Shown in pieces: positions 1 through 64,000 of a stretch of 64,000 bases of DNA; position 1 is the first letter of the stretch, and the number at the start of each line of letters is the position of its first letter. Made by a program: the position numbers and the translations under genes. The stretch is taken from positions 124,001 through 188,000 of the forward strand of contig NZ_CP043908.1 in NCBI RefSeq assembly GCF_008630935.1. The letters are read 5' to 3'. Source of the DNA: Thermodesulfobacterium sp. TA1. Lineage in GTDB: Bacteria; Desulfobacterota; Thermodesulfobacteria; Thermodesulfobacteriales; Thermodesulfobacteriaceae. Below the pieces are notes generated by a model. It was not told the origin of the DNA. It saw nothing but the letters and a program-made list of their open reading frames with translations, and ran no database searches.

Positions 1-1307
1 ACACCATGATGTTGATGAGTGGGGTTGGGATTGAAATCATCTCCCATGATAACTCCATCAGGTTTTAATATCAGAGAGATCAGCTTTAGCTCTCTAAGTG
101 TAGCTTCATAAGAATGAGAGCTATCTAAATAGACCCAATCTAATTTCTCCGGAACCAGCTTAAGAAAATCCTCAATTAGCCCCTCAACTATAACTACATT
201 ACTGGAATCTAAATAAGGCAACATTCTTAACTTTGTTTCCTCAAGTGCATATTTTGTAGTTAGCTTCCCAAAACCAGTATATGGGCTATTTTGGCCCCAC
301 GAAAATTTCTCTCCAAATTTTCTCCATCTATCAACAAGGTAAATTCTTTTTGGCTTAAGTTCCCTTACCAAGATTTCAGCAAAGTGTCCTCTATAAACCC
401 CTAACTCCGCTCCAACTCCTTCCTTTGGTGCATATTGCAAAATCCATCTCCTGTCATAAAGTCTTTTTATCTCTCCATCAGGGAAACTAACATAACCTAA
501 TGAGTTTATGTATTCAATATCAGGTTTGAGCTTAAAAGTAAATACATCAAGTCTTCTACTTTCTTCTTCTAAACTAAAAGGTGGGAGTTCTTGAATTTCC
601 TTTGAGAGTTCTTCCGATCCTTTTAATTCTTTGTAATATTCTCTTGTCCCTTGATATCCTTGCTCTCGCAAAGACCTAAATTCCTTTTTAAGCTGTTCTT
701 CATTCTTAGCAATACCAAGTTCTTTAATTATCTTATAGCATTTTTCAAATGCAATACTTTCATCAATTTGGTATATGTCTTCAAAGCTTATTGAGAATAC
801 CTTAGAATTTAACTCTTTTAAAAAGGTAAAAATAGCATAAATTTGGAATCTATCCCTTTTCTCTTGATCTATTAGCTCTTGTATCGGAATAGTTTTATCA
901 AAAATTTCCTTTGGAATTTCCTTTTTCATATTAGGTCCCCATATGCCAGTATGTTCGGCAAAATATAGAGATAGAAGACGATTAGTAGAGTCTTTTCGGT
1001 AAAGAAAAAGATGAGCATATCCTACCTTGCAAGCCACTTCCGCCAGTGCAAAGGAAACTTCTTCGGGAACGGTTTCAACACAATGCTTAATTATTTGTGG
1101 CTCTTCTAAAATTCTCAAAATCTCTTCTTTTAATTGTTCATAATCTTTTGTTTCAAGAAATTTTTTGGATACGTAACCATATTGCCTATCAAGGTTAAAG
1201 GGTTCATGCTCTGGAGATTTTAAACCAGTTAACTTAGTAAGCCAATTCGTAAAGTTTGTTCCTCCTGTCCTACGTAGTGTCCAGATTATGAAAGGCTTAG
1301 TTGTCAT
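1..1307 (-). CDS. Sulfotransferase-like / SAM methyltransferase fusion protein (partial, C-terminus beyond window)
   Basis: The frame is open from an ATG at 1307 to the window edge, so about 435 residues are visible and the C-terminus is missing. The N-terminus, MTTKPFIIWTLRRTGGTNF, matches the 5'-phosphosulfate loop region of sulfotransferase-like proteins that act on surface sugars. The region after about residue 290 reads as a class I SAM-dependent methyltransferase: EGVGAELGVYRGHFAEIL is the SAM-binding glycine loop, followed by IYLVDRW, then WVYLDSSHSYEATLREL and PDGVIMGDDF. The start overlaps the end of the upstream glycosyltransferase gene by 11 bp, so it belongs to the polysaccharide operon. 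A role in decorating the exported glycan by sulfation or methylation is inferred; the exact substrate cannot be read from the sequence. Confidence 0.75.
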   Translation of the reverse strand, partial: MTTKPFIIWTLRRTGGTNFTNWLTKLTGLKSPEHEPFNLDRQYGYVSKKFLETKDYEQLKEEILRILEEPQIIKHCVETVPEEVSFALAEVACKVGYAHLFLYRKDSTNRLLSLYFAEHTGIWGPNMKKEIPKEIFDKTIPIQELIDQEKRDRFQIYAIFTFLKELNSKVFSISFEDIYQIDESIAFEKCYKIIKELGIAKNEEQLKKEFRSLREQGYQGTREYYKELKGSEELSKEIQELPPFSLEEESRRLDVFTFKLKPDIEYINSLGYVSFPDGEIKRLYDRRWILQYAPKEGVGAELGVYRGHFAEILVRELKPKRIYLVDRWRKFGEKFSWGQNSPYTGFGKLTTKYALEETKLRMLPYLDSSNVVIVEGLIEDFLKLVPEKLDWVYLDSSHSYEATLRELKLISLILKPDGVIMGDDFNPNPTHQHHG

Positions 1308-4300
1308 TTTTGAACCTCCATATGCTTTTTAATAAACTTTTACTATCAACATACTCAACACTAACATCTGGATCATATAAAATATCTTCTCCTTTTGACA
1401 GAGCAATAAGATACTTTTTATATTCTCTTGCTTCTTCAAAATGTTGTTTCCTTATCACCTCTGTTTTGACCTTTTCAGGGAATTTATTATTAAACTTAAA
1501 ATGTGCAAGAACAGCTTTAAACTCAAGGATCTTGTAAGAAGGAACACCACCTATAAAATGGATCCCCTCTGATAGTCTAATCCATGGTTTGTATTTGAAT
1601 AATGGAAATTTAGAAGCTGTGAAATCATGAAGATTCGCAACATCAGATGCAAGTCTATATCTTAACGATGAAACAGTGGAAACTTTGGTATCAAAGGACC
1701 CTCCATAAAATGTAAAAATAAACGGTTCTTTGTCATAATACTTACAAACATCAAAGGGAGCAAACTTCTCAAAATCTGCATCTTCCAATTTTTTGGGATA
1801 AAATTCTATTAAATCCGCTCTGAGACACTCATAACCTCCTTCTTCCATTTCTTTTATAAATTGGCTAATACTTTTAGTTTTCCAATCTTCATAAATCAAA
1901 AACTCATCCGCATCTACTAACAATACCCACTTACCCCTGGAAAAATTAGACATAATAGCTTGTTGCCATAGAACTCCATAGTGAGAATGTTTGTATGGCA
2001 TATCTGTTGAAAAAAGAACAACATCAGGTTGTTCTAATAAATACTCTCTTGTTCCATCATCTGATAAATTGTCCACTATGAAAAAAGCCTTAATGCCTAA
2101 CTTTCTGTAATGATTCAAAAAGTGATGTATTATACTTTTCTCGTTTCTTACAACAGCTATCAAGTGTCTGTCTTCAGAGATACATTTTATCAAGTTGTTC
2201 TTACTTGAAAGCATTTCAAGTCCATTTCCATAATAATCATAAACTTCCTTACTAAATATAGCAGTAGCATGACAAGTTGGATAAACCTTATAAGGCTTTA
2301 ATTGATTGGTTTTTGATACTTCATACGCTCTTTTGATATCTTCTTCATTATCTAAATGCACCATAACAGCAGGGAAAATTTTTGAAGAAAAATATCTATT
2401 TTCCCAAATACCTACAGGTGTTGCATTAGCAAAGGTCTTTCTTCTAATATAAGTTAAGTAATTCTCGTTTTGTGGTGTAATACCTGCTGTTTTAAGCAAA
2501 TCTCCCACCAGCTTATCTTCCATAATAGAATTGTTTTCTATTATCTGTCCAATTTCTGATTTTCTAATTTTTATAAGTTTGTCTATAGCGATACGAGAAA
2601 GGGAATAACCAGTTGAACCTTCTGCATAGATAGATGGTTCGTATGACTTATCTATTTTTGTTCTATATAAAATATTTTTGGATTTTTGTTGATGCCAAGA
2701 TCTGTCGGTACCTCCGATATTTCTTTTAACTATTCTTCCATAATAATTATGTTTTCTATACGATAACATTGAGAAAAACCATTCAGCATTCAAAAGGGAA
2801 TCATCGTCAATTTTATAGACATACATAAATTGTGTATTATAAAATATCCACTCGTATAGAGCTAAACTTTTTTGTGGTAAAAATTCGTATTCATCAGGGA
2901 CAGGAAGATATAAAACATTATCTTTCAACTCTAATTTTTCAGAACCTCCAACACAAATTATATATGGAATCTTATACTTTTCTAAGTCTTTCAACCAAGT
3001 TTCTTTAATGGTTTTTATCCTTGTTGATAAATTTTTTTGACAAGAATAGACAACAACTAAAGTATCCGAGAAGTAGTTATCTTTTAAAAATGGATGAGGA
3101 TTATTTTTAGTAAACTCTATTAAATCTAAATACTCCCCTCCAAGCTTTTCTTTAACTATATCTTCAATCATTATTAAATACGCATCCAAATTCTTAGAAT
3201 TAAGGTTTTCTGAATTAAATATTCTATAAAGAATGGATAACAAGAGAGGATTCTGTGCAGAAATTCCTTCTAACATCGTAATAAGCTTTGATAAAACCCT
3301 TTCTAGTAGTAATTCATTCTTAGTTGTAATAGCATAATAATTCAAGAAATCAACAGCGATAAGACTGTCCTCTAATGAAAAGGATGTGGAATACAACAAC
3401 GAATCTGCCAATTTCACCGCATAATCAAACTCTTTGTTTAAAATTCTCTTTCCTAATTCTAATAAACTTTCTTGATAGGAAGATTTAGGGACGGGATAAA
3501 GTTTTAGAATTTCTCCTGGCAACTTTGAATGATAAGTTGAGATAAGTTCATTATAGGTCTCTTCATCAATTAAAGGATGGGATAAAATACCTACCAAATC
3601 TTCATAGTTATCCAAAAGGGAGAGATAAAGCTTCTTAATTTCCATTTTTAAGCTTTTGTTGCTAAGTATATATATCAATATTTCTCTTAGAATTTGATAA
3701 ACATCAACATTATTATACCTTTTAAAGAATATCAAATCTGAATATAAGTTCAAATAGTAAGTGTCCTGTTCTTCAAAACTATCTTTCTCCCAAAAATTGG
3801 CGATATTATTAAACCTATTAAATGAAATCTCCAATTCACTAATTTTAAGGTTATTAAGTTTATACAAACGCCAAAATTCTGGACACAGTCCATAAACTCT
3901 AATAGTTGCTTCAATTAGATCCTTTTTTGTCCATTCTGGAAGATAATAATAAAGATGAAGAATCTCTACTAATCCTTGGATTAAATTAACATTATATAGC
4001 CTAGAGAACCAACGATCCTCTTTCTCAAAGTTATCTAAGAAATAAATATAAGCATAAATCAGTTTATCTAAAGCTTTTGCATCAATTTTCTGAGTTAAGA
4101 AAGCTTCCTTTACTTTTTTAATTGTGTATAAAATGCAAGGAGCATTAAGCCAACCTTTAGATTTAGGTAGTTCATATAAAATTTGCTCTACAGCTTCAAA
4201 ATTTTCATCGTTTATTTCCAAACTCATTCTTAAAGATAAGCTAAAGGCATCTTTTGAATTTTTCAACTTTTCCTTTACCTGAGATAACGGCATAATTTTA

Positions 4301-5778
4301 TTTAGAAAATTCAAATCTGCTTCAAACAAACAAAATAAATTAATCAGTGTTAAACAAATGTAGTATTTTAATTCAGGAAAACGCATAAAAAGATAAATAG
4401 TCGTAGGATTATGAAGAATTTGTTTTTGAACTATGGAATAAACCAAATTACTATGTTCTGGTCCTATATTTTTATCTTTAAAATTCAATACAAGTTCTAA
4501 GTTGAGCTGTTTTAAAAGTTTATTTAGCAATAAAAACTTATTATCAAGTTTAAAAGATTTAACAAAAAGTTGGCTAAAAGTAGTCAGATCTATTTTATCT
4601 TTAAAAAGATACCAAAGGTTCAATCTCTCTATTAATCTACACAAAGAAATTTTAGCTTGTTCTGATAATTCATTAACCAAATTAGAACATGATAAATGTT
4701 CCAATGTATGAAGCACTTTATATTGTATTTCAAAATCATCCAACGGTAATGTATCAATTTCAGCAAGGAATTTTTCAAATTTTTCTAATATTTCTTCCCT
4801 TTTCAGCTTGAATGTTTTAAATTCCTTTTCATTAGCAACAACTCTAATAATTAGTTCTTCATCCTCAAAAAAATTCCAAATAAGTGAAGGAACTTCTACT
4901 TCTATAACTTCTATAAAATCATACGATCTCAACACTGAATTAGCATATACTTCCTGTTGTTGTGAAGAATTTTGTATTATAATTTTTGTTTTGGTTAGTG
5001 ATTCCTTAGAAGTGTCAAAATGAGAGTTATTATTGTATAAATAAATATAAAACATAGTAAAAGGTAACTGATTTAGGAAGAAAGTTTTTGAAATTATTTT
5101 TTTGTCTTTTACACTTATAGTTATAAGATGGTCATCATCATCAAAAAAAATTAAGGGCAAACCAATTTTAAACCCATACCTTCCATTTCCTATTCCCGCA
5201 TTCAAAAGATCCTGTCTAAACAAATTTGCTACACCCTTAACGACAGGTTTTCCATCTATTGAAACAACGAATTCTACATTGTCGTCTAAATTTTCTTTAT
5301 CAACTATCCACCCATAAATGTAAAAGGTTCTTATATGATCAATATATCCAACCAGCTTTTCCTCTTCAGAAAAAATTTCCTTTATTAATTCAACATTTTC
5401 ATAATCCGAAACAAAATCTAAATTTACATTATTTACATAATTAACACGTCTTCCTTCATTTCTACCGTATAAAACAAAATGTTCAAAGCCACAAAGAAAC
5501 TGTCCTTTTAAGACAGCTTCTCTGACATCGGGATTATTCTGAAGATATGATTTTTCATCAAAAAAAGGATTAGGAGATACTTGATGTGTCTTTACAAGTT
5601 TCTTGTAAATTTCAAATAATTTTCTCTTATCAGTTTCATTAATATTGTATTGTTTTCTGAACCATTCAGGATCAAATTCATTAAACATTAATTTTTCACC
5701 TTTACTCATCTTTGACTTATTAAGGAAGATTTTCTTTAAAGATTTTCTTAGTCTGTTTAAAAAAGCTTTATTGTTCAT
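1297..5778 (-). CDS. Giant multidomain glycosyltransferase (1493 aa)
   Basis: Several blocks can be read in order. Residues about 33-110 carry the tyrosine/aspartate-rich repeat often found in front of surface glycosyltransferases (FDEKSYLQNNPDVREAV ... HFVLYGRNEGRR). About 140-215 is a small beta domain of the GYIDHI...YGWIVD type. About 330-900 is a long helical region with no recognised motif. About 900-1150 resembles a galactosyltransferase (GT31-like) fold (VVVYSCQKN, VYKIDDDSLL with a DDD metal-binding motif). About 1195-1420 is a GT2/GT92-type domain (AVVRNEKSIIHHFLNHY, IVDNLSDDGT, LLVDADEFL). Two catalytic domains suggest it adds two different sugars. It lies 26 bp after rfbD and overlaps the sulfotransferase-methyltransferase gene. 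Sugar specificity is unknown. Confidence 0.8.
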   Translation of the reverse strand: MNNKAFLNRLRKSLKKIFLNKSKMSKGEKLMFNEFDPEWFRKQYNINETDKRKLFEIYKKLVKTHQVSPNPFFDEKSYLQNNPDVREAVLKGQFLCGFEHFVLYGRNEGRRVNYVNNVNLDFVSDYENVELIKEIFSEEEKLVGYIDHIRTFYIYGWIVDKENLDDNVEFVVSIDGKPVVKGVANLFRQDLLNAGIGNGRYGFKIGLPLIFFDDDDHLITISVKDKKIISKTFFLNQLPFTMFYIYLYNNNSHFDTSKESLTKTKIIIQNSSQQQEVYANSVLRSYDFIEVIEVEVPSLIWNFFEDEELIIRVVANEKEFKTFKLKREEILEKFEKFLAEIDTLPLDDFEIQYKVLHTLEHLSCSNLVNELSEQAKISLCRLIERLNLWYLFKDKIDLTTFSQLFVKSFKLDNKFLLLNKLLKQLNLELVLNFKDKNIGPEHSNLVYSIVQKQILHNPTTIYLFMRFPELKYYICLTLINLFCLFEADLNFLNKIMPLSQVKEKLKNSKDAFSLSLRMSLEINDENFEAVEQILYELPKSKGWLNAPCILYTIKKVKEAFLTQKIDAKALDKLIYAYIYFLDNFEKEDRWFSRLYNVNLIQGLVEILHLYYYLPEWTKKDLIEATIRVYGLCPEFWRLYKLNNLKISELEISFNRFNNIANFWEKDSFEEQDTYYLNLYSDLIFFKRYNNVDVYQILREILIYILSNKSLKMEIKKLYLSLLDNYEDLVGILSHPLIDEETYNELISTYHSKLPGEILKLYPVPKSSYQESLLELGKRILNKEFDYAVKLADSLLYSTSFSLEDSLIAVDFLNYYAITTKNELLLERVLSKLITMLEGISAQNPLLLSILYRIFNSENLNSKNLDAYLIMIEDIVKEKLGGEYLDLIEFTKNNPHPFLKDNYFSDTLVVVYSCQKNLSTRIKTIKETWLKDLEKYKIPYIICVGGSEKLELKDNVLYLPVPDEYEFLPQKSLALYEWIFYNTQFMYVYKIDDDSLLNAEWFFSMLSYRKHNYYGRIVKRNIGGTDRSWHQQKSKNILYRTKIDKSYEPSIYAEGSTGYSLSRIAIDKLIKIRKSEIGQIIENNSIMEDKLVGDLLKTAGITPQNENYLTYIRRKTFANATPVGIWENRYFSSKIFPAVMVHLDNEEDIKRAYEVSKTNQLKPYKVYPTCHATAIFSKEVYDYYGNGLEMLSSKNNLIKCISEDRHLIAVVRNEKSIIHHFLNHYRKLGIKAFFIVDNLSDDGTREYLLEQPDVVLFSTDMPYKHSHYGVLWQQAIMSNFSRGKWVLLVDADEFLIYEDWKTKSISQFIKEMEEGGYECLRADLIEFYPKKLEDADFEKFAPFDVCKYYDKEPFIFTFYGGSFDTKVSTVSSLRYRLASDVANLHDFTASKFPLFKYKPWIRLSEGIHFIGGVPSYKILEFKAVLAHFKFNNKFPEKVKTEVIRKQHFEEAREYKKYLIALSKGEDILYDPDVSVEYVDSKSLLKSIWRFKNDN

Positions 5779-5804
5779 AAGGTCTTTTACCTCCTTATAC
5801 CTCC

Positions 5805-6635
5805 TTACACTTGTTTAAACAGCTCCATCCACTCCTCAAACTCTTCTCCAAGCTCTTTTTCTATTTTTTTACAGCTCATGGCAGAAAAGTCTGGCCTTTT
5901 GGCAGGAAGATTAAAGATCTCCTTTTGCACCGGGATTAGCAGTTTGTTTATTCCTAAAAGCTTTAGAGCAAGCTTTGCCCACTCGTAGCGAGAGGTATAA
6001 CCTCTTGGCACAAGATGGTAAAGTCCATGTAAGCCCTTATCAAGAGCTTTTAGAGTCTTCTCTACTATAAATCCTGTGTAGGTTGGCACTGAAACTTCGT
6101 TAAAGGCTATATGCAATACCTCTCTGTCTTTTGCCCACTGCAAAAGCTTGTAGATAAAGTTTTGAGTCCCCTCTCCGTAAACCCAGCTTACACGAAAGAT
6201 CAAATAACTGTCCTCAAGAACCTGTTTTATTAACTCCTCCCCTAAGAGCTTGCTTTTTCCATACTGACTTAAAGGGTTTGGAGCGTCCTCTTCGGTGTAT
6301 AGCCCTTGCTTTGTCCCGTCAAAGACGTAGTCAGTGGAATAATGGACAAGCCTTGCTTTAACTTCCTTGCAAGCTATGGCTAAGTTGTAAGGTCCTACGG
6401 CATTTACACTAAAAGCTTTTATAACTTCGGTTTCTGCTAAATCTACCTGATTGTATGCTGAGCAATTTATAACCACCTTTGGCCTGTAATCTCTTACTAA
6501 ACGATAAACGTCGTCAAATCGTGAAACGTCAAGATCTGATCTTTTTAAAGCTAAAAATTCTAAACCTTGTAAAGATAAATGCTTTGAAAACTCCCTTCCA
6601 AGCTGTCCGCCTGCACCGACTACTAAAAACCTCAT
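5805..6635 (-). CDS. rfbD: dTDP-4-dehydrorhamnose reductase
   Basis: This enzyme carries out the last step of dTDP-L-rhamnose synthesis, the NAD(P)H reduction of dTDP-4-dehydro-L-rhamnose. The 276-residue protein has the Rossmann glycine motif GAGGQLGRE at its N-terminus, NCSAYNQVDLAE, and the catalytic pair YSTDYVFDG ... YGKSKLLGE (YxxxK). The length is slightly below the usual 285-300. The start overlaps the rfbB stop by 4 bp, showing translational coupling. All four rfb genes are present in the order A-C-B-D, so the cluster can supply its own activated rhamnose. Confidence 0.93.
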   Translation of the reverse strand: MRFLVVGAGGQLGREFSKHLSLQGLEFLALKRSDLDVSRFDDVYRLVRDYRPKVVINCSAYNQVDLAETEVIKAFSVNAVGPYNLAIACKEVKARLVHYSTDYVFDGTKQGLYTEEDAPNPLSQYGKSKLLGEELIKQVLEDSYLIFRVSWVYGEGTQNFIYKLLQWAKDREVLHIAFNEVSVPTYTGFIVEKTLKALDKGLHGLYHLVPRGYTSRYEWAKLALKLLGINKLLIPVQKEIFNLPAKRPDFSAMSCKKIEKELGEEFEEWMELFKQV

Positions 6636-7621
6636 TTATAAACCTTCTCCCAAAGGTCGTAAAGCTCTCTTTCCTTCTTTTTTACCCATTCTAAGTTGTT
6701 TATATACCACTTTATGGTTTCCTTAATACCTTCTTCAAACCCTACCTTTGGTTCCCAATCAAGCTCTCTCTTTACTTTGTCTAAGCTCATGAAATAGCGA
6801 AAGTCATGCCCAGGGCGGTCTTTAACAAAGGTTATTAAACTCTCCGGCTTCCCCATCAACCTAAGTATTGTCTTTACCACCTCAATGTTTCTTCTTTCAT
6901 CTGGTCCAGGTATGTTGTATATTTCTCCTACTTTTCCTCTCTCTATCGCTACCATCACCGCAGATGCACAGTCTTCCACATAAAGCCACTGCCTTACGTT
7001 AAAACCATTTCCGTAAACTGGAATAGGTTCATCTTTTAAGGCTCTTAAAATGACTACAGGAATAAATTTTTCCGGATACTGCCATGGACCGTAGTTGTTT
7101 GAAGGTCTAAGGGTTATTACAGGTAGTTTGTAGGTTCTGTAGTAAGCCCGTCCAAGCATGTCTGCTGAGGCTTTACTCACTGAGTAGGGAGAATTGGGAG
7201 CTAAGGGCGACTCCTCGGTAAACTGTCCATCATCCCCCAACTCTCCGTATACTTCATCGGTAGATATGTTGATAAATCTTTCGACTTTAAACTCCTTTGA
7301 AGCATCTAAGAGGTTTAAAGTGCCTTCCACGTTTGACCTTACGAACCTTAAAGGGTCAAGTATGCTTCTATCTACATGACTTTCTGCAGCAAAATGAACT
7401 ACAACTTCTGGTCTAAAGTCTTCAAAGATGTTAAATACCTTTTCTCTATCTGTTAGGTCCGCATGATAAAACACATACTGCCCTTCTACTTCGCGAAGCC
7501 TTTCTAAGTCTCCGGCGTAGGTTAAAGCATCTAAAACTGCAACTTCCATCCCCCTTTTTACCGCTAACTTTGTAAAGGCACTACCTATAAAACCTGCTCC
7601 ACCTGTAATTAGAATCTTCAT
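6632..7621 (-). CDS. rfbB: dTDP-glucose 4,6-dehydratase
   Basis: Converts dTDP-glucose to dTDP-4-keto-6-deoxyglucose, the second step of dTDP-rhamnose synthesis. It is a 329-residue extended short-chain dehydrogenase with GGAGFIGSAF (NAD binding), FAAESHVDRSI, STDEVYGELG and the catalytic YSVSKASADML; RPSNNYGPWQYPEKFIP is typical of RmlB. It starts directly after the rfbC stop and overlaps rfbD by 4 bp, as expected for one polycistronic message. Confidence 0.96.
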   Translation of the reverse strand: MKILITGGAGFIGSAFTKLAVKRGMEVAVLDALTYAGDLERLREVEGQYVFYHADLTDREKVFNIFEDFRPEVVVHFAAESHVDRSILDPLRFVRSNVEGTLNLLDASKEFKVERFINISTDEVYGELGDDGQFTEESPLAPNSPYSVSKASADMLGRAYYRTYKLPVITLRPSNNYGPWQYPEKFIPVVILRALKDEPIPVYGNGFNVRQWLYVEDCASAVMVAIERGKVGEIYNIPGPDERRNIEVVKTILRLMGKPESLITFVKDRPGHDFRYFMSLDKVKRELDWEPKVGFEEGIKETIKWYINNLEWVKKKERELYDLWEKVYK

Positions 7622-8188
7622 TTACAGTAAGTCCTCCTTTGAAAGGTCCTTTAGTTTTGGTAGCTTTGCGTCTTTTTCGGAAAGAATCACCCTTTCCACA
7701 AGATTAGTGGGCCACTCTATGCCAATGTCTGGATCGTTCCACAAGATACCCGCATCATGAGTAGGTGAATATTCGCTGTGGGAGACTTTGTAGATCACTT
7801 CTGCATAATCGGACACCACCAAAAATCCATGGGCAAAACCAGGTGGAATCCAAAGCATATGCCTGTTTTCTTCCGAAAGATAGACTCCTACCCATTTCCC
7901 AAAAGTGGGACTTCCAATCCTTATATCCACCGCAACGTCAAATATGACACCCCTTATGCACCTTACCAACTTTCCTTGAACCGCAGGACGCTTTTGATAG
8001 TGTAGACCTCTCAAAACTCCCTTCTTGGACCCAGAATGGTTGTCCTGAATAAAATCAAAACCAATTCCTGCCCTTTCAAAGTCGGACCTTTTATAGGTTT
8101 CAAGAAAGAATCCTCTGTCATCGGAAAAAAGCTTTGGTTTAATCAGTATTACTTCAGGAATCTGTAAGGGTTCAAATTCAAAAGGCAT
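7622..8188 (-). CDS. rfbC: dTDP-4-dehydrorhamnose 3,5-epimerase
   Basis: This cupin-fold epimerase makes the L-rhamno configuration. The 188 residues contain the family motifs [31 protein letters not shown] (His of the active site), [11 protein letters not shown] and [12 protein letters not shown]. Length is normal. The start overlaps the rfbA 3' end by 11 bp, and the stop abuts the rfbB start with no gap. Confidence 0.95.
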
Positions 8189-9074
8189 GGATTTCTTCCT
8201 CCGCCAAAGCTTTTAGATATTTTCCGTACTTAGTTTTTGCGCACCTTTTGGCAAGCTTTAGAAGTTGTTCTCGGTCTATCCAACCGTTCCTGTAGGCGAT
8301 CTCTTCAACACTGCCTATCATTAAACCCGTTTTGGTTTCTACGGTAGAAACAAACTCCCCTGCCTCAAGGAAGCTATCATGTGTTCCCGCATCAAACCAA
8401 GCAAAACCCCTTCCAAGAAGACTAACCTTAAGAGTTCTTTCCTTTAAATACTCTTCAAGAAGGGACGTGATCTCGTATTCTCCCCTCGCAGAAGGTTTTA
8501 CCCTTTGGAGCTTTTCCGAAACAGTAGAGTCAAACATATAAACACCGATTACCGCATAGCTGGACTTTGGATGTTCGGGTTTTTCCTCTATGCTCAGGAC
8601 GTTACCCTGCTCGTCAAACTCCACTATGCCAAACCTCTTTGGGTCAGACACGTGGTAGGCAAACACATAAGCTCCGCCGTTGTTTATTACGTGGTCTTTA
8701 GCTTTTTCTAAGACCTCTTGCAAACCATGTCCGTACAGAATGTTGTCCCCAAGCACCACCATTAAGGAGCAGTCCTTTTCCTCAAGGTTTTCGCAGGCGA
8801 TCTTTACCGCATGGGACAGTCCAAGGGGTTCTGGCTGGGAAGTGTATTTGATATTCATGCCAAGTGCTTCACCATAGCCAAGCAGACCCACAAACTTATC
8901 CTTATCCTGAGGATTGATCACTACTGTGACATCTCTTACCTTAGCAAGCATAAGCAGGGAAAGGGAGTAGTAGATCATTGGCTTGTTGTATATGGGCAAA
9001 AAGTGTTTGTTGACGGTTAGAGTGACCGGATAAAGTCTTGTCCCTGAGCCCCCTGCTAATAATACTCCAACCAT
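8178..9074 (-). CDS. rfbA: Glucose-1-phosphate thymidylyltransferase
   Basis: The first enzyme of dTDP-rhamnose synthesis: glucose-1-phosphate plus dTTP gives dTDP-glucose. The N-terminal nucleotidyltransferase signature [14 protein letters not shown] is followed by [17 protein letters not shown]. Also present are [31 protein letters not shown] and [13 protein letters not shown]. The 298 residues are of standard length. It lies 38 bp after the kpsD stop, within the same minus-strand operon. Confidence 0.96.
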
Positions 9075-9112
9075 TTTGCAAAACGCTCCATTTTATGTAA
9101 TACACTATGTTT

Positions 9113-10483
9113 TTACCAGGCTAACAGTAAAACTCTTGCTGAAACTGCAATTTGATAGAGTATCTGCGTTATCCCTCTTACAATTTCTATCCTTTTTGCC
9201 TCAATCTTCGGTAGGACAAATATTTCATCTCCCGGCTCTATTTTTGCCTTTTCACCCTCTTCAAATTTTCCGTTTTGATGAAGCACTATCACAACGTTTT
9301 TGTTTGCCCGTTGGGTAAAACCACCAGCTTGCTTAATGTAATAATCAACGTCTTTTCCAGGTGTATAAATTATCGCATTTGGGAATCTTACCTCACCGTG
9401 AACCATGACGAAAGATTTGTATTCTGGTATAACAATAACATCTCCGTCTTCAAGAAGCATTTCTTTTGCTTCTTCAAGAGATCCAAGGACTACTTGTCCT
9501 TTTGTCTCAACATTTTTAGCCACTTCAACAAACCTCATGATTAACTCTGCTTCCTTAGTTCTTAAAGTGGCTTCTTCCTGAGTTTCAGCTCTCCCTGTTA
9601 ATGCGTAACTTTGTAGTTGCTGGAGAGATGCAAGTATCATCTCTTTTTGTCTTTGGGCAACAGACTTTCTAAACAGTTGAATCGCCTCAAGGTTACTCCT
9701 TACATTGGGAACAATTCTTGGTAAAACGTCTTTTAATTTAGCACCATAGGGTAATACTAATGCATGGGGTCCTGAATGAGCGCCTTCAATCCTTACGAGT
9801 ATCGTCCCAGGATACCTGTCGGAAAGAACAGTTACTTCATCCCCGTTGTAAATTTTAATTTTATCAAGCTCATTAATAGAATAATACTCAGTATATTTTT
9901 CAAGGCCTTGTTTTCTGGTAATGGTTATGTGAGTTGCTTCTGGTTTAGGTTTTGCAAGTTTCATCGCTTCTTCACCGGTGATGAATTCTCCTTCGAATTC
10001 AAACTGAAAGGGATTATAAACCACTCCTGATACAGAAAAGGAACTCTTTTTTGGAGCAACGAAGATTACATCTCCATCTGCCATCTGAATTAAACTGAGC
10101 TTGCCGTTTAGAAGAAAGTCGTAAAGGTTTACTTTAGCCCTCACTTGATTGTTTCTGAGAATAGTAATGTCAATAAAGCTCCCTCGTTGAGGATCAATAC
10201 CTCCTGCCCGATCAAGGTAGTAAAGAATAGAGTTAGAAGAAAGTCCACCATAAAGTCCAGGATTTCTCACAAAACCTGTCACAAAAACCTTTACAGGAAC
10301 AGAGGTCTCTAAGGAGGCATAAACACCTACGTTTCTCTTAAAAACCTTTCTTACTGCTTGCTCGATATAATCGTTGAGCTCAGCATTTTTAATTCCTAAA
10401 ACTTTAATTGGACCAACATGGGGTATAAATACGTTTCCTTGTGGGTCAACCGTGAGACTACCTTCGTAGTTAAAAGCCCCCAT
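9113..10483 (-). CDS. kpsD: Polysaccharide export protein (KpsD/Wza type), C-terminal part after a frameshift
   Basis: The outer-membrane polysaccharide secretin, in its larger downstream piece. It begins within the Poly_export domain (YEGSLTVDPQGNVFIPHVG) and continues through several SLBB repeats (VFVTGFVRNPGLYGG, VMVHGEVRFPNAIIY). The C-terminus ends in a short hydrophobic segment. The reading frame joins the upstream piece at 10477-10481: the minus strand reads TGG GGG CTT there with five G, whereas six G would give the family-like WGAFNYEG. The ATG at 10483 is therefore probably just an internal codon. Joined, the two pieces give about 567 residues, close to KpsD proteins (about 560). 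This is either a sequencing error in a homopolymer, a true mutation, or slippage. Confidence 0.8.
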   Translation of the reverse strand: MGAFNYEGSLTVDPQGNVFIPHVGPIKVLGIKNAELNDYIEQAVRKVFKRNVGVYASLETSVPVKVFVTGFVRNPGLYGGLSSNSILYYLDRAGGIDPQRGSFIDITILRNNQVRAKVNLYDFLLNGKLSLIQMADGDVIFVAPKKSSFSVSGVVYNPFQFEFEGEFITGEEAMKLAKPKPEATHITITRKQGLEKYTEYYSINELDKIKIYNGDEVTVLSDRYPGTILVRIEGAHSGPHALVLPYGAKLKDVLPRIVPNVRSNLEAIQLFRKSVAQRQKEMILASLQQLQSYALTGRAETQEEATLRTKEAELIMRFVEVAKNVETKGQVVLGSLEEAKEMLLEDGDVIVIPEYKSFVMVHGEVRFPNAIIYTPGKDVDYYIKQAGGFTQRANKNVVIVLHQNGKFEEGEKAKIEPGDEIFVLPKIEAKRIEIVRGITQILYQIAVSARVLLLAW

Positions 10484-10815
10484 ATCCTTACTGTAATTAT
10501 GTCACCAATTGCAATCTGATAATCTGGATTAAAACCAGCAAACTGCTCTGTAGCAAATCTTCCAAGAAAAAGTTGTTCACCAAACACTGTTATTTGAACA
10601 GGTTGTGGTAGTTGTGCTGGTGGTATTAAAGCAGGAGAAGGAACCTGGAGTGGTTGAGCTTGGGGTTGAACAGTCTGAGGTTGTCCTTGTTCAGGTTGTT
10701 GCACTTTAAATGGAGCTATTTGTTGAATAATCTGAGTTGGAAAATGCTGTTGAGCACAAACAGAAAAAACTAAACTTACAAAAATAAAAAAAGTTGTAAG
10801 AATTAAAGTTTTCAT
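10396..10815 (-). CDS. kpsD: Polysaccharide export protein (KpsD/Wza type), N-terminal part before the frameshift
   Basis: This frame carries the Sec signal peptide (MKTLILTTFFIFVSLVFSVCAQ), a Pro/Gln-rich linker, and the start of the Poly_export domain (GFNPDYQIAIGDIITVRIWG). Family homology stops at the five-G run at 10477-10481, after which this frame reads an unrelated 28-residue tail to a stop at 10396. Without the correct frame, the periplasmic and SLBB domains would be lost. The start overlaps the kpsE stop by 4 bp, consistent with normal operon coupling before the lesion. Confidence 0.78.
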   Translation of the reverse strand: MKTLILTTFFIFVSLVFSVCAQQHFPTQIIQQIAPFKVQQPEQGQPQTVQPQAQPLQVPSPALIPPAQLPQPVQITVFGEQLFLGRFATEQFAGFNPDYQIAIGDIITVRIWGLLTTKVVSRLTHKETYLYPMLVQLKF

Positions 10816-11954
10816 ATTCTATGCTCCTTAATTATACCTATAACTAATTTTGTTATTCCGTAAAATAATAGAATTAGTAAGGAAGCTAAAGCTATGTTGT
10901 AAGCTCTTTTTGGATAAAGAGCTTCGTCTGGTAAGTTGGGTGAAGAAATTACGACAAGATTTTTTAACTTTCTTGATGCCTCAACTCTCGTGGTTTCAAA
11001 TGCGGAAAGTGTTGCCTTGTATACATCAACTGCAAAGTCAACGTTGAGCTTAAGCTCTAAGTACTGAGCTAAAAGCTTATTTAGCTTCCTGTCTCCCCCT
11101 ATCATTTTTGACTTTTCCTTTTCTATTTGCTCCTTTAAAGACTTAATTTGATTTTTAAGAGCCTGAACTTGAAAGGAATCTTCATTTAAGTAGGTTAGCA
11201 AATTTCTTAACTGCGCCTCCTGCTGCGCAAGTTGAACTTCCAACTGGGCAACCAAAGATGCTGAAGCTTGGGCTTCCTGAGTGGGATCAAGAACCTTGTA
11301 AGTATTTTGAAAATTAAGAAGCGTATTTTTAGCATTTTGCATCTTTTGATTTGCGTAAGCAAGTTCTTGTTCAATAAAATTCATCTGTTCTCTTGCAATT
11401 TTATGAGATATACCATTAATATACCTTTCACATTGCTCAAGAATTGCCTCAGCAATCATTTTTGCATCTTCAGGTTTAAAAGCAAAAACTTGTATGGTAA
11501 GGATTGAAGATATATCATCATAACTTATCTTAACTATGTGCTTTTGATAATATTTTAAAAATTCTTCGTGACTCACATCTGAAGAAAGTCTCGAAATAAA
11601 ATCAATATCTTTGCTTTGATACATTTTCTTAAGATTTAGCTTTTTATCAAGATAATCAAGCATATCATACGATAAAATGTATGCTTTTAAATACATTGCG
11701 TCTTCTCTTGAAACAGGATTACCTATGCCGAATAAGGGAATATTAAAAGAAGTTGTGGGTTGACCTGTTTGTTTTATAGTGATTTTTGCTTCGCTCACGT
11801 ATTTGTCTGACGCTATAAAAAGATAATAGAAACTAACAAGGAAAATAGGTAATACAACCATTAAAAAGAAAAGAGGGTAGTTCTTAAAAACTTCTTTTAA
11901 GTTATTGTTTTTTTGCCAGTTCTGGAATTGCTGAAGAATTTCTAATCTCTTCAT
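10812..11954 (-). CDS. kpsE: Capsule polysaccharide export inner-membrane protein (KpsE-like polysaccharide co-polymerase)
   Basis: An inner-membrane, periplasm-spanning adaptor between the ABC exporter and the outer-membrane channel. Its 380 residues show a transmembrane helix near 26-48 (PLFFLMVVLPIFLVSFYYLF), a Wzz-like periplasmic segment (SEAKITIKQTG), a long coiled coil at about 190-290 rich in Gln, Glu and Ala, the proline-rich stretch VISSPNLPDEALYPKRAYN, and a second membrane helix near 350-372. It overlaps the end of kpsT by 53 bp; I see no better downstream start, because the membrane helix follows soon after. Confidence 0.88.
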   Translation of the reverse strand: MKRLEILQQFQNWQKNNNLKEVFKNYPLFFLMVVLPIFLVSFYYLFIASDKYVSEAKITIKQTGQPTTSFNIPLFGIGNPVSREDAMYLKAYILSYDMLDYLDKKLNLKKMYQSKDIDFISRLSSDVSHEEFLKYYQKHIVKISYDDISSILTIQVFAFKPEDAKMIAEAILEQCERYINGISHKIAREQMNFIEQELAYANQKMQNAKNTLLNFQNTYKVLDPTQEAQASASLVAQLEVQLAQQEAQLRNLLTYLNEDSFQVQALKNQIKSLKEQIEKEKSKMIGGDRKLNKLLAQYLELKLNVDFAVDVYKATLSAFETTRVEASRKLKNLVVISSPNLPDEALYPKRAYNIALASLLILLFYGITKLVIGIIKEHRI

Positions 11955-12594
11955 AAAACTTTACCGCCTCACCAATGTTAGTAAATAAAATTAAATTACC
12001 TTGGTATGGTATTGCTATTATATCACTAAATCTTTTCACGAGTTCTATACTATGTGAAGCAATTATCACGTTTGATTTTTTAAGCTTTTCTTTTAAAATT
12101 TGATCGCACTTCTTTTTAAAGTTGCTATCGCCAACTGCAGTAACCTCATCTATAAGGTAATAATCAAAGTCAAATGCCATGCTTAATGCAAAGGCAAGCC
12201 TTGCCTTCATTCCTGCTGAGTAAGTTTTGATGGGCATTTCAAAATAGTCACCAAGTTCGGTAAAGTTTTGAACAAAGTCTATTATTTCTTTGATCTCACC
12301 ATTTACACCATAAATTCTACAAACAAACTTAACGATTTCTTTCCCTGTTAAACTTCCCTGGAAACCGCCGGAAAAGGCAACAGGCCAGGAAATTTTTTTA
12401 TTGGTAAGTATATAACCACTGTCTGGATAATCAATTCCTCCAATGAGTCTTAAAAGAGTAGATTTCCCAGCTCCATTTGGCCCAATAATTCCTATATTCT
12501 TACCTTCCGGGAAAACTGCATTCACGTTTCTATAAACATAGTGCCTTCCAAACTTTGTGCGATAAGATTTCGTAAGGTTTACAAGCTCAATCAT
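11902..12594 (-). CDS. kpsT: Polysaccharide ABC transporter ATP-binding protein (KpsT-like)
   Basis: The ATPase that powers polysaccharide export across the inner membrane. The 230-residue sequence has Walker A GPNGAGKST, a Q-loop-like segment around AFSGGFQGSLTG, signature TYSAGMKARLAFALSMAF, Walker B YYLIDEVTAVGD and the switch histidine in IIASHSIELV. The relaxed SAGMKAR signature and the short length are typical of the KpsT/Wzt class. It overlaps kpsM by 4 bp upstream and kpsE by 53 bp downstream. Confidence 0.93.
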   Translation of the reverse strand: MIELVNLTKSYRTKFGRHYVYRNVNAVFPEGKNIGIIGPNGAGKSTLLRLIGGIDYPDSGYILTNKKISWPVAFSGGFQGSLTGKEIVKFVCRIYGVNGEIKEIIDFVQNFTELGDYFEMPIKTYSAGMKARLAFALSMAFDFDYYLIDEVTAVGDSNFKKKCDQILKEKLKKSNVIIASHSIELVKRFSDIIAIPYQGNLILFTNIGEAVKFYEEIRNSSAIPELAKKQ

Positions 12595-13388
12595 TCTGAA
12601 GCAAGCACCTCTCTTATTTTTAGCCTGTAAAGACTAAGTCCTAAAAATAGCGAAATAGCTGTAGAAACTATTATATATTCAAAACTACATACATCTGCTT
12701 GATAGAAAGGGAAAAATCTTTCTCTACTAAGTTCTATAAAATGAAGGATAGGATTCCATAGCAAATAGATTTGAAATTTTTGAGGGATCATATTTATTGA
12801 AAAAAATATTCCAGAAAGGAAAAAAAGGAATAACATAAAAGGGGGGACAAAATTTCTAAGTTCGTCAAAGATGTTTACAACAATACAAAAGATAATTCCT
12901 ATGCCAAGAGAGAAAAAATAAAAAAGAAGATAAAGAAAAATCAACCCAAGAGGGTCTTTTATTTCTGTTCTAAACCCAATAAAATGGAGAATAGAAAATA
13001 CGATAACCCATAAAAAAACAAAAATAACCCCCTCAAGTATCCATCTTGAAATCATAGCATCTATTGGTTTTACAGGTTGATAGGCAAAGAGCCCTCGGTT
13101 AGCCTCAATTGAGTTCATTACCTGACTGACAGTATGCCTGAACATAAAAAAGGGGATGATTCCTGCAGCGAGAAATAAGGGATAGTCCACATGATATATG
13201 ATTTTGTCTGCTCCTCCTCTTAAAGAGCCTGCTAAAATTCCCCTGATCCCAACAAAGAGCGTAATGGTTAAAAGAGGCTCAAGCACAGCCCAAAGGTATC
13301 CAAGCCTATACTTGCCAAAACGGGTTTTAAGCTCTCTCAAAAATATAGCAAAAACAACGGTTTGTAACTGCTTAATCTCTTTAAGCAT
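12591..13388 (-). CDS. kpsM: Polysaccharide ABC transporter permease (KpsM-like, ABC-2 family)
   Basis: The membrane component of the exporter. Its 265 residues hold six hydrophobic segments and the ABC-2 family start FLRELKTRFGKYRLGYLWAVLEP. Later segments include FFLAAGIIPFFMF-like and FFLSGIFFSINMIPQ stretches. It is the first gene of the minus-strand polysaccharide operon. No clear Shine-Dalgarno is visible before the ATG at 13388, and a promoter can be read just upstream at 13414-13441, so translation may start on a very short leader. Confidence 0.92.
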   Translation of the reverse strand: MLKEIKQLQTVVFAIFLRELKTRFGKYRLGYLWAVLEPLLTITLFVGIRGILAGSLRGGADKIIYHVDYPLFLAAGIIPFFMFRHTVSQVMNSIEANRGLFAYQPVKPIDAMISRWILEGVIFVFLWVIVFSILHFIGFRTEIKDPLGLIFLYLLFYFFSLGIGIIFCIVVNIFDELRNFVPPFMLFLFFLSGIFFSINMIPQKFQIYLLWNPILHFIELSRERFFPFYQADVCSFEYIIVSTAISLFLGLSLYRLKIREVLASE

Positions 13389-13583
13389 AAGCTATAATAA
13401 ATTTTTAAATTTTTTTATAATGTAAATACCTCAAAAGTCAATATCATAGTGTCTCTTTTATTGTTTAAAAAATTTTTCGAGAAAGGCATGGTAGTTCCCC
13501 AATTCAATTTCATTAAATCCTCTTAATCTCCTTGAGTTTATTGTATTGTACCCCATTTGTCAAGACAGTTTTTATACCCTAAG
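13389..13583. other. Non-coding stretch between kpsM and the IS remnant
   Basis: About 195 AT-rich bases with no convincing frame. Apart from the kpsM promoter it holds TTTTCGAGAAAGGCAT at 13474-13489, which recurs with one mismatch in inverted orientation at 56195-56210. No other structure was seen. Confidence 0.4.
13414..13441 (-). promoter_or_regulatory. Predicted sigma-70-type promoter of the polysaccharide operon
   Basis: On the minus strand, TTGACT (13436-13441) is followed by a 16-base spacer and TATAAA (13414-13419). Transcription would begin about 20 bases before the kpsM ATG. The match is good, but the region is so AT-rich that the -10 assignment could shift. Confidence 0.5.
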
Positions 13584-14406
13584 GTTGTAGAGGTCAGGTC
13601 GCAAATTCATTAAGCCAGATGACCTCTTCTTTTATCAGGCTTTTGACTCTCTCAGTATTCTCCATTGCCCTTTGGATTGTAGTAAACTATTTGAATATCT
13701 GCTCTATGACAAGTGTTGCCATATCTCTCATAAAAGAAGCCGCTGTTAGCTGAGAGTCATTGTAACTTATAAGCTTAAGCCCTCTACCCCTCACACCTTG
13801 AGCCAATTTCCTCCAATACTGTCTCGGTCTCTCTGCCCTTGGTTTCCTCCCTTGAGCTGTCCTCTTCACCTTATGAACTGTCTGCGTGGCAAGTAATCTA
13901 TGCTCTCTCATGAGCATATAAACCCTTTTGTGATTGATCTTTAAACCCTCTCTAACTTAAACCAGGCGGTAACTTGCCTATGTCCCCAAAAAGGATGCTC
14001 TGGTTTTATCGCCTTTATCCTCCTCAAAAGTTCTTCATCCTTTGGACTTTCTGCTAACCATTCAACAACCTTTACCTTTTTGGCAGCATAAAGCTCTCCC
14101 TTGATATTCCTAAAGCCTTACAGGCAGCTCTAATCGTATATCAAGCTTTCTTAAGCATCTCTATTGCCTCTATCTTGTTTTTAATAGGTCCTTTTTTTGC
14201 CAGCTTCAAGAAATTTATCCCTCCATCGGTAATATAAGGTTTGGCTGATTTTATGCTCCCTGCATATATCAGCTACTGACCTTTTTCCTTTAGCCCCTCA
14301 AGGAATATTGTTAATTTTTCCTCTGCCGTCCATTACCTCTGTTCATCTCACACCTCCTGTCTTAATATTTTATCCCTACCTAACAAGAGAGTTTAACCTC
14401 TACAAC
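13584..14406 (-). mobile_element. Decayed, internally deleted IS3-family insertion sequence
   Basis: About 0.82 kb bounded by an 11-base inverted repeat, GTTGTAGAGGT: direct at 13584-13594 and inverted within 14395-14406. Minus-strand translation in shifting frames gives an IS3-type OrfA (WTAEEKLTIFLEGLK, then VADICREHKISQTLYYRWRD) followed by an OrfB N-terminus (HPFWGHRQV, INHKRVYMLMREHRLLA). The central DDE catalytic region is largely missing. An intact IS3 element is 1.2-1.5 kb. It sits between the polysaccharide cluster and the tRNA fragment. The exact tips are uncertain because sequence outside the 11-base repeat matches poorly. Confidence 0.75.
13640..14346 (-). pseudogene. IS3-family transposase remnant (OrfA and OrfB, several frameshifts and an internal deletion)
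   Basis: OrfA starts near 14346. Its frame shifts by one base after EGLKEKGQ and again after FLEAGKK, where stops appear. OrfB remains include AKKVKVVEWLAESPKDEEL and MLMREHRLLATQTVHKVKR, then after RAERPRQYW the sequence jumps to a C-terminal-like segment, YNDSQLTAASFMRDMATL, and finally YYNPKGNGEY. A 76-codon open frame survives at 13687-13917, but it is only a fused fragment. No functional transposase can be made from this copy. Confidence 0.75.
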
Positions 14407-14586
14407 TCTGGTGTGTCCAGTCCTTATGGGGTTCAGTATATTTCCCTGTATTTCGGCAATACAGAAACTTGATTTTTGTATATACATACATTAATCTTGT
14501 TTCTAATAGGTTAGGAGGTGATGTGTGGTGTGGTTAAGTGGTGTGGCAGGAGGTCAGGTGTTAAAAGCCTTTATTTTACAGGCTTT
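14407..14586. other. Non-coding stretch between the IS remnant and the tRNA fragment
   Basis: No gene is supported. The segment ends in a perfect 7-bp hairpin, AAAGCCT (14564-14570) and AGGCTTT (14580-14586), abutting the tRNA-like sequence exactly where a tRNA 5' portion would be expected. A GT-rich run (14516-14560) is also present. Confidence 0.4.
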
Positions 14587-14648
14587 CGGTGATGGCACAG
14601 TGGACTCTGGATCCACGAGTGGAGGTTCGAGTCCTCCTCCCCCAGCCA
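14587..14648 (+). tRNA. tRNA-Gln(CUG), 3' portion with encoded CCA; 5' acceptor strand missing (probable tRNA remnant or attachment site)
   Basis: An anticodon arm GTGGA / CTCTGGA / TCCAC (14600-14616) has anticodon CTG at 14607-14609. It is followed by a 4-base variable loop, a perfect T arm GGAGG / TTCGAGT / CCTCC (14621-14637), the acceptor strand TCCCCCA, discriminator G and CCA. The matching 5' strand TGGGGGA is not found upstream. The D arm is reduced to GTG-ATGG-CAC and preceded by an unrelated hairpin. The 3' half of a tRNA is a usual target of integrases, so this may be an att copy. It ends one base before the waaF stop. It is unlikely to yield a functional tRNA. Confidence 0.6.
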
Positions 14649-14649
14649 T

Positions 14650-15609
14650 TTATCTTTTTATCAACCTTTCTAAGGCATCTATAACTTCTTCTACTGAGAT
14701 AGAACTTAAGCATTTATAATGCCCGTAAGGGCAGGTTCTTTTAAAACAAGGATTACAGGGCATTTTGTGCTGTAAAACTATAGCTTTGGGGTTTAAAGGG
14801 CCTGTTTTTTCGGGGTCTGTAGACCCAAACAGGGCTACTTGAGGTTTTTTAAGAGTAGCAGCAAGATGCATAAGCCCTGAGTCGTTAGAAACTATTGCTT
14901 CAGCTAAAGCAAACATACCTGCTACGGTTATTAAGTCGGTTTTTCCGCAGAGGTTATACACTTCTTTTACTTCTGTTTGGATAAAGTCTCCTACGTTTTT
15001 TTCTTTTTCTCCCCCTGCAACCACTACCGTCCATCCCTTTTTTACTAAGTTTTTAGCAAGTTTTTGGTAGTATTCCTTAGGCCACATTTTAGCCGGTCCG
15101 TAGGCTGCCCCAGGGGCAAGGATGATAAAAGGCTTTTCTTCCAGCCCTTTTAAAAAATTTTTAGCCTTAGTTATAGCCTCTTTCCCTAAGGGCAAAGAAA
15201 GGTCTCTGTGGTTGCAAGGAAGTTTTAAAGCTTCTAAGAGATAAAGGTAGTAATCCCTTTGATGAAGGGTTAGTTTAGGTGGTTTGACTGCTTTGGTTAA
15301 TAGAAAACTTCTCAAATCTTTGGCATAACCCCATCTTTCCTTTAGTCCAGCCCTAAAAAACAGCCAGGCAGAGGAAAAGGAATTGGTAAGAAGAAGCCCT
15401 GTTTGGTGGTTAAAAGGTTTTAGAAGATTAAGGTTTTTCTTGAAGTTGCCTTTTTCATAATAAAGAACTTCGGTGTTGGGGAAAAACTTGAAAAGGTCTA
15501 CGATAGACTGAGGTCCTAAGAGATAAATTTTTTCATGTTGACAGAGGTTGTGATATACAGGGGTTGCCATCAAGGCATCCCCTAACCAATTAGGAATGCG
15601 TATAACCAT
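14650..15609 (-). CDS. waaF: ADP-heptose:LPS heptosyltransferase, GT9 family
   Basis: Adds heptose to the inner core of lipopolysaccharide at the cytoplasmic face of the inner membrane. Its 319 residues start with the family hallmark IRIPNWLGDALMATPVY. The nucleotide-sugar binding half has ILAPGAAYGPAKMWP, VSNDSGLMHLAA and VALFGSTDPEKTGP, and it closes with a Cys-rich tail (MPCNPCFKRTCPYGHYKC) typical of WaaF rather than WaaC. The start overlaps truD by 20 bp, so the two are probably cotranscribed. Confidence 0.9.
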   Translation of the reverse strand: MVIRIPNWLGDALMATPVYHNLCQHEKIYLLGPQSIVDLFKFFPNTEVLYYEKGNFKKNLNLLKPFNHQTGLLLTNSFSSAWLFFRAGLKERWGYAKDLRSFLLTKAVKPPKLTLHQRDYYLYLLEALKLPCNHRDLSLPLGKEAITKAKNFLKGLEEKPFIILAPGAAYGPAKMWPKEYYQKLAKNLVKKGWTVVVAGGEKEKNVGDFIQTEVKEVYNLCGKTDLITVAGMFALAEAIVSNDSGLMHLAATLKKPQVALFGSTDPEKTGPLNPKAIVLQHKMPCNPCFKRTCPYGHYKCLSSISVEEVIDALERLIKR

Positions 15610-16762
15610 AAAACAGCCTCTTCACCACCAAGGTGGCGTAAGACCCTTTTTCTAAAAAGAAAATCAGTTTTACCTCATCGTCGGTTAGTTTTTCCCAAAC
15701 TAAATTTTCTGGAAAGATAACCGCCGGTCTGGGATAGGTCTTGAAAACCAAGCCTTTGATAAAACTTCTTAGTTGAGAAACATTTTCAAGTCCTTCCTTT
15801 TGGCAGACCTTTTCGTAGAATTTTGGGATGTCTATAGAAGAGCTGTTTTTATCAAACCTAAGTTTAGGGGAAGGAAGGGGTAGTTTTAGGGTTTTTATAC
15901 TTTCCCATTTGTTCTCGGGGACCTCTCGGTAAAAGAAAAGATCGCCTAAAAGATAAGGGGCTTTAAAATGGTTAAGTCCAAGTTTTTGCAGGATTTCTTT
16001 TAAGATTTCGTTCCAAAGAAAGCTCTGGTAGGCATTTCCAAGAAAAAAGAGATATTCTTGGTCTACTAAGTTCAAAGCCCTTTTAAAGGTGCGTTTAGAG
16101 GGTTTATGTTCTGCCAAAAATTGAAAAAGGTTTTTCTCCCAACTCAATTTGGCAAACTCTAAGCATTTTTTAAAGTCACCCCAATGTTTTTTAAGACAAT
16201 CTCTAAGTTTTCTGTTTTTTTCTATTTCTACAGGGCTGGCTTCGGCAAACATTAAATAAAGGGCTTTTTCATAGTTACCTTTAATGATTTCCTTAGCAGC
16301 AAACTCTTTAGAGGTTTTTACTGAACCAAACCTTTGGTCATCAAAATAATTAGCTAATCCGTATTTTTTTACTAACTCTATTTCTTTATCCAATCGTTTA
16401 GGTTCTACACGAAAGTTTTTTACTCTAATTTCAAAACGGTTACCTAAAAGAAGGTCTTTTGACATAGGTTTGGTGGTTTGCCCTAAATAGATTAACTCAA
16501 ATTCTTTGGTTTTGATGTCTTTTTTAGGACCGTTTTTGATGGTGATAAACTGTTGAGCTATAGCCTTTTTATCTTTTAACCCCCCAAATCCTATAGAGTT
16601 CATCGAAATGCGAATGAATTTGGCTATCTTCCCTAAAGCATCCCAAGTAGAGATGTTGTATTTTTTTAATAAATATAAAGAGAATTCACCCTTTCCTTCT
16701 GGAAAGATTTCTGCAACCTCAGAGACGATAAAATCTTCTAAGCTTTCTTTGATTTTCATCAT
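15590..16762 (-). CDS. truD: tRNA pseudouridine(13) synthase TruD
   Basis: Modifies U13 of tRNA. The family motifs are the N-terminal KIKESLEDFIVSEV, IGFGGLKDKKAIAQQ (catalytic Asp), NYFDDQRFGS and a C-terminal EKGSYATLVVKRLF. I place the start at the ATG-ATG pair at 16759-16762, giving 390 residues and the usual beginning of the family. The frame stays open upstream to 16906, but that extension would overlap divergent secA and reads as unrelated sequence. The insertion domain between the conserved blocks is present. Confidence 0.9.
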   Translation of the reverse strand: MMKIKESLEDFIVSEVAEIFPEGKGEFSLYLLKKYNISTWDALGKIAKFIRISMNSIGFGGLKDKKAIAQQFITIKNGPKKDIKTKEFELIYLGQTTKPMSKDLLLGNRFEIRVKNFRVEPKRLDKEIELVKKYGLANYFDDQRFGSVKTSKEFAAKEIIKGNYEKALYLMFAEASPVEIEKNRKLRDCLKKHWGDFKKCLEFAKLSWEKNLFQFLAEHKPSKRTFKRALNLVDQEYLFFLGNAYQSFLWNEILKEILQKLGLNHFKAPYLLGDLFFYREVPENKWESIKTLKLPLPSPKLRFDKNSSSIDIPKFYEKVCQKEGLENVSQLRSFIKGLVFKTYPRPAVIFPENLVWEKLTDDEVKLIFFLEKGSYATLVVKRLFYGYTHS

Positions 16763-16871
16763 AGCTTTTTCCAATATATCATAGAAGTGAGGTTTTAGTA
16801 AGATGCTTGTTTTATGTTTAAAAAGTATTAAATTTAAGTAAATATTTTTTAGTAGGAGGAAAAGGAAGGGA

Positions 16872-19628
16872 ATGATTACTAAGCTTTTGTCAAAGATTGT
16901 AGGCACTAAAAACGAAAGAGAATTAAAGAAAATAAGACCTATCGTGGACAGGATAAACAGTTTAGAACCAGAGGTTAAGAAGCTTTCTGATGAGGCTCTT
17001 TCCAGAAAAACTATAGAGTTTAAGGAAAGGATAGAAAGAGGGGCAAGCTTAGACGAACTTTTACCCGAAGCTTTTGCTGTGGTTAGAGAGGCAGCAAGAC
17101 GTGTTTTGGGTATGAGACACTTTGACGTTCAGCTTATCGGAGGGGTGGTTTTACATCAAGGAAAGATCGCGGAAATGAAGACAGGTGAGGGTAAAACTTT
17201 AGTAGCTACTCTTCCTGCCTATCTTAACGCTTTAACAGGAAAAGGGGTTCACATCGTTACGGTAAACGATTACTTAGCCAAAAGAGACGCCGAGTGGATG
17301 GGACCGGTTTATCGGTTTTTGGGTCTTACCGTAGGATATTTACAAAATCAAATGGATGAGGTAGAGCGTAAAAAGGCTTATCAGTGTGATATTACCTATG
17401 GAACTAACAGTGAATTTGGTTTTGACTACCTTCGTGATAACATGAAGTATTCCTTAGAAGATATGGTGCAAAGAGGTCATCATTATGCCATCATAGACGA
17501 GGTAGACTCCATCTTGATAGACGAAGCAAGAACCCCGCTTATCATCTCGGGTCCTTCTGAAGAATCTACGGACATTTATTATTTTGTAGACGAAATCGTC
17601 AGAAAGCTCAAAAAGGATATACACTTTACCGTAGATGAAAAGACTAAAAACGCTACTTTAACCGAAGAGGGGATTGCTGAATGCGAACAATTATTGGGAA
17701 TAAAAAACCTTTACAACCCTCGTTATGTTAGATTAGTGCATCACATACATCAAGCTTTAAGGGCTCATCATCTGTTTAAGAGGGATGTAGACTATGTGGT
17801 TAAGGATGGCAAGATTATCATCGTAGACGAGTTTACCGGAAGGCTTATGCCAGGTAGAAGATGGAGTGATGGACTTCATCAGGCAATAGAGGCTAAGGAG
17901 CGGGTAAGGATAGAAGCAGAAAACCAGACCTTAGCGATGATTACCATTCAAAACTATTTTAGGATGTACGAAAAATTAGCAGGAATGACCGGAACCGCTG
18001 AAACTGAGGCTGCAGAGTTTAAACAGATATATAACTTAGACGTAGTGGTGATACCAACTCATAAACCTATGATAAGAATAGACTACCCTGATGTAGTTTT
18101 CAGGACTCAGAAAGAAAAGTTTGAAAAAGTGGTAGAAGAGATAGAACAGGCCTACAAGCAAGGCAGACCGGTTTTGGTAGGTACAACCAGCATAGAAAAA
18201 AGCGAACTTTTATCTAAGATGTTAAAGAAAAAGAAAATATCTCATCAAGTGCTTAATGCTAAACATCACGAAAAAGAAGCAGCCATCATCGCTCAAGCAG
18301 GTAGGTCCTATGCGGTTACTATAGCAACTAACATGGCTGGTAGAGGGGTAGACATCCTTTTAGGAGGTAATCCTGAAGGGTTAGCTAAGGCTCAACTTGA
18401 GGCTGAAGGATATGACCTTTCTGAAATAGATGAGAGAGCTTGGAACGAAGTTTTAGCCATGGCTAAACAAGGGATAGACCCTACAGAAAAATATAAAGAA
18501 TATTGGGCTAAAGTTTTATACGAAAGATATTTAGAATGTCAAAAAGATGCAGAAAAAGTTAAAGCCTTAGGAGGACTTTACGTTATAGGCACAGAAAGAC
18601 ATGAATCGAGAAGAGTGGACAATCAGTTAAGGGGTAGGGCAGGAAGACAGGGAGATCCAGGGGCTTCTAAGTTTTTCCTTTCCTTAGAGGATGAACTTTT
18701 ACGTCTTTTTGGTTCAGATAAGCTTAAAGGTTTTATAGAAAAGTTAGGGCTTCCTGAAGGAGAGCCTTTAGAGCATCCTTGGTTGTCAAGGGCTATAGAA
18801 CAAGCCCAGAAAAAGGTAGAGGCCTATCATTTTGAGATAAGAAAACATCTTCTTGAGTATGACGATGTTATGAACCAACAAAGAGAAACTATTTATGCTC
18901 AAAGAAAAGAGGTGTTGAAAAGTGATTCTGTAAAAGACTGGATTTTTTCAATGATAGAAGAGACGACAAACGATTTGGTAGAAGAGGCTTTTATAGAAAG
19001 AAAGGAGCTTACTCATGAGGAGTTAAAAGGTTTGGTAGAAAGGGTAAAAGAGATTTTTGCCTTTAATGTAACCTTTGGTGAAGGGAAACATTCTAAAGAA
19101 AAGGTTTTAGAATTTTTGAAAAATACCCTTTTAGAGTTTTACGAGAATAAGGAAAAGGTCATCGGACCTGATAACATGAGGGCTATTGAAAAGTATTTCT
19201 TGTTAAATACGATAGATAATCTATGGAGAGAACATCTGTTGATGCTTGACCATCTTAGGGATAGTGTAGGCTTAAGGGGTTATGGGCAGAAAAACCCGTT
19301 ACAAGAGTATAAACGAGAGGCTTTTCATCTGTTTGTAGAACTTATGAGAAAGATAAGAGAGACAACCCTTTCTTATCTCTTTAGGGTTGAAATAAAAGAA
19401 GCGTCAGAGATAGAAGGGGTGCTTGAGTTAGAGGAAGAGGTAGATACTCAGAAGCTTGAATACAAAAGAGAGGATGTTTTTGAAGAAAAGACAAATCCTG
19501 AAAAATCTCAACCAGTAAGGGTGCAAAAGGTGGGAAGAAACGACCCTTGCCCTTGTGGTAGTGGTAAAAAATATAAAAAATGTTGCGGTAAAAACTTAGA
19601 AGAGGAGGGAAAAAGTGAAATGTCCTAA
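16872..19628 (+). CDS. secA: Preprotein translocase ATPase SecA
   Basis: The motor of Sec-dependent protein export at the inner membrane. The 918 residues include Walker [21 protein letters not shown], the DEAD-type [34 protein letters not shown], and [14 protein letters not shown] (motif VI). The C-terminus bears the zinc-binding SEC-C motif [17 protein letters not shown], which also contacts SecB and ribosomes. A strong Shine-Dalgarno (TAGGAGGAAAAGG) precedes the ATG. It is divergent from truD across 109 bp, and its 3' end overlaps the following zinc-ribbon gene by 14 bp. Confidence 0.98.
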
Positions 19629-19842
19629 ATGTGGTTATGTGTTTTCTGAAGAGTATACACAATGTTTAAAATGCGGTAATACCATGACCCTTATTTTAGA
19701 GGTGTTGGGGGATTTTCCGTCTCCAGCAAAAGAGCCTTTTTTATCGGTTGAAGACTTTATGAAACAACCTCTTATAGAAGAGCCAGAAGGAGGAGAAACT
19801 CCTCCTCCCCCTAAAGAGATTGAGTTAAAATTACCTGAATAA
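19615..19842 (+). CDS. Small zinc-ribbon protein of unknown function
   Basis: 75 residues from a GTG start that overlaps the secA 3' end. The N-terminus has two Cys pairs, CPKCGYVF and CLKCGN, spaced to bind one zinc. The rest is acidic and proline-rich ([17 protein letters not shown]) and looks unstructured. No function can be assigned. Translational coupling to secA suggests co-expression only. It converges with bamD with 7 bp between the stops. Confidence 0.65.
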
Positions 19843-19849
19843 AGGTTTT

Positions 19850-20632
19850 TTAAGGAAATCTATCTCCCCAGAAGTCTTTTTTAGTGCCTTCGGCAAGTTC
19901 TTTAGTTTCAAATAAGGCTTTCTGATAATAAAGAGTAACTACTTTTTTAGCCTCTTGGTAGATATTAGTATCAGGGAAGTTATTAAGGATATAAAGGACT
20001 CGGTTGTAAGCCGCCCGGTAATACCCTATCTTGTAGTAAAATTGAGCTACGTAAAATTCATGTTTAGCTAACTGTTCTCGAAGTTCTTTAATCCTTTTAG
20101 CTGCTTCAGCCCGATAAGGATTTTGAGGATAAGATTGTAATAGCCTTTGATAGGTTTCTATTGCCTTTTTGGCATAGGATTGGTCTCTGTCAAAAGTGAG
20201 CCTAAGTTTATAATAGCAGGTGCCTATTTGAAAGATAACATAAGGTATGGCTTCATTGTTAGGGTAGAATTTTTCAAAAGATTCATAAAGAGAAAGGGCC
20301 TCTAAGTATTCACCTTCCCAGAACTTAGAGTCAGCCATCCTCAACTCAGCCAAGATAGCCTGAGGACTTCCTGGATAAAGGTCTCTTATCTTTTTATAGT
20401 ACTCGTAAGAAAGGTCATAGCTTCCTCTGTTAAAAAATCTTTCTGCATCTCTTAATAAGGTCCCTAAGTCTTCTTCTTCGGTTTTGCTAGATTTTTGAGA
20501 AATTTCTTTTCCAAATTTAGAAGAGATTTGAGATCCGATCTTAGAAACCGTTCCACATCCATAAAGACTAATCAATATGCTCAAACTAAAAATCCATAAA
20601 AGGATAAAGGTTGGTTTAAGGCTTTTAAGCAT
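19850..20632 (-). CDS. bamD: Outer-membrane assembly lipoprotein BamD
   Basis: A component of the beta-barrel assembly machinery. The 260-residue protein has a lipoprotein signal peptide ending in the lipobox LYGC (Cys about residue 26), then TPR-like repeats (AERFFNRGSYDLSYEYYKK, GEYLEALSLYESFEKFYP, QRLLQSYPQNPYRAEAAKR, RAAYNRVLYILNNFPDT) that match BamD/YfiO order and length. It is the last gene of the minus-strand group mqnB-mqnD-tolQ-trxA-bamD and lies 6 bp after trxA. Confidence 0.9.
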   Translation of the reverse strand: MLKSLKPTFILLWIFSLSILISLYGCGTVSKIGSQISSKFGKEISQKSSKTEEEDLGTLLRDAERFFNRGSYDLSYEYYKKIRDLYPGSPQAILAELRMADSKFWEGEYLEALSLYESFEKFYPNNEAIPYVIFQIGTCYYKLRLTFDRDQSYAKKAIETYQRLLQSYPQNPYRAEAAKRIKELREQLAKHEFYVAQFYYKIGYYRAAYNRVLYILNNFPDTNIYQEAKKVVTLYYQKALFETKELAEGTKKDFWGDRFP

Positions 20633-20638
20633 ATACCT

Positions 20639-20962
20639 TTAAGCTAAAACTTTGTTTAAGGCGTTTACTATGGTGTTTTTAGAAACAGCCCCTACGATTA
20701 CCTCTACAGGCTCTCCGTTTTTAAAGATGATAAGGGTGGGGATGGCTCTTATTCCATATTTTCCTGGGGTAATAGGATTTTCGTCTACGTTTAATTTCAT
20801 TACCTTAACTTTACCTTCAAACTCCTCTGCTATTTCATCGATTATTGGTGCAATCACCCTACAAGGGCCACACCAAGCAGCCCAAAAATCAACCAAGACA
20901 GGGATTGGTGATTGGAGAACCTCCGTTTCAAAAGTTTCGTCCGTTACCTTTGGTGCCCCCAT
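20639..20962 (-). CDS. trxA: Thioredoxin
   Basis: A cytoplasmic disulfide reductase of 107 residues with the classic active site [15 protein letters not shown], the cis-proline segment [13 protein letters not shown] and normal length. No signal peptide is present. A good Shine-Dalgarno (AGGAGGTTAAC) lies before the ATG. It is placed between tolQ and bamD in a minus-strand group. Confidence 0.97.
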
Positions 20963-21029
20963 GTTAACCTCCTTTAAATATTTTAGTAAAAAAATACATT
21001 AACCTAAAACCCTAAAACTGCAACCCTTT

Positions 21030-21719
21030 TTATCCTAAAAAACCTCTTTTTAAAACCAAAAAAAGTTTTTTAAGAACGGTCTCAAGCTCTTTGTTAAATT
21101 TTTCATTTTTTATGAGAAAATAGTTATAAGCCATGACAGCCGGTATAGCACAAAAAAGCCCCATAGCAGTGTTGATAAGGGCCTCAGCTATGCCAGGGGC
21201 TACTGTAGCTAAACTGGCACTCCCTTTTAATCCAATATCATGAAAGGCTTTCATAATACCCCAGACCGTGCCAAAAAGTCCTATAAATGGTGCCACATTA
21301 CCGGTTGTGGCAAGAAAACCTAAACCCTTATTTAGGTTCAAAAGCATCCGTTCTTTTTCTAAGGAAATCAACTCCTCAAGCTCTTTTTCAGCAAGATTTA
21401 TCTTGAAACGCTCGTCAGCAATTTTGGGAGTAGCCGTCCTGAAGTAATAATCGTATATTTCACCAAAACCTGCTACCATCCTTTTAATCCCTTTAGAAAT
21501 TAAATTTTGGTCTAAAGATTTAACCAATTTGATTAAACCTGAAAAATCTTTGGTGCTTTCAAGGCTTTTGTTAAAGTCTTCAAGATCATTGGCAAAGGAT
21601 TTATACCTAAAATAATTGGCGATGATGTAATACCAACTTTGGATACTAAAAAAGACTAATAGTAAAAGTACGGCTTTGCCTACATACCCTGTTTGAGAAA
21701 AAAGTTTCCAAAATTCCAT
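21030..21719 (-). CDS. tolQ: TolQ/ExbB-type proton channel protein
   Basis: The inner-membrane proton-channel subunit that energises the Tol-Pal or TonB system. The 229-residue protein has an N-terminal membrane helix ([19 protein letters not shown]), a cytoplasmic helical domain, and two C-terminal helices with the family motifs [20 protein letters not shown] and [24 protein letters not shown]. It starts one base after the mqnD stop. No TolR/ExbD partner gene follows here; trxA does. TolQ and ExbB cannot be told apart by this sequence alone. Confidence 0.85.
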
Positions 21720-22547
21720 CTATCCTCTCCAAACCAATTCGTTGATGTCTTTTTCTATTTTTAGAAGGTTTTTTAAATACGTCAACCCTTTTAAAGCACC
21801 TTCTTTTAGGTTAAAGGTGTGTTCTGTTACGTAGGTGTCTACGTGAAGTTTTATCACTTCTTCATCAAGTTCTTGGGCGTAAAACTTTAGCAAAGGTAGC
21901 ACCTCTTTCCAGTGTTCTTTTGCCCACAAAAGGCTTTCTCTAAAGGCGTTTACTAAGGATTGTTTGAGTTGAGGGGATAGGTCTTTTTTGATAAAAAAAC
22001 CTCCTAAAGGCACCGGAGCCACTGTTTGTCTTTCCCAATATTCTCCCAGGTCACAAATTTGATAAAGACCATGCTTTTGGTAAACAAAACGACCTTCGTG
22101 AATCAAAACCCCTAAGTCAGCTTTTTTCTCTAAAAGAAAAGGTATGATTTGATCATAACGGACGAAGACCTTATTTATCTCACCTTGGTAAAAAAATCGA
22201 AAAAGCAAATGTGCGGTGGTATGCTCTCCAGGGATAGCTATGGTAAGGTTGGGAAAATCTTCTGGGCTGTAAGGTTTAAGGCTTACTATCAAAGGACCAG
22301 CCCCAAATCCTAAAGCCGCCCCTACAGGCATAAGTTCATAGGTCTGATAAAGTTTATCCCAGATGGCAAAAGAGGTTTTAATTACCGGTATGTGGCCTTC
22401 AATTCCTAATCGGTTTAAGGTTTCTATGTCTTCAAACCGAAAGGTTAAGTTTATCCCTGGGTTTATCCTTTTTAATAAAAGCCCAGAAAGGATAAAAACG
22501 TCGTTAGGGCAAGGGGAAAGGGCTATGGTTAAAGGTTTTTCAGACAT
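21720..22547 (-). CDS. mqnD: 1,4-dihydroxy-6-naphthoate synthase (futalosine menaquinone pathway)
   Basis: Converts cyclic dehypoxanthinyl futalosine to 1,4-dihydroxy-6-naphthoate. The 275 residues begin IALSPCPNDVFILSGLL, the MqnD hallmark, with VIKTSFAIWDKLY and ALGFGAGPLIVS, in a periplasmic-binding-protein-like fold without a signal peptide. It overlaps mqnB by 19 bp. Together they show menaquinone is made by the futalosine route, as is common in anaerobic thermophiles; mqnA, mqnC and mqnE are not in this window. Confidence 0.93.
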   Translation of the reverse strand: MSEKPLTIALSPCPNDVFILSGLLLKRINPGINLTFRFEDIETLNRLGIEGHIPVIKTSFAIWDKLYQTYELMPVGAALGFGAGPLIVSLKPYSPEDFPNLTIAIPGEHTTAHLLFRFFYQGEINKVFVRYDQIIPFLLEKKADLGVLIHEGRFVYQKHGLYQICDLGEYWERQTVAPVPLGGFFIKKDLSPQLKQSLVNAFRESLLWAKEHWKEVLPLLKFYAQELDEEVIKLHVDTYVTEHTFNLKEGALKGLTYLKNLLKIEKDINELVWRG

Positions 22548-23149
22548 TTAGCCACCTCTCTTAAGACCTGAGAAGCTTTATTTAAATCCCAGGGTTTGTC
22601 AGGTGCTTCTAAAAGATTGCTTATTACCCTTACCTCTAAAAGCTCAATCCCCAGTTTTTCTGCAGCCTTAGCTACCCCAAAGCCTTCCATGTTTTCTGCA
22701 ACCACTTTAAATCGATTTTTAAAAAAAAGGCTTCGTTCTGGGTCGTAAGAGGTTGCACAAACAGTAGCCATAGGTCCAACTAAGGTTCTCAGCCCCTTGT
22801 TTTTAAGCAGTTTTTCTACCTTTGATACTAAAACTGAAGGAAATTCTATTTCTTGACTTACCTTCAGTTTTTCTGGGAGACTTTCATAGCGGTCTTTATG
22901 TTTTCTTCCAAAATCAACCCATACTTCTTTAGAGGCAATCACCACGTCCCCTTCCCTTAATCCGGTATTAGGATAGCCACCTGCCCATCCTATAAGCACA
23001 AACCTTTTGTCTAGGTTATTCTGGAAAAGAAGAGTACAGGTCACCGAAGCTTCAACCACTCCTATCCCGGTTAAACTATATTCTATATCTAAATCAGAAA
23101 TAGAAGAAGCCTCAAATTCTGAAGGTACAAGAAAAGAAATCTTTTTCAT
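22529..23149 (-). CDS. mqnB: Futalosine hydrolase
   Basis: Releases hypoxanthine from futalosine. This 206-residue nucleoside-phosphorylase-fold protein has SLTGIGVVEASV, LIGWAGGYPNTGLREGDVVIAS and VAENMEGFGVAKAAEKLGIE (purine-binding Met-Glu). These fit MqnB better than MTA/SAH nucleosidase because of the tandem position with mqnD. The start overlaps the small upstream gene by 4 bp. Confidence 0.9.
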   Translation of the reverse strand: MKKISFLVPSEFEASSISDLDIEYSLTGIGVVEASVTCTLLFQNNLDKRFVLIGWAGGYPNTGLREGDVVIASKEVWVDFGRKHKDRYESLPEKLKVSQEIEFPSVLVSKVEKLLKNKGLRTLVGPMATVCATSYDPERSLFFKNRFKVVAENMEGFGVAKAAEKLGIELLEVRVISNLLEAPDKPWDLNKASQVLREVAKCLKNL

Positions 23150-23454
23150 TTCAAGGCTTCTAACTCAAGGTTATCATCAAGGTAGACTATTTCCCCATGA
23201 ATTCCTAAGGATAAAAGTTCTTCTAAAATAAAATCTACCTCGTTGCACCGGATAAGATTTCCTTCAGAATAGAAGGGAAGATATATTCTTACTTGAGGAG
23301 GGTTTAATCCCACAGCCTCTACCTCTATCTTTGCCTCTTCAGGCAGGCCTTTAAGTCTTTCTTTTAAAAATTTTTTGGTAAAAAGTTTTACATCTTTTAA
23401 ATTTTTAAAACTTTTTTTCACCTCAAAATGCCACTTCCCATTTTTAAAAAACAT
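23146..23454 (-). CDS. Small hypothetical protein upstream of mqnB
   Basis: About 102 residues from the ATG at 23454, reached by an AAAGGT ribosome-binding-like stretch. An upstream ATG at 23481 would leave only 6 bp to the divergent DUF72 gene. The protein is Lys-rich with KLFTKKFLKERLKGLPEEAK, then IYLPFYSEGN and DFILEELLSLGIHGEIVYLDD. I do not recognise it. The 4-bp overlap with mqnB implies co-translation. Confidence 0.65.
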   Translation of the reverse strand: MFFKNGKWHFEVKKSFKNLKDVKLFTKKFLKERLKGLPEEAKIEVEAVGLNPPQVRIYLPFYSEGNLIRCNEVDFILEELLSLGIHGEIVYLDDNLELEALK

Positions 23455-23487
23455 TTTACCTTTAAAAATAAAAAATAGCAATCAAAA

Positions 23488-24210
23488 ATGAAGGCTTATA
23501 TAGGAACTTCTGGTTGGAGTTACTATTCGTTTAAAGGTATTTTATATCCAGTAGAAAGTAAGCCTAAGGACTGGCTTTCTATTTACGCTAAACATTTTAA
23601 CACCGTAGAGGTTAACGTTACCTTTTACCGACTTCCTTCTTCTAAGACGTTTGAGAAATGGTATGCAGAAACCCCGGAGGATTTCGTCTTTTCGTTAAAG
23701 GCACCCAAGATTATTACCCATGTAAAAAGATTAAAAGAGGTTTTAGAGGATTTAAGGGAGTTTTTAAAAAGAATAGCTGTTTTAAAAGAAAAGGCTAAAG
23801 TTTTACTTTTTCAGTTTCCCCCGTCTTTAAAGTTTGAGAAGAATTTGATAGAAAACTTTTTAAAGGTTTTACCTTCTGATTATTTAATGGTTATAGAAAT
23901 AAGAAATCAGTCTTTTCATACAGAAGAGTTTGTAGATATGGTTAGAGAAAAAGGGATATGTCTTTGTTTTTCTGATTGCGGGAAAAGATATCCTTCCTGG
24001 TATGAGGTACAGACTACAGATTTTTTGTATGTTAGATTGCATGGAAGAGAAAAACTTTACGTTTCTAAGTATAAAGAAGAGGAGTTAAAAGCTTTAGTTA
24101 AAAGCTTAAAAAGGTTTGAGTTTAAAGAGCTTTTTGTTTATTTTGATAACACAGCGTTAGGGCATGCGGTTACAGATGCTTTAACCTTTAAGTCCCTTGT
24201 AGAGGTTTAG
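23488..24210 (+). CDS. DUF72 family protein (YecE-like)
   Basis: 240 residues with the DUF72 TIM-barrel hallmarks IGTSGWSYYSFKG, FNTVEVNVTFYRLPS, FSLKAPKIITHVKRL, LLFQFPPSLKF and YVRLHGREKLY. The biochemical role is not established for the family. It is an isolated plus-strand gene between two minus-strand groups: its start lies near the divergent small gene and its stop overlaps the stop of the response regulator gene by 4 bp. Confidence 0.9.
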   Translation: MKAYIGTSGWSYYSFKGILYPVESKPKDWLSIYAKHFNTVEVNVTFYRLPSSKTFEKWYAETPEDFVFSLKAPKIITHVKRLKEVLEDLREFLKRIAVLKEKAKVLLFQFPPSLKFEKNLIENFLKVLPSDYLMVIEIRNQSFHTEEFVDMVREKGICLCFSDCGKRYPSWYEVQTTDFLYVRLHGREKLYVSKYKEEELKALVKSLKRFEFKELFVYFDNTALGHAVTDALTFKSLVEV

Positions 24211-25367
24211 GATAGGTCTTCTTCAGCGAGTGCTTGATAGAGCTTAAAAAGATGTGGTATTTCTTCATCTTGGAAAAGGGTTCTAATCTCTAAGATGTCT
24301 GGTTTGATTTTAAGGAAGACATCTACCAGTTCAGGGTCAAACCGAGTCCCTTTTTCGGATTTAATGATCTGTAAGGCTATATCATAGGGTAAAGCCCTTC
24401 GGTAAGGTCTGTTTGAAGTGAGGGCATCAAACACATCGGCTATGGCTACTATTCTTGCAAAAAGAGGTATTTTTTTACCTTTTAACCCGCAAGGATAACC
24501 TTTCCCATCCCATCTTTCGTGGTGATAAAGGGCGATTTTTTGAGCGGCTTTAAGGTATTTTATGTTAGAACCTTCTAAAATTTTAGCCCCTATAATCGTG
24601 TGAAGTTTCATGATTTCCCATTCTTTTGGGGTAAGTGGGCCAGGTTTAAGAAGGATCTTGTCAGGAATACCTAATTTACCTATGTCATGAAGCGGAGAGG
24701 CGTATTGAAGGATTTCTATTTGACTTTGGGAAAGTCCTATGGCTTCTGCGATCCTACTACAGTAAAAGCTTATTCTATGAATGTGGGATCCTGTGTGTTC
24801 ATCTCTGTATTCTGCAGCTTTAGCAAGCCTATGAATAATTTCTAAGGAAAGCTTTCTTATCTCTTCATGTGCTTCGTTTAACCCTAAATAAATTTTCTGA
24901 ATTTCTTTGGTTTTTTGAATTACCTCTCTTTCCAGGTTGGCTTGGTAAGTCTTTAAAAACTCACGATATTTTTTATTTTTACTTAAAGTTTTTATCCTTA
25001 CGAAAAGCTCTGGAATAAAAATCGGTTTGGTTAAAAAATCGTCTGCTCCTGCTGCAAGACAGTTAATTTTAGTTTCTAAATCGTTTACCCCGGTAATGAT
25101 GATTACCCCTATTTCAAAGGTTTGATTGTTGTTTTTGATAATTTTACACAAGGAAAGACCGTCCAATCCAGGTAATAGATAGTCTATTAGAGCGATGTCT
25201 GGGTTTACTTCCTCAAGCTTAGCCAAAAACTCTTGCCCAGTTTTCGCAGAAAAAACCTTAAATCCTTCTAAACTTAAAACCTCGGCTAAAGAGGTTCTAA
25301 TATGGTCGTCGTCATCTACTAAAAAAACCTTGGTATGTTCAGGCGCTTCTATCTCTGGCAAAAACAT
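24207..25367 (-). CDS. Response regulator with HD-GYP c-di-GMP phosphodiesterase domain
   Basis: 386 residues. The receiver domain, about 12-130, shows VFLVDDDDHIR, phosphoacceptor Asp in ALIDYLLPGLDG and the Lys in DFLTKPIFIPEL. A helical linker of about 135-180 precedes the HD-GYP domain at about 185-360, with DEHTGSHIHRI, HDIGKLGIPDKIL and HHERWDGKGYPCGL. All metal ligands and the GYP tripeptide are intact, so it should hydrolyse c-di-GMP when signalled. No sensor kinase is adjacent. Its start overlaps mobA by 19 bp. Confidence 0.92.
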   Translation of the reverse strand: MFLPEIEAPEHTKVFLVDDDDHIRTSLAEVLSLEGFKVFSAKTGQEFLAKLEEVNPDIALIDYLLPGLDGLSLCKIIKNNNQTFEIGVIIITGVNDLETKINCLAAGADDFLTKPIFIPELFVRIKTLSKNKKYREFLKTYQANLEREVIQKTKEIQKIYLGLNEAHEEIRKLSLEIIHRLAKAAEYRDEHTGSHIHRISFYCSRIAEAIGLSQSQIEILQYASPLHDIGKLGIPDKILLKPGPLTPKEWEIMKLHTIIGAKILEGSNIKYLKAAQKIALYHHERWDGKGYPCGLKGKKIPLFARIVAIADVFDALTSNRPYRRALPYDIALQIIKSEKGTRFDPELVDVFLKIKPDILEIRTLFQDEEIPHLFKLYQALAEEDLS

Positions 25368-25981
25368 CTTTCAGCTTCCTTTAGGTCTTCCAAAGTATTT
25401 AAATTAATAAAATTTTTGGGATTTACCAGACTGTCTTTTAATATTAAGACTCTCCCTTTATTCATAAGATGATTAAAAAATCTAAAAAGGCTATACTTAG
25501 GAGACATAGTGAAAAAAGTTTCTATTTCATCTTTTAGCCATACAGGATATACCCCAGGAAAAGGTTTTATTTTTTCTTGTCCTTGGGAAAGAAGGACAAA
25601 CCCATGACAAAAGATCTCAGAAAGAGAGGTTAAAAATTTAAGAAAGCTAAGTTCTACCAGAGGTTGGTCTACTGCTAAAAAAAGCACGCTTCCTTCGTTA
25701 AAAGCTGAAACCCCAGACCATATCCCTGAAATAGGGCCCTCTATCTTAGGATTTTTATCATAGATAAAAGTAAAATCTTTTTGAGAAACCCCCAGAGCTA
25801 CTAAAGCCTCAGTTATTTTTTGAGCTTGGTCCTTATTTTTTACCGAAAAATATACCGGTAATTCAACCTTTTTAGCAATTTCAAAAACCCAGTAAGCTAA
25901 AGGTTTTCCTAAAAAAGGTTTTAACGGTTTTTCTCCTCCTATTCTTTCTCCTTTGCCTCCAGCCAATACCACTACTTTCAT
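25349..25981 (-). CDS. mobA: Molybdenum cofactor guanylyltransferase
   Basis: Transfers GMP from GTP to molybdopterin to form the guanine dinucleotide cofactor used by formate dehydrogenases and similar oxidoreductases. The 210 residues have the nucleotidyltransferase motif VVLAGGKGERIGGEKPLKPF, the segment PISGIWSGVSAF, and the metal-binding FLAVDQPLV. The start overlaps the sbcC stop by 4 bp. The match to MobA is good but moderately divergent. Confidence 0.85.
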   Translation of the reverse strand: MKVVVLAGGKGERIGGEKPLKPFLGKPLAYWVFEIAKKVELPVYFSVKNKDQAQKITEALVALGVSQKDFTFIYDKNPKIEGPISGIWSGVSAFNEGSVLFLAVDQPLVELSFLKFLTSLSEIFCHGFVLLSQGQEKIKPFPGVYPVWLKDEIETFFTMSPKYSLFRFFNHLMNKGRVLILKDSLVNPKNFINLNTLEDLKEAERCFCQR

Positions 25982-28977
25982 GAGGGAAGTTTTCTTATTA
26001 GATTGATTTTACTGCCGGAGACAGGGTCTTTTAATACCTCTAATACCAAAGGAAAAGATTCCTTCATCTCCTTAAGATGAGAAATGATCCCGATAATCCT
26101 TCCGCTTTTCTCAGAAAGATTTAGTAAAATTTCTATCACTTTATTTAAAGTATTTTCGTCTAAACTCCCAAATCCCTCGTCTATAAAAAGGGATTCAAAA
26201 GGTTTGGCTTTAAAAAGATAGGTGATGACGTCAGAAGTCCCAAGGGCAAGGGCAAGGGTAGCGATAAAAGATTCTCCTCCTGATAGGGTTTTAACCTCTC
26301 TTTTATCTCCGGTAAAGTAGTCAAAAATCTCAATTGATCCTCTTTTTTGTAGAAAGATCTCTTCTAAAAATTTATAACGCCCAAAGGAAAACTCCCATAA
26401 ATAAGTGTTAGCCCTCTGAAAAATTAGCTTTGCGAACATAGAAACTACAAAGGAATGAAAAGAAATTCCTTTAAGGTTTTTCCCTGAGATAAGGTCAACC
26501 AGTTTGCCTAAAACCCTACATTCTTGCTCGGTTTTTTTTAGGTTTTTTTCTAAGCCTTGATAGGAGCTTAGAATGGTTTCAAACTTTTCTATTTCGTTAA
26601 TCTCCATCCCTATTTCTTGATTGACCTTGGTAAAAAGGTCCTCTACGTTTTTCTTTTTTTGGTTTAAAGCCTCTAAAGCTTGAGCTATTTTTTTTTCTAA
26701 TTCTTCTAAGGTTTCTTGGCTTAGAATTTTTAGCTCTCTTTCTATTTCTTCTTTCTCTGCTTTAAGTTTTTCTTTTTTTTGATAAAACTCATTTATTTCT
26801 GCTTCTAAATTTTGGATTTTAGCTATTTCGGTTTTAAGGGTTTCGAACTCATAAAGTTGTTTTATAAGGTTTTGCCTTTTTAAAGGCAAAATTTTAAGTA
26901 TTTGGTCCTTGTAGTTTTTTAGCAAATGTTGTAAGAACTCTTTTTGGTTTTTTAGGTCTTGTGCTACGGCGGTTTTCTCGATGCTATAGTTTTTTAGGTC
27001 TTGTTCTACTTGTTTTTTTTGATTTTCAAACTTAGCGATTATTTTTTCTTCATGATCGATCTTAGCCTTTAAAGCCTCTAACGTGTCTACTTGACCTTTT
27101 AAATCATTTAACAAACCCTCAAGACGTCCTTTTAAACCTAACAGTTTCTGTTTTTTACTTTCTAACTCACCAGAAAGTTCTTTTTCCTTTTCTTCGTTTT
27201 GGTTAAGGGTTTCTTTTAAGGTTTGGGATAGAGATTCAAGCTCTTGGATAGAAGAAGGATGGTTTTGATACAAAGAAATAAGGTCTAAATGTCTACTTTT
27301 TTGAGTGTCTATTTCGGTTAATTTTTGGAGTATTTCTTCTTCTTTATCTTTATAAGGGAGAAGTTCTTTTTTAAGGTGTTCAAGTTTTCCTTCAAGCTTA
27401 TCAAAATAGGTTTTAGTCTTTTCTAACTCAGCATTTTTATTTTTTAATGCCAACTCAATTTTTTTTAACCTTTCAGTAAAATTTTCATCTTTGATAGGGG
27501 CAGGATGATGGGTGGAACCACATACAGGACAAGGCTTATCCTTTTCCAGAAATTGGGATACCGCTAAAGCTAAGTTTTTAATCTCAAGGTCTCTTTTCTC
27601 CCGCTCTAACCGATGTATTTCTTGAGAAATAGATGCGATTTTTTCTTCTATTTCTGGTTTTTTCTCTAAAATTGTTTTTAGATGGTTAAACTTTTGGGCT
27701 AAATCTCTTAATCGTTCTTCATCTTTAAGAAGACTTTGAATTTTAAGTAAAAGGTTTCTTTTTTCATATATTTCCTCTAAATGAGCTTTTAGTTTTTTAA
27801 TTTTTTCTTGGATTGACCGGACCTCTTGTTCTTTTTTTTCTACCTCGTAAGAAAGTTTTTTGACCTCCTTTTCTAAAAAGTTTTTTTCAACGATTCTTTC
27901 TTTTAATTGTTTTTGGTTTGCAACCTTTATCTTAAGTTTTTCTATCTCAGGGGCTTGTTCTAAGAGAAACTCTAACTTTTTAGAAAGGTTTACTAAAATT
28001 TGAGACAAGCTTTTTTCTTTAGCTAAAAGGTCTTTAATTTCTATGTTTTTATCTAAAATTTCCTGTTTTAATCTATTTACGTTTTCATAAAAGGGAAGGT
28101 ATTCTTTTATTCTTTTTAAAATTTCTAATCTTTTTTCTTTTTGTTTTATTTCTTCTTCAAGGGCATCAAGGTTTTTAAGTGTTTTAAGGATTTCTTGATA
28201 TTTTTTTATAAGGGATAAAAGGTTTTGTTGCTCTAATATTTGGGAGGTTAGAAATTCTTTTTCTTTGGCAAGCTTGTTAGCTTGAGATTCTAAGCTTAAA
28301 AGACGATTTTTTTTGTCTCTTATTTTGTTTTCAAGGTCCTCTATTTTTTCAACCTTTACTAATTCTTTAAGTTGTTTTTCCTGGTCTAAAAGAGATTGGA
28401 GTTGGGCTTTAAGGTCCTTTAGTCTTTGTTTTAAAAATTCCTCCAAGTTGACAAACATAAAGGTATCAAAAATCGTTTTGAAAAGCTCTTCTCTTTCGTT
28501 TGTGTTTGTAAGAAGGATATTACGGTATTCTCCTTGGGGTATCAAAAAAACCTTTTTAAACTGATCGGCGTTAAGCCCGATTAATTCTTGTATTTTATGG
28601 TTAATTTCTTGTTCTTTATCTGAAAAAAAACTTTCTTCTATCCAGAGGCTTACTTTTTTGGGTTTACCTTCATAAGGGAACCTGCGTTTAATTCTGTAGA
28701 CCTGACCGTCTAAAAAAAATTTAAACTCTACCTCAGGAATAACTTCAGAATGGTTTTTGGTAAGGGTTGAGATAAGGGATTTAGGGTCTCGTTTGTTTAT
28801 CGTAGTGCTTCCATAAAGGGCATAAACAATAGCATCAAAAAGCGTGGTTTTTCCTGCCCCTATCTCTCCTGAGATCAAGAACAAACGATTTTCGTTTAAT
28901 TCTTTAAAAACCTCTTCACTAATCTGAACACTTAGGTAGGGACCCAATCCTTTGATAGAAAGGAAAAGAGGACGCAT
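25978..28977 (-). CDS. sbcC: DNA repair exonuclease SbcC (Rad50-like SMC ATPase)
   Basis: This 999-residue protein has an N-terminal ATPase half (FLISGEIGAGKTTLFDAIVYALYG, Walker A), two very long coiled coils, the zinc hook CPVCGSTHHP near residue 483, and a C-terminal half with the signature TLSGGESFIATLALALG and Walker B SLFIDEGFGSLDE. With SbcD it forms a nuclease that opens hairpins and DNA ends. SbcD is not encoded next to it, although the pair is usually adjacent. It is first in the sbcC-mobA-response regulator group. Confidence 0.95.
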   Translation of the reverse strand: MRPLFLSIKGLGPYLSVQISEEVFKELNENRLFLISGEIGAGKTTLFDAIVYALYGSTTINKRDPKSLISTLTKNHSEVIPEVEFKFFLDGQVYRIKRRFPYEGKPKKVSLWIEESFFSDKEQEINHKIQELIGLNADQFKKVFLIPQGEYRNILLTNTNEREELFKTIFDTFMFVNLEEFLKQRLKDLKAQLQSLLDQEKQLKELVKVEKIEDLENKIRDKKNRLLSLESQANKLAKEKEFLTSQILEQQNLLSLIKKYQEILKTLKNLDALEEEIKQKEKRLEILKRIKEYLPFYENVNRLKQEILDKNIEIKDLLAKEKSLSQILVNLSKKLEFLLEQAPEIEKLKIKVANQKQLKERIVEKNFLEKEVKKLSYEVEKKEQEVRSIQEKIKKLKAHLEEIYEKRNLLLKIQSLLKDEERLRDLAQKFNHLKTILEKKPEIEEKIASISQEIHRLEREKRDLEIKNLALAVSQFLEKDKPCPVCGSTHHPAPIKDENFTERLKKIELALKNKNAELEKTKTYFDKLEGKLEHLKKELLPYKDKEEEILQKLTEIDTQKSRHLDLISLYQNHPSSIQELESLSQTLKETLNQNEEKEKELSGELESKKQKLLGLKGRLEGLLNDLKGQVDTLEALKAKIDHEEKIIAKFENQKKQVEQDLKNYSIEKTAVAQDLKNQKEFLQHLLKNYKDQILKILPLKRQNLIKQLYEFETLKTEIAKIQNLEAEINEFYQKKEKLKAEKEEIERELKILSQETLEELEKKIAQALEALNQKKKNVEDLFTKVNQEIGMEINEIEKFETILSSYQGLEKNLKKTEQECRVLGKLVDLISGKNLKGISFHSFVVSMFAKLIFQRANTYLWEFSFGRYKFLEEIFLQKRGSIEIFDYFTGDKREVKTLSGGESFIATLALALGTSDVITYLFKAKPFESLFIDEGFGSLDENTLNKVIEILLNLSEKSGRIIGIISHLKEMKESFPLVLEVLKDPVSGSKINLIRKLPS

Positions 28978-28988
28978 ATGATTTTATT

Positions 28989-29438
28989 TTATTTTATTTT
29001 ATATTTTCTAGATATTTCTCTTTCAAGGTCTCTTCTTTTAATATCTTCTCGGCGGTCATAAATTTTTTTACCTTTAGCTAAAGCCAACTCAACCTTAGCC
29101 AGTCCTCTTTCGTTAAAATAGACCTTGAGAGGGATAAGAGTATAACCCCTTTCTTGGACCTTTCCTGCTAATCTTTTGATTTCTGATTTTTTAAGCAAAA
29201 GTTTTCTTGTGCGTGTAGGGTCAAGGTTTTGAGCTTCCCGACTATGGGGATAAGGGCTTATATGCATGTTATAAAGAAAGATTTCTCCGTTGACGATTCT
29301 AGCAAAACTATCATTAAGGTTTGCCCTTCCCAATCTTAGAGATTTTACTTCACACCCATGAAGCTGAATACCAGCCTCGTAAGTTTCTTCTATATTATAT
29401 AGATGATACGCTTTTTTGTTTGTACACACTACTTTCAT
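28989..29438 (-). CDS. smpB: SsrA-binding protein SmpB
   Basis: Binds tmRNA and rescues stalled ribosomes. I place the start at the ATG at 29438 (149 residues), since the family begins as [16 protein letters not shown]; a TTG start at 29477 would add an unrelated tail. Motifs include [45 protein letters not shown] and the basic C-terminus [10 protein letters not shown]. It has no Shine-Dalgarno and lies only a few bases after a predicted start of transcription, so it may be leaderless. No tmRNA gene was seen in the window. Confidence 0.95.
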
Positions 29439-29448
29439 ATGTTTTATT

Positions 29449-29498
29449 AAAATAACACAGATAGTTTGCCTTGACAAGAGAAATAATTTTGCTAATAT
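29449..29498. promoter_or_regulatory. Overlapping divergent promoters of smpB and ppsA
   Basis: Plus strand: TTGACA (29471-29476), 16-base spacer, TAATAT (29493-29498) toward ppsA. Minus strand: TTGTCA (29472-29477), 17-base spacer, TATTTT (29449-29454) toward smpB. The two -35 hexamers share five bases within the near-palindrome TTGACAA, so polymerases would compete for the same site. Confidence 0.5.
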
Positions 29499-29543
29499 CC
29501 TTTTAAAGGGTTTTGCAAAGATTGTATTTTTAGGAGGTTTGTT

Positions 29544-31979
29544 ATGGTTGCTGAAAAAGCTTTGATTTTATGGTTTGACCAGATTTCTAAAGATGATGTG
29601 CCTTTGGTAGGAGGTAAAAACGCTTCTTTGGGAGAAATGTATTCTAATCTTACTGAAAAAGGCATCAAGGTACCTTATGGTTTTGCGGTTACTGCTGAGG
29701 CCTATCGATATTTTATAAGAGAAAACCATTTAGACGATAAAATCAAAGAAATTTTAAAAGGGCTTGATACGCATGATGTATTAGACCTACAGAAGAGAGG
29801 AAAAAAGATAAGAAACCTTCTTCTTAAGGCCAAAATGCCTGAAAAACTTGAATTAGCTATAAGAGAGGCTTATGCTGAGCTTGAAAAAAAATATGGAAAA
29901 CACGTAGACGTAGCGGTAAGGTCCTCTGCTACAGCCGAAGACCTTCCAGATGCCTCTTTTGCCGGGCAACAAGAGACTTTCCTTAATATAAGAGGGGTAG
30001 ACAACGTAGTAAAATATGTGCAAAAATGTTTTGCTTCCCTTTTTACCGATAGAGCTATTTCCTACCGAGAGGACAAAGGATTTGACCACTTTTCTGTTTA
30101 TATCTCAGTAGCCATCCAAAAGATGGTAAGAAGTGATGCTGCCTGCTCAGGGGTTATGTTTACTTTAGATACAGAAAGTGGTTTTAGAGATGTGGTTTAT
30201 ATTACTGGAACTTGGGGGTTAGGTGAGGCCTTAGTTCAGGGTAAGGTTACTCCTGATGAATACTATGTGTTTAAGCCCACTTTAAAACAGGGTTTTCGCC
30301 CTATATTGTCTAAAAAATTAGGGTCTAAACACCTTAAGATGATTTACGGAGATGATCCTAAACATCCTATAAAGACTGTAAAAACTACCAAAGACGAAAG
30401 ATTAAGTTTTGTGCTTACCAATGATGAGATTTTGCAACTTGCTGAATGGGCGATGCTTATCGAAGAACATTATGGAAGGCCGATGGATATAGAATGGGCT
30501 AAAGACGGAGATGGAAAGACTGTAGGAACTGGTGAGATTTATATCGTTCAAGCAAGGCCTGAAACTGTACACGCTATAAAAGAGTTTAAATTTTATGAGG
30601 TTTATAAACTAAAGGGAGAAGGTAAAGTCATTTGCACCGGTAAGGCGGTAGGTAGTAAGATAGGTCAGGGGAAAGCGAGGGTTATTTTAAGTTTAAATGA
30701 TATTGCTAATTTTAAGACAGGTGAAATTTTAGTAACTGAGATGACAGATCCTGACTGGGAACCTATCATGAAAAAGGCCTCAGCTATCATCACTGACAGA
30801 GGTGGAAGAACTTGCCATGCAGCCATCGTTTCAAGAGAGCTTGGCATTCCTTGTATTGTAGGGACAGAGAAAGCTACCCAACTTATTAAGACCGGGGATA
30901 AGATTACCGTAGATTGTTCTCAGGGGGAGGTAGGTAGGGTATTAGAAGGATTGGTAGAGTATGAAGTTGAAAGAATAGACCTTGAGAACCTTCCTGAAAC
31001 CAAGACTAAAATTATGATGAACGTAGGTATTCCCGAACAGGCCTTTTCTCAATGCCAGTTGCCAAACGATGGTGTAGGCCTTGCTCGTATAGAGTTTATC
31101 ATCAGTTCTCATATAGGTATACATCCCTTGGCTTTGATTAATTATGAAAAACTTAAAGAAGAAGCCAAAAAAGATAAAGAAATAGAAAAAGTAGTCCATA
31201 TAATAGAGGAGAGAGCTTATAACTACAAAGAAAAGGCAGAATTTTATGTTGATAAGCTGGCACAAGGTATAGCTATGATAGCCGCTGCTTTTTATCCTAA
31301 GGATGTTATCGTAAGACTTTCAGATTTTAAAACCAATGAATATGCCAATTTAGTAGGGGGTTATCTTTATGAACCGGTAGAACATAACCCTATGTTAGGT
31401 TGGAGAGGAGCTTCCAGATACTATGATCCGAGGTTTGAGCCTGCTTTTGCTTTAGAATGTAAGGCTATTAAAAAAGCCAGAGATGAAATGGGGCTTACCA
31501 ATATTAAGGTGATGGTGCCTTTTTGTAGAACAGTAGAAGAAGGAAAAAAAGTTGTTCAGGTGATGGAAAAATATGGGCTTAAACAGGGAGAAAGAGGCTT
31601 AGAGGTATATGTGATGTGCGAAATCCCAAGTAATGTTATCTTAGCCGAAGAGTTTTCTCAAGTGTTTGATGGTTTTTCTATCGGGTCAAACGATTTAACT
31701 CAGCTTACCTTAGGATTAGATAGAGACTCTGAATTAGTTTCTCATATCTATGACGAGAGAAATCCAGCTGTTAAAGCCTTGATAAAACAAGTCATTAAGA
31801 CCGCCCATAAGTTTGGCAGAAAGGTGGGAATTTGCGGTCAAGCCCCCAGTGATTTCCCAGATTTTGCTGAATTTTTAGTAGAATGTGGGATAGATTCTAT
31901 GAGTCTTTCACCAGACACCATAGTTAAGACCAGACTTTTAGTATCTGAAAAAGAAAAGGAGTTGAAAAAGAAAAAGTGA
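29544..31979 (+). CDS. ppsA: Phosphoenolpyruvate synthase
   Basis: Converts pyruvate, ATP and water to PEP, AMP and phosphate for gluconeogenesis. Its 811 residues show the ATP-grasp N-terminal part ([34 protein letters not shown]), the central phosphohistidine motif [18 protein letters not shown], and the PEP/pyruvate barrel with [19 protein letters not shown] strong AGGAGG lies 7 bases before the ATG. The stop overlaps the next gene's GTG in a GTGA. With pgk and tpiA downstream, it points to autotrophic or gluconeogenic carbon flow. Confidence 0.96.
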
Positions 31980-32767
31980 GAAGCCTTTGGCTTACTTGTT
32001 TTTGGTTTTTATGGTTTTGTGCTTGTTCTTTAGCAGAAGTAACGATAGGCATATTGCCTTTAAAGCTTGAGGCACCCTCAGAATATACTTATTTAAAAGA
32101 GGCTTTAGAAAATCAGCTTTATCATAGACTGTGGGTGCCTTCTCAAGTAAAAACAGTGCTTTTAAACAAGGAAGAAGGATTTTCAGGTTTAGACTATCTC
32201 CTCTCTTTAGGGCTAAAGGTTGAGAAAGATTACGTAGAAATTAAATTAAAACTTACAAACTTAAAACTTGAGCCAGAAGAGGTTTTGGTTAAAGAAGAGA
32301 AGGTTCCAAGGGATGGGCTTTTTCCTAAGATAGCCCTTTACTGTGAGGAGATAAGAAGAGCCATTTTAGAGCCTAAACCTCAAACTCCTGCTATCAATCC
32401 TATCTCTGGGGGGTATCCGTCTGGAGTCAATCCTTCCGCAGTTTCTATCCCTTCAACAGAGAAAAAGACTACCAAGCCTCAAGTGATAGAAGAAAAGAAA
32501 TCCTTTTTAAGCAGGATCAACCCTTTTGAAAAAGTTTCAGATTGGTTTTCAAACCTTTTTGCTAAAGAAAGTGAATTTAAGATAACCGTTCTTATCCCTT
32601 CTCCTCCCCCACCTCCTGGGGTGGTATTATCTCAACAGCCTTCGATTCATCAACCTCAAGTATCTTTACCTCCACCTAAAACAAAAACTTCTTCCCATCA
32701 GACTCCACCTGCATTTGATACAACTTTACCTACTCAGCCTCAGCCATCTTTTTGGCAATGGTTTTAA
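31976..32767 (+). CDS. Secreted proline-rich hypothetical protein
   Basis: 263 residues from a GTG start coupled to the ppsA stop. An N-terminal signal peptide (SLWLTCFWFLWFCACSLA) precedes a folded part of about 100 residues with VTIGILPLKLEAPSEYTYL. The second half is low-complexity and Pro/Ser/Thr-rich (PSPPPPPGVV, LPPPKTKTSSHQTPP), like a periplasmic spacer. A lipoprotein reading of FCAC is possible but weak. I do not recognise the family. Confidence 0.7.
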   Translation: MRSLWLTCFWFLWFCACSLAEVTIGILPLKLEAPSEYTYLKEALENQLYHRLWVPSQVKTVLLNKEEGFSGLDYLLSLGLKVEKDYVEIKLKLTNLKLEPEEVLVKEEKVPRDGLFPKIALYCEEIRRAILEPKPQTPAINPISGGYPSGVNPSAVSIPSTEKKTTKPQVIEEKKSFLSRINPFEKVSDWFSNLFAKESEFKITVLIPSPPPPPGVVLSQQPSIHQPQVSLPPPKTKTSSHQTPPAFDTTLPTQPQPSFWQWF

Positions 32768-32769
32768 CC

Positions 32770-33099
32770 ATGAAAAAGAAAAAACCGCAAATCTTTATCC
32801 GCCCTTACAGTAAAAAGAAAAAAAGTAAGTTAAAAAAGTTTTTTTTCACTTTGCTTTTGGTCCTTTTAGGCCTTACTTTTTCCACCTTCTTAACCCTAAA
32901 CTTTTTGATTAAAAGAGAATTAGCAGAGATAGAAAACCTAAAAAAAGAGAATACTTACTACGAAGGAGAGATAAAAAAATTAACTTCTAACGATGAACCT
33001 TACGAAGAAATTTTAAGGACTAAATATGGGTACATAAAAGAAGGCGAAAAGATCATTATCTATTCTATCAACCCAACTCAAGAAGAAAAAAAACCTTAA
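32770..33099 (+). CDS. FtsB/DivIC-like septum formation protein
   Basis: About 109 residues beginning with a Lys-rich cytoplasmic tail (MKKKKP...SKKKKSKLKK), one membrane helix (FFFTLLLVLLGLTFSTFLTLNFL), a short coiled coil (KRELAEIENLKKENTYYEGEI) and the FtsB-type ending EEILRTKYGYIKEGEKIIIY. Such bitopic proteins act with FtsL and FtsQ at the division site. I chose the ATG at 32770; earlier in-frame starts at 32752 and 32758 overlap the preceding gene. Confidence 0.75.
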   Translation: MKKKKPQIFIRPYSKKKKSKLKKFFFTLLLVLLGLTFSTFLTLNFLIKRELAEIENLKKENTYYEGEIKKLTSNDEPYEEILRTKYGYIKEGEKIIIYSINPTQEEKKP

Positions 33100-33117
33100 T
33101 ATAATTAGGAGGCATGT

Positions 33118-33594
33118 ATGAACTATAGAGTGTTAGAGGGTTTTTTTGAGGGAGAAGACGTTAAAGTAGGGATAGTGGTAAGCCGTTTTAATGTGTTCAT
33201 CACTCAGAAACTACTTGAAGGGGCTTTAGATGTGTTAAAAAGGCATAAGGTAAAAGAAGAAAATATTTATATAGCCTGGGTGCCAGGGGCTTTTGAGGTC
33301 CCTCTTGTAGCCAAAAAATTAGCTAAGACACAAAAGTTTGATGCGGTCCTATGTTTAGGGGCTGTGATTAGAGGAGCTACCCCTCATTTTGAATACGTAG
33401 CTGCAGAGGCTTCAAAAGGGGTTGCTCAGGTGATGTTAGAGACTGAGGTGCCAGTAATCTTTGGTATTCTTACTACAGATACGATAGAACAAGCCATAGA
33501 AAGGGCTGGAACCAAAGCAGGTAATAAAGGGGCTGAGGTAGCTTTAAGTGCTCTTGAGATGATAAGCCTTTTAAAAAAGATAAACCAAATTTAA
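33118..33594 (+). CDS. ribH: 6,7-dimethyl-8-ribityllumazine synthase
   Basis: The penultimate step of riboflavin synthesis; it forms an icosahedral or pentameric shell. The 158 residues carry [54 protein letters not shown] (catalytic His) and [18 protein letters not shown]. The other rib genes are not nearby. A ribosome-binding site TAGGAGG precedes the ATG. Confidence 0.96.
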
Positions 33595-33606
33595 GGGGTA
33601 AGGACT

Positions 33607-34776
33607 ATGCTTAAGACCTTGAGGGATTTTGACCTTAAAGGTAAAAAAGTTTTTATAAGAGTTGATTTTAACGTCCCCTTAGAAAATGGTAAGATTTTAG
33701 ATGATACTCGTATTGTGGAAAGTCTTCCTACTATCCTGCATGTGCTTCATTCCTACGGAAAGGTAGTACTTTGTTCTCATTTAGGAAGGCCTAAAGGTAA
33801 AAGAGTGCCTGAGTTTTCCTTAAGACCGGTTTATGAGTATCTAAAAGAGGTTTTAAAAGATAGGATAGTAAAATTTTTAGAAGACCCTTTAAGCTTAGAA
33901 GTAGAAAAAGAATTAGAGAACCTTAAAGAAGGAGAGGTTTTGCTTTTAGAAAACGTTAGGTTTTATGAGGGAGAAACTAAAAACGACCCAGAGTTTGCTA
34001 AAGCCTTGGCTAAGTTTGCAGACATCTATATTAACGACGCTTTTTCTGTGTCTCATAGAGCTCATGCCTCGGTAGTTGGTGTTCCTCTTTTGGTTAAAGA
34101 AAAGGGGATAGGGTTTCAGATGGAAAAAGAGTTAAAGTATCTTTCTAAGATAGTGGGAAAGCCTGAAAGGCCTTTTTATGCGGTAGTTGGAGGAAGCAAG
34201 GTATCTACCAAGATAGGGGTTTTAAAGACTTTACTTAACAAACTTGATAAGCTTATCATCGGCGGGGCGATGGCTAATACCTTTCTTGCTGCTAAAGGGT
34301 TTTCTGTCGGGGATTCCTTTTTAGAAGAAGAGTATATAGAAGTAGCTAAAGAAATATTGAAAGAAGCCAAAGAAAAAGAGGTTAAGATTTATCTCCCAGT
34401 AGATGTAGTAATAGAAAACAACGGACAAGTTTTGGATAAAAGCTTAAAAGAAATCGTAAAAGAAGACAAGGTTTTTGATATAGGAAAAGAAACGGTAAGG
34501 CTTTTCTGTAGAAGTCTTGACGGTGCTAAGACGGTGGTTTGGAACGGACCTTTAGGCTATTTTGAAAAACCACCTTTCGATAAAGGAACCGTTGAGATAG
34601 CAAGAAAAATCGCCTCTCTTACCTGTACTACCATAGCAGGAGGAGGGGATACCCTTTCTGCCATAAAACATGCCTGTGTGGAAACTGGATTTTCTTATGT
34701 TTCTACGGCAGGTGGGGCTTTCTTAGAATACTTAGAAGGTAAAGACCTGCCTGGAATTATAGCCCTAACCAAATAA
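33607..34776 (+). CDS. pgk: Phosphoglycerate kinase
   Basis: Interconverts 1,3-bisphosphoglycerate and 3-phosphoglycerate with ADP/ATP. The 389-residue protein begins KVFIRVDFNVPLENGKI and has SHLGRPKGKRVPEFSL, LLLENVRFYEGE, VVGGSKVSTKIGVL and the nucleotide-binding GGGDTLSAIKH. It lies 20 bp upstream of tpiA and probably shares its transcript. Gapdh is not in the window. Confidence 0.97.
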   Translation: MLKTLRDFDLKGKKVFIRVDFNVPLENGKILDDTRIVESLPTILHVLHSYGKVVLCSHLGRPKGKRVPEFSLRPVYEYLKEVLKDRIVKFLEDPLSLEVEKELENLKEGEVLLLENVRFYEGETKNDPEFAKALAKFADIYINDAFSVSHRAHASVVGVPLLVKEKGIGFQMEKELKYLSKIVGKPERPFYAVVGGSKVSTKIGVLKTLLNKLDKLIIGGAMANTFLAAKGFSVGDSFLEEEYIEVAKEILKEAKEKEVKIYLPVDVVIENNGQVLDKSLKEIVKEDKVFDIGKETVRLFCRSLDGAKTVVWNGPLGYFEKPPFDKGTVEIARKIASLTCTTIAGGGDTLSAIKHACVETGFSYVSTAGGAFLEYLEGKDLPGIIALTK

Positions 34777-34795
34777 TAGAATAGGGGTTTGAGAT

Positions 34796-35557
34796 ATGAG
34801 GCAGATCCTTTTAGCTGGAAACTGGAAGATGCACAAAACCTTGGCTGAAGTTAAGGCCTATTTTGAGGTTTTTCTTAAAGGATTAGAAAAAATAGACCTC
34901 TCAGGAAAAGAAATAATGATAGCCCCACCTTTTACTGCTTTAGCCTATTCAAGAAAACTAACCGAGGGTTCACCGGTAAAACTGGGAGCTCAAAATGCCT
35001 GCTGGGAAGAAAAAGGGGCTTTTACCGGGGAAATTTCTCCTATGATGCTAAAAGAACTGGGGATCGAGTATGTTATATTGGGGCATTCGGAAAGAAGACA
35101 TATTTTTGGTGAAACCGATGAGCTTGTGGCTAAAAGAGTAGAAGGAGTTTTTCGGTTAGGTTTAACCCCGATCCTTTGTGTAGGAGAGACTTTAGCAGAA
35201 AGACAAAACCAGAAAACCTTAGAGGTAGTAAAAAGACAGGTAGAAATAGGTTTAAAGGGAATTAAAGAACTTTCTCAAAGAGATTTAGTAATAGCCTATG
35301 AGCCTGTTTGGGCCATAGGAACAGGGATTACTGCAACCCCTGAACAGGCAGAAGAAGTCCATAGTTTTATAAGGGACTCACTTTTAAGGCTTTATGGCGA
35401 AGAAATAGCCAACAAAATAAGGATCCTTTACGGAGGAAGCGTTACTCCAGAAAACATCGCAAGCCTTATTAACCAACCTAACATAGACGGTGTTTTAGTA
35501 GGTGGAGCTTCTTTAGACCCTGAAAAATTTTTAAAAATCTGTAGCGTAACCCTTTAA
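34796..35557 (+). CDS. tpiA: Triosephosphate isomerase
   Basis: Interconverts glyceraldehyde-3-phosphate and dihydroxyacetone phosphate. The 253 residues show GNWKMHKT (catalytic Lys), LGHSERRHIFGE (catalytic His), AYEPVWAIGTG (catalytic Glu) and the phosphate loop YGGSVTPENIA with GGASL. Length and motifs are complete. It follows pgk closely. Confidence 0.97.
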   Translation: MRQILLAGNWKMHKTLAEVKAYFEVFLKGLEKIDLSGKEIMIAPPFTALAYSRKLTEGSPVKLGAQNACWEEKGAFTGEISPMMLKELGIEYVILGHSERRHIFGETDELVAKRVEGVFRLGLTPILCVGETLAERQNQKTLEVVKRQVEIGLKGIKELSQRDLVIAYEPVWAIGTGITATPEQAEEVHSFIRDSLLRLYGEEIANKIRILYGGSVTPENIASLINQPNIDGVLVGGASLDPEKFLKICSVTL

Positions 35558-35576
35558 AGAAAAGGAGGGTATTTTT

Positions 35577-36017
35577 ATGTCAGAACAGTGCTCTATACCT
35601 GATTATACGGACTTACCCCAAGAAGTATTAGAAATACCTAAAAAATATAAAAAACTGGTGATAGTAGGGGCAAGCCATAATCCTGAGCGTCCAAGCTATC
35701 AAGTGATGGAATACCTTTTAAAAGAGGGGTTTGAAGTAATTCCTGTAAACCCGGTAAGAGAAGAGATCCTTGGAAAAAAGGTATATCCTTCTTTGTCTCA
35801 ACTTCCAGAAGGATTTCATCCTGAAGTAATAATTATTTTTAGAAAACCTGAGATGATTTTACCTGTAGTAGAAGAAGCTATACCTTTAAAACCTAAGGTA
35901 ATTTGGATGCAAGAAGGGGTGATAAACGAAGAAGCCAAAAAACTTGCTGAGGCTAACGGGATAAAGGTAGTAATGAACAAGTGTTTTAAGAAAGTCCATA
36001 TGATAGGGAAAAAGTAG
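35577..36017 (+). CDS. CoA-binding protein (YccU-like)
   Basis: 146 residues forming one Rossmann-type CoA-binding domain: LVIVGASHNPERPSYQVMEYL, VIPVNPVREEILGKKVYPSL, VIIIFRKPEMI and a final VVMNKCFKKVH with the conserved Cys. Related proteins bind CoA, sometimes as a mixed disulfide; the physiological role is not settled. The Shine-Dalgarno AAAGGAGGG precedes the ATG. Confidence 0.88.
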   Translation: MSEQCSIPDYTDLPQEVLEIPKKYKKLVIVGASHNPERPSYQVMEYLLKEGFEVIPVNPVREEILGKKVYPSLSQLPEGFHPEVIIIFRKPEMILPVVEEAIPLKPKVIWMQEGVINEEAKKLAEANGIKVVMNKCFKKVHMIGKK

Positions 36018-36025
36018 GTACATAG

Positions 36026-36727
36026 ATGACCGAAGGTTTACGTGAGGTTGAGGTATACGCTGATTTAGAGAATTTTAGGAAGGTCTTTACCAAAAACAAA
36101 CAAGAAGTCCTTAAGTATAATCTTTCAGACTTTGTGTCTTTATTAGCCACAGTTCCTATACCCAAACTGTTTTCTGGTCTATTTTTAGAGCTTATAGTAA
36201 AACTTTCTGAGGCGCTTTACTGGAAAAGCTGTCTTTTGCTAAACACCCCTCCTAAGGAAGAAGTGAACCCTGATGAAGAGTCTCCTCAGGAAGAAGAGTT
36301 TTTTAGAAAAAGGGAGTTTTGTTATTATCAACTTATACCCTTTGATAGAGTGCTTGAAGAAAAGATATTCTTACCCCAAAGCCCGGATATTCATATAGAC
36401 CCTACCGAAGTTTTAAGTAAGGAAGAAACTCAGCAGGCGCTTAACCTTCTTCTTCAGGCCTTTATTCGGGTGCTTGAAAGAGAAAATTTAAAGACCGAGG
36501 TTTTAGAAAGGTTACCCCATCTTTCGATAGAAGATTACATAGAGGAGGTTCATCAGTTTCTACAAAAACGTCCCTCATTTTATTTTAAGGAGTTTTTAAG
36601 GACTAAGAGGGTAGACCTTTTAAAGGTAGTCTGTTATTTTTTAGCCTTGCTTTTTATGTGCTTCTATGAACAATGTAGACTCGTTCAAAACCATGAACAA
36701 GAAGATATTTTGGTAATTAAGATTTAA
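36026..36727 (+). CDS. scpA: Divergent ScpA-like segregation and condensation protein
   Basis: Kleisin partner of bacterial SMC. Of 233 residues, the N-terminal part (LENFRKVFTKNKQEVLKYNL, then FLELIVKLSEALYWKSCLLL) fits ScpA helices that bind the SMC neck, and the C-terminal winged-helix part (LLKVVCYFLALLFMCFYEQCR ... LVIKI) fits the kleisin end. The middle is acidic and variable. Conservation is weak, so the call rests on order and spacing of the helices. No ScpB or SMC gene lies next to it. Confidence 0.6.
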   Translation: MTEGLREVEVYADLENFRKVFTKNKQEVLKYNLSDFVSLLATVPIPKLFSGLFLELIVKLSEALYWKSCLLLNTPPKEEVNPDEESPQEEEFFRKREFCYYQLIPFDRVLEEKIFLPQSPDIHIDPTEVLSKEETQQALNLLLQAFIRVLERENLKTEVLERLPHLSIEDYIEEVHQFLQKRPSFYFKEFLRTKRVDLLKVVCYFLALLFMCFYEQCRLVQNHEQEDILVIKI

Positions 36728-36842
36728 AGTTAGTTTTACCTAAGATATGTGAAATATTTAACAATCAGTTTAAAAAGGGATGGTAGAGATTAGAGATTTA
36801 ATTATAAAAATCACGTTATTCCGAGGATAGAGAGGTTGGTGG
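36728..36842. promoter_or_regulatory. Intergenic region upstream of the ferredoxin-nuo operon
   Basis: 115 bp of AT-rich DNA that should hold the promoter of the complex I operon. No hairpin terminator for scpA and no single convincing -35/-10 pair could be chosen. Confidence 0.3.
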
Positions 36843-37271
36843 ATGAAGTATAAAATAAAGCATTATTCTGAAAAGTGTTCTGGTTGTGGGGAGTGTGTTA
36901 AGGCTTGTGCAGAAAGCCATGGAGGTTTAAGCAATTGTGCCATTTATGAGGTTGAGGGTAAGTTTTATTACTTTTCTTGTCTGCAGTGTAAAAGGCCTCA
37001 ATGTGCGTCGGTATGCCCTGTAGGTGCTATAGAGAAAGATGGTGATGTGGTTAAGCTTTATCCAGAGATATGTATAGGCTGTAGAAATTGTGAGGAAGCC
37101 TGTCCTTTTGGTGTGCCTAAATATAACAAAAAAACAGGTAGGATAAATAAATGTGACCTCTGTGTAGAAAGAGTAGCTTCAGGATTTTTACCTTATTGTG
37201 TAGAGGCTTGCCCTAACCAAGCTTTAAAATTGATAAAAGAAACCCCTAAGTCTAAGGAGGAAAAGGAATAG
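36843..37271 (+). CDS. Four-cluster 4Fe-4S ferredoxin-type electron transfer protein
   Basis: 142 residues with 17 Cys arranged as in HycB, CooF and DmsB electron-transfer subunits: CSGCGECVKAC, CLQCKRPQCASVCP, CIGCRNCEEACP and CDLCVERVASGFLPYCVEACP. This predicts four [4Fe-4S] clusters. The stop is directly followed by the nuoA ATG, so it is cotranscribed with complex I. Since NuoE, F and G are absent, it may bring electrons to the NuoB/NuoI side of the complex; this role is inferred from position. Confidence 0.85.
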   Translation: MKYKIKHYSEKCSGCGECVKACAESHGGLSNCAIYEVEGKFYYFSCLQCKRPQCASVCPVGAIEKDGDVVKLYPEICIGCRNCEEACPFGVPKYNKKTGRINKCDLCVERVASGFLPYCVEACPNQALKLIKETPKSKEEKE

Positions 37272-37625
37272 ATGAGCGGATACCAGGGGATTTTTCTGTT
37301 TGGATTTTTACTTTTTATTCTTGGAGCTCTATTGGTTATTCTTAATAATTTTTTAGCGTTAAGAAGGTATAATTCAGACAAGTTTAAACCTTACGAATGT
37401 GGAATAGACGTTTCTTGGGATGCAAGGATACCGCTTAAGATAAAGTTTTATTTAATAGCGGTTATCTTTTTAGTTTTTGATGTAGAATTGGTTTTCCTTT
37501 ATCCTTGGGCGGTGGTTTTTGAAGACCTTGGGTGGTTTGGTTTTGTTGAGGTGGTAGTTTTTGTGTTTTTATTGTTGGTAGCTTATGTTTATGCTTGGAG
37601 AGAAGGAGCCTTGAAATGGGAGTAG
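37272..37625 (+). CDS. nuoA: NADH-quinone oxidoreductase subunit A
   Basis: A small membrane subunit of complex I with 117 residues and three hydrophobic helices. Typical motifs are [21 protein letters not shown] and [15 protein letters not shown]. It begins right after the ferredoxin gene stop and overlaps nuoB by 10 bp. Confidence 0.95.
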
Positions 37626-38131
37626 AAAAGTATACCGTAGAGATAGCCCCTGGGGTTAGGCAGGTTCCTGGTGCTCCGGTGGTGGTTACTACCTTAGACA
37701 AGGTGATAAACTGGGCTAGGGCTGGTTCATTGTGGCCCCTTACCTTTGGGCTTGCCTGTTGTGCGATAGAGATGATGGCAACCGGTGCGAGCCACTATGA
37801 CCTTGACCGTTATGGTATCATTTTTAGGGCCACCCCTCGTCAAGCAGACCTTTTGATAGTTGCAGGTACGGTAACCAAAAAAATGGCACCTATCGTAAAA
37901 AGGGTTTATGATCAGATGCCAGAGCCTAAATATGTTATAGCTATGGGTAGTTGTGCCTGTTCTGGGGGTGTTTTCCAAACCTATGCGGTAGCCCAAGGGG
38001 TAGACCAGTTTTTACCGGTAGACATCTATTTACCTGGTTGTCCACCTCGCCCTGAGGCTTTGATTTATGCTTTATTAAAATTGCAAGAAAAGATTAAGAA
38101 AGAGACTAAAAAATGGGGTTATTGGAGATAG
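37616..38131 (+). CDS. nuoB: NADH-quinone oxidoreductase subunit B
   Basis: Carries the terminal cluster N2 next to the quinone site. About 171 residues from the ATG at 37616, preceded by GGAGCC; a frame open to 37595 is less likely. Ligands are seen in [10 protein letters not shown] (adjacent Cys pair), [10 protein letters not shown] and [11 protein letters not shown]. Normal length and complete motifs indicate a functional subunit. Confidence 0.96.
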
Positions 38132-38135
38132 GTTT

Positions 38136-38648
38136 ATGCACATTTATGAGGAATTGAAGGCTAAGTTTCCAGAAGTAGTGTTAGAGGGGTTTTACGGGAT
38201 AGATTGTGAAGTAATCATATGTAGAAGAGAGGGATTTTTAGACCTTTTAACCTGGCTTAAAAACGAAAAAGGTTTTATCCATCTGATAGACCTTTGCGGG
38301 GTTGATTACTTAGGATATAAATCTAAAAATTTTGAGGAAAGGTTTGAGGTGGTTTATCATGTGTATAACCTTGAAGAAAAGAAACTCTTAAGGTTAAAAG
38401 TGAGGGTCCCAGAAGAGGACCTTTGGCAATACTCTATAACCTCACTTTGGAAGGAGGCTAACTGGTTTGAAAGGGAGTGTTTTGATATGTTTGGTATTGT
38501 GTTTAAAGGACATCCAGATTTAAGAAGGGTGCTTATGCCTGAAGACTGGGAAGGATATCCTTTAAGGAAAGACTATCCTCTTTTCCCTGAAGAAGAGGAA
38601 TGGGAACCTTATAAAAATTTAGTAGAGAAACATAAGAGGAGAGGCTAA
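38136..38648 (+). CDS. nuoC: NADH-quinone oxidoreductase subunit C
   Basis: A peripheral-arm subunit of 170 residues, separate from nuoD. It ends with the hallmark [20 protein letters not shown] and [17 protein letters not shown]. It lies 4 bp after nuoB and 3 bp before nuoD. Confidence 0.95.
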
Positions 38649-38651
38649 AGG

Positions 38652-39881
38652 ATGTCTTTAATATTAGAGGTTAACAAAAAACAAAAGGGAAAAGACGGTT
38701 GGGAAGAGCCTTTTTACCTTAACATGGGGCCTCAACATCCTTCTACCCACGGAGTTTTGCGCCTTTTTCTTGAATTAGAGGGAGAAGCGATAGTTGACTG
38801 TGATCCTATTATTGGGTATCTCCATCGTGGTATAGAAAAACTGGCAGAAAATCTTAATTACAATCAAACCATCGTGTTAAGCGATAGATTAGACTACATT
38901 TCTTCTGCTGCTAACAACGTAGCCTTTGCTCTTGCTTTTGAAAAGCTTATGGGGCTTGAGGTGCCAAGAAGAGCAAGACTTATAAGAACGATCGTTTCTG
39001 AGATGGCAAGGATATGTAGCCATTTGCTTTGGTTGGCAACCCATGCCCTTGATATAGGGGCGATGACCGTTTTTCTCTATTGTTTTAGAGATAGAGAATG
39101 GTTGTTAAACATTTATGAGAGGATTTGTGGGGCAAGGCTTACCCATACCTATATAAGGGTGGGTGGGGTAAGAAGAGACTTTGATGAAGAGGTGGTTAAA
39201 GAGCTTTCTCGGTTTGTAGAGGAATTTCCTAAGAGGATTTCAGATTATGAAACCCTGATAGACACAAACCGTATTTGGCTTAAACGAACCAGAGATATAG
39301 CGGTAGTTTCTCCAGAAGAGGCTTTTAATTTGGGGCTTACCGGTCCTTGTTTAAGAGGTTCTGGGGTAGCTTATGATGTAAGAAAATTTAGGCCTTATGA
39401 TGCTTATGCTGAGGTTGAGTTTGAGGTTCCTGTGGGGCAAAAAGGAGATACCTATGACCGCTATAAAGTGAGGATGTTAGAGCTTCGTCAGTCTAACTGG
39501 ATTATTAAACAATGTTTGGAAAAACTTCCTGAAACCGAAGGTGAACCGGTATTAGCCGAAGGATCACCAGACCTTCTTATGCCAGAGAAACTTAGGGAGG
39601 TTTTTCCCCAACCTCATCCTAAGCTTGGGGTTATGTTTAAGTCTAAAGAAAAAGAAATAGCGCCTTTAGGTGAGGCTTTTGCTTCTATAGAATCCCCAAA
39701 AGGAGAGCTTTCTGTCTATGTAATTAGCGATGGTTCCAGTAAACCCTGGAGATTAAGAATTAGAACCCCCTCTTTTGTGCATATTGCTGCTATTCCTCAT
39801 CTGACCAAAGGACATATGATAGCTGATTTAGTGGCCATAATAGGGACGCTTGACATAGTTTTAGGGGATTCTGACAGGTAA
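38652..39881 (+). CDS. nuoD: NADH-quinone oxidoreductase subunit D
   Basis: A 409-residue homologue of the hydrogenase large subunit that helps form the quinone-binding site. Motifs include [36 protein letters not shown]-like [15 protein letters not shown] and the ending [13 protein letters not shown]. The hydrogenase Ni-ligating Cys pairs are absent, as expected for a quinone reductase rather than an Ech-type hydrogenase. Confidence 0.97.
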
Positions 39882-39890
39882 GGAGGAGAT

Positions 39891-40871
39891 ATGGAAGACC
39901 TTTGGACTAATCTTTTTTGGTTTTTGGTAGGTACGATCATCTTACTGATAGTAAGCCTTTTACATGTAGCTTATCTGACTTATGCGGAAAGAAAGATAAT
40001 CGCCAGGATGCAACAGAGACTTGGCCCCAACAGGGTAGGCCCAAGAGGGCTTCTCCAACCTATAGCCGATATGTTAAAGCTTCTTACCAAAGAAGACCTT
40101 ATACCTTCTCAGGTAGATAAACCGATTTTTTATGTGGCTCCTTTTATTTCTTTGGTTTGTGCAGGTACGGGAATGGCTTTGGTTCCTTTGTGGGAAAACT
40201 TTGTTATAAGCAACATCAACGTAGGTATTTTATTCATTTTAGCCTTAAGTTCTTTAAGCGCATACGGGGTTATCCTTTCAGGATGGGCTTCTAACTCAAG
40301 GTATGCCTTTTTAGGAGGGCTTAGGGCAAGTGCTCAGGTAATCAGCTATGAGATAGCGATGAGCCTTGCACTTTTAAGCGTGGTTTTGATGGCTGGATCC
40401 CTTAACTTAGGAGATATTGTTAGAGCTCAGATAAATTCTCCTTTTAAGGTTTATCTTATTCCTCAGTTGATAGGTTTTTTTGTTTTTATCGTTTCAGCTG
40501 TGGCTGAATGTAACCGCACTCCCTTTGACCTTCCTGAGGCTGAGACAGAGCTTGTGGCAGGATATTTTGTAGAATACTCAGGGATGAGATTTGCTCTTTT
40601 CTATCTGGCAGAATATTTTGGAATGGTTGTGATGAGTGCCCTTGCGGTAACCTGTTTCTTAGGAGGATGGGCAGGTCCTTTTGAGGTTCCCTATATACCT
40701 TTTTTCTGGTTTGTGGTAAAGCTTTATGCCTTGCTTTTCTTTTACATTTGGATAAGGGCTACCCTTCCCAGATACCGTTACGACCAGCTTATGGACCTTG
40801 GCTGGAAGGTGCTCATTCCTTTAGGTTTGGCAAATCTTTTTTTAACCGCTTTGATAAAACTGGTTTTTTAG
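39891..40871 (+). CDS. nuoH: NADH-quinone oxidoreductase subunit H
   Basis: A membrane subunit linking the quinone site to the proton pumps. The 326 residues include about eight helices, AERKIIARMQQRLGPNRVGP near the N-terminus, and CNRTPFDLPEAETELVAGY with the acidic residues of the E-channel. The ribosome-binding site AAGGAGGAG precedes the ATG. Confidence 0.97.
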   Translation: MEDLWTNLFWFLVGTIILLIVSLLHVAYLTYAERKIIARMQQRLGPNRVGPRGLLQPIADMLKLLTKEDLIPSQVDKPIFYVAPFISLVCAGTGMALVPLWENFVISNINVGILFILALSSLSAYGVILSGWASNSRYAFLGGLRASAQVISYEIAMSLALLSVVLMAGSLNLGDIVRAQINSPFKVYLIPQLIGFFVFIVSAVAECNRTPFDLPEAETELVAGYFVEYSGMRFALFYLAEYFGMVVMSALAVTCFLGGWAGPFEVPYIPFFWFVVKLYALLFFYIWIRATLPRYRYDQLMDLGWKVLIPLGLANLFLTALIKLVF

Positions 40872-40884
40872 GAGGAAGTTAAAG

Positions 40885-41436
40885 GTGGGCAAACTGATTG
40901 AAAAAATTTTCTTGATAGAAATTTTAAAAGGCTTAGCTTTAACCCTAAAAAAGCTCTTGTTTGCCAAACCGGTTACCATAGAATGTTATGATAAGGTGGT
41001 CCCTCAACCTTATTTAGGTTTTAGGGGAAGACACGCTTTGGTAAGGAATGAATTAACCCAAAGTCCTATTTGTATTGCCTGTCATAGATGTGAAAGGGTT
41101 TGTCCTTCTAAGTGCATCTATATTAAAACTATAGAGGTAGAAGAAAACGGTAAAAAAAGAAAAAAATTGGCTCAGTATGCCATAGACGCCTCTAAATGCG
41201 TATATTGTGCCTATTGTGTAGAGGTTTGTCCTGTGAATGCTTTGGTGCTTACTGAGTTTTATCAGTATGTAGGAGAAAGTAGAGAAGATCTTTATTTTGA
41301 CCAAGAAAAGCTACTTAAAAACTGGGATGAGTTTATCGCTAAAACCGATAGGCCTTATTTTAATCCCTTCTGGAGGCCTAAAGGTATTCCAGATGAGTTC
41401 TTCCCAGTAGTAAAAAGAAAGTTTAAAGGGGTTTAA
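40885..41436 (+). CDS. nuoI: NADH-quinone oxidoreductase subunit I
   Basis: A two-cluster ferredoxin-like subunit of 183 residues from a GTG start. The cluster motifs are CIACHRCERVCPSKC and CVYCAYCVEVCPVNAL. The segment between them contains a Lys-rich insertion (ENGKKRKKLAQ). The C-terminal tail, about 60 residues after the second motif, is longer than in minimal NuoI. Confidence 0.95.
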   Translation: MGKLIEKIFLIEILKGLALTLKKLLFAKPVTIECYDKVVPQPYLGFRGRHALVRNELTQSPICIACHRCERVCPSKCIYIKTIEVEENGKKRKKLAQYAIDASKCVYCAYCVEVCPVNALVLTEFYQYVGESREDLYFDQEKLLKNWDEFIAKTDRPYFNPFWRPKGIPDEFFPVVKRKFKGV

Positions 41437-41438
41437 AC

Positions 41439-41981
41439 ATGGGGTTAGGAATAGATTTAGATATGATTCTTTTTGGTTATTTAGCTTTAGTGATGGTAGT
41501 TTCAAGTGGGCTTGCAGTTCTGTCTAAAAATCCGGTTTACACCATACTTTTAGTATTAGTGATGGTGGTTCATCAAGCCTTTTTGTTATTGACCCTTGGG
41601 TCAGAGTTTTTGATGGCTGTGCAGTTGATCGTGTATGCAGGGGCGGTGTTGGTGCTGTTTTTGTTTATAGTCTATTTGATAAACTTAAAAAAAGAGACCA
41701 AACAAAGCATATTTATTAGACGGTTTAGTCTTTGTTGTTTGGTTTTTTTGGTGTTTGCAGGTTTTATGATAGCTAATCTATATTTAATCTACGGAGCTCA
41801 GAAGTTTAAACAGGGGGCCTTACCTTTTAATCCTTTAGAAAAGGACAATCTTTGGTGGATAGCCCATTACCTTTTTAACTACTATCTTTTACCTTTTGAA
41901 ATCATCGGGGTGATACTGTTGGTAGCGGTGTTAGGAGCGGTTTTTTTGGTAAGAAAAGTTAAAACTACAGAGGAGGCTTAG
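41439..41981 (+). CDS. nuoJ: NADH-quinone oxidoreductase subunit J
   Basis: A membrane subunit of 180 residues with five predicted helices. The family segment EFLMAVQLIVYAGAVLVLFLF holds the helix with the pi-bulge known in complex I. It lies 2 bp after nuoI and 8 bp before nuoK. Confidence 0.94.
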   Translation: MGLGIDLDMILFGYLALVMVVSSGLAVLSKNPVYTILLVLVMVVHQAFLLLTLGSEFLMAVQLIVYAGAVLVLFLFIVYLINLKKETKQSIFIRRFSLCCLVFLVFAGFMIANLYLIYGAQKFKQGALPFNPLEKDNLWWIAHYLFNYYLLPFEIIGVILLVAVLGAVFLVRKVKTTEEA

Positions 41982-41989
41982 AGGTAAAA

Positions 41990-42292
41990 ATGTTAACCTT
42001 TGAGGCATATTTGGTCCTTTCTTTGATTTTGTTTTTGATAGGCCTTTTTGGGTTTTTGATGAGAAAAAACATCATCGTGGTTTTAGTCTCGGTAGAGATT
42101 ATGCTTAATGCTCTTATCATTCTTTTTGCAGCCCTATCCCATTTTAACAAAGACATAACCGGTTATGTTATGGTGTTTTTTATCATAGCGATGGCAGCGG
42201 CTGAGGCTGCGATAGGTTTAACTTTGGTCGTTTTGATTTATAAGAAACTTAAAACCATCTACACGGATGAAATAAACCATTATAAGGGGTAG
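41990..42292 (+). CDS. nuoK: NADH-quinone oxidoreductase subunit K
   Basis: A 100-residue membrane subunit with three helices and the conserved Glu residues of the proton path in VSVEIMLNALIILF and AAAEAAIGLTLVVLIY. Length and motifs match the MrpC-like family. It precedes nuoL by 5 bp. Confidence 0.95.
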   Translation: MLTFEAYLVLSLILFLIGLFGFLMRKNIIVVLVSVEIMLNALIILFAALSHFNKDITGYVMVFFIIAMAAAEAAIGLTLVVLIYKKLKTIYTDEINHYKG

Positions 42293-42297
42293 TTTTT

Positions 42298-44250
42298 ATG
42301 GCAGAACATCCTTATGAGTTGATAACCCAGTTCAATTTTTGGGTTTTTTTGATACCCTTTATACCCCTTTTAGGGAGTCTTTTTACCTTAGTTTTTGGAA
42401 AAAGATATTTAAAAGAAAAGGCACACCAGATACCGGTTTTAGCTATTTTTATAAGCTTTTTGATTTCTATTAAGGTTTTATTTGAGGTTGTTTCAGGGAA
42501 GGTTTTTGATTTTGACCTTTATGTTTGGATTTCAGCCTCTGATCTAAAAGTGGGTTTGGGTTTTTTGGTTGACCCTCTTTCTATCGTAATGACTACGATG
42601 GTTCTTTCACTGTCTTTTCTTATTCATGTTTATTCCATTGGTTATATGTATGGAGATCCTGGTTATTATCGGTTTTTCTCTTACATTTCCCTTTTTACGT
42701 TTAGTATGTTGATGTTGGTTCTTTCTAACAATGTCCTTCAACTTTATTTAGGTTGGGAGGCAGTAGGTCTTTGTTCTTATCTTTTGATAGGTTTTTGGTA
42801 TGAGAAAAAAAGCGCAGCCAACGCAGCTAAAAAGGCTTTTATCGTTAACAGGGTGGGGGATTTTGGATTTGCTCTTGGGGTGTTTGCCCTGTTTTATTTT
42901 ACCGGGACCCTTTACTACCAAGAGATATTTACAAAGCTTCCTTTGCTTTCTGAAAAGTATTTAGAGTTTTTGGGTTTAGAGATACATGTACCTTTTTTGA
43001 TAGCCTTTCTACTTTTTTGTGGGGCTATGGGTAAAAGTGCTCAGTTTCCGCTACATACCTGGCTTCCTGATGCGATGGAAGGCCCAACTCCGGTTTCTGC
43101 TCTTATCCATGCAGCTACGATGGTTACCGCAGGGGTTTTTATGGTAGCAAGGCTACATGGTCTTTTTGAGCTTTCTCCTTACGCTATGGGGATGGTAGCC
43201 TTGGTAGGAGTATTCACCTGCTTTATGGCTGCAACCATAGCCCCTACTAGGTTTGATATAAAGCGGATTATAGCCTATTCTACCATGTCTCAATTAGGAT
43301 ATATGTTTATGGCCTGTGGAGTAGGAGCCTTTGCAGCAGGTATTTTTCACCTTTTTACCCATGCTTACTTTAAAGCCTTGCTTTTCCTTGGTGCAGGAAG
43401 TGTGATCCATGCAGTTCATACCAACGACATAAGACAAATGGGGAGCTTAAGAAAATATATGCCCTATACCTTTGCTACTTTTTTGATCGGTGCCTTGGCT
43501 TTAGCTGGGGTTCCAGGGCTTTCGGGATTTTTTAGCAAAGACGAAATCCTTGCGATGGCTTATTTTTCTCAATACCCTTGGGGTAAGTTGGTCTGGGGGG
43601 TAGGACTTTTGGTAGCCTTTTTAACCGCTTTTTATACCTTTAGGTTGGTTTTTCGGGTGTTTTTTGGAGAATATAACGGTAGAAAGGATTTTCATCCCCA
43701 TGAGTCTCCAAGGGTCATGATAATCCCTCTGGTTTTAATAGCTGTAGGAGCGGTTTTTGCTGGTTGGTTAGGGGTGCCTCATTCCTTAGGTGGAAACCCG
43801 GTGTTTTTAAACTTTTTAGAACCGGTTTTAGGGCACCCTAAAACCTTACCGATAGACCATCATACCGAGTATCTTTTGATGGCCCTTTCAGTAATGGCTG
43901 CTTTTTTAGGTATCTTTTTAGCTTGGGTAGTTTATCTTAAAAAATCTTGTCTTCAGTTTTGGTTATCACAAAAATTACCTTCGGTCTATCGGTTTCTTTA
44001 TGGTAAGTGGTATTTTGATGAACTTTATGATGTACTTTTTGTGCGTTCTACGTTGTGGACAGCAAGATGGATAGTAAATAAGATTTCAGACGGTATTTTG
44101 ATAGAAGGGGCTATAAACGGCACTGCCAAATTGATAAGCCTTGCAGGTTCTGGTTTAAGGATAGTGCATTCAGGGGTGGTGAATCATTATAATACTTTTA
44201 TTTTGGTAGGTGTTATTCTTTACTTTATTTTGTATTTTTGTTTAAGATAG
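42298..44250 (+). CDS. nuoL: NADH-quinone oxidoreductase subunit L
   Basis: The largest antiporter-like proton-pumping subunit, 650 residues. Markers are LGWEAVGLCSYLLIGFW, FPLHTWLPDAMEGPTPVSAL, HAATMVTAGVFMVAR and HLFTHAYFKALLFLGAGSVIH. The C-terminal amphipathic extension with a final helix (FILVGVILYFILYF) corresponds to the lateral helix HL. It is complete. Confidence 0.97.
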   Translation: MAEHPYELITQFNFWVFLIPFIPLLGSLFTLVFGKRYLKEKAHQIPVLAIFISFLISIKVLFEVVSGKVFDFDLYVWISASDLKVGLGFLVDPLSIVMTTMVLSLSFLIHVYSIGYMYGDPGYYRFFSYISLFTFSMLMLVLSNNVLQLYLGWEAVGLCSYLLIGFWYEKKSAANAAKKAFIVNRVGDFGFALGVFALFYFTGTLYYQEIFTKLPLLSEKYLEFLGLEIHVPFLIAFLLFCGAMGKSAQFPLHTWLPDAMEGPTPVSALIHAATMVTAGVFMVARLHGLFELSPYAMGMVALVGVFTCFMAATIAPTRFDIKRIIAYSTMSQLGYMFMACGVGAFAAGIFHLFTHAYFKALLFLGAGSVIHAVHTNDIRQMGSLRKYMPYTFATFLIGALALAGVPGLSGFFSKDEILAMAYFSQYPWGKLVWGVGLLVAFLTAFYTFRLVFRVFFGEYNGRKDFHPHESPRVMIIPLVLIAVGAVFAGWLGVPHSLGGNPVFLNFLEPVLGHPKTLPIDHHTEYLLMALSVMAAFLGIFLAWVVYLKKSCLQFWLSQKLPSVYRFLYGKWYFDELYDVLFVRSTLWTARWIVNKISDGILIEGAINGTAKLISLAGSGLRIVHSGVVNHYNTFILVGVILYFILYFCLR

Positions 44251-44266
44251 AGGCGGAGGAAGGTTT

Positions 44267-45736
44267 ATGGAGTTTTTACAGAATAATTTGCTTTCCTTGA
44301 TATTATGGCTTCCTTTATTAGGAGCTTTACCTATTTTCTTTTTAGGGAAAAATTCTGCACATACAGCTAAATGTATAGCCCTTTTTACGATGATTATAGA
44401 TTTCGGCTTATCTCTTTTGCTTCTTTTTTCTTTTGATTTCCAGAATCCTGGGTTTCAGTTTGTAGAAAAAAGAGTTTGGATAGACTTTTTAAACAGCTAT
44501 TATTTCCTTGGAGTAGACGGGATAAGTATTCTTTTTCTACCCCTTACCGCTCTCACTACTTTACTTTGTATAACCATTTCTTGGAACTCAATCAAAGATA
44601 AAGTAAAAGAGTTTTATTTAGCCCTACTTTTTACTAACATAGCCATTGTAGGCACCCTTTGTGCTCTTGATTTACTACTTTTTTATGTTTTTTGGGAGGC
44701 TATGCTTATCCCGATGTATCTTATTATCGGTATTTGGGGTGGGCCCAGAAGGATATATGCTACCCTTAAGTTTTTCCTTTATACTTTTTTTGGTTCAGTT
44801 TTTATGTTAATCGCTATCGTTTATCTTTTCATTAAGTTTGGCACGTTTGATTATACTAAGCTTTTAGGGGTAGTAAACGGTGGTTTAGTAGAGAAGTTGT
44901 TGTTTTTAGGGTTTGCCTTGGCTTTTGCGATTAAAATTCCTATGTGGCCTGTTCACACTTGGTTACCTGATGCCCACACTGAGGCTCCTACTGCAGGTTC
45001 GGTTATTTTAGCAGGAATTTTGATTAAACTTGGGGCTTACGGTTTTATCAGATTTGCTTTGCCGATGTTTCCGAACGCAGCCCAAGAGTTTGCCCCATTG
45101 TTACTTTTGCTTTCGGTGATAGCCATTCTCTATGGTGGTTTAGCCTGTCTTGCCCAGGATGATTTAAAGAGGCTTATTGCTTATAGCTCGGTTAGTCATA
45201 TGGGTTTTGTAACCTTGGGAATTTTTGCTTTTAATCCTATAGCTATGAAAGGGGCTATTTTACAGATGATTAACCATGGGATAGTAACCGGGGCTTTGTT
45301 TATGTGTGTAGGAATAATATATGACCGCACTCACAGCCGTGCCATCAGTTATTATGGAGGTCTTGCCTCTGTAATGCCTCTTTATGCAGCTATCTTTATG
45401 ATTTTTACTTTAGCCTCAATAGGTCTTCCAGGGACCAACGGGTTTATAGGCGAATTTTTAATCCTATTAGGGACTTTTTTTACCAATAAACTTTTGGTAG
45501 CCCTGGCAGCGTTAGGACTTATTATAGGGGCAGGTTATATGCTTTGGCTTTATCAGAGGGTGTTTTTTGAAAGGGTCAACCCTAATCTTGAAGGGTTAGC
45601 CCCTTTAAGACTTAATGAAGTTTTATCCCTTCTTCCGATGCTGGTTTTAGTGTTTTTGATAGGACTTTATCCTAACCTTTTTTTAGACTACATGACATCT
45701 TCTATAGAACAGTTGCTAAGCAATTTAAGATTTTAG
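44267..45736 (+). CDS. nuoM: NADH-quinone oxidoreductase subunit M
   Basis: An antiporter-like membrane subunit of 489 residues. Typical segments are FYVFWEAMLIPMYLIIGIWGG, IKIPMWPVHTWLPDAHTEAP, LIAYSSVSHMGFVTLGIF and INHGIVTGALFMCVG. It is spaced 13 bp from nuoN and has a normal length for NuoM. Confidence 0.96.
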   Translation: MEFLQNNLLSLILWLPLLGALPIFFLGKNSAHTAKCIALFTMIIDFGLSLLLLFSFDFQNPGFQFVEKRVWIDFLNSYYFLGVDGISILFLPLTALTTLLCITISWNSIKDKVKEFYLALLFTNIAIVGTLCALDLLLFYVFWEAMLIPMYLIIGIWGGPRRIYATLKFFLYTFFGSVFMLIAIVYLFIKFGTFDYTKLLGVVNGGLVEKLLFLGFALAFAIKIPMWPVHTWLPDAHTEAPTAGSVILAGILIKLGAYGFIRFALPMFPNAAQEFAPLLLLLSVIAILYGGLACLAQDDLKRLIAYSSVSHMGFVTLGIFAFNPIAMKGAILQMINHGIVTGALFMCVGIIYDRTHSRAISYYGGLASVMPLYAAIFMIFTLASIGLPGTNGFIGEFLILLGTFFTNKLLVALAALGLIIGAGYMLWLYQRVFFERVNPNLEGLAPLRLNEVLSLLPMLVLVFLIGLYPNLFLDYMTSSIEQLLSNLRF

Positions 45737-45749
45737 GAGGCTTAAAGGC

Positions 45750-47198
45750 ATGACCATAGAACTTAATTTTGGGGTAATCCTGGCTGAACTTCTTTTTTTG
45801 ATAGTAGTGTGTTTTATTTTCCTTTTTGACCGAATTTTTAAAAACAAGGGATATGCCTTTTGGTTAAGTCTTTTATCTTTTTTGGGAGCAGCCTTTTTAC
45901 TTCTAATCGCACCTTTTGGCAATTTTACGTTAAGTTATCAAAGTGATTTTTTTTCTACAGTTTTTAAGTTTTTAATCTTGTCTGGTGCTTTTTTAATCCT
46001 CATTCTTTCGAGAAACTATCTTATTCATCATCCCAGCCTTAATTATGGAGAGTATTATGGATTTCTTTTGCTTTCTCTGGTAGGTGCTTTTCTTATGCTT
46101 TCTTCGATGGACCTGGTTACTATGTATTTAGCGATGGAGCTGATGAGTTTTCCTGTTTATCTTTTGATAGCCTTAAACTTTGCTCAGGAAAAAAAGTCTT
46201 TGGAAGGGGCGTTTAAGTATTTTTTAGCTGGAGCTATAGGTTCAGTATTTTTACTTTTAGGGATGGGATTGGTTTATAGCTTTACTGGGTCTTTGTTTTT
46301 TATGCAGATAGCCCAGAGTTTGTTTAGTAAAGCAGCTAATTCTTATATGCTTTTAGGTTTTCTGTTTATTTTAGTAGGGTTTTCTATCAAAATGTCCTTT
46401 GTGCCTTTTCATATGTGGGCTCCTGATGCCTATGAAAGTGCTCCTTTACCTATCACCTCTTTTATCGCTTCGGTGGTTAAGTTTGTGGTAATAGCCTGTT
46501 TGATAAAGCTGTTGTTAGTAGCTTTTATTCCTTTAAAGACACAGATAGGGCAGATGCTTATTCCAGTAATTTTACTTACGATCCTTATCGGGAATGTTTT
46601 GGCTATTAAACAAGACCATCTTATACGCATGCTTGCCTTTTCTTCTATCGCCCATGCAGGATACGCTGGTTTAGGGTTGATTAGCGGAGACCTTATAGGC
46701 TATAGTTTTACCCTTTTTTATCTTCTGGTTTATCTTGTCATGACCATAGGAATGTTTAGTGTAGCGGTGTTTTTAGCCAACTATAAAAAAGATCTTCTTT
46801 ATATTCCTAAGATGGCAGGTTTGAGTCAGGTTTCCCCTGGGATTAGTTTTTTAACCTTGATATTTATGTTTTCCTTGGCAGGAATACCTCCTACCGCAGG
46901 TTTTATGGGAAAATTTTACCTTTTCCTTGGCTTGATAAAATCAGGTTATGTTTGGGTAGCTCTTTTAGCTATACTTTTTTCAGTTATCGGGGCCTATCCT
47001 TATCTTAGGGTTTTAAAGTTTATTTATATGGAAAAGACTGAGGAAAGCTTTTCCTATCGTTGGGAGGCTGGGGTTTGGTTTCCTGTTAGTTTAACCGCCT
47101 TTCTTATCCTTTTGATAGGAGTATATCCCAAACCTTGGGCAGATATGGTATACCAAACCCTTTACTTTTATCTTACCTTTCTTTTTTATCCTTACTAA
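45750..47198 (+). CDS. nuoN: NADH-quinone oxidoreductase subunit N
   Basis: The third antiporter-like subunit, 482 residues. It has MYLAMELMSFPVYLLIAL, KMSFVPFHMWAPDAYESAP, RMLAFSSIAHAGYAGLGL and a final membrane helix. It ends the nuo operon; a hairpin follows at 47233-47260. The operon has the order A-B-C-D-H-I-J-K-L-M-N with no E, F or G. Confidence 0.96.
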   Translation: MTIELNFGVILAELLFLIVVCFIFLFDRIFKNKGYAFWLSLLSFLGAAFLLLIAPFGNFTLSYQSDFFSTVFKFLILSGAFLILILSRNYLIHHPSLNYGEYYGFLLLSLVGAFLMLSSMDLVTMYLAMELMSFPVYLLIALNFAQEKKSLEGAFKYFLAGAIGSVFLLLGMGLVYSFTGSLFFMQIAQSLFSKAANSYMLLGFLFILVGFSIKMSFVPFHMWAPDAYESAPLPITSFIASVVKFVVIACLIKLLLVAFIPLKTQIGQMLIPVILLTILIGNVLAIKQDHLIRMLAFSSIAHAGYAGLGLISGDLIGYSFTLFYLLVYLVMTIGMFSVAVFLANYKKDLLYIPKMAGLSQVSPGISFLTLIFMFSLAGIPPTAGFMGKFYLFLGLIKSGYVWVALLAILFSVIGAYPYLRVLKFIYMEKTEESFSYRWEAGVWFPVSLTAFLILLIGVYPKPWADMVYQTLYFYLTFLFYPY

Positions 47199-47232
47199 AT
47201 TTTTAGGAAATCTTTTCCGATTTGTGTAAAAG

Positions 47233-47260
47233 GGTTAAGGCTAAATTTTCCGCCTTAACC
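47233..47260 (+). terminator. Hairpin after the nuo operon
   Basis: A perfect 9-bp stem, GGTTAAGGC (47233-47241) and GCCTTAACC (47252-47260), with a 10-base loop. It is followed only by TTAATACCTTATTTT, a poor T-run, so termination may be partial. Confidence 0.5.
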
Positions 47261-47332
47261 TTAATACCTTATTTTCCCCTAAGCTAATCTCTGATTTTTC
47301 TTAACCTTTTCTTCCGTCATAATCCTTTTCAA

Positions 47333-47351
47333 TTAGGCATGCTTTTTGAAT
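47333..47351 (+). promoter_or_regulatory. Weak sigma-54-like element before fliK (tentative)
   Basis: The bases TTAGGCATGCTTTTTGAAT resemble the TGGCAC-N5-TTGCW pattern at 4 of 6 and 4 of 5 positions. Hook genes are commonly sigma-54 dependent, but this match alone does not establish a promoter. Confidence 0.25.
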
Positions 47352-47385
47352 TTAATTTTTAAAAATTCCTGTTAGGAGAGAAAGG

Positions 47386-48975
47386 ATGAAGGTGAATTTT
47401 AACCCCAACAACCTCTATGGTGGTAATATCCTTCTCTCAGGAGTATTTAGTCAAGGTGAAGATTCCCAAGACTTCAACTTTCTTCAACTCATCCTTCTTT
47501 ATTTACTTGCTAATGGAGATCCTTCCTCTCAGCCCTTTGTTTCCGCGAGTTTAGAAGAAGATCAACCCTATATTTTTGCAGAAAATAACCTTCCACCTAA
47601 TCTTAAGACCTTTCAAAAAGAACAAACCCAAGAAGAGGTTTTTCCAGATTTTTGGTTTGGTATGTTTTTGGGATACTTAGCAGATAAAACAGGGGTTACC
47701 CCTGAAGCTTTATCTTATTTTATTGCTAAGGAGGGTTTGCCTGAGGGTTCTGGTTTAACCTTAGAAATGTTTCCTTTGGATAAAAACAGGCTTTACGAAG
47801 GATTAAAAGACCTTTTGTCTTCTTCTAATCTTAAGGAAGATTTTTTTGGTTGGCTAAACCAGAAAATAGAAACAGAGATAAAAGAAGACCAAAACATTGC
47901 TTCTTTTTTAGTTCCTTTTAAGCAGAATCTTGCTGATTTAACCAAGGGAATAGCCTCTAAGGAGGTATCAGGGCTTAAGTTAGGCTCACCCCAAGAGGAG
48001 AATTTAGAATTTAAAGGCTTGTTGGCTAAGCTTGAGGATAAATTAAGAAATGAGGTATTTACGGATAAAAGGTTTTTAGATTTAAGGACGAAACTTTTAG
48101 AAACTGTAAAGACGATAGGGGCTCAACCACAGGAACATCTTGTAGCCAATAACCAGGAGGTTTTATCCGATTTAAAAGAAATATTTTTACGGAAGGTTAG
48201 CTCTTTAGTAGAGGCTGAAGTCTCTGGAAAAGACCAAAAAGTTGAGGGTTTAAGGTTGACCGGAGAACCGATAGAAAGTTTTAGAGGTTTGTTAAATAAG
48301 GTTTCAAAAGACTCAAGGGGATTAGATAAAAGTTCTGAGGTTTTTGAGAACACCATAGGAGAAACTAAAGGGAAAGAGGTTCTTTTGGCTGATGGAGTAG
48401 CTTTTTTAAACAAAAAGCAAGGTAATTATGACGAAAGACAGGGGGATTTAACTCGTTTTCAACTGTTTTATCATCAGGTTTCTCACCTAAAGGTTGACGG
48501 AGCCCAGCAGATAAAAGTTGAGACCATTAGGTTTTTAGAAGGAGAAAAAATGTCCCCTCAGTTTTTTGAGTTTGTAAAAAGGTTTTCGGCAGAAGTCCTT
48601 CCTGAAGGAGAAAAAAGGGCCTATGTAAGGCTTGAACCCCCACATCTTGGAAGTCTTGATTTAGAAATTAAGGTCCATGAAAAAGAGGTAATGATAGTCG
48701 CAAGGGTAGAAAAAGAAGAGGCCTTTCGTGAACTTCAGGCAAACGTTGAGGCAATCAGGGAAAGTTTAAAAGAACTTGGTTTGTCTCTTAAGGATTTTCA
48801 GACCCAACTCAACTTAGGGACAGGATACCAAGGTTTTGACAGGGAGGATTTTGAGAAAAAGAGGTTTGCTAACAATTTTGGTCAGGGTTTGGAAGACCAA
48901 AAAGAAGATGTAGAGGTTTTAAACCCTCAAGAGGTTTTGAGAAACTTAAAAGGAAAACATTATTTTATCGTTTAG
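47386..48975 (+). CDS. fliK: Flagellar hook-length control protein
   Basis: A secreted molecular ruler that ends hook growth. The 529 residues are mostly variable and hydrophilic. The C-terminal Flg_hook domain at about 405-480 is recognisable: RAYVRLEPPHLGSLDLEI, then VMIVARVEKEEAFRELQANV and LKELGLSLKDFQTQLNLG. Position before flgD and flgE supports the call. A clear ribosome-binding site (AGGAGAGAAAGG) precedes the ATG. Confidence 0.85.
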   Translation: MKVNFNPNNLYGGNILLSGVFSQGEDSQDFNFLQLILLYLLANGDPSSQPFVSASLEEDQPYIFAENNLPPNLKTFQKEQTQEEVFPDFWFGMFLGYLADKTGVTPEALSYFIAKEGLPEGSGLTLEMFPLDKNRLYEGLKDLLSSSNLKEDFFGWLNQKIETEIKEDQNIASFLVPFKQNLADLTKGIASKEVSGLKLGSPQEENLEFKGLLAKLEDKLRNEVFTDKRFLDLRTKLLETVKTIGAQPQEHLVANNQEVLSDLKEIFLRKVSSLVEAEVSGKDQKVEGLRLTGEPIESFRGLLNKVSKDSRGLDKSSEVFENTIGETKGKEVLLADGVAFLNKKQGNYDERQGDLTRFQLFYHQVSHLKVDGAQQIKVETIRFLEGEKMSPQFFEFVKRFSAEVLPEGEKRAYVRLEPPHLGSLDLEIKVHEKEVMIVARVEKEEAFRELQANVEAIRESLKELGLSLKDFQTQLNLGTGYQGFDREDFEKKRFANNFGQGLEDQKEDVEVLNPQEVLRNLKGKHYFIV

Positions 48976-48987
48976 GGAGGGAGAAGT

Positions 48988-49668
48988 ATGGCTACCATTC
49001 CAGTTAACGCTACCAGTTCTACCATAAGTTCGGTAAAAAGCGATTCTCAGAACAACATAAGGACCCCTAAAAAGGTCTTACAAAAAGATGATTTTATCAA
49101 ACTTTTTATCACCCAACTTCAATATCAGGACCCGATGAAGCCACTTGAAAACAACGAGATGGCTATTCAGCTTGCCCTGTTTAACCAGGTAGACCAGCTT
49201 TTTAACATCAACGATACCTTGAAAAGTTTGGTTGACCTTGGGAAAAACCTTAACCTGACCTATGTTTCGAGCTTGGTAGATAAAAAGGTAAAGGTAGATT
49301 CTAACATAGGAAGGGTAGAGCAGGGTCAGTTTTTAGGTGGTGAGTTTAAGGTTGAAGGGTTGGCAACCGGGGTTGAAGTCTTAATAAGAGACTCTAAGGG
49401 TAACTTAGTAAGAAGGTTAACCCTTTCAGACCTTAAGGAAGGTACCTATAAAATAGAGTGGGACGGAAAAGACCAGGCAGGAAATCCTGTGCCTGATGGC
49501 AATTATACCTTTTCTATCTTAGTTTCAGATGGAAAGACGATAAATTCAGTTAAACCAACGATGGTTGCAAGGGTTACCGGGGCTAAGTTAGGAGAGGAAA
49601 ACAAATTGGTAATAAATGGAGCTCAGGAAATCGCCTTTTCAGACATAAAAGAGTTGATAGGGGGTTAA
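48988..49668 (+). CDS. flgD: Flagellar hook assembly (capping) protein FlgD
   Basis: Caps the growing hook and guides FlgE insertion. The 226 residues have the conserved N-terminus QKDDFIKLFITQLQYQDPMK followed by PLENNEMAIQLA, then a FlgD Ig/tudor-like part with GVEVLIRDSKGNLVR, YKIEWDGKDQAGNPVPDG and YTFSILVSDG. It lies 12 bp after fliK and 3 bp before the first flgE-type gene. Confidence 0.93.
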   Translation: MATIPVNATSSTISSVKSDSQNNIRTPKKVLQKDDFIKLFITQLQYQDPMKPLENNEMAIQLALFNQVDQLFNINDTLKSLVDLGKNLNLTYVSSLVDKKVKVDSNIGRVEQGQFLGGEFKVEGLATGVEVLIRDSKGNLVRRLTLSDLKEGTYKIEWDGKDQAGNPVPDGNYTFSILVSDGKTINSVKPTMVARVTGAKLGEENKLVINGAQEIAFSDIKELIGG

Positions 49669-49671
49669 GAT

Positions 49672-51075
49672 ATGGGACTTTTTGGAACGATGTATATAGG
49701 ATATAGCGGGGTTTTTACCACCTCTATGGGGATGAATGTAGCCGCAGACAACATCTCTAACCTTAACACCACCGGGTTTAAAGGAAGTAGATATGAGTTT
49801 GCTAACTCTTTGGTAGAGGCTTATGCCGAAACCTTTCGGAAAGAAAAAGGTTTAGGAAGCAATGTAAAAACTATAAGAACTCTTTTTACTCAGGGAGCCA
49901 TCGTTACCACCGATTCTCCTACCGACCTTGCTATTTCAGGAAAAGGTTTTTTTGTGGTTTCAGACAAAAAGGGAAACCTTTTTTACACCAGGGACGGGCA
50001 ATTTTTTATCAATCAAGTAGACGAACAATATCTTGCTTTACAAAACAGCATGGGACTTTATCTCTTAGGTTCAGCCCCTGAGGCAACCTCAGCCGATTTA
50101 AACGACCTTAAGCCTTACCTTATTCCTAAGGTTATGCCCCCTAAGGGGACCTCTAACATAGACCTTCAGCTTATATTTGACAGCACCAAGCCTATGGAAA
50201 CCATAGACGACCCTCTCTGGCAAAACTATGATGCTACTTCCTCTACCATCATAGAAGACCAGAAGTTTGATTATGTTTTTGATTTTTATGGATACGACAC
50301 CCTTGGTAACAAAACAAACTTTAAGCTTTACGTAGACCGCACTGATAACAACAACGAGTATGAACTTTTGTTTGCCCTTGAAGACCCAACCTTAGACGGA
50401 AGAGGCACCGGTAAATATCAAGGGGCTTTTCTTTATGGAAGATTATCCTTTGGAGGAAACGGTGATGTAGTAGGGACTCAATTTTGGGAAATATCTAATC
50501 CTTCTTCTTTTGACCCTACCACTGACCCCCCGATGGATTTAACCACCCTTGGTAGACCGCAGTTTCAGGTAAATGTAGGAGGCGCAACTCAAACCATTAC
50601 CCTAAACCTTGGTTTTAAGGTTGAACCAGACGGAAGCATTACCAGGTCTACTAACCCAACCAAACTTCAGGCTAATCCTTTTGCACAACTATATTTTAAC
50701 CAAGACGGCTATCCTATAGGGGTTTTTGACAAAATAGAAGTAATTACTGAAGAGGGTAAGGTTGTTGCCTGGTATACCAACAACAAAAACATAGAGGTTT
50801 CAAAGATTTTTTTGGCAGATTTTTCTGGTTATGAGGAAAGCCTAATCAAGGTGGGAAATGGGCTTTTTATGGCAAGAGAAGGAGCTCAGCCCTTTATTTT
50901 TTCTCCTGGAGTGTTTGAAAGAGGAAGGCTTCTTTCCGGAGCTCTTGAAAACTCAAACGTAGACATAGCCTCTGAGATGGTTAGCTTGATTACCCTGCAG
51001 AGGGCTTTTCAAATCAACACCAGGGTTATAACCACTGCAGACCAAATGTTAGAAGACTTTTTAAGTAAACGATAA
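49672..51075 (+). CDS. flgE: Flagellar hook protein FlgE-type, shorter paralogue
   Basis: 467 residues. The N-terminal rod-type motif is ADNISNLNTTGFKGSRYEF, and the C-terminal motif LENSNVDIASEMVSLITLQ with AFQINTRVITTADQML is typical of hook and rod axial proteins. The central domain includes DFYGYDTLGNKTNF. It lies in front of a second, much longer flgE-type gene; this could be the hook and the other a specialised subunit, or the reverse. Confidence 0.85.
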   Translation: MGLFGTMYIGYSGVFTTSMGMNVAADNISNLNTTGFKGSRYEFANSLVEAYAETFRKEKGLGSNVKTIRTLFTQGAIVTTDSPTDLAISGKGFFVVSDKKGNLFYTRDGQFFINQVDEQYLALQNSMGLYLLGSAPEATSADLNDLKPYLIPKVMPPKGTSNIDLQLIFDSTKPMETIDDPLWQNYDATSSTIIEDQKFDYVFDFYGYDTLGNKTNFKLYVDRTDNNNEYELLFALEDPTLDGRGTGKYQGAFLYGRLSFGGNGDVVGTQFWEISNPSSFDPTTDPPMDLTTLGRPQFQVNVGGATQTITLNLGFKVEPDGSITRSTNPTKLQANPFAQLYFNQDGYPIGVFDKIEVITEEGKVVAWYTNNKNIEVSKIFLADFSGYEESLIKVGNGLFMAREGAQPFIFSPGVFERGRLLSGALENSNVDIASEMVSLITLQRAFQINTRVITTADQMLEDFLSKR

Positions 51076-51106
51076 AAAATCCGATAAAATATAAGGGGGT
51101 GATTTT

Positions 51107-53383
51107 ATGGGTTTAACCGATGCCTTGTTTACAGGAACAAGTGGGTTAAGAGCCCTTGGACACGGTATGAGTGTGATCGGAGACAATGTCTCAAACCTTA
51201 ACACCACGGCTTTTAAAGGTGCAAGAATCTCCTTTAGCGATGTTATGGCACAAAGCATAAATACAGGTGCTGGTTCAGGTCAGCTTGGAAGAGGGGCTAG
51301 CATACAGGCACTTTACTCACTTTTTAATCAAGGTTCTTTTGAATCTACCGCCAACCCAACCGATATGGCTATCGCTGGAGCAGGTTTTTTTATCGTTAAA
51401 GACCCTAAAAGCACAGGAAATGTCTTTTATACCAGAGACGGACAGTTTATAGTTGACAGAAATGGATATCTTGTTAATGCAGCTGGTTTGAGGGTTCAAG
51501 GTTGGAGGATAGATGAAGTGACAGGAGATATAACCGGTGCCATAACTGACATTCAAATCGACCGTTCTTCTCCACCTGTCAAAACCTCAAAAATAGACGT
51601 TATCACCAACTTAGACGCAAGGGAAGAAACAAGGACTAAACTTATTTTTTTAAGCGGAAACCTTTATGACGACCCCTCAGACTCAACCTATACTTATTTC
51701 CCTAACACAGGTTATTATGAAGTAGTAATTAGAGATGTAGACGAAAAGGACAACAAAATAGGAATAAAGCTTGGTTATAACGCTGCAACCCAAAAATGGG
51801 CTTATGAAATCTATAATTTGGATACCAACCAGATGATAACCAGCGCCACAGATGTTACTTCAACCAGAGTAATCTTTGAACTTCCTACTACCAAAGAAAT
51901 GATAACCTTTGATTGGAGTGGAATTACCCATGTTAGCGGAACTAACGATATTAAAATGCCTGGAAGGACAGGAAGGATAGAATTATATGATAATATATTC
52001 CCAGACCAGTGGGTAACTATTGATTTTATAGCTCCTACAGACCCCCAAGTGGTAGATGCAAATGGCACCCAGAGAAAATTGCGGATCTACATTAAATACG
52101 ATAGCAGTGATGGTAGATGGGATTACAGGGTTTTCGAAAACCCTGCAAACACTCCTGCAACTAATCCAGATGATCCAACCCAAGAAACAGGGACCCTCCT
52201 TGTAAAAGGAGATAACTCTGATGAGACCAACATTTTCTTTTTCCTTGATGGAACTACCCAAAGAATAAACCTCGATTGGTCCAATTTAAATCCTACTGGT
52301 GGTACCCCTACCGCTAAGGTTTTTACTTTACAAGAAACTGATACCCTTCTTTCATATTGGGATGCAAGACAAGATGTTCCTATCCCCTCTACTGCCTATT
52401 CTTACAGGACCACCCTTACAGTTTATGATTCTTTAGGTACTCCTCATGAGATAACCGTCTATTATAACCCAACTACTAAAGATAACGTCTATGAATTTTT
52501 GGTGGCTTGCAACCCAAACGAAGATGTAAGGGATTTTACCAAAGATGTCCTTCCTATGCAATGGCAATATGAAGAGGGTACGATTACTCAAAACCTTCAA
52601 ATTCCTTCTGGCAATCTTACAGCCCAAAGTTTAAAAGGGGTTTTGATGTATGGAAGGCTTGAGTTTGACAATCAAGGAAACGTAAAAAAGTTTTATGAAA
52701 CCTACAGAATAGATGCCAATACAGGAGCTTTGGTACAGGTAATAGATACTTCAGGTAATCCTGTGGCAGACCCAATAGATAAATTTTCAGCCCTTGGGGC
52801 TCATGGTTATCCTGTTATGATAGCCGATTTTCTTGGGATAGAATTTCCTTATGATATCTATCCTCCCAATTCTCAAGATCAAGGGTTGGTCAGAAACGAC
52901 CTTCAACAGATAGAATTAAACTTTGGATACTTTTTTAAAGATTCTTGGAGGTCTGAATCTGTAAGAACTACCCAATACGCCACATCTAACGCTACCATTT
53001 TTTATGACCAAGATGGTTTCGGACCAGGAGCCTTAGAAAGTATAACCGTTGATAATCAAGGAATAATTACCGGTAATTACTCTAACGGAAGGGTCATTCC
53101 GCTTTGGATGGTTTCCCTTGCCAATTTTAACGCCCCTGAAAGACTTCAAAAAGTAGGAGGCAATCTATTTAAAGAGACCACCCATTCAGGTCCTCCGGTT
53201 ACCGGGAAACCTGGTAGCAACGGCCTTGGCACCATCGCCCCTAACTCTATAGAACAGTCTAACGTAGACTTGGGAGAACAGTTCGTTAAGATGATCATCT
53301 TCCAGAGAGGATTTCAGGCAGACTCTCGTATCATCACCGTCTCAGATACCATGCTTGAAGAGTTAATCAACCTCAAGAGATAA
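51107..53383 (+). CDS. flgE: Flagellar hook protein FlgE-type, long paralogue
   Basis: 758 residues with DNVSNLNTTAFKGARISFSD at the N-terminus and IEQSNVDLGEQFVKMIIFQ, then ADSRIITVSDTML at the C-terminus. The middle is about 290 residues longer than in the preceding paralogue and contains repeated beta-rich segments (TLTVYDSLGTPHEITVYY; two related DWS stretches at about 270 and 395). A large surface domain is typical of long FlgE hooks. It ends the flagellar block; a strong terminator follows. Confidence 0.88.
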   Translation: MGLTDALFTGTSGLRALGHGMSVIGDNVSNLNTTAFKGARISFSDVMAQSINTGAGSGQLGRGASIQALYSLFNQGSFESTANPTDMAIAGAGFFIVKDPKSTGNVFYTRDGQFIVDRNGYLVNAAGLRVQGWRIDEVTGDITGAITDIQIDRSSPPVKTSKIDVITNLDAREETRTKLIFLSGNLYDDPSDSTYTYFPNTGYYEVVIRDVDEKDNKIGIKLGYNAATQKWAYEIYNLDTNQMITSATDVTSTRVIFELPTTKEMITFDWSGITHVSGTNDIKMPGRTGRIELYDNIFPDQWVTIDFIAPTDPQVVDANGTQRKLRIYIKYDSSDGRWDYRVFENPANTPATNPDDPTQETGTLLVKGDNSDETNIFFFLDGTTQRINLDWSNLNPTGGTPTAKVFTLQETDTLLSYWDARQDVPIPSTAYSYRTTLTVYDSLGTPHEITVYYNPTTKDNVYEFLVACNPNEDVRDFTKDVLPMQWQYEEGTITQNLQIPSGNLTAQSLKGVLMYGRLEFDNQGNVKKFYETYRIDANTGALVQVIDTSGNPVADPIDKFSALGAHGYPVMIADFLGIEFPYDIYPPNSQDQGLVRNDLQQIELNFGYFFKDSWRSESVRTTQYATSNATIFYDQDGFGPGALESITVDNQGIITGNYSNGRVIPLWMVSLANFNAPERLQKVGGNLFKETTHSGPPVTGKPGSNGLGTIAPNSIEQSNVDLGEQFVKMIIFQRGFQADSRIITVSDTMLEELINLKR

Positions 53384-53395
53384 ACCTAACCTTTC

Positions 53396-53431
53396 CCTGG
53401 GAAGGTACTCTAACCTTCCCAGGAATTTTTT
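53396..53431 (+). terminator. Strong rho-independent terminator after the flagellar hook operon
   Basis: A perfect 11-bp stem, CCTGGGAAGGT (53396-53406) and ACCTTCCCAGG (53413-53423), with a 6-base loop, followed by AA and six T. Confidence 0.9.
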
Positions 53432-53563
53432 AATTGTCATTTTTTTTTCAGCACGACAAACGATAACCAAGACTTTTATTTTATGTAGAAGCCTTTAACA
53501 CCATAAGTCTAATAAAAAATAACAAAAGAGAAAAAAAACAATAACCAAATTTTTAAAAGAGAC

Positions 53564-53598
53564 TTGACTTTTTGGAAAAATTATTTAAAATAATTTTT
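53564..53598 (+). promoter_or_regulatory. Rubrerythrin promoter with a perfect 23-bp palindromic operator candidate
   Basis: TTGACT (53564-53569), 16-base spacer, TAAAAT (53586-53591). Centred on 53587 and overlapping the -10 is a perfect inverted repeat, with arms AAAAATTATTT and AAATAATTTTT around a single A (53576-53598). The odd-spaced AT dyad is similar in shape to 7-1-7 Fur/PerR operators, though the base identity differs from those consensus sequences. The placement suggests a repressor site. Confidence 0.5.
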
Positions 53599-53627
53599 AA
53601 TTAAAAAAAATAATAAGGAGGTTTGAC

Positions 53628-54203
53628 ATGAAAAGTTTAAAAAACACTCAAACAGAAAAAAATCTTTTGATTGCCTTTGCCGGAGAGTCTCAAGCTCGTA
53701 ACCGGTATACTTTCTACAGCTCTATAGCTAAAAAAGAGGGTTTTGACCAGATTGCTTTTATCTTCGAAGAAACAGCTAACCAAGAAAAAGAGCATGCTAA
53801 AAGGCTTTATAAATTTTTAGAGGGCGGAGAGGTAGAAATTACCGCTAAGTTTCCTGCAGGAAAGTTAGGTAATACTTTAGAAAACCTGCTTCATGCCGCA
53901 AGCGGAGAAAATTATGAGTATAAAGTTATGTATCCTACTTTTGCCAAAATCGCAAGAGAAGAGGGTTTTGACGAAATAGCCAAGGTCTTTGAGGCTATAG
54001 CCATAGCCGAGCAGTTTCATGAAAAAAGATATCTTGCTTTGGCGAACAACCTTAAAGAAGGCACAGTTTTTAAGAAAAAAATAGAGGTGATTTGGAGATG
54101 TAGAAACTGTGGCTATATCCATAAAGGCCTTGAAGCCCTTGATAAATGTCCTTCCTGTGACCATCCTAAGGCTTACTTTGAATTGATCTGCGAAAACTGG
54201 TAA
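53628..54203 (+). CDS. Rubrerythrin
   Basis: A non-haem diiron peroxidase protecting anaerobes against hydrogen peroxide. The 191 residues contain the ferritin-like diiron helices (FAGESQARNRYTFYSSIA, EETANQEKEHAKR, AIAIAEQFHEKRY) and a C-terminal rubredoxin-type iron site CRNCGYIHKG ... CPSCDHPKAYFE. A strong AAGGAGG lies before the ATG. It is monocistronic, bounded by terminators, with a palindromic promoter. Confidence 0.97.
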   Translation: MKSLKNTQTEKNLLIAFAGESQARNRYTFYSSIAKKEGFDQIAFIFEETANQEKEHAKRLYKFLEGGEVEITAKFPAGKLGNTLENLLHAASGENYEYKVMYPTFAKIAREEGFDEIAKVFEAIAIAEQFHEKRYLALANNLKEGTVFKKKIEVIWRCRNCGYIHKGLEALDKCPSCDHPKAYFELICENW

Positions 54204-54230
54204 ATTAGGTAATAGATGTTTAGTATATGT

Positions 54231-54258
54231 TTAGGGGGCTTTTAGCCCCCTAATTTTT
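54231..54258 (+). terminator. Rho-independent terminator after rubrerythrin
   Basis: A perfect 10-bp stem, TTAGGGGGCT (54231-54240) and AGCCCCCTAA (54244-54253), with a TTT loop, followed by five T on the plus strand. It overlaps the 3' edge of the convergent TonB receptor gene, whose side lacks a good T-run. Confidence 0.9.
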
Positions 54259-56029
54259 ATCTTTTAAATTCAAGTTTTATTCCCAAGGTTTGGGGCCAGG
54301 CTTTAACACCCTTTATCTCTTCATATTCTTCATCAAGAAGGTTTTTCCCCCAGAGACAAAGGCTTATTCCATTTTTAATCTGTTTTTTCAACTCAACGTT
54401 TACCAAGTAGACCTCTTTAGATCTATAAGGTTTTCTTAAGTTTGCACCGATTATTAAGTCTAATTTTCCAGGAAGCTGGGCGTAAAAACCTCCTACCAAG
54501 TTATGTCTAAAATAGGCCCCTTGATATCTTGCTGACCCCAAATTGCGTGCTACTTGGTTTAAATAGGTATAACTTAAAAATGGTTTTACCTTGGCTAAGT
54601 CTATGGTTAAGTCTAAAGTGGTTCCAAAGGTTTTTAACTCTTCTATGTTTTGAGCCTGAGTGATGGTTCCTTTTTTTATCCAGTCTATGATGTCCTTTCC
54701 TATTCGATAAAAAACCGTTCCTGAAAAGGAGATTCTTTGGTTTTTGTAGTCAAGCCCAGCTTCAACGTTATAAGCTTTTTCATGATCAAGAGATGGATTA
54801 CCCTTGGTATAAGGAGAATCATAATAAAGCTCGGTAAAACTTGGGGCTCTGTAAGAAAAACTAAAAGAGGTTCTGGTTTTAAGGTTAGGTGTGATTAAAT
54901 AGGCTAACCCTAAGTAATAGGAGAAAAAGTCTTCGTTTTTAGCCAGGCTGTCATACCTAACCCCAAGACTCGGAAAGACCTTTTCTCCTATCTTAGGATA
55001 TACCCAAAAGTAAGCCCCTAATCCCTGTCTGACATGGTCTCCAAGCCTTGAACTGTCAAGGCTTTCATAAGAGGCCTCCATCCCAACCACATAGTCAGCC
55101 AAACTCCTTTCTAACCTTAAAGGTAGGTTGGTTCTCAATACCTGCGATTTGTGCGTGTTTTTATAAAAATCAGGATTTCTCCGGTCAAGAAGATAGGTAT
55201 CGTAGTGTATTCTATAAAGGAAGGTTGGTTCAAAAAACCAAGAGTTTCCTCCAAAGTTTTTTTTAGCCAAAAAAAGATGGGTCCTTGTTTCCTCCCATTC
55301 GGTATCATATTTAGTAGTATAAAAGTTTTTTGCCCCAAAGTCCTTTTCTTGAAAACCATAAAAAAACAGCTTTTCCTGATCCTTTAGATAGAGGTTAAAA
55401 GTTCTTATGTCAAAATCCCTGTTCCAGATAAACCCGTTTGACTTTTGCTGAGAAAGATTGACCCCTATAGGGGTTTTTCCTAATTCAAGACCTATAGAAC
55501 CTTTTATTTCCCAGAGGTCATAGCTTCCATACCCACCTGAAAAGAAAACCCCTTTTTCCGGTTTTTTAAGATTAAAATTAACCGCCCCACCAAATCCACC
55601 AGGTCCATAAAGGGCACTTGCTCCACCGGCTAAAACCTCTATAGAAGAAAGCTCTTCGTGGGTAAAAGGAAGGTTCATCAGATGATGCCCTGTCTGTGGG
55701 TCAGAAAGCCTTATACCTTCAAAAACTACTAAATTTTGTTCAAAAGTAGACCCTCTAATAGAAAGGTCTTGTTGAACCCCAAATTCTCCCCTTTCTCTAA
55801 GCTGCAAACTTGAAAATTTTTCAGGTCCTAATTTTAGCTCCCACCCTTCTCTTAACACCTTTACCTCTTGAGAGGTCCGCTCTATGGGTTCAGTGCTTGC
55901 AGGTGCAGTTACCTTAACCTCTTCAAGAAAGACCGAAGGAAGCTCACTTTTTGAAATTTCTGCTTTGGCATTAGCAGTTATAAACCCAAACAAAAACCCT
56001 ACCACTAAAAACCCTTGTCCTCTCTTCAT
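54257..56029 (-). CDS. TonB-dependent outer-membrane receptor
   Basis: About 590 residues from the ATG at 56029, where a signal peptide (MKRGQGFLVVGFLFGFITAN) begins. A GTG-type upstream start is less likely, and GGGGTAGAAAG precedes this ATG. A possible TonB box lies at EEVKVTAP, followed by the plug domain (QDLSIRGSTFEQNLVVFEGI, LAGGASALYGPGGFGGAVNF) and a 22-strand-type barrel ending WPQTLGIKLEFKR. The substrate (cobalamin, siderophore or other metal) cannot be told from sequence. Upstream lies a 9-bp inverted repeat. Confidence 0.9.
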   Translation of the reverse strand: MKRGQGFLVVGFLFGFITANAKAEISKSELPSVFLEEVKVTAPASTEPIERTSQEVKVLREGWELKLGPEKFSSLQLRERGEFGVQQDLSIRGSTFEQNLVVFEGIRLSDPQTGHHLMNLPFTHEELSSIEVLAGGASALYGPGGFGGAVNFNLKKPEKGVFFSGGYGSYDLWEIKGSIGLELGKTPIGVNLSQQKSNGFIWNRDFDIRTFNLYLKDQEKLFFYGFQEKDFGAKNFYTTKYDTEWEETRTHLFLAKKNFGGNSWFFEPTFLYRIHYDTYLLDRRNPDFYKNTHKSQVLRTNLPLRLERSLADYVVGMEASYESLDSSRLGDHVRQGLGAYFWVYPKIGEKVFPSLGVRYDSLAKNEDFFSYYLGLAYLITPNLKTRTSFSFSYRAPSFTELYYDSPYTKGNPSLDHEKAYNVEAGLDYKNQRISFSGTVFYRIGKDIIDWIKKGTITQAQNIEELKTFGTTLDLTIDLAKVKPFLSYTYLNQVARNLGSARYQGAYFRHNLVGGFYAQLPGKLDLIIGANLRKPYRSKEVYLVNVELKKQIKNGISLCLWGKNLLDEEYEEIKGVKAWPQTLGIKLEFKR

Positions 56030-56067
56030 CTTTCTACCCCTTAACCACAATTTGTAGAAGGAAATTT

Positions 56068-56097
56068 TGTTAACCTAAAATTTAAAAAAGGTTAACA
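56068..56097 (-). promoter_or_regulatory. Inverted repeat upstream of the TonB receptor (operator candidate)
   Basis: Arms TGTTAACCT (56068-56076) and AGGTTAACA (56089-56097) form a perfect 9-bp dyad with a 12-base spacer, centred about 54 bases before the receptor ATG. A TTGACT lies just outside it on the minus strand (56111-56116), so a regulator bound here could act on the promoter. Confidence 0.4.
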
Positions 56098-56331
56098 TAA
56101 AAACCTGAAAAGTCAAGCAGGCTTTGTTTAGCAAAATACAAGTTTTAGCCAGGTTTTTAAAACTTTTGTGCGCGGTTAAAGTAAATTTTTTGAAATACCT
56201 TTCTCGAAAATGGGACTATCTCATTAAATTTCTCTGGGCATATTATTTTAGAGGCTTAAACTTTTTGTTTTGACTTCTAAGGTGGAAAAACTTTGAAGGG
56301 TAGAAGAACTTTAAGAAAAATAAATAAAAAG

Positions 56332-56353
56332 GGGGGTAAGAAAACTTACCCCC
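56332..56353 (-). terminator. Rho-independent terminator of the prx-winged-helix group
   Basis: On the minus strand GGGGGTAAG, a TTTT loop and CTTACCCCC form a perfect 9-bp stem. It is followed after one more C by five T and an AT-rich tail (56326-56330). Confidence 0.85.
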
Positions 56354-56377
56354 TAATGTTTTTAAACCTATAAAAAT

Positions 56378-56608
56378 TTATCTTAAGGCTGAGCGTCCCT
56401 TTTCAGTAAGGCTATATTCATCTCCTTCTAAGGCGACAAATCCAGCCTCAACAAGTTCTCTTAATGAGCTTCTTACCTGAAACAAAGGTCTTTTAATAAG
56501 CTCTGCCATTTCAGAAGCATTAAGTTTACCTTTTTCTTCTAAAATTTTTAAAAGTCCAAGGGCTCTTTCACTAAGTTTTCCGTCAGGGCTTACACATCCT
56601 GTAGACAT
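56378..56608 (-). CDS. Small winged-helix DNA-binding protein
   Basis: 76 residues. After MSTGCVSPDGKLSERAL comes a compact winged-helix unit (LLKILEEKGKLNASEMAEL, FQVRSSLRELVEAGFVAL, EYSLTEKGRSALR). It could be a regulator; the lone Cys at position 5 is the only candidate for redox sensing. It follows the peroxiredoxin gene by 15 bp, and the terminator downstream closes the pair, so the two are likely coexpressed. No known family name can be given. Confidence 0.75.
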   Translation of the reverse strand: MSTGCVSPDGKLSERALGLLKILEEKGKLNASEMAELIKRPLFQVRSSLRELVEAGFVALEGDEYSLTEKGRSALR

Positions 56609-56623
56609 CTTATTTTTTCTCCT

Positions 56624-57307
56624 TTAGCCTAATTTTTTCTTGCAGAAATACCAGTCGATACATTCATAACCTTGTTTAAACCTGTTTACTGCCTCTTCAT
56701 AGGTGGTTGGAGGCGGTACGATAACCTTGGTGTTTTCTTCGGTAAATTCCCATACTTGAGGCTCAGGCACCCAGTCGGCAGGAGTAGCAACCCCATGTTT
56801 ATCAGCGGTTTGTAAAGCATCTATCAACCTTAAGATTTCTCTCATGTTTCTTCCGGCAGAAAGAGGATAATAGATGATAGCCCTGATTTTTCCGTTAGGG
56901 TCTATGATGAAAACCGCCCTTACCGTAGCGGTTGAACTCTCTCCGGGATGAAGCATCCCATAGAGTTTAGCTACCCTTCCGTCAGCATCTGCTACTATGG
57001 GGAAAGGAATCTCTACACCGGTTTTTTCCTTAAGGTTCATCGCCCAAGCAATGTGAGAAAACAGACTATCTATACTTAATCCTAAAAGCTGAACATTTCT
57101 TTTGGCAAACTCTTCGTTGAGCTTAGCAAAGGCTAAAAATTCGGTAGAACAAACAGGAGTAAAGTCTGCAGGGTGAGAGAAAAACACCACCCATTGCCCC
57201 TTAAAATCCTCTGGGAACTTGATAGGTCCCATCGTAGTCATCGCCTCAAAAGCAGGTGCTTGGTCTCCAATCCTTGGCATACTGATTACTTCTTTTACTT
57301 CTTCCAT
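56624..57307 (-). CDS. Peroxiredoxin, Prx6/archaeal type
   Basis: A thiol peroxidase of 227 residues. The peroxidatic Cys lies in [16 protein letters not shown], followed by [19 protein letters not shown] and the Prx6-class [18 protein letters not shown]. The C-terminus carries two extra Cys in [13 protein letters not shown], as in archaeal two-Cys Prx6 proteins that form decamers. A good TAGGAGGTGAAGT site precedes the ATG at 57307. Confidence 0.95.
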
Positions 57308-57354
57308 ACTTCACCTCCTATAATTATTTTTAACTAAAAACTAATTTAGTATAA

Positions 57355-57382
57355 AAGATAATACAGGAAAAAATTTTGTCAA
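57355..57382 (-). promoter_or_regulatory. Predicted promoter of the peroxiredoxin gene
   Basis: On the minus strand TTGACA (57377-57382), 16-base spacer, TATCTT (57355-57360). The -35 is perfect and the -10 is 4 of 6. Confidence 0.45.
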
Positions 57383-57486
57383 GGGGGTCTGATATAATTT
57401 ACGGTTTATCTTTTTCTTTGAAAAAATGTTTTAAAACTTATCTTTGGGTGTAAAACAGGTTTTTTAGAAAAATTTTTTTGAAGCTC

Positions 57487-57534
57487 TTGACAAACTTTAA
57501 AGTTTATGTTTAAAATTGAAATTTAAAATCAATT
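57487..57534 (+). promoter_or_regulatory. Predicted promoter and dyad operator candidates of the extended feo operon
   Basis: TTGACA (57487-57492), 18-base spacer, TAAAAT (57511-57516). Within the spacer is the perfect palindrome AAACTTTAAAGTTT (57492-57505). Overlapping the start of transcription is AATTGA-N9-TCAATT (57514-57534). Either could bind a regulator such as Fur; neither fits a Fur consensus clearly. Confidence 0.45.
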
Positions 57535-57572
57535 GCTTTTGTTGGTTTATCTTTTAAAGGAGGTATTGGTTT

Positions 57573-57875
57573 ATGACGGTTGTAGTCATAGGAGGCCATG
57601 ATCGGTTCAAAAGTCGATTAGAAGAACACGCTAAAAAACAAAAAATTAAGCTTAAGTTTATCAACAGATTTTGCCCTTGTGCCCAAGATGCTATATCCTC
57701 AGCAGACTATGTAATCGTGATTACCGGTTGTGTATCTCATGAACTTGTCGATATAGCCAAAAGGTGCGCTAAAGAAAGATGTATTTTCTGCCAGAAAAAA
57801 GGTCTTTGTAAAATAAAAGAAATAATCAGAGAATTAAAAATTTCCTGTCAAGAAAATTTTTTAAAGATTAATTGA
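57573..57875 (+). CDS. DUF2325 family protein, cysteine-rich
   Basis: 100 residues. The N-terminal VVVIGGHDRFKSRLEEHAKK and middle SADYVIVITGCVSHELVDIAK are typical of the small DUF2325 domain. Seven Cys are visible (C34, C36, C53, C65, C70, C73, C79), with a CxC and a CIFC pair, so a metal or redox site is plausible. It is the first gene after the feo promoter, with an AAAGGAGG ribosome site. The function is not known. Confidence 0.8.
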   Translation: MTVVVIGGHDRFKSRLEEHAKKQKIKLKFINRFCPCAQDAISSADYVIVITGCVSHELVDIAKRCAKERCIFCQKKGLCKIKEIIRELKISCQENFLKIN

Positions 57876-57914
57876 GATTGAAATGCAAAATCTATAACAA
57901 AGTAGGAGGTAAAA

Positions 57915-58238
57915 ATGTTTAAAGGTAGAGAGGAAAAAAGGACGATTCCTCTTGCTCTTCTAAGAGAGGGTGAGGTGGGAAAGATCTATTCTATGCCTGA
58001 TTTGATGGAAAACATAGACTTTTCGGGTGGCAGAAAAGGCTGTGGTGGTCGGGGAAATTGTTTTAAAGGGAAAGGGAATTTTTGCCAAAGGATAGTTTCT
58101 ATGGGATTAAAGCCTGGACAGATGGTCGAGGTAAAACAAAATCAACCAGGTAATCCCATCCTGCTAAAGGTGGGAGAAAGCCTAATAGCTCTAAGTCGGA
58201 GGATTGCTATGTGGATAATGGTTATAAAAAATGACTGA
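57915..58238 (+). CDS. FeoA-like domain protein with a Gly/Cys-rich loop
   Basis: 107 residues forming one SH3-like FeoA domain: the start IPLALLREGEVGKIYSM and the ending CQRIVSMGLKPGQMVEVKQN, LIALSRRIAMWIMV are typical. Between them is a Gly/Cys-rich stretch (SGGRKGCGGRGNCFKGKGNF) that is not in ordinary 75-80-residue FeoA proteins and might bind metal. A strong TAGGAGG precedes the ATG. It overlaps an alternative start of the next gene. Confidence 0.82.
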   Translation: MFKGREEKRTIPLALLREGEVGKIYSMPDLMENIDFSGGRKGCGGRGNCFKGKGNFCQRIVSMGLKPGQMVEVKQNQPGNPILLKVGESLIALSRRIAMWIMVIKND

Positions 58239-58260
58239 ACATTTTAAAAGGAGGGAAAGG

Positions 58261-59019
58261 ATGAGTATACGGAGGTGCAAGAGTTTTGTAGTTTATCCCT
58301 TATCTAACTTTCCTTTAGGTGAGGTGGCAGAAGTAGTATGTATTTCTTCTTTAGACTTAAAATTAAGGTTAAAAAGTATCGGGGTTATAGAAGGAACACT
58401 TTTAGAGGTCGTTTATCAGGATCCAACCGGAGAACGGATGGTAATTAAAATCAACGAAACCAGAATAGCCCTTGATAAGGACATTCTTAAACATGTTTTG
58501 GTGAGACCATTAAAAACCTCTTATGAAACCCTAAGGGAGTTGGTAAGACTTGACCATCTAACCGGGCTTTTAACCAGACAGTTTGCTGAAAATCTTTTAA
58601 AGAGAGAATTAGCCAACCCTCCTTATTGTTTGGTTTTAGCAGACATAGATAATTTTAAGAAATTTAACGATACTTTTGGACATCAAGCAGGAGATCAGGT
58701 TTTAAAGGAAGTGGCTCAGATTGTCAAAAACAATCTTAGAAAAACCGACCTTGCTGTTAGATGGGGTGGAGAGGAATTTGCTATTTTTCTAAAAAATACC
58801 TCTATTGAATTAGGAAGGTCGATAGCAGAACGTATAAGGAAGGCTGTAGCCAATCATGTAGTCTGGTGGCAAGGGAAGGCTTTAAAAGTTACTTTAAGCT
58901 TAGGAGTTTGCGGAAGCCCTCCTGTAAGACCCTTAGAAGTGATTTTGGAAATAACCGACAAAGCTCTGTATCAAGCCAAAAATTCTGGGAAAAATTTAGT
59001 TTCTGTTTGTGAGGGGTAG
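58261..59019 (+). CDS. FeoA-GGDEF fusion: putative iron-linked diguanylate cyclase
   Basis: 252 residues from the ATG at 58261, with AAGGAGGG 6 bases upstream; an earlier ATG at 58231 lacks such a site. Residues about 11-85 are an FeoA-like SH3 domain (FPLGEVAEVVCISSLDLKLR, LKSIGVIEGTLLEVVY, RIALDKDILKHVLVRP). Residues about 95-250 are a GGDEF domain with LDHLTGLLTR, ADIDNFKKFNDTFGHQAGD and the active site RWGGEEF (169-173). A RxxD inhibitory site (R160-D163) lies five residues before it. It should make c-di-GMP. The joining of FeoA to a cyclase is unusual; control by iron or FeoB is inferred. Confidence 0.88.
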   Translation: MSIRRCKSFVVYPLSNFPLGEVAEVVCISSLDLKLRLKSIGVIEGTLLEVVYQDPTGERMVIKINETRIALDKDILKHVLVRPLKTSYETLRELVRLDHLTGLLTRQFAENLLKRELANPPYCLVLADIDNFKKFNDTFGHQAGDQVLKEVAQIVKNNLRKTDLAVRWGGEEFAIFLKNTSIELGRSIAERIRKAVANHVVWWQGKALKVTLSLGVCGSPPVRPLEVILEITDKALYQAKNSGKNLVSVCEG

Positions 59020-59023
59020 GTTT

Positions 59024-59689
59024 ATGTGGGCTAAACAGTGCTTTTATGAACCTGAAATCAAAGAACTTTGTTGTCAGGTCAAAAAATGTAAAGAGTTGAG
59101 GGTTACTATTCATCAGATTTGTGAGGTTTTGACTAACCTTATGGAAAGTAAAGACTGTTTTACCAAAAATCACTCTGAAAAAGTGGCAGTGTTTAGTTAT
59201 ATGCTTGCCTTAGAATTAGGGTTGCCTCCTGAGGTTGCAGACTTTATACATATTGCAGGGCATCTTCATGATATAGGAAAGTTCGCTCTACCCGATGAAA
59301 TCTTAAAAAAGCCAGGACCTTTGACAAGAGAAGAATGGGTATTGGTTAAAAAACATCCTGTTATAGGGGCAAAGTATCTTGAAAGTATAAAAATCTTTCA
59401 GGGGAAAGGTGGGGTGATAGAGATGGTGCTTTACCATCATGAAAGATGGGATGGTAAGGGATATCCTTATGGTCTTCGAAAAAGAGAAATACCTCTTGGA
59501 GCAAGGATTATAGCCGTGGCTGATGCTTTTTCAGCGATGGTAGATAAACGTCCTTATCGAGAACCTTTAAGTTTTAATGTTGTTTTAGAAGAACTAAAAC
59601 AAGGAGCAGGTTCTCAGTTTGATCCAAACATAGTAGAGGCTTTTTTTAGCATAGAAGAAAAAGTAAAAGCTTATTTAGATTTAATATAA
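59024..59689 (+). CDS. HD-GYP c-di-GMP phosphodiesterase with N-terminal cysteine cluster
   Basis: 221 residues from the ATG at 59024 (GAGGGGTAGG upstream); a GTG at 59009 is less likely. The N-terminus holds C6, C16, C17, C22 and C33 before the catalytic domain. The HD-GYP part is complete: TKNHSEKVAVFSYM, HLHDIGKFALPDEIL (H82-D83), HHERWDGKGYPYGL (138-151, GYP at 146-148) and RIIAVADAFSAMVDKRPYRE. It should degrade c-di-GMP. It lies 4 bp after the FeoA-GGDEF gene, so a matched synthase and phosphodiesterase pair are encoded together inside the feo operon. Confidence 0.9.
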   Translation: MWAKQCFYEPEIKELCCQVKKCKELRVTIHQICEVLTNLMESKDCFTKNHSEKVAVFSYMLALELGLPPEVADFIHIAGHLHDIGKFALPDEILKKPGPLTREEWVLVKKHPVIGAKYLESIKIFQGKGGVIEMVLYHHERWDGKGYPYGLRKREIPLGARIIAVADAFSAMVDKRPYREPLSFNVVLEELKQGAGSQFDPNIVEAFFSIEEKVKAYLDLI

Positions 59690-59715
59690 AAAACTTAAAA
59701 GGAGGAGGTAAGCTG

Positions 59716-59946
59716 ATGCCAAGGCTTTCGGAATCAAAGGTCGGACAAAAGGTAAAGGTGCTTTCTTTGGAAGGGTCTCCTTCAGTAAAGCAAAGACTAA
59801 AAGAGATGGGGTTAACCCCTGGGGTTGAGCTTCAGGTGGTTAGGGTTGCTCCCCTTGCCGATCCTATCGATGTGGTGGTGAGGGGATATCATTTATCGAT
59901 AAGAAAGAAAGAAGCAGAATTGATCAAAGTGGAGGTGCTTTCATGA
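59716..59946 (+). CDS. feoA: Ferrous iron transport protein A
   Basis: A standard 76-residue FeoA, a cytoplasmic SH3-like partner of FeoB: ESKVGQKVKVLSLEGSPSVK, KQRLKEMGLTPGVELQVVRV and APLADPIDVVVRGYHLSIR. It overlaps feoB by the ATGA tetranucleotide, so translation is coupled. A strong AAAGGAGGAGG is present upstream. Confidence 0.95.
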   Translation: MPRLSESKVGQKVKVLSLEGSPSVKQRLKEMGLTPGVELQVVRVAPLADPIDVVVRGYHLSIRKKEAELIKVEVLS

Positions 59947-62087
59947 AAGAAATCAAAATAGCCGTAGTAGGGAACCCAAACACCGGTAAGTCAAGTTTGA
60001 TCAACGCTATCGCAAAAGCAAACCTTCAAGTAGGTAACTGGCCAGGGGTAACCGTAGAAAAAAAGGAGGCTAAAGTTTCTTATAAAGGATACACCTTTTA
60101 CTTTGTTGACCTGCCTGGTGCTTATAGTTTAACCCCTTATAGTATCGATGAAACAATCACCAGAGATTTTCTTTTTTTGGGGGAATATGATGTCATTTTA
60201 TGCGTCGTTGATACCACCAATCTTGAAAGAAATCTCTATTTTGTAATTCAGCTTATGGAGCTTGAAAAACCCTTAGTGCTTGCTTTAAACATGTTTGATG
60301 AAGTCAAAAGACTTGGTTATAAAATTGACATTCCTCTTTTAGAAGAAATGCTTGGAGTAAAGGCTATACCTACGATTGCAATAAAGGAGCAAGGAATTGA
60401 GGACCTTAAAGAAGCCTTGATAGAGGTTTTTGAAAAAAATCTTATTCCTAAAAGATTACCTTACGGAGAAGATTTAGAAGAGATGATAAAAAAAGTTAAT
60501 AACCATCTTAAGGCACTTAATCCAGATTTAGAAAAGGTTAGTTTAGGTTTAATTTTAAAGATCTTGGAAGAAGACGAAGAAGTCTTAAATAAAATAGGAC
60601 TAAAGTCAGAGAAAAACGAGATAAAAATTATAAGCAATCATATTAAAACTGTTCATGAAGTAGAACTTAGCGATTATCTTCTTGACGTTAGATATGGTTT
60701 AGCAACCGGGATTACCAAAAGGGTCCTTCAGCGTCCGGAAATCCGAAGAGAAACCCTTACAGAAAAGATGGATAAAATTTTTTTAAATAGAATCTTAGGA
60801 TTACCTTTGTTTCTTTTAATCATGTGGTTTGCTTTTAAGGTCGCGTTTGATATAGCCAATCCTTATGTAGATTTTTTAGACAAGGCTATTAATGAAATTT
60901 CTAAAAAATGGATAGAGGCAGCGCTCTCTTTTGTGGGTGCAGCAGATTGGGTAAGTTCTCTTGTGGTTGATGGTATCGTAGGGGGTGTGGGGACTGTTTT
61001 GTCTTTTATTCCTGTGATCGGGATGATCATGCTTATGATAACCTTTCTTGAAGCAACAGGATATATGGCAAGGGCTGCCTTTCTTATGGATAGGATCATG
61101 CGTTCTTTTGGCCTTCAAGGAAAAGCTTTTATACCCTTACTTATGGGTTTTGGTTGCAACGTGCCTTCTGTTTATGGTTGTAGAACCATGGAACAAGAAC
61201 ATGAAAGAAAACTTACCATGTTTATAATACCTTTTATGTCTTGTGGGGCAAGACTTCCTGTTTATGCTTTGTTTGTCTCTGCTTTTTTTGCCACTCATTC
61301 GGCTGAAGTGCTTCTTTTTCTCTATGTGCTGGGTATCGTAGTGGGTCTTACCATAGCGATTATCCTTCACAAAATCTATTTTAAAGGAAGCAGTGCACCT
61401 TTTATCATGGAACTTCCACCGTATCGTATGCCTACTTTTAAAAACCTTGCTATTCATACCTGGCTCAAACTAAAACATTTTATAATAAAGGCAGGAACTT
61501 GGATTTTGGCTTTTAATGTCCTCGTATGGATGTCATTAAACCTTCCTTGGAAGCCTGAGAACCCAGAAGATTCAATTTTAGGTAAGTTAGGACACGCGAT
61601 AGCCCCTGTTTTTAAGCCTCTTGGTTTTGGGGATTGGGCAAGTAGTGCGAGTTTATTGACCGGTTTTCCTGCAAAAGAGGTAGTTGTTTCAACCATGGCC
61701 CAGATTTACGGAAGAAGTGAAGAAGGAAAAGAAGAAAAGACTTTATCTCTTAAAGATGACCTAAAAGATTTAGTCCTAACTTTTGCTGAAAAAACCAAAG
61801 AGGCTGGGCTTAATTTAATCTCCTCTTTTAAGGTGGTTACTATTTCTGCAGAATTGTCAGAAGAAGGTGTAGGGATTTTATCTGAGCTCCAAAACAGGTT
61901 TACCCCTGCTTCAGCCCTTTCTTTTATGGTTTTTACCCTTCTCTATTTTCCTTGTATGGTTTATGCAGCAGCCGTTAAGACTGAGACAGGATCCTTTAAG
62001 TTCGTTTTGCAAATTATAGGTATAACCTTGATAGCCGCCTGGATAGTTTCTTTTTTGGTTTATCAGTTTGCAAGATTGATTTTTTAG
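59943..62087 (+). CDS. feoB: Ferrous iron transport protein B
   Basis: The Fe2+ importer of the inner membrane, 714 residues. The N-terminal G domain has G1 GNPNTGKSSL, G2 NWPGVTVEKKEA, G3 DLPGAYSL and G4 NMFDE. It is followed by a GDI-like helical part and a membrane domain with GCNVPSVYGCRTME and FMSCGARLPVYALFVSAFF, the Cys-containing gate motif, and GFPAKEVVVSTMAQIY. The C-terminal helices are complete. It is the last feo gene; a porin-like gene follows after 91 bp. Confidence 0.97.
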   Translation: MKEIKIAVVGNPNTGKSSLINAIAKANLQVGNWPGVTVEKKEAKVSYKGYTFYFVDLPGAYSLTPYSIDETITRDFLFLGEYDVILCVVDTTNLERNLYFVIQLMELEKPLVLALNMFDEVKRLGYKIDIPLLEEMLGVKAIPTIAIKEQGIEDLKEALIEVFEKNLIPKRLPYGEDLEEMIKKVNNHLKALNPDLEKVSLGLILKILEEDEEVLNKIGLKSEKNEIKIISNHIKTVHEVELSDYLLDVRYGLATGITKRVLQRPEIRRETLTEKMDKIFLNRILGLPLFLLIMWFAFKVAFDIANPYVDFLDKAINEISKKWIEAALSFVGAADWVSSLVVDGIVGGVGTVLSFIPVIGMIMLMITFLEATGYMARAAFLMDRIMRSFGLQGKAFIPLLMGFGCNVPSVYGCRTMEQEHERKLTMFIIPFMSCGARLPVYALFVSAFFATHSAEVLLFLYVLGIVVGLTIAIILHKIYFKGSSAPFIMELPPYRMPTFKNLAIHTWLKLKHFIIKAGTWILAFNVLVWMSLNLPWKPENPEDSILGKLGHAIAPVFKPLGFGDWASSASLLTGFPAKEVVVSTMAQIYGRSEEGKEEKTLSLKDDLKDLVLTFAEKTKEAGLNLISSFKVVTISAELSEEGVGILSELQNRFTPASALSFMVFTLLYFPCMVYAAAVKTETGSFKFVLQIIGITLIAAWIVSFLVYQFARLIF

Positions 62088-62178
62088 ATTTTTTCTTTTA
62101 TAATTAAAAATGTTATGAGTTTTAAAAAATGATGAGATTTATGTAATTTGTACAAAATTTTAAGACAGGAGGATACTT

Positions 62179-63330
62179 ATGAAAAAGGGTTACGTAACTG
62201 CTTTAGCTTTAGGTTTGGTAGTTTGTGGGTTTTCGGGTAAGGTTAAAGCCTACGAAGTCAACGAAAAACTTTCGATCGAGGCAAACCTAACCGGGGTTTA
62301 TCAATGGTTAGACCAAAAAAAGGGAGATTTTAAGAATGAAGAAAAGGGCTCTGCGGTGCTTGATGTAAGGATTACCTTTACACCTACAGAAAAAGACGAA
62401 TTCTCTATAAGAGGTAGTTTGGCTAAAGGAAACGGATTGAAAAAAGTAAGCCCTTTTATACTTTCTCCTAATGCTGACGACCTAAGGGATGACCTTCATA
62501 ACATCAATAACCGTTCAAGAGATCACCTTCAGGAACTTTGGTATGCAAGGACTTTTGATCTACCAGGCAATTCAACCCTTAAAGCAACCTTAGGAATCAT
62601 AGATTCTACCGCTTTTATCGACCAAAACCGGTTTGCTAACGATGAGTTAACCCAGTTTATGAACGAGGCCTTTGTAAACAATCCTTTAGCCAATCTGGTA
62701 AGCTATGATTATGGGGTAGCGTTAGAATGGACTAAAGGGCCCTTTTCTATAGGACTGGTCGGTATGCAAAGTAAAACCGAGGAAAGCGATAACCCAACTT
62801 TTGATAAAAGGACTTATAACTACTATGCAGCCCAGATAGGTTATAAACTGGAAACCTCTCTTGGGGAGGGGAATTACCGGATTTTTGCCTTTACCACCAA
62901 CAAGCGTTTCCCCGATTGGAAAGAAGAGAAGAAAAAGGCATTAAAAGGCTGGGGTATTTCTATAGACCAAGATTTGATAAAAGATAAGCTTGGGGTTTTT
63001 GCAAGGGCGGGTTTCCAAGACGATGATGCCCAAGTAGATTATAAGAGTATGTATTCCTTAGGGTTGGCCTATAAGTTTAATCCTTTTGGTAAAAAAGATT
63101 TTGAATTAGGGATAGGTTATGCCTATCTTAAAGCCCCTTCAAAAAATGAAGAATTAAAACACACTAAAGCTATAGAAGCCTATCTGGCTATTCCTCTTTA
63201 TGAAAAAGAAAAGGTCTTTGCTTCAACCCTTACGTTTGATTGGCAATGGATGCAAGATAAGCTAAAAGACGAAGAAAACCCAGAAAATAAAGGCAATATC
63301 TTTGGTGTACGGTTAAACTTTACTTTTTAA
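62179..63330 (+). CDS. Outer-membrane beta-barrel porin-like protein
   Basis: 383 residues with a signal peptide (MKKGYVTALALGLVVCGFSG, cleaved near KVKA-YEV) and a strand pattern that alternates polar and hydrophobic residues. Examples are LDVRITFTPTEKDEFSIRG, FSIGLVGMQSKTEE and LGLAYKFNPFGKKDFELGIG, and it ends with an aromatic FGVRLNFTF. That ending is typical of outer-membrane barrels recognised by BamA. No specific family is recognised. It lies after feoB and may help metal or solute entry, but that is only a guess. A hairpin follows the gene. Confidence 0.75.
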   Translation: MKKGYVTALALGLVVCGFSGKVKAYEVNEKLSIEANLTGVYQWLDQKKGDFKNEEKGSAVLDVRITFTPTEKDEFSIRGSLAKGNGLKKVSPFILSPNADDLRDDLHNINNRSRDHLQELWYARTFDLPGNSTLKATLGIIDSTAFIDQNRFANDELTQFMNEAFVNNPLANLVSYDYGVALEWTKGPFSIGLVGMQSKTEESDNPTFDKRTYNYYAAQIGYKLETSLGEGNYRIFAFTTNKRFPDWKEEKKKALKGWGISIDQDLIKDKLGVFARAGFQDDDAQVDYKSMYSLGLAYKFNPFGKKDFELGIGYAYLKAPSKNEELKHTKAIEAYLAIPLYEKEKVFASTLTFDWQWMQDKLKDEENPENKGNIFGVRLNFTF

Positions 63331-63344
63331 AAGATAAAAAAATT

Positions 63345-63377
63345 AGGCGGCCTCTTTCAGTCTAAAGGAGGTCGCCT
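63345..63377 (+). terminator. Hairpin terminator after the porin-like gene
   Basis: Arms AGGCGGCCTC (63345-63354) and GAGGTCGCCT (63368-63377) pair with one G-U wobble around a 13-base loop. The downstream T-run is short, so efficiency is uncertain. Confidence 0.65.
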
Positions 63378-63532
63378 TTAAATCTTGAGGTTCTTATTTT
63401 TCTGTTCAAATCTTTTCACAGTTATAATTTCCTAAAATCAAACTTTAAATTTTTCTTTTTTAAAATCTTGAAATTTTTTAAAAAAAGTATTAATTAAAAA
63501 GTGTTAAAACTATATCGGAAGGAGGTAATGAG

Positions 63533-63700
63533 ATGGCTGTATGGAAATGTAGTTCCTGTGGGGAGACAAAAGAATCAAGGTGTAAGCCTAAAAAATGCCC
63601 TAAGTGTGGAGAGATGAACACGATGGTAAAACAAGAGACTGAACCCTCTCAAACCTCTTCTTGTGGGTCTAAGAAAAAGGGATGTAAGAAGGTTGGTTAA
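63533..63700 (+). CDS. Small cysteine-rich RCKP-type rubredoxin-like protein
   Basis: 55 residues. The first half, WKCSSCGETKESRCKPKKCP and CPKCGE, has two CxxC pairs and the RCKP tetrapeptide seen in small rubredoxin-like zinc/iron proteins. The C-terminal tail has two extra Cys (SSCGSKKKGCKKVG). Its start is well supported by GAAGGAGGTAATGAG. It precedes the exodeoxyribonuclease III gene by 10 bp. The role is unknown; electron transfer or metal binding is likely by type. Confidence 0.8.
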   Translation: MAVWKCSSCGETKESRCKPKKCPKCGEMNTMVKQETEPSQTSSCGSKKKGCKKVG

Positions 63701-63710
63701 ATCGTTTAAG

Positions 63711-64000
63711 ATGTTGGTGGCTACCTGGAACGTTAATTCCATAAAGACGAGAAAAGACCAGGTTTTTGAATTTTTAAAGGAGGTCTCTCCAGACCTCCTT
63801 GCTTTACAAGAAACCAAGGTAAAAACTGAGGAATTTCCTTATAATCTTTATCAAGAGATAGGGTATTATGTAGTGCATTCTGGAGGGAAGGGTAGAAACG
63901 GGGTGGCTTTACTTACTAAGTTCGTCCCTCAAGAGATTAAACAAGGGTTTGAGGGGATAGAAGGGGCAGAAAGTTTTCCTGATGCCGTAGAAAGGCTTGT
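63711..64000 (+). CDS. xth: Exodeoxyribonuclease III (partial, runs off the window)
   Basis: The first 96 codons of an AP endonuclease of the ExoIII family: MLVATWNVNSIKTRKDQV, LKEVSPDLLALQETKVKTEE (the catalytic Glu) and GGKGRNGVALLTK. It repairs abasic sites in DNA. The end of the gene is outside the window. It is 10 bp downstream of the small RCKP-type gene. Confidence 0.93.
   Translation, partial: MLVATWNVNSIKTRKDQVFEFLKEVSPDLLALQETKVKTEEFPYNLYQEIGYYVVHSGGKGRNGVALLTKFVPQEIKQGFEGIEGAESFPDAVERL

Follow-up and report, generated by a model that had tools for sequence, protein, structure and literature searches.

A predicted FeoA-GGDEF diguanylate cyclase with an HD-GYP partner in the feo operon of Thermodesulfobacterium sp. 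TA1

Iron, c-di-GMP, and FeoA Domains in Described Systems

Iron controls a diguanylate cyclase through interaction with a sensor in the IsmP-ImcA system of Pseudomonas aeruginosa, where Fe(III) is bound by the CHASE4 domain of a membrane protein (PMC10904736). In Stenotrophomonas maltophilia, c-di-GMP is set by Fe(II) through SisP, a ferrous-iron-activated EAL phosphodiesterase with a PAS-type sensor (PMC9600515). Two Desulfovibrio genes, gdp (GGDEF) and hdd (HD-domain), are predicted to be under Fur control, likewise in related sulfate reducers; they are scattered genes with FUR boxes, and the available portion of the report mentions neither a FeoA domain nor feo operon membership for them (PMC545781). 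In the FeoAB fusion of Bacteroides fragilis, a FeoA/SH3-like domain is joined to a GTP-using Feo protein, and contact between FeoA and NFeoB depends on nucleotide; the accompanying survey lists FeoA-FeoA and FeoA-FeoB fusions, non-Feo fusions having been removed by hand, and regards the role of FeoA as still debated (PMC8980893). DtxR-family repressors carry a C-terminal FeoA/SH3-like domain, frequently adjoin feoB, and have DNA binding as their output.

Thermodesulfobacterium sp. TA1 is a heat-loving sulfate reducer. Its feo operon encodes a FeoA domain fused to a GGDEF domain, with an HD-GYP protein as partner, whereas the sensors of the Pseudomonas and Stenotrophomonas systems are a CHASE4 membrane protein and a PAS-type domain on an EAL enzyme, respectively, and the fusion partner in B. 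fragilis is FeoB itself. The DtxR-type domains are the closest kin that we found for the FeoA part, which in TA1 is attached to a different output, predicted c-di-GMP synthesis. We found no description of a FeoA-GGDEF protein in the literature searched, and no word starting with Feo stands in the main text of a review that takes a census of the sensory inputs to c-di-GMP (PMC8846402). A FeoA domain attached to an enzyme whose output is easy to measure offers a way to probe what FeoA binds and reports. If the coupling proposed below is true, FeoA would be a new type of input domain for c-di-GMP signaling, providing a direct molecular link from Fe(II) supply to surface and motility decisions in anaerobes of iron- and sulfide-rich places.

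Layout and Promoter Region of the feo Operon

We analyzed a 64-kb stretch of the TA1 genome (the window). The first-pass annotation had read genes for DUF2325, FeoA-like, FeoA-GGDEF, HD-GYP, FeoA, and FeoB proteins as one close plus-strand run; Pfam and TIGR00437 agree, and the genes are spaced by 39, 22, 4, and 26 nt, followed by a 4-nt overlap. The run opens with a Cys-rich DUF2325 protein of 100 aa (57573-57875; PF10087, 3.9e-17), which is part of it in both phyla where the fusion occurs, and a FeoA-like protein with a Cys-rich insert, GCGGRGNC...FC, seen in the alignment (57915-58238; PF04023, 1.3e-13). These are followed by the 252-aa cyclase (58261-59019), a stand-alone HD-GYP protein of 221 aa predicted to be a c-di-GMP phosphodiesterase (59024-59689; HD_5, PF13487, 4.9e-39), FeoA (59716-59946; PF04023, 2.9e-21), and the ferrous iron transporter FeoB (59943-62087; Pfam; TIGR00437, 1e-186). 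The longest open reading frames of the two enzymes begin at 58231 and 59009, and the starts at 58261 and 59024 are more likely because relatives and Shine-Dalgarno sequences favor both. A plus-strand gene for an OprB-family porin (62179-63330; PF04966, 3.3e-12) lies 91 nt 3' of feoB, is kept beside feo genes in both phyla, and is probably the last member of the operon. Near the operon Rfam finds neither a c-di-GMP riboswitch nor any other RNA element; its sole match in the window is one tRNA.

The single promoter predicted in the first pass, TTGACA-18-TAAAAT (57487-57516, plus strand; a consensus match only, 11/12), is the top match of the promoter scan, but matches in the region are in total no more numerous than chance would give. 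Just after the -10 element and overlapping it is a palindrome, AATTGAAATTTAAAATCAATT (57514-57534), a candidate Fur-type operator. Comparison of relatives revealed the underlying pattern, AATTGAAATTNAATTTCAATT, a 21-bp palindrome situated 24-27 bp past TTGAC upstream of the feo operons of most relatives, where its conservation makes it a candidate iron-regulator box. The copy in TA1 is imperfect and alone not significant. With up to two mismatches the pattern has 7 sites in the TA1 genome, versus 13 for a reversed control, and is not enriched genome-wide; one other site is at the promoter side of a second feoB run. The published delta-proteobacterial FUR consensus (dFUR) has no significant match upstream of the operon in TA1, whose genome holds three Fur-family genes. 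No conserved Fur-FeoA-PilZ run was seen within the roughly 60 kb inspected in each of G028 and G065.

The Cyclase, the HD-GYP Partner, and Their Relatives

The reading frame ending at 59019 holds FeoA (6e-16) and GGDEF (1e-40) domains together. The FeoA domain (58297-58509; residues 23-93 of 262) scores 58.7 bits against a Pfam gathering cut-off of 23 (PF04023), and the GGDEF domain (58549-58995; residues 107-255 of 262) has 3ign as its best PDB match (E 5e-18); Pfam finds no CHASE4 or PAS sensor domain above cut-offs in the protein. The RWGGEEF motif, the RxxD inhibitory site, and the intact HD-GYP metal ligands noted in the first pass are all present. In the cyclase, GGEEF (58765-58779) and the I-site RKTD (58738-58749) are intact, and the GGDEF fold and metal aspartates are present; RxxD occurs in all nine full-length FeoA-GGDEF sequences, and the aligned relatives include the variants GGEEI (G028) and GGDEF (G201). 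The partner has the motifs HLHDIGK, HP, HHERWDGKGYP, and DAF, and alignment with PmGH (4mcw), an HD-GYP protein containing an iron centre (PMC4159591), shows the ligands H...HD...H...HH...D and the GYP motif intact. The Glu or Asp that the trinuclear-iron subgroup would have at the position of PmGH E185 is absent; this position is Phe or Tyr in most relatives, which fits the Y/F subgroup predicted to be binuclear (PMC4159591).

In alignments that span two phyla (9 cyclases, 10 phosphodiesterases), the catalytic, I-site, and metal-ligand residues are conserved, and dN/dS values of 0.07-0.16 for both genes within the genus indicate purifying selection. We infer c-di-GMP synthesis and phosphodiesterase activity for the pair. 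Two genomes, G214 and G222, have one-base frameshifts that break the GGDEF domain, and G065 has one that breaks the HD-GYP domain; they reflect sequencing error or decay and are not counted as proof of decay.

One finding that the first-pass annotation would have counted against its interpretation, a FeoA part not conserved with the GGDEF part in relatives, was not borne out: FeoA-GGDEF fusions were found in 8 of the 30 genomes of the host family and in 3 of 396 Nitrospirota genomes, with feoB adjoining in 10 of the 11 cases, and the FeoA part is conserved with the GGDEF part in both phyla. Set against 89 other GGDEFs, the GGDEF domains of the fusions fall into one clade, and so do the HD-GYP partners when set against 22 other HD-GYPs (support 100/99). 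Since each enzyme forms a single clade, the two genes are, judged from these trees, an old linked cassette and not a local accident, and their clustering is not chance because it recurs in two phyla. The five-gene module is separate from feoAB in G199 and thus need not adjoin feoB; the same feo operon is found without the pair in many relatives (G198, G100, and G213 among them), so Feo does not require it. In one scan for FeoA-GGDEF loci, L082 (the G199 locus) and L083 are the only two among the matches listed whose alignment is good across the FeoA part; the 78 others listed match by GGDEF or to just part of the query.

The AlphaFold model predicts an SH3-like barrel for the FeoA part, matching the FeoA structure 3e19 (Z 12.9, rmsd 1.7 over 76), 7r7b (Z 12.0, rmsd 1.5 over 73), and IdeR 4o6j (Z 12.4), as well as the SH3-like domains of IdeR, MtsR, and ScaR. 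Its nearest sequence kin found are the C-terminal SH3-like domains of feoB-linked DtxR-type repressors, most of whose genes sit directly 3' of a feoB-like gene. An HMM of these DtxR-type domains scores 53 bits on the FeoA-GGDEF protein, the feoA and FeoA-like values being 21 and 28 bits; the 53 bits are inflated, the DtxR set having been collected with the FeoA-GGDEF query itself. PDB sequence matches of the FeoA part are FeoA proteins. Pfam finds neither the DNA-binding (PF01325) nor the metal-binding/dimerization (PF02742) domain of DtxR in the cyclase, and no known metal site was identified in the FeoA part. Three of its acidic residues (E44, E49, and D54) are family-specific and invariant in the alignments. 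Matches to the FeoA part occur in 48 of 198 genomes, many within frames of 230-280 aa; the plus-strand frames of this size proved to encode DtxR-type regulators whose FeoA domain is C-terminal, and they were rejected as further fusions but retained as kin of that domain.

Readings of the Link between Iron and c-di-GMP

The conserved linkage points to a putative direct wire from iron supply to cell behavior. The explanation that we prefer, and to which we give about an even chance, sees in the operon a c-di-GMP control unit dedicated to ferrous-iron uptake, in which the FeoA domain couples the cyclase to Fe(II) or to the state of Feo. Iron scarcity would turn the operon on via a Fur-type repressor at the promoter palindrome, so that FeoA, FeoB, the diguanylate cyclase, and the HD-GYP phosphodiesterase would be produced together; we infer this iron control, and likewise the ligand of the FeoA domain. 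That N-terminal domain would serve as the regulatory domain of the cyclase, most likely altering the pairing of two GGDEF domains within a dimer when it binds either Fe(II) itself or one of the Feo proteins (FeoB at its GTP-bound G domain, FeoA, or the FeoA-like protein), and through this binding the c-di-GMP level would track Fe(II) uptake. Product inhibition at RxxD would cap the c-di-GMP ceiling, and the HD-GYP enzyme would remove c-di-GMP, resetting the signal; it may need iron itself, because solved relatives of that enzyme type carry iron. A bolder version, which we hold tentatively and consider rather unlikely, would make FeoB a receptor as well as a transporter: the cyclase would use its FeoA domain to compete with or replace FeoA on the GTP-loaded G domain of FeoB, c-di-GMP would give a real-time report of Fe(II) transport activity, and FeoA domains would, as a general rule, be adaptors for different outputs (transporter, repressor, cyclase). 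The FeoA part being nearer to DtxR SH3-like domains than to feoA products weakens FeoB contact.

The first-pass interpretation is, overall, partly supported. Its proposed connection to motility or polysaccharide holds insofar as the window contains both flagellar (47386-53383) and polysaccharide genes, but nothing ties either set to FeoA-GGDEF specifically: the genome has 16 further GGDEF-type matches and no fewer than two further HD-GYP proteins.

The main rival, one that we find possible but unlikely, is co-expression alone, governed by an iron regulator: a Fur-type regulator would set the amounts of cyclase and phosphodiesterase, and the FeoA domain would be a dimerization or stability module carrying no iron or FeoB signal. 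The palindrome common to relatives, the Fur-family genes, and the Fur regulation predicted for gdp and hdd in Desulfovibrio (PMC545781) are consistent with it, as is the HD-GYP partner, co-inherited with the cyclase despite lacking a FeoA domain. A mere dimerizer, however, need not be a FeoA domain next to FeoB, and the retention of FeoA with GGDEF across two phyla, in one clade and under purifying selection, counts against this rival, as do the invariant E44, E49, and D54. Direct metal sensing by a DtxR-type SH3-like domain, with the DNA-binding output swapped for a cyclase and no contact with FeoB, is doubtful: the 53-bit score, the positions of the kin genes 3' of feoB-like genes, and the modeled likeness to IdeR, MtsR, and ScaR favor it, but the FeoA fold is matched equally well, PDB sequence matches are to FeoA proteins, the score is inflated, and a known metal site was not identified.

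The direction of control could also be reversed, with the FeoA domain bringing GGDEF to FeoB so that local c-di-GMP or GTP use would tune the GTP-driven transporter and the c-di-GMP state would set uptake. B. fragilis FeoA slows GTP hydrolysis by NFeoB (PMC8980893), GTP is used by both GGDEF and FeoB, and linkage to feoB is close; against this, Pfam finds no c-di-GMP-binding PilZ domain among the feo operon proteins, FeoB runs lack the pair in relatives, and the module lies away from feoB in G199, leaving this reading improbable. Least credible by far is a chance neighborhood, in which unrelated signaling genes dropped into the feo operon: related species do have the operon without the pair, but the same fusion stands beside feoB in two phyla, and both enzymes have a single origin.

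A cyclase and phosphodiesterase pair in the feo operon

The first-pass annotation had read window positions 57573-62087 (plus strand) as a run of DUF2325, FeoA-like, FeoA-GGDEF, HD-GYP, FeoA, and FeoB genes, and this order is borne out in the genome, a single contig of 1.83 Mb. Relatives and ribosome-binding sites place the starts of the FeoA-GGDEF diguanylate cyclase and the stand-alone HD-GYP phosphodiesterase at 58261 and 59024, respectively; successive intergenic gaps are 39, 22, 4, and 26 nt, and FeoA and FeoB overlap by 4 nt. An OprB-family porin gene 91 nt 3' of feoB belongs to the same conserved neighborhood. A TonB-dependent receptor gene (54257-56050, minus strand) lies close by on the opposite strand, and a similar gene also adjoins the feo operon in three other genomes (G028, G206, and G214).

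The operon proteins look functional, judging from sequence and predicted structure. Both GGEEF and the inhibitory-site motif RKTD are present in the cyclase, whose predicted structure (mean pLDDT 87) agrees with solved GGDEF domains; the HD-GYP can be aligned with the solved structure PmGH (4mcw) and retains the HD, HH, and GYP ligands. The third-iron glutamate of PmGH is replaced by Phe or Tyr in most members of the operon HD-GYP family, which fits a subgroup predicted to be binuclear (PMC4159591). Within the genus, dN/dS is 0.07-0.16 for both proteins. One-base indels disrupt the GGDEF frame in two genomes, G214 and G222 (L055 ~4275 and L056 ~4300, reverse strand numbering), and that of the HD-GYP in G065 (L053 ~5370); they may reflect either sequencing error or recent loss. 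In the short N-terminal tail of the HD-GYP (59024-59100), C6 and C22 are mostly kept in same-family relatives and not kept in Nitrospirota. A second HD-GYP in the window (24207-25367, minus strand), with a receiver domain, falls outside the clade of the operon HD-GYP.

Distribution and descent of the pair

The full FeoA-GGDEF protein is present in 8 of 30 family genomes, from three genera, and is followed by the same small HD-GYP in all eight. It sits directly within the feo run in seven; in the exception, a genome of another genus, Caldimicrobium (G199), a DUF2325, FeoA-like, FeoA-GGDEF, HD-GYP, and FeoA block lies at another genome position. Other relatives, G198 and G100 among them, have DUF2325, FeoA-like, FeoA, FeoB, and porin genes but lack the pair, which is therefore a cassette open to gain or loss.

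The same fusion occurs, among the matches listed in a genome scan, in a Nitrospirota genome (L083), with the order DUF2325, porin, FeoA-GGDEF, FeoA-like, FeoA, FeoB; two further fusions, in L165 and L166, emerged when 396 Nitrospirota genomes were searched. The HD-GYP follows the cyclase in one run in L166, and DUF2325 and HD-GYP are located behind feoB in L165; a DtxR-type regulator gene is close by in all three loci (checked with Pfam for L083). When compared with 89 other GGDEFs, some from the window's own genome, the nine full-length fusions all group together by their GGDEF domains in a single clade (support 100/99). Their HD-GYP partners likewise make up a single clade when compared with 22 others (100/99), a somewhat weaker result because most of these comparison sequences belong to the same order. 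Read most simply, the pair had a single origin and has remained tied to ferrous iron uptake. A small protein resembling, by eye, the NifX/NifB-type iron-molybdenum cofactor family adjoins feo/HD-GYP genes in L165 (8928-9314, reverse strand numbering) and G065 (L053:2922-3314).

The FeoA domain and its possible role

The cyclase FeoA part scores above the FeoA Pfam cut-off. Modeled by itself (pLDDT 82), the N-terminal domain matches the FeoA structures 3e19 (Z 12.9) and 7r7b from B. fragilis (Z 12.0); it also matches SH3-like domains in the DtxR-type regulators IdeR, ScaR, and MtsR (Z ~10 to 12). An HMM of DtxR-type C-terminal domains scores 53 bits on it, compared with 28 for FeoA-like and 21 for feoA genes, a lead inflated because the DtxR set was collected with the cyclase FeoA part itself as query. 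DtxR-type proteins were also the first matches beyond the genus, in a phylum search equally able to return feoA genes; of these DtxR-type regulators with a C-terminal FeoA domain (L012, L013, L018, L020, L023, L028, L029, L030, and L032-L034), all in the same phylum, most lie directly behind a feoB-like gene. E44, E49, and D54 are invariant in the FeoA part of 10 sequences from two phyla, and aligned FeoA proteins mostly have Pro at the E44 position and Ala at the D54 position; we infer a candidate metal or partner site. In the neighboring FeoA-like protein (57915-58238), a Cys-rich insert separates the first strand from the SH3-like core, and the cysteines differ among relatives.

In our best reading, the operon would be switched on by iron shortage, the FeoA domain, a protein-contact fold, would tune the activity of the cyclase in response to Fe(II) or to the state of a Feo partner, and the HD-GYP, of a class whose solved members hold iron, would then reset the signal. 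In B. fragilis, binding of this fold to the G domain of FeoB has been shown to depend on the nucleotide (PMC8980893). One main rival is that the cyclase controls FeoB. Another is that the domain may be a DtxR-like direct metal sensor. The third is co-expression alone, with no signal passing through the FeoA domain.

Probable iron regulation and a second FeoA locus

A 21-bp palindrome, AATTGAAATTNAATTTCAATT, lies upstream of the operon in most relatives at the same spot behind TTGAC, over the -10 element or just past it. It is also present where the cyclase is absent and so belongs to the feo operon. The window copy is imperfect and alone not significant; six other matches occur genome-wide, one on the promoter side of a second feoB run. 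The genome encodes three Fur-family proteins. The operon is a likely candidate for Fur control. For Desulfovibrio, Fur is predicted to regulate GGDEF and HD genes (PMC545781).

Iron already governs c-di-GMP through different proteins, IsmP-ImcA (PMC10904736) and SisP (PMC9600515). The theme is thus known, and the FeoA-GGDEF wiring is a new variation on it. We found no description of a FeoA-GGDEF protein among 5.39 million open papers, a set that includes few subscription journals.

The sole other FeoA gene in the genome lies outside the window, in an overlapping Fur, FeoA, and PilZ protein run (L171:1052-2744; G000:C1 ~96.8-98.5 kb). The PilZ part has the c-di-GMP-binding motifs RSFTR and DISYGG, and the run is, by its predicted content, a second FeoA/c-di-GMP neighborhood with a receptor in place. 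The C-terminal half of the PilZ protein is a phosphoribosyltransferase, orotate phosphoribosyltransferase-like by eye, an odd architecture for a fusion.
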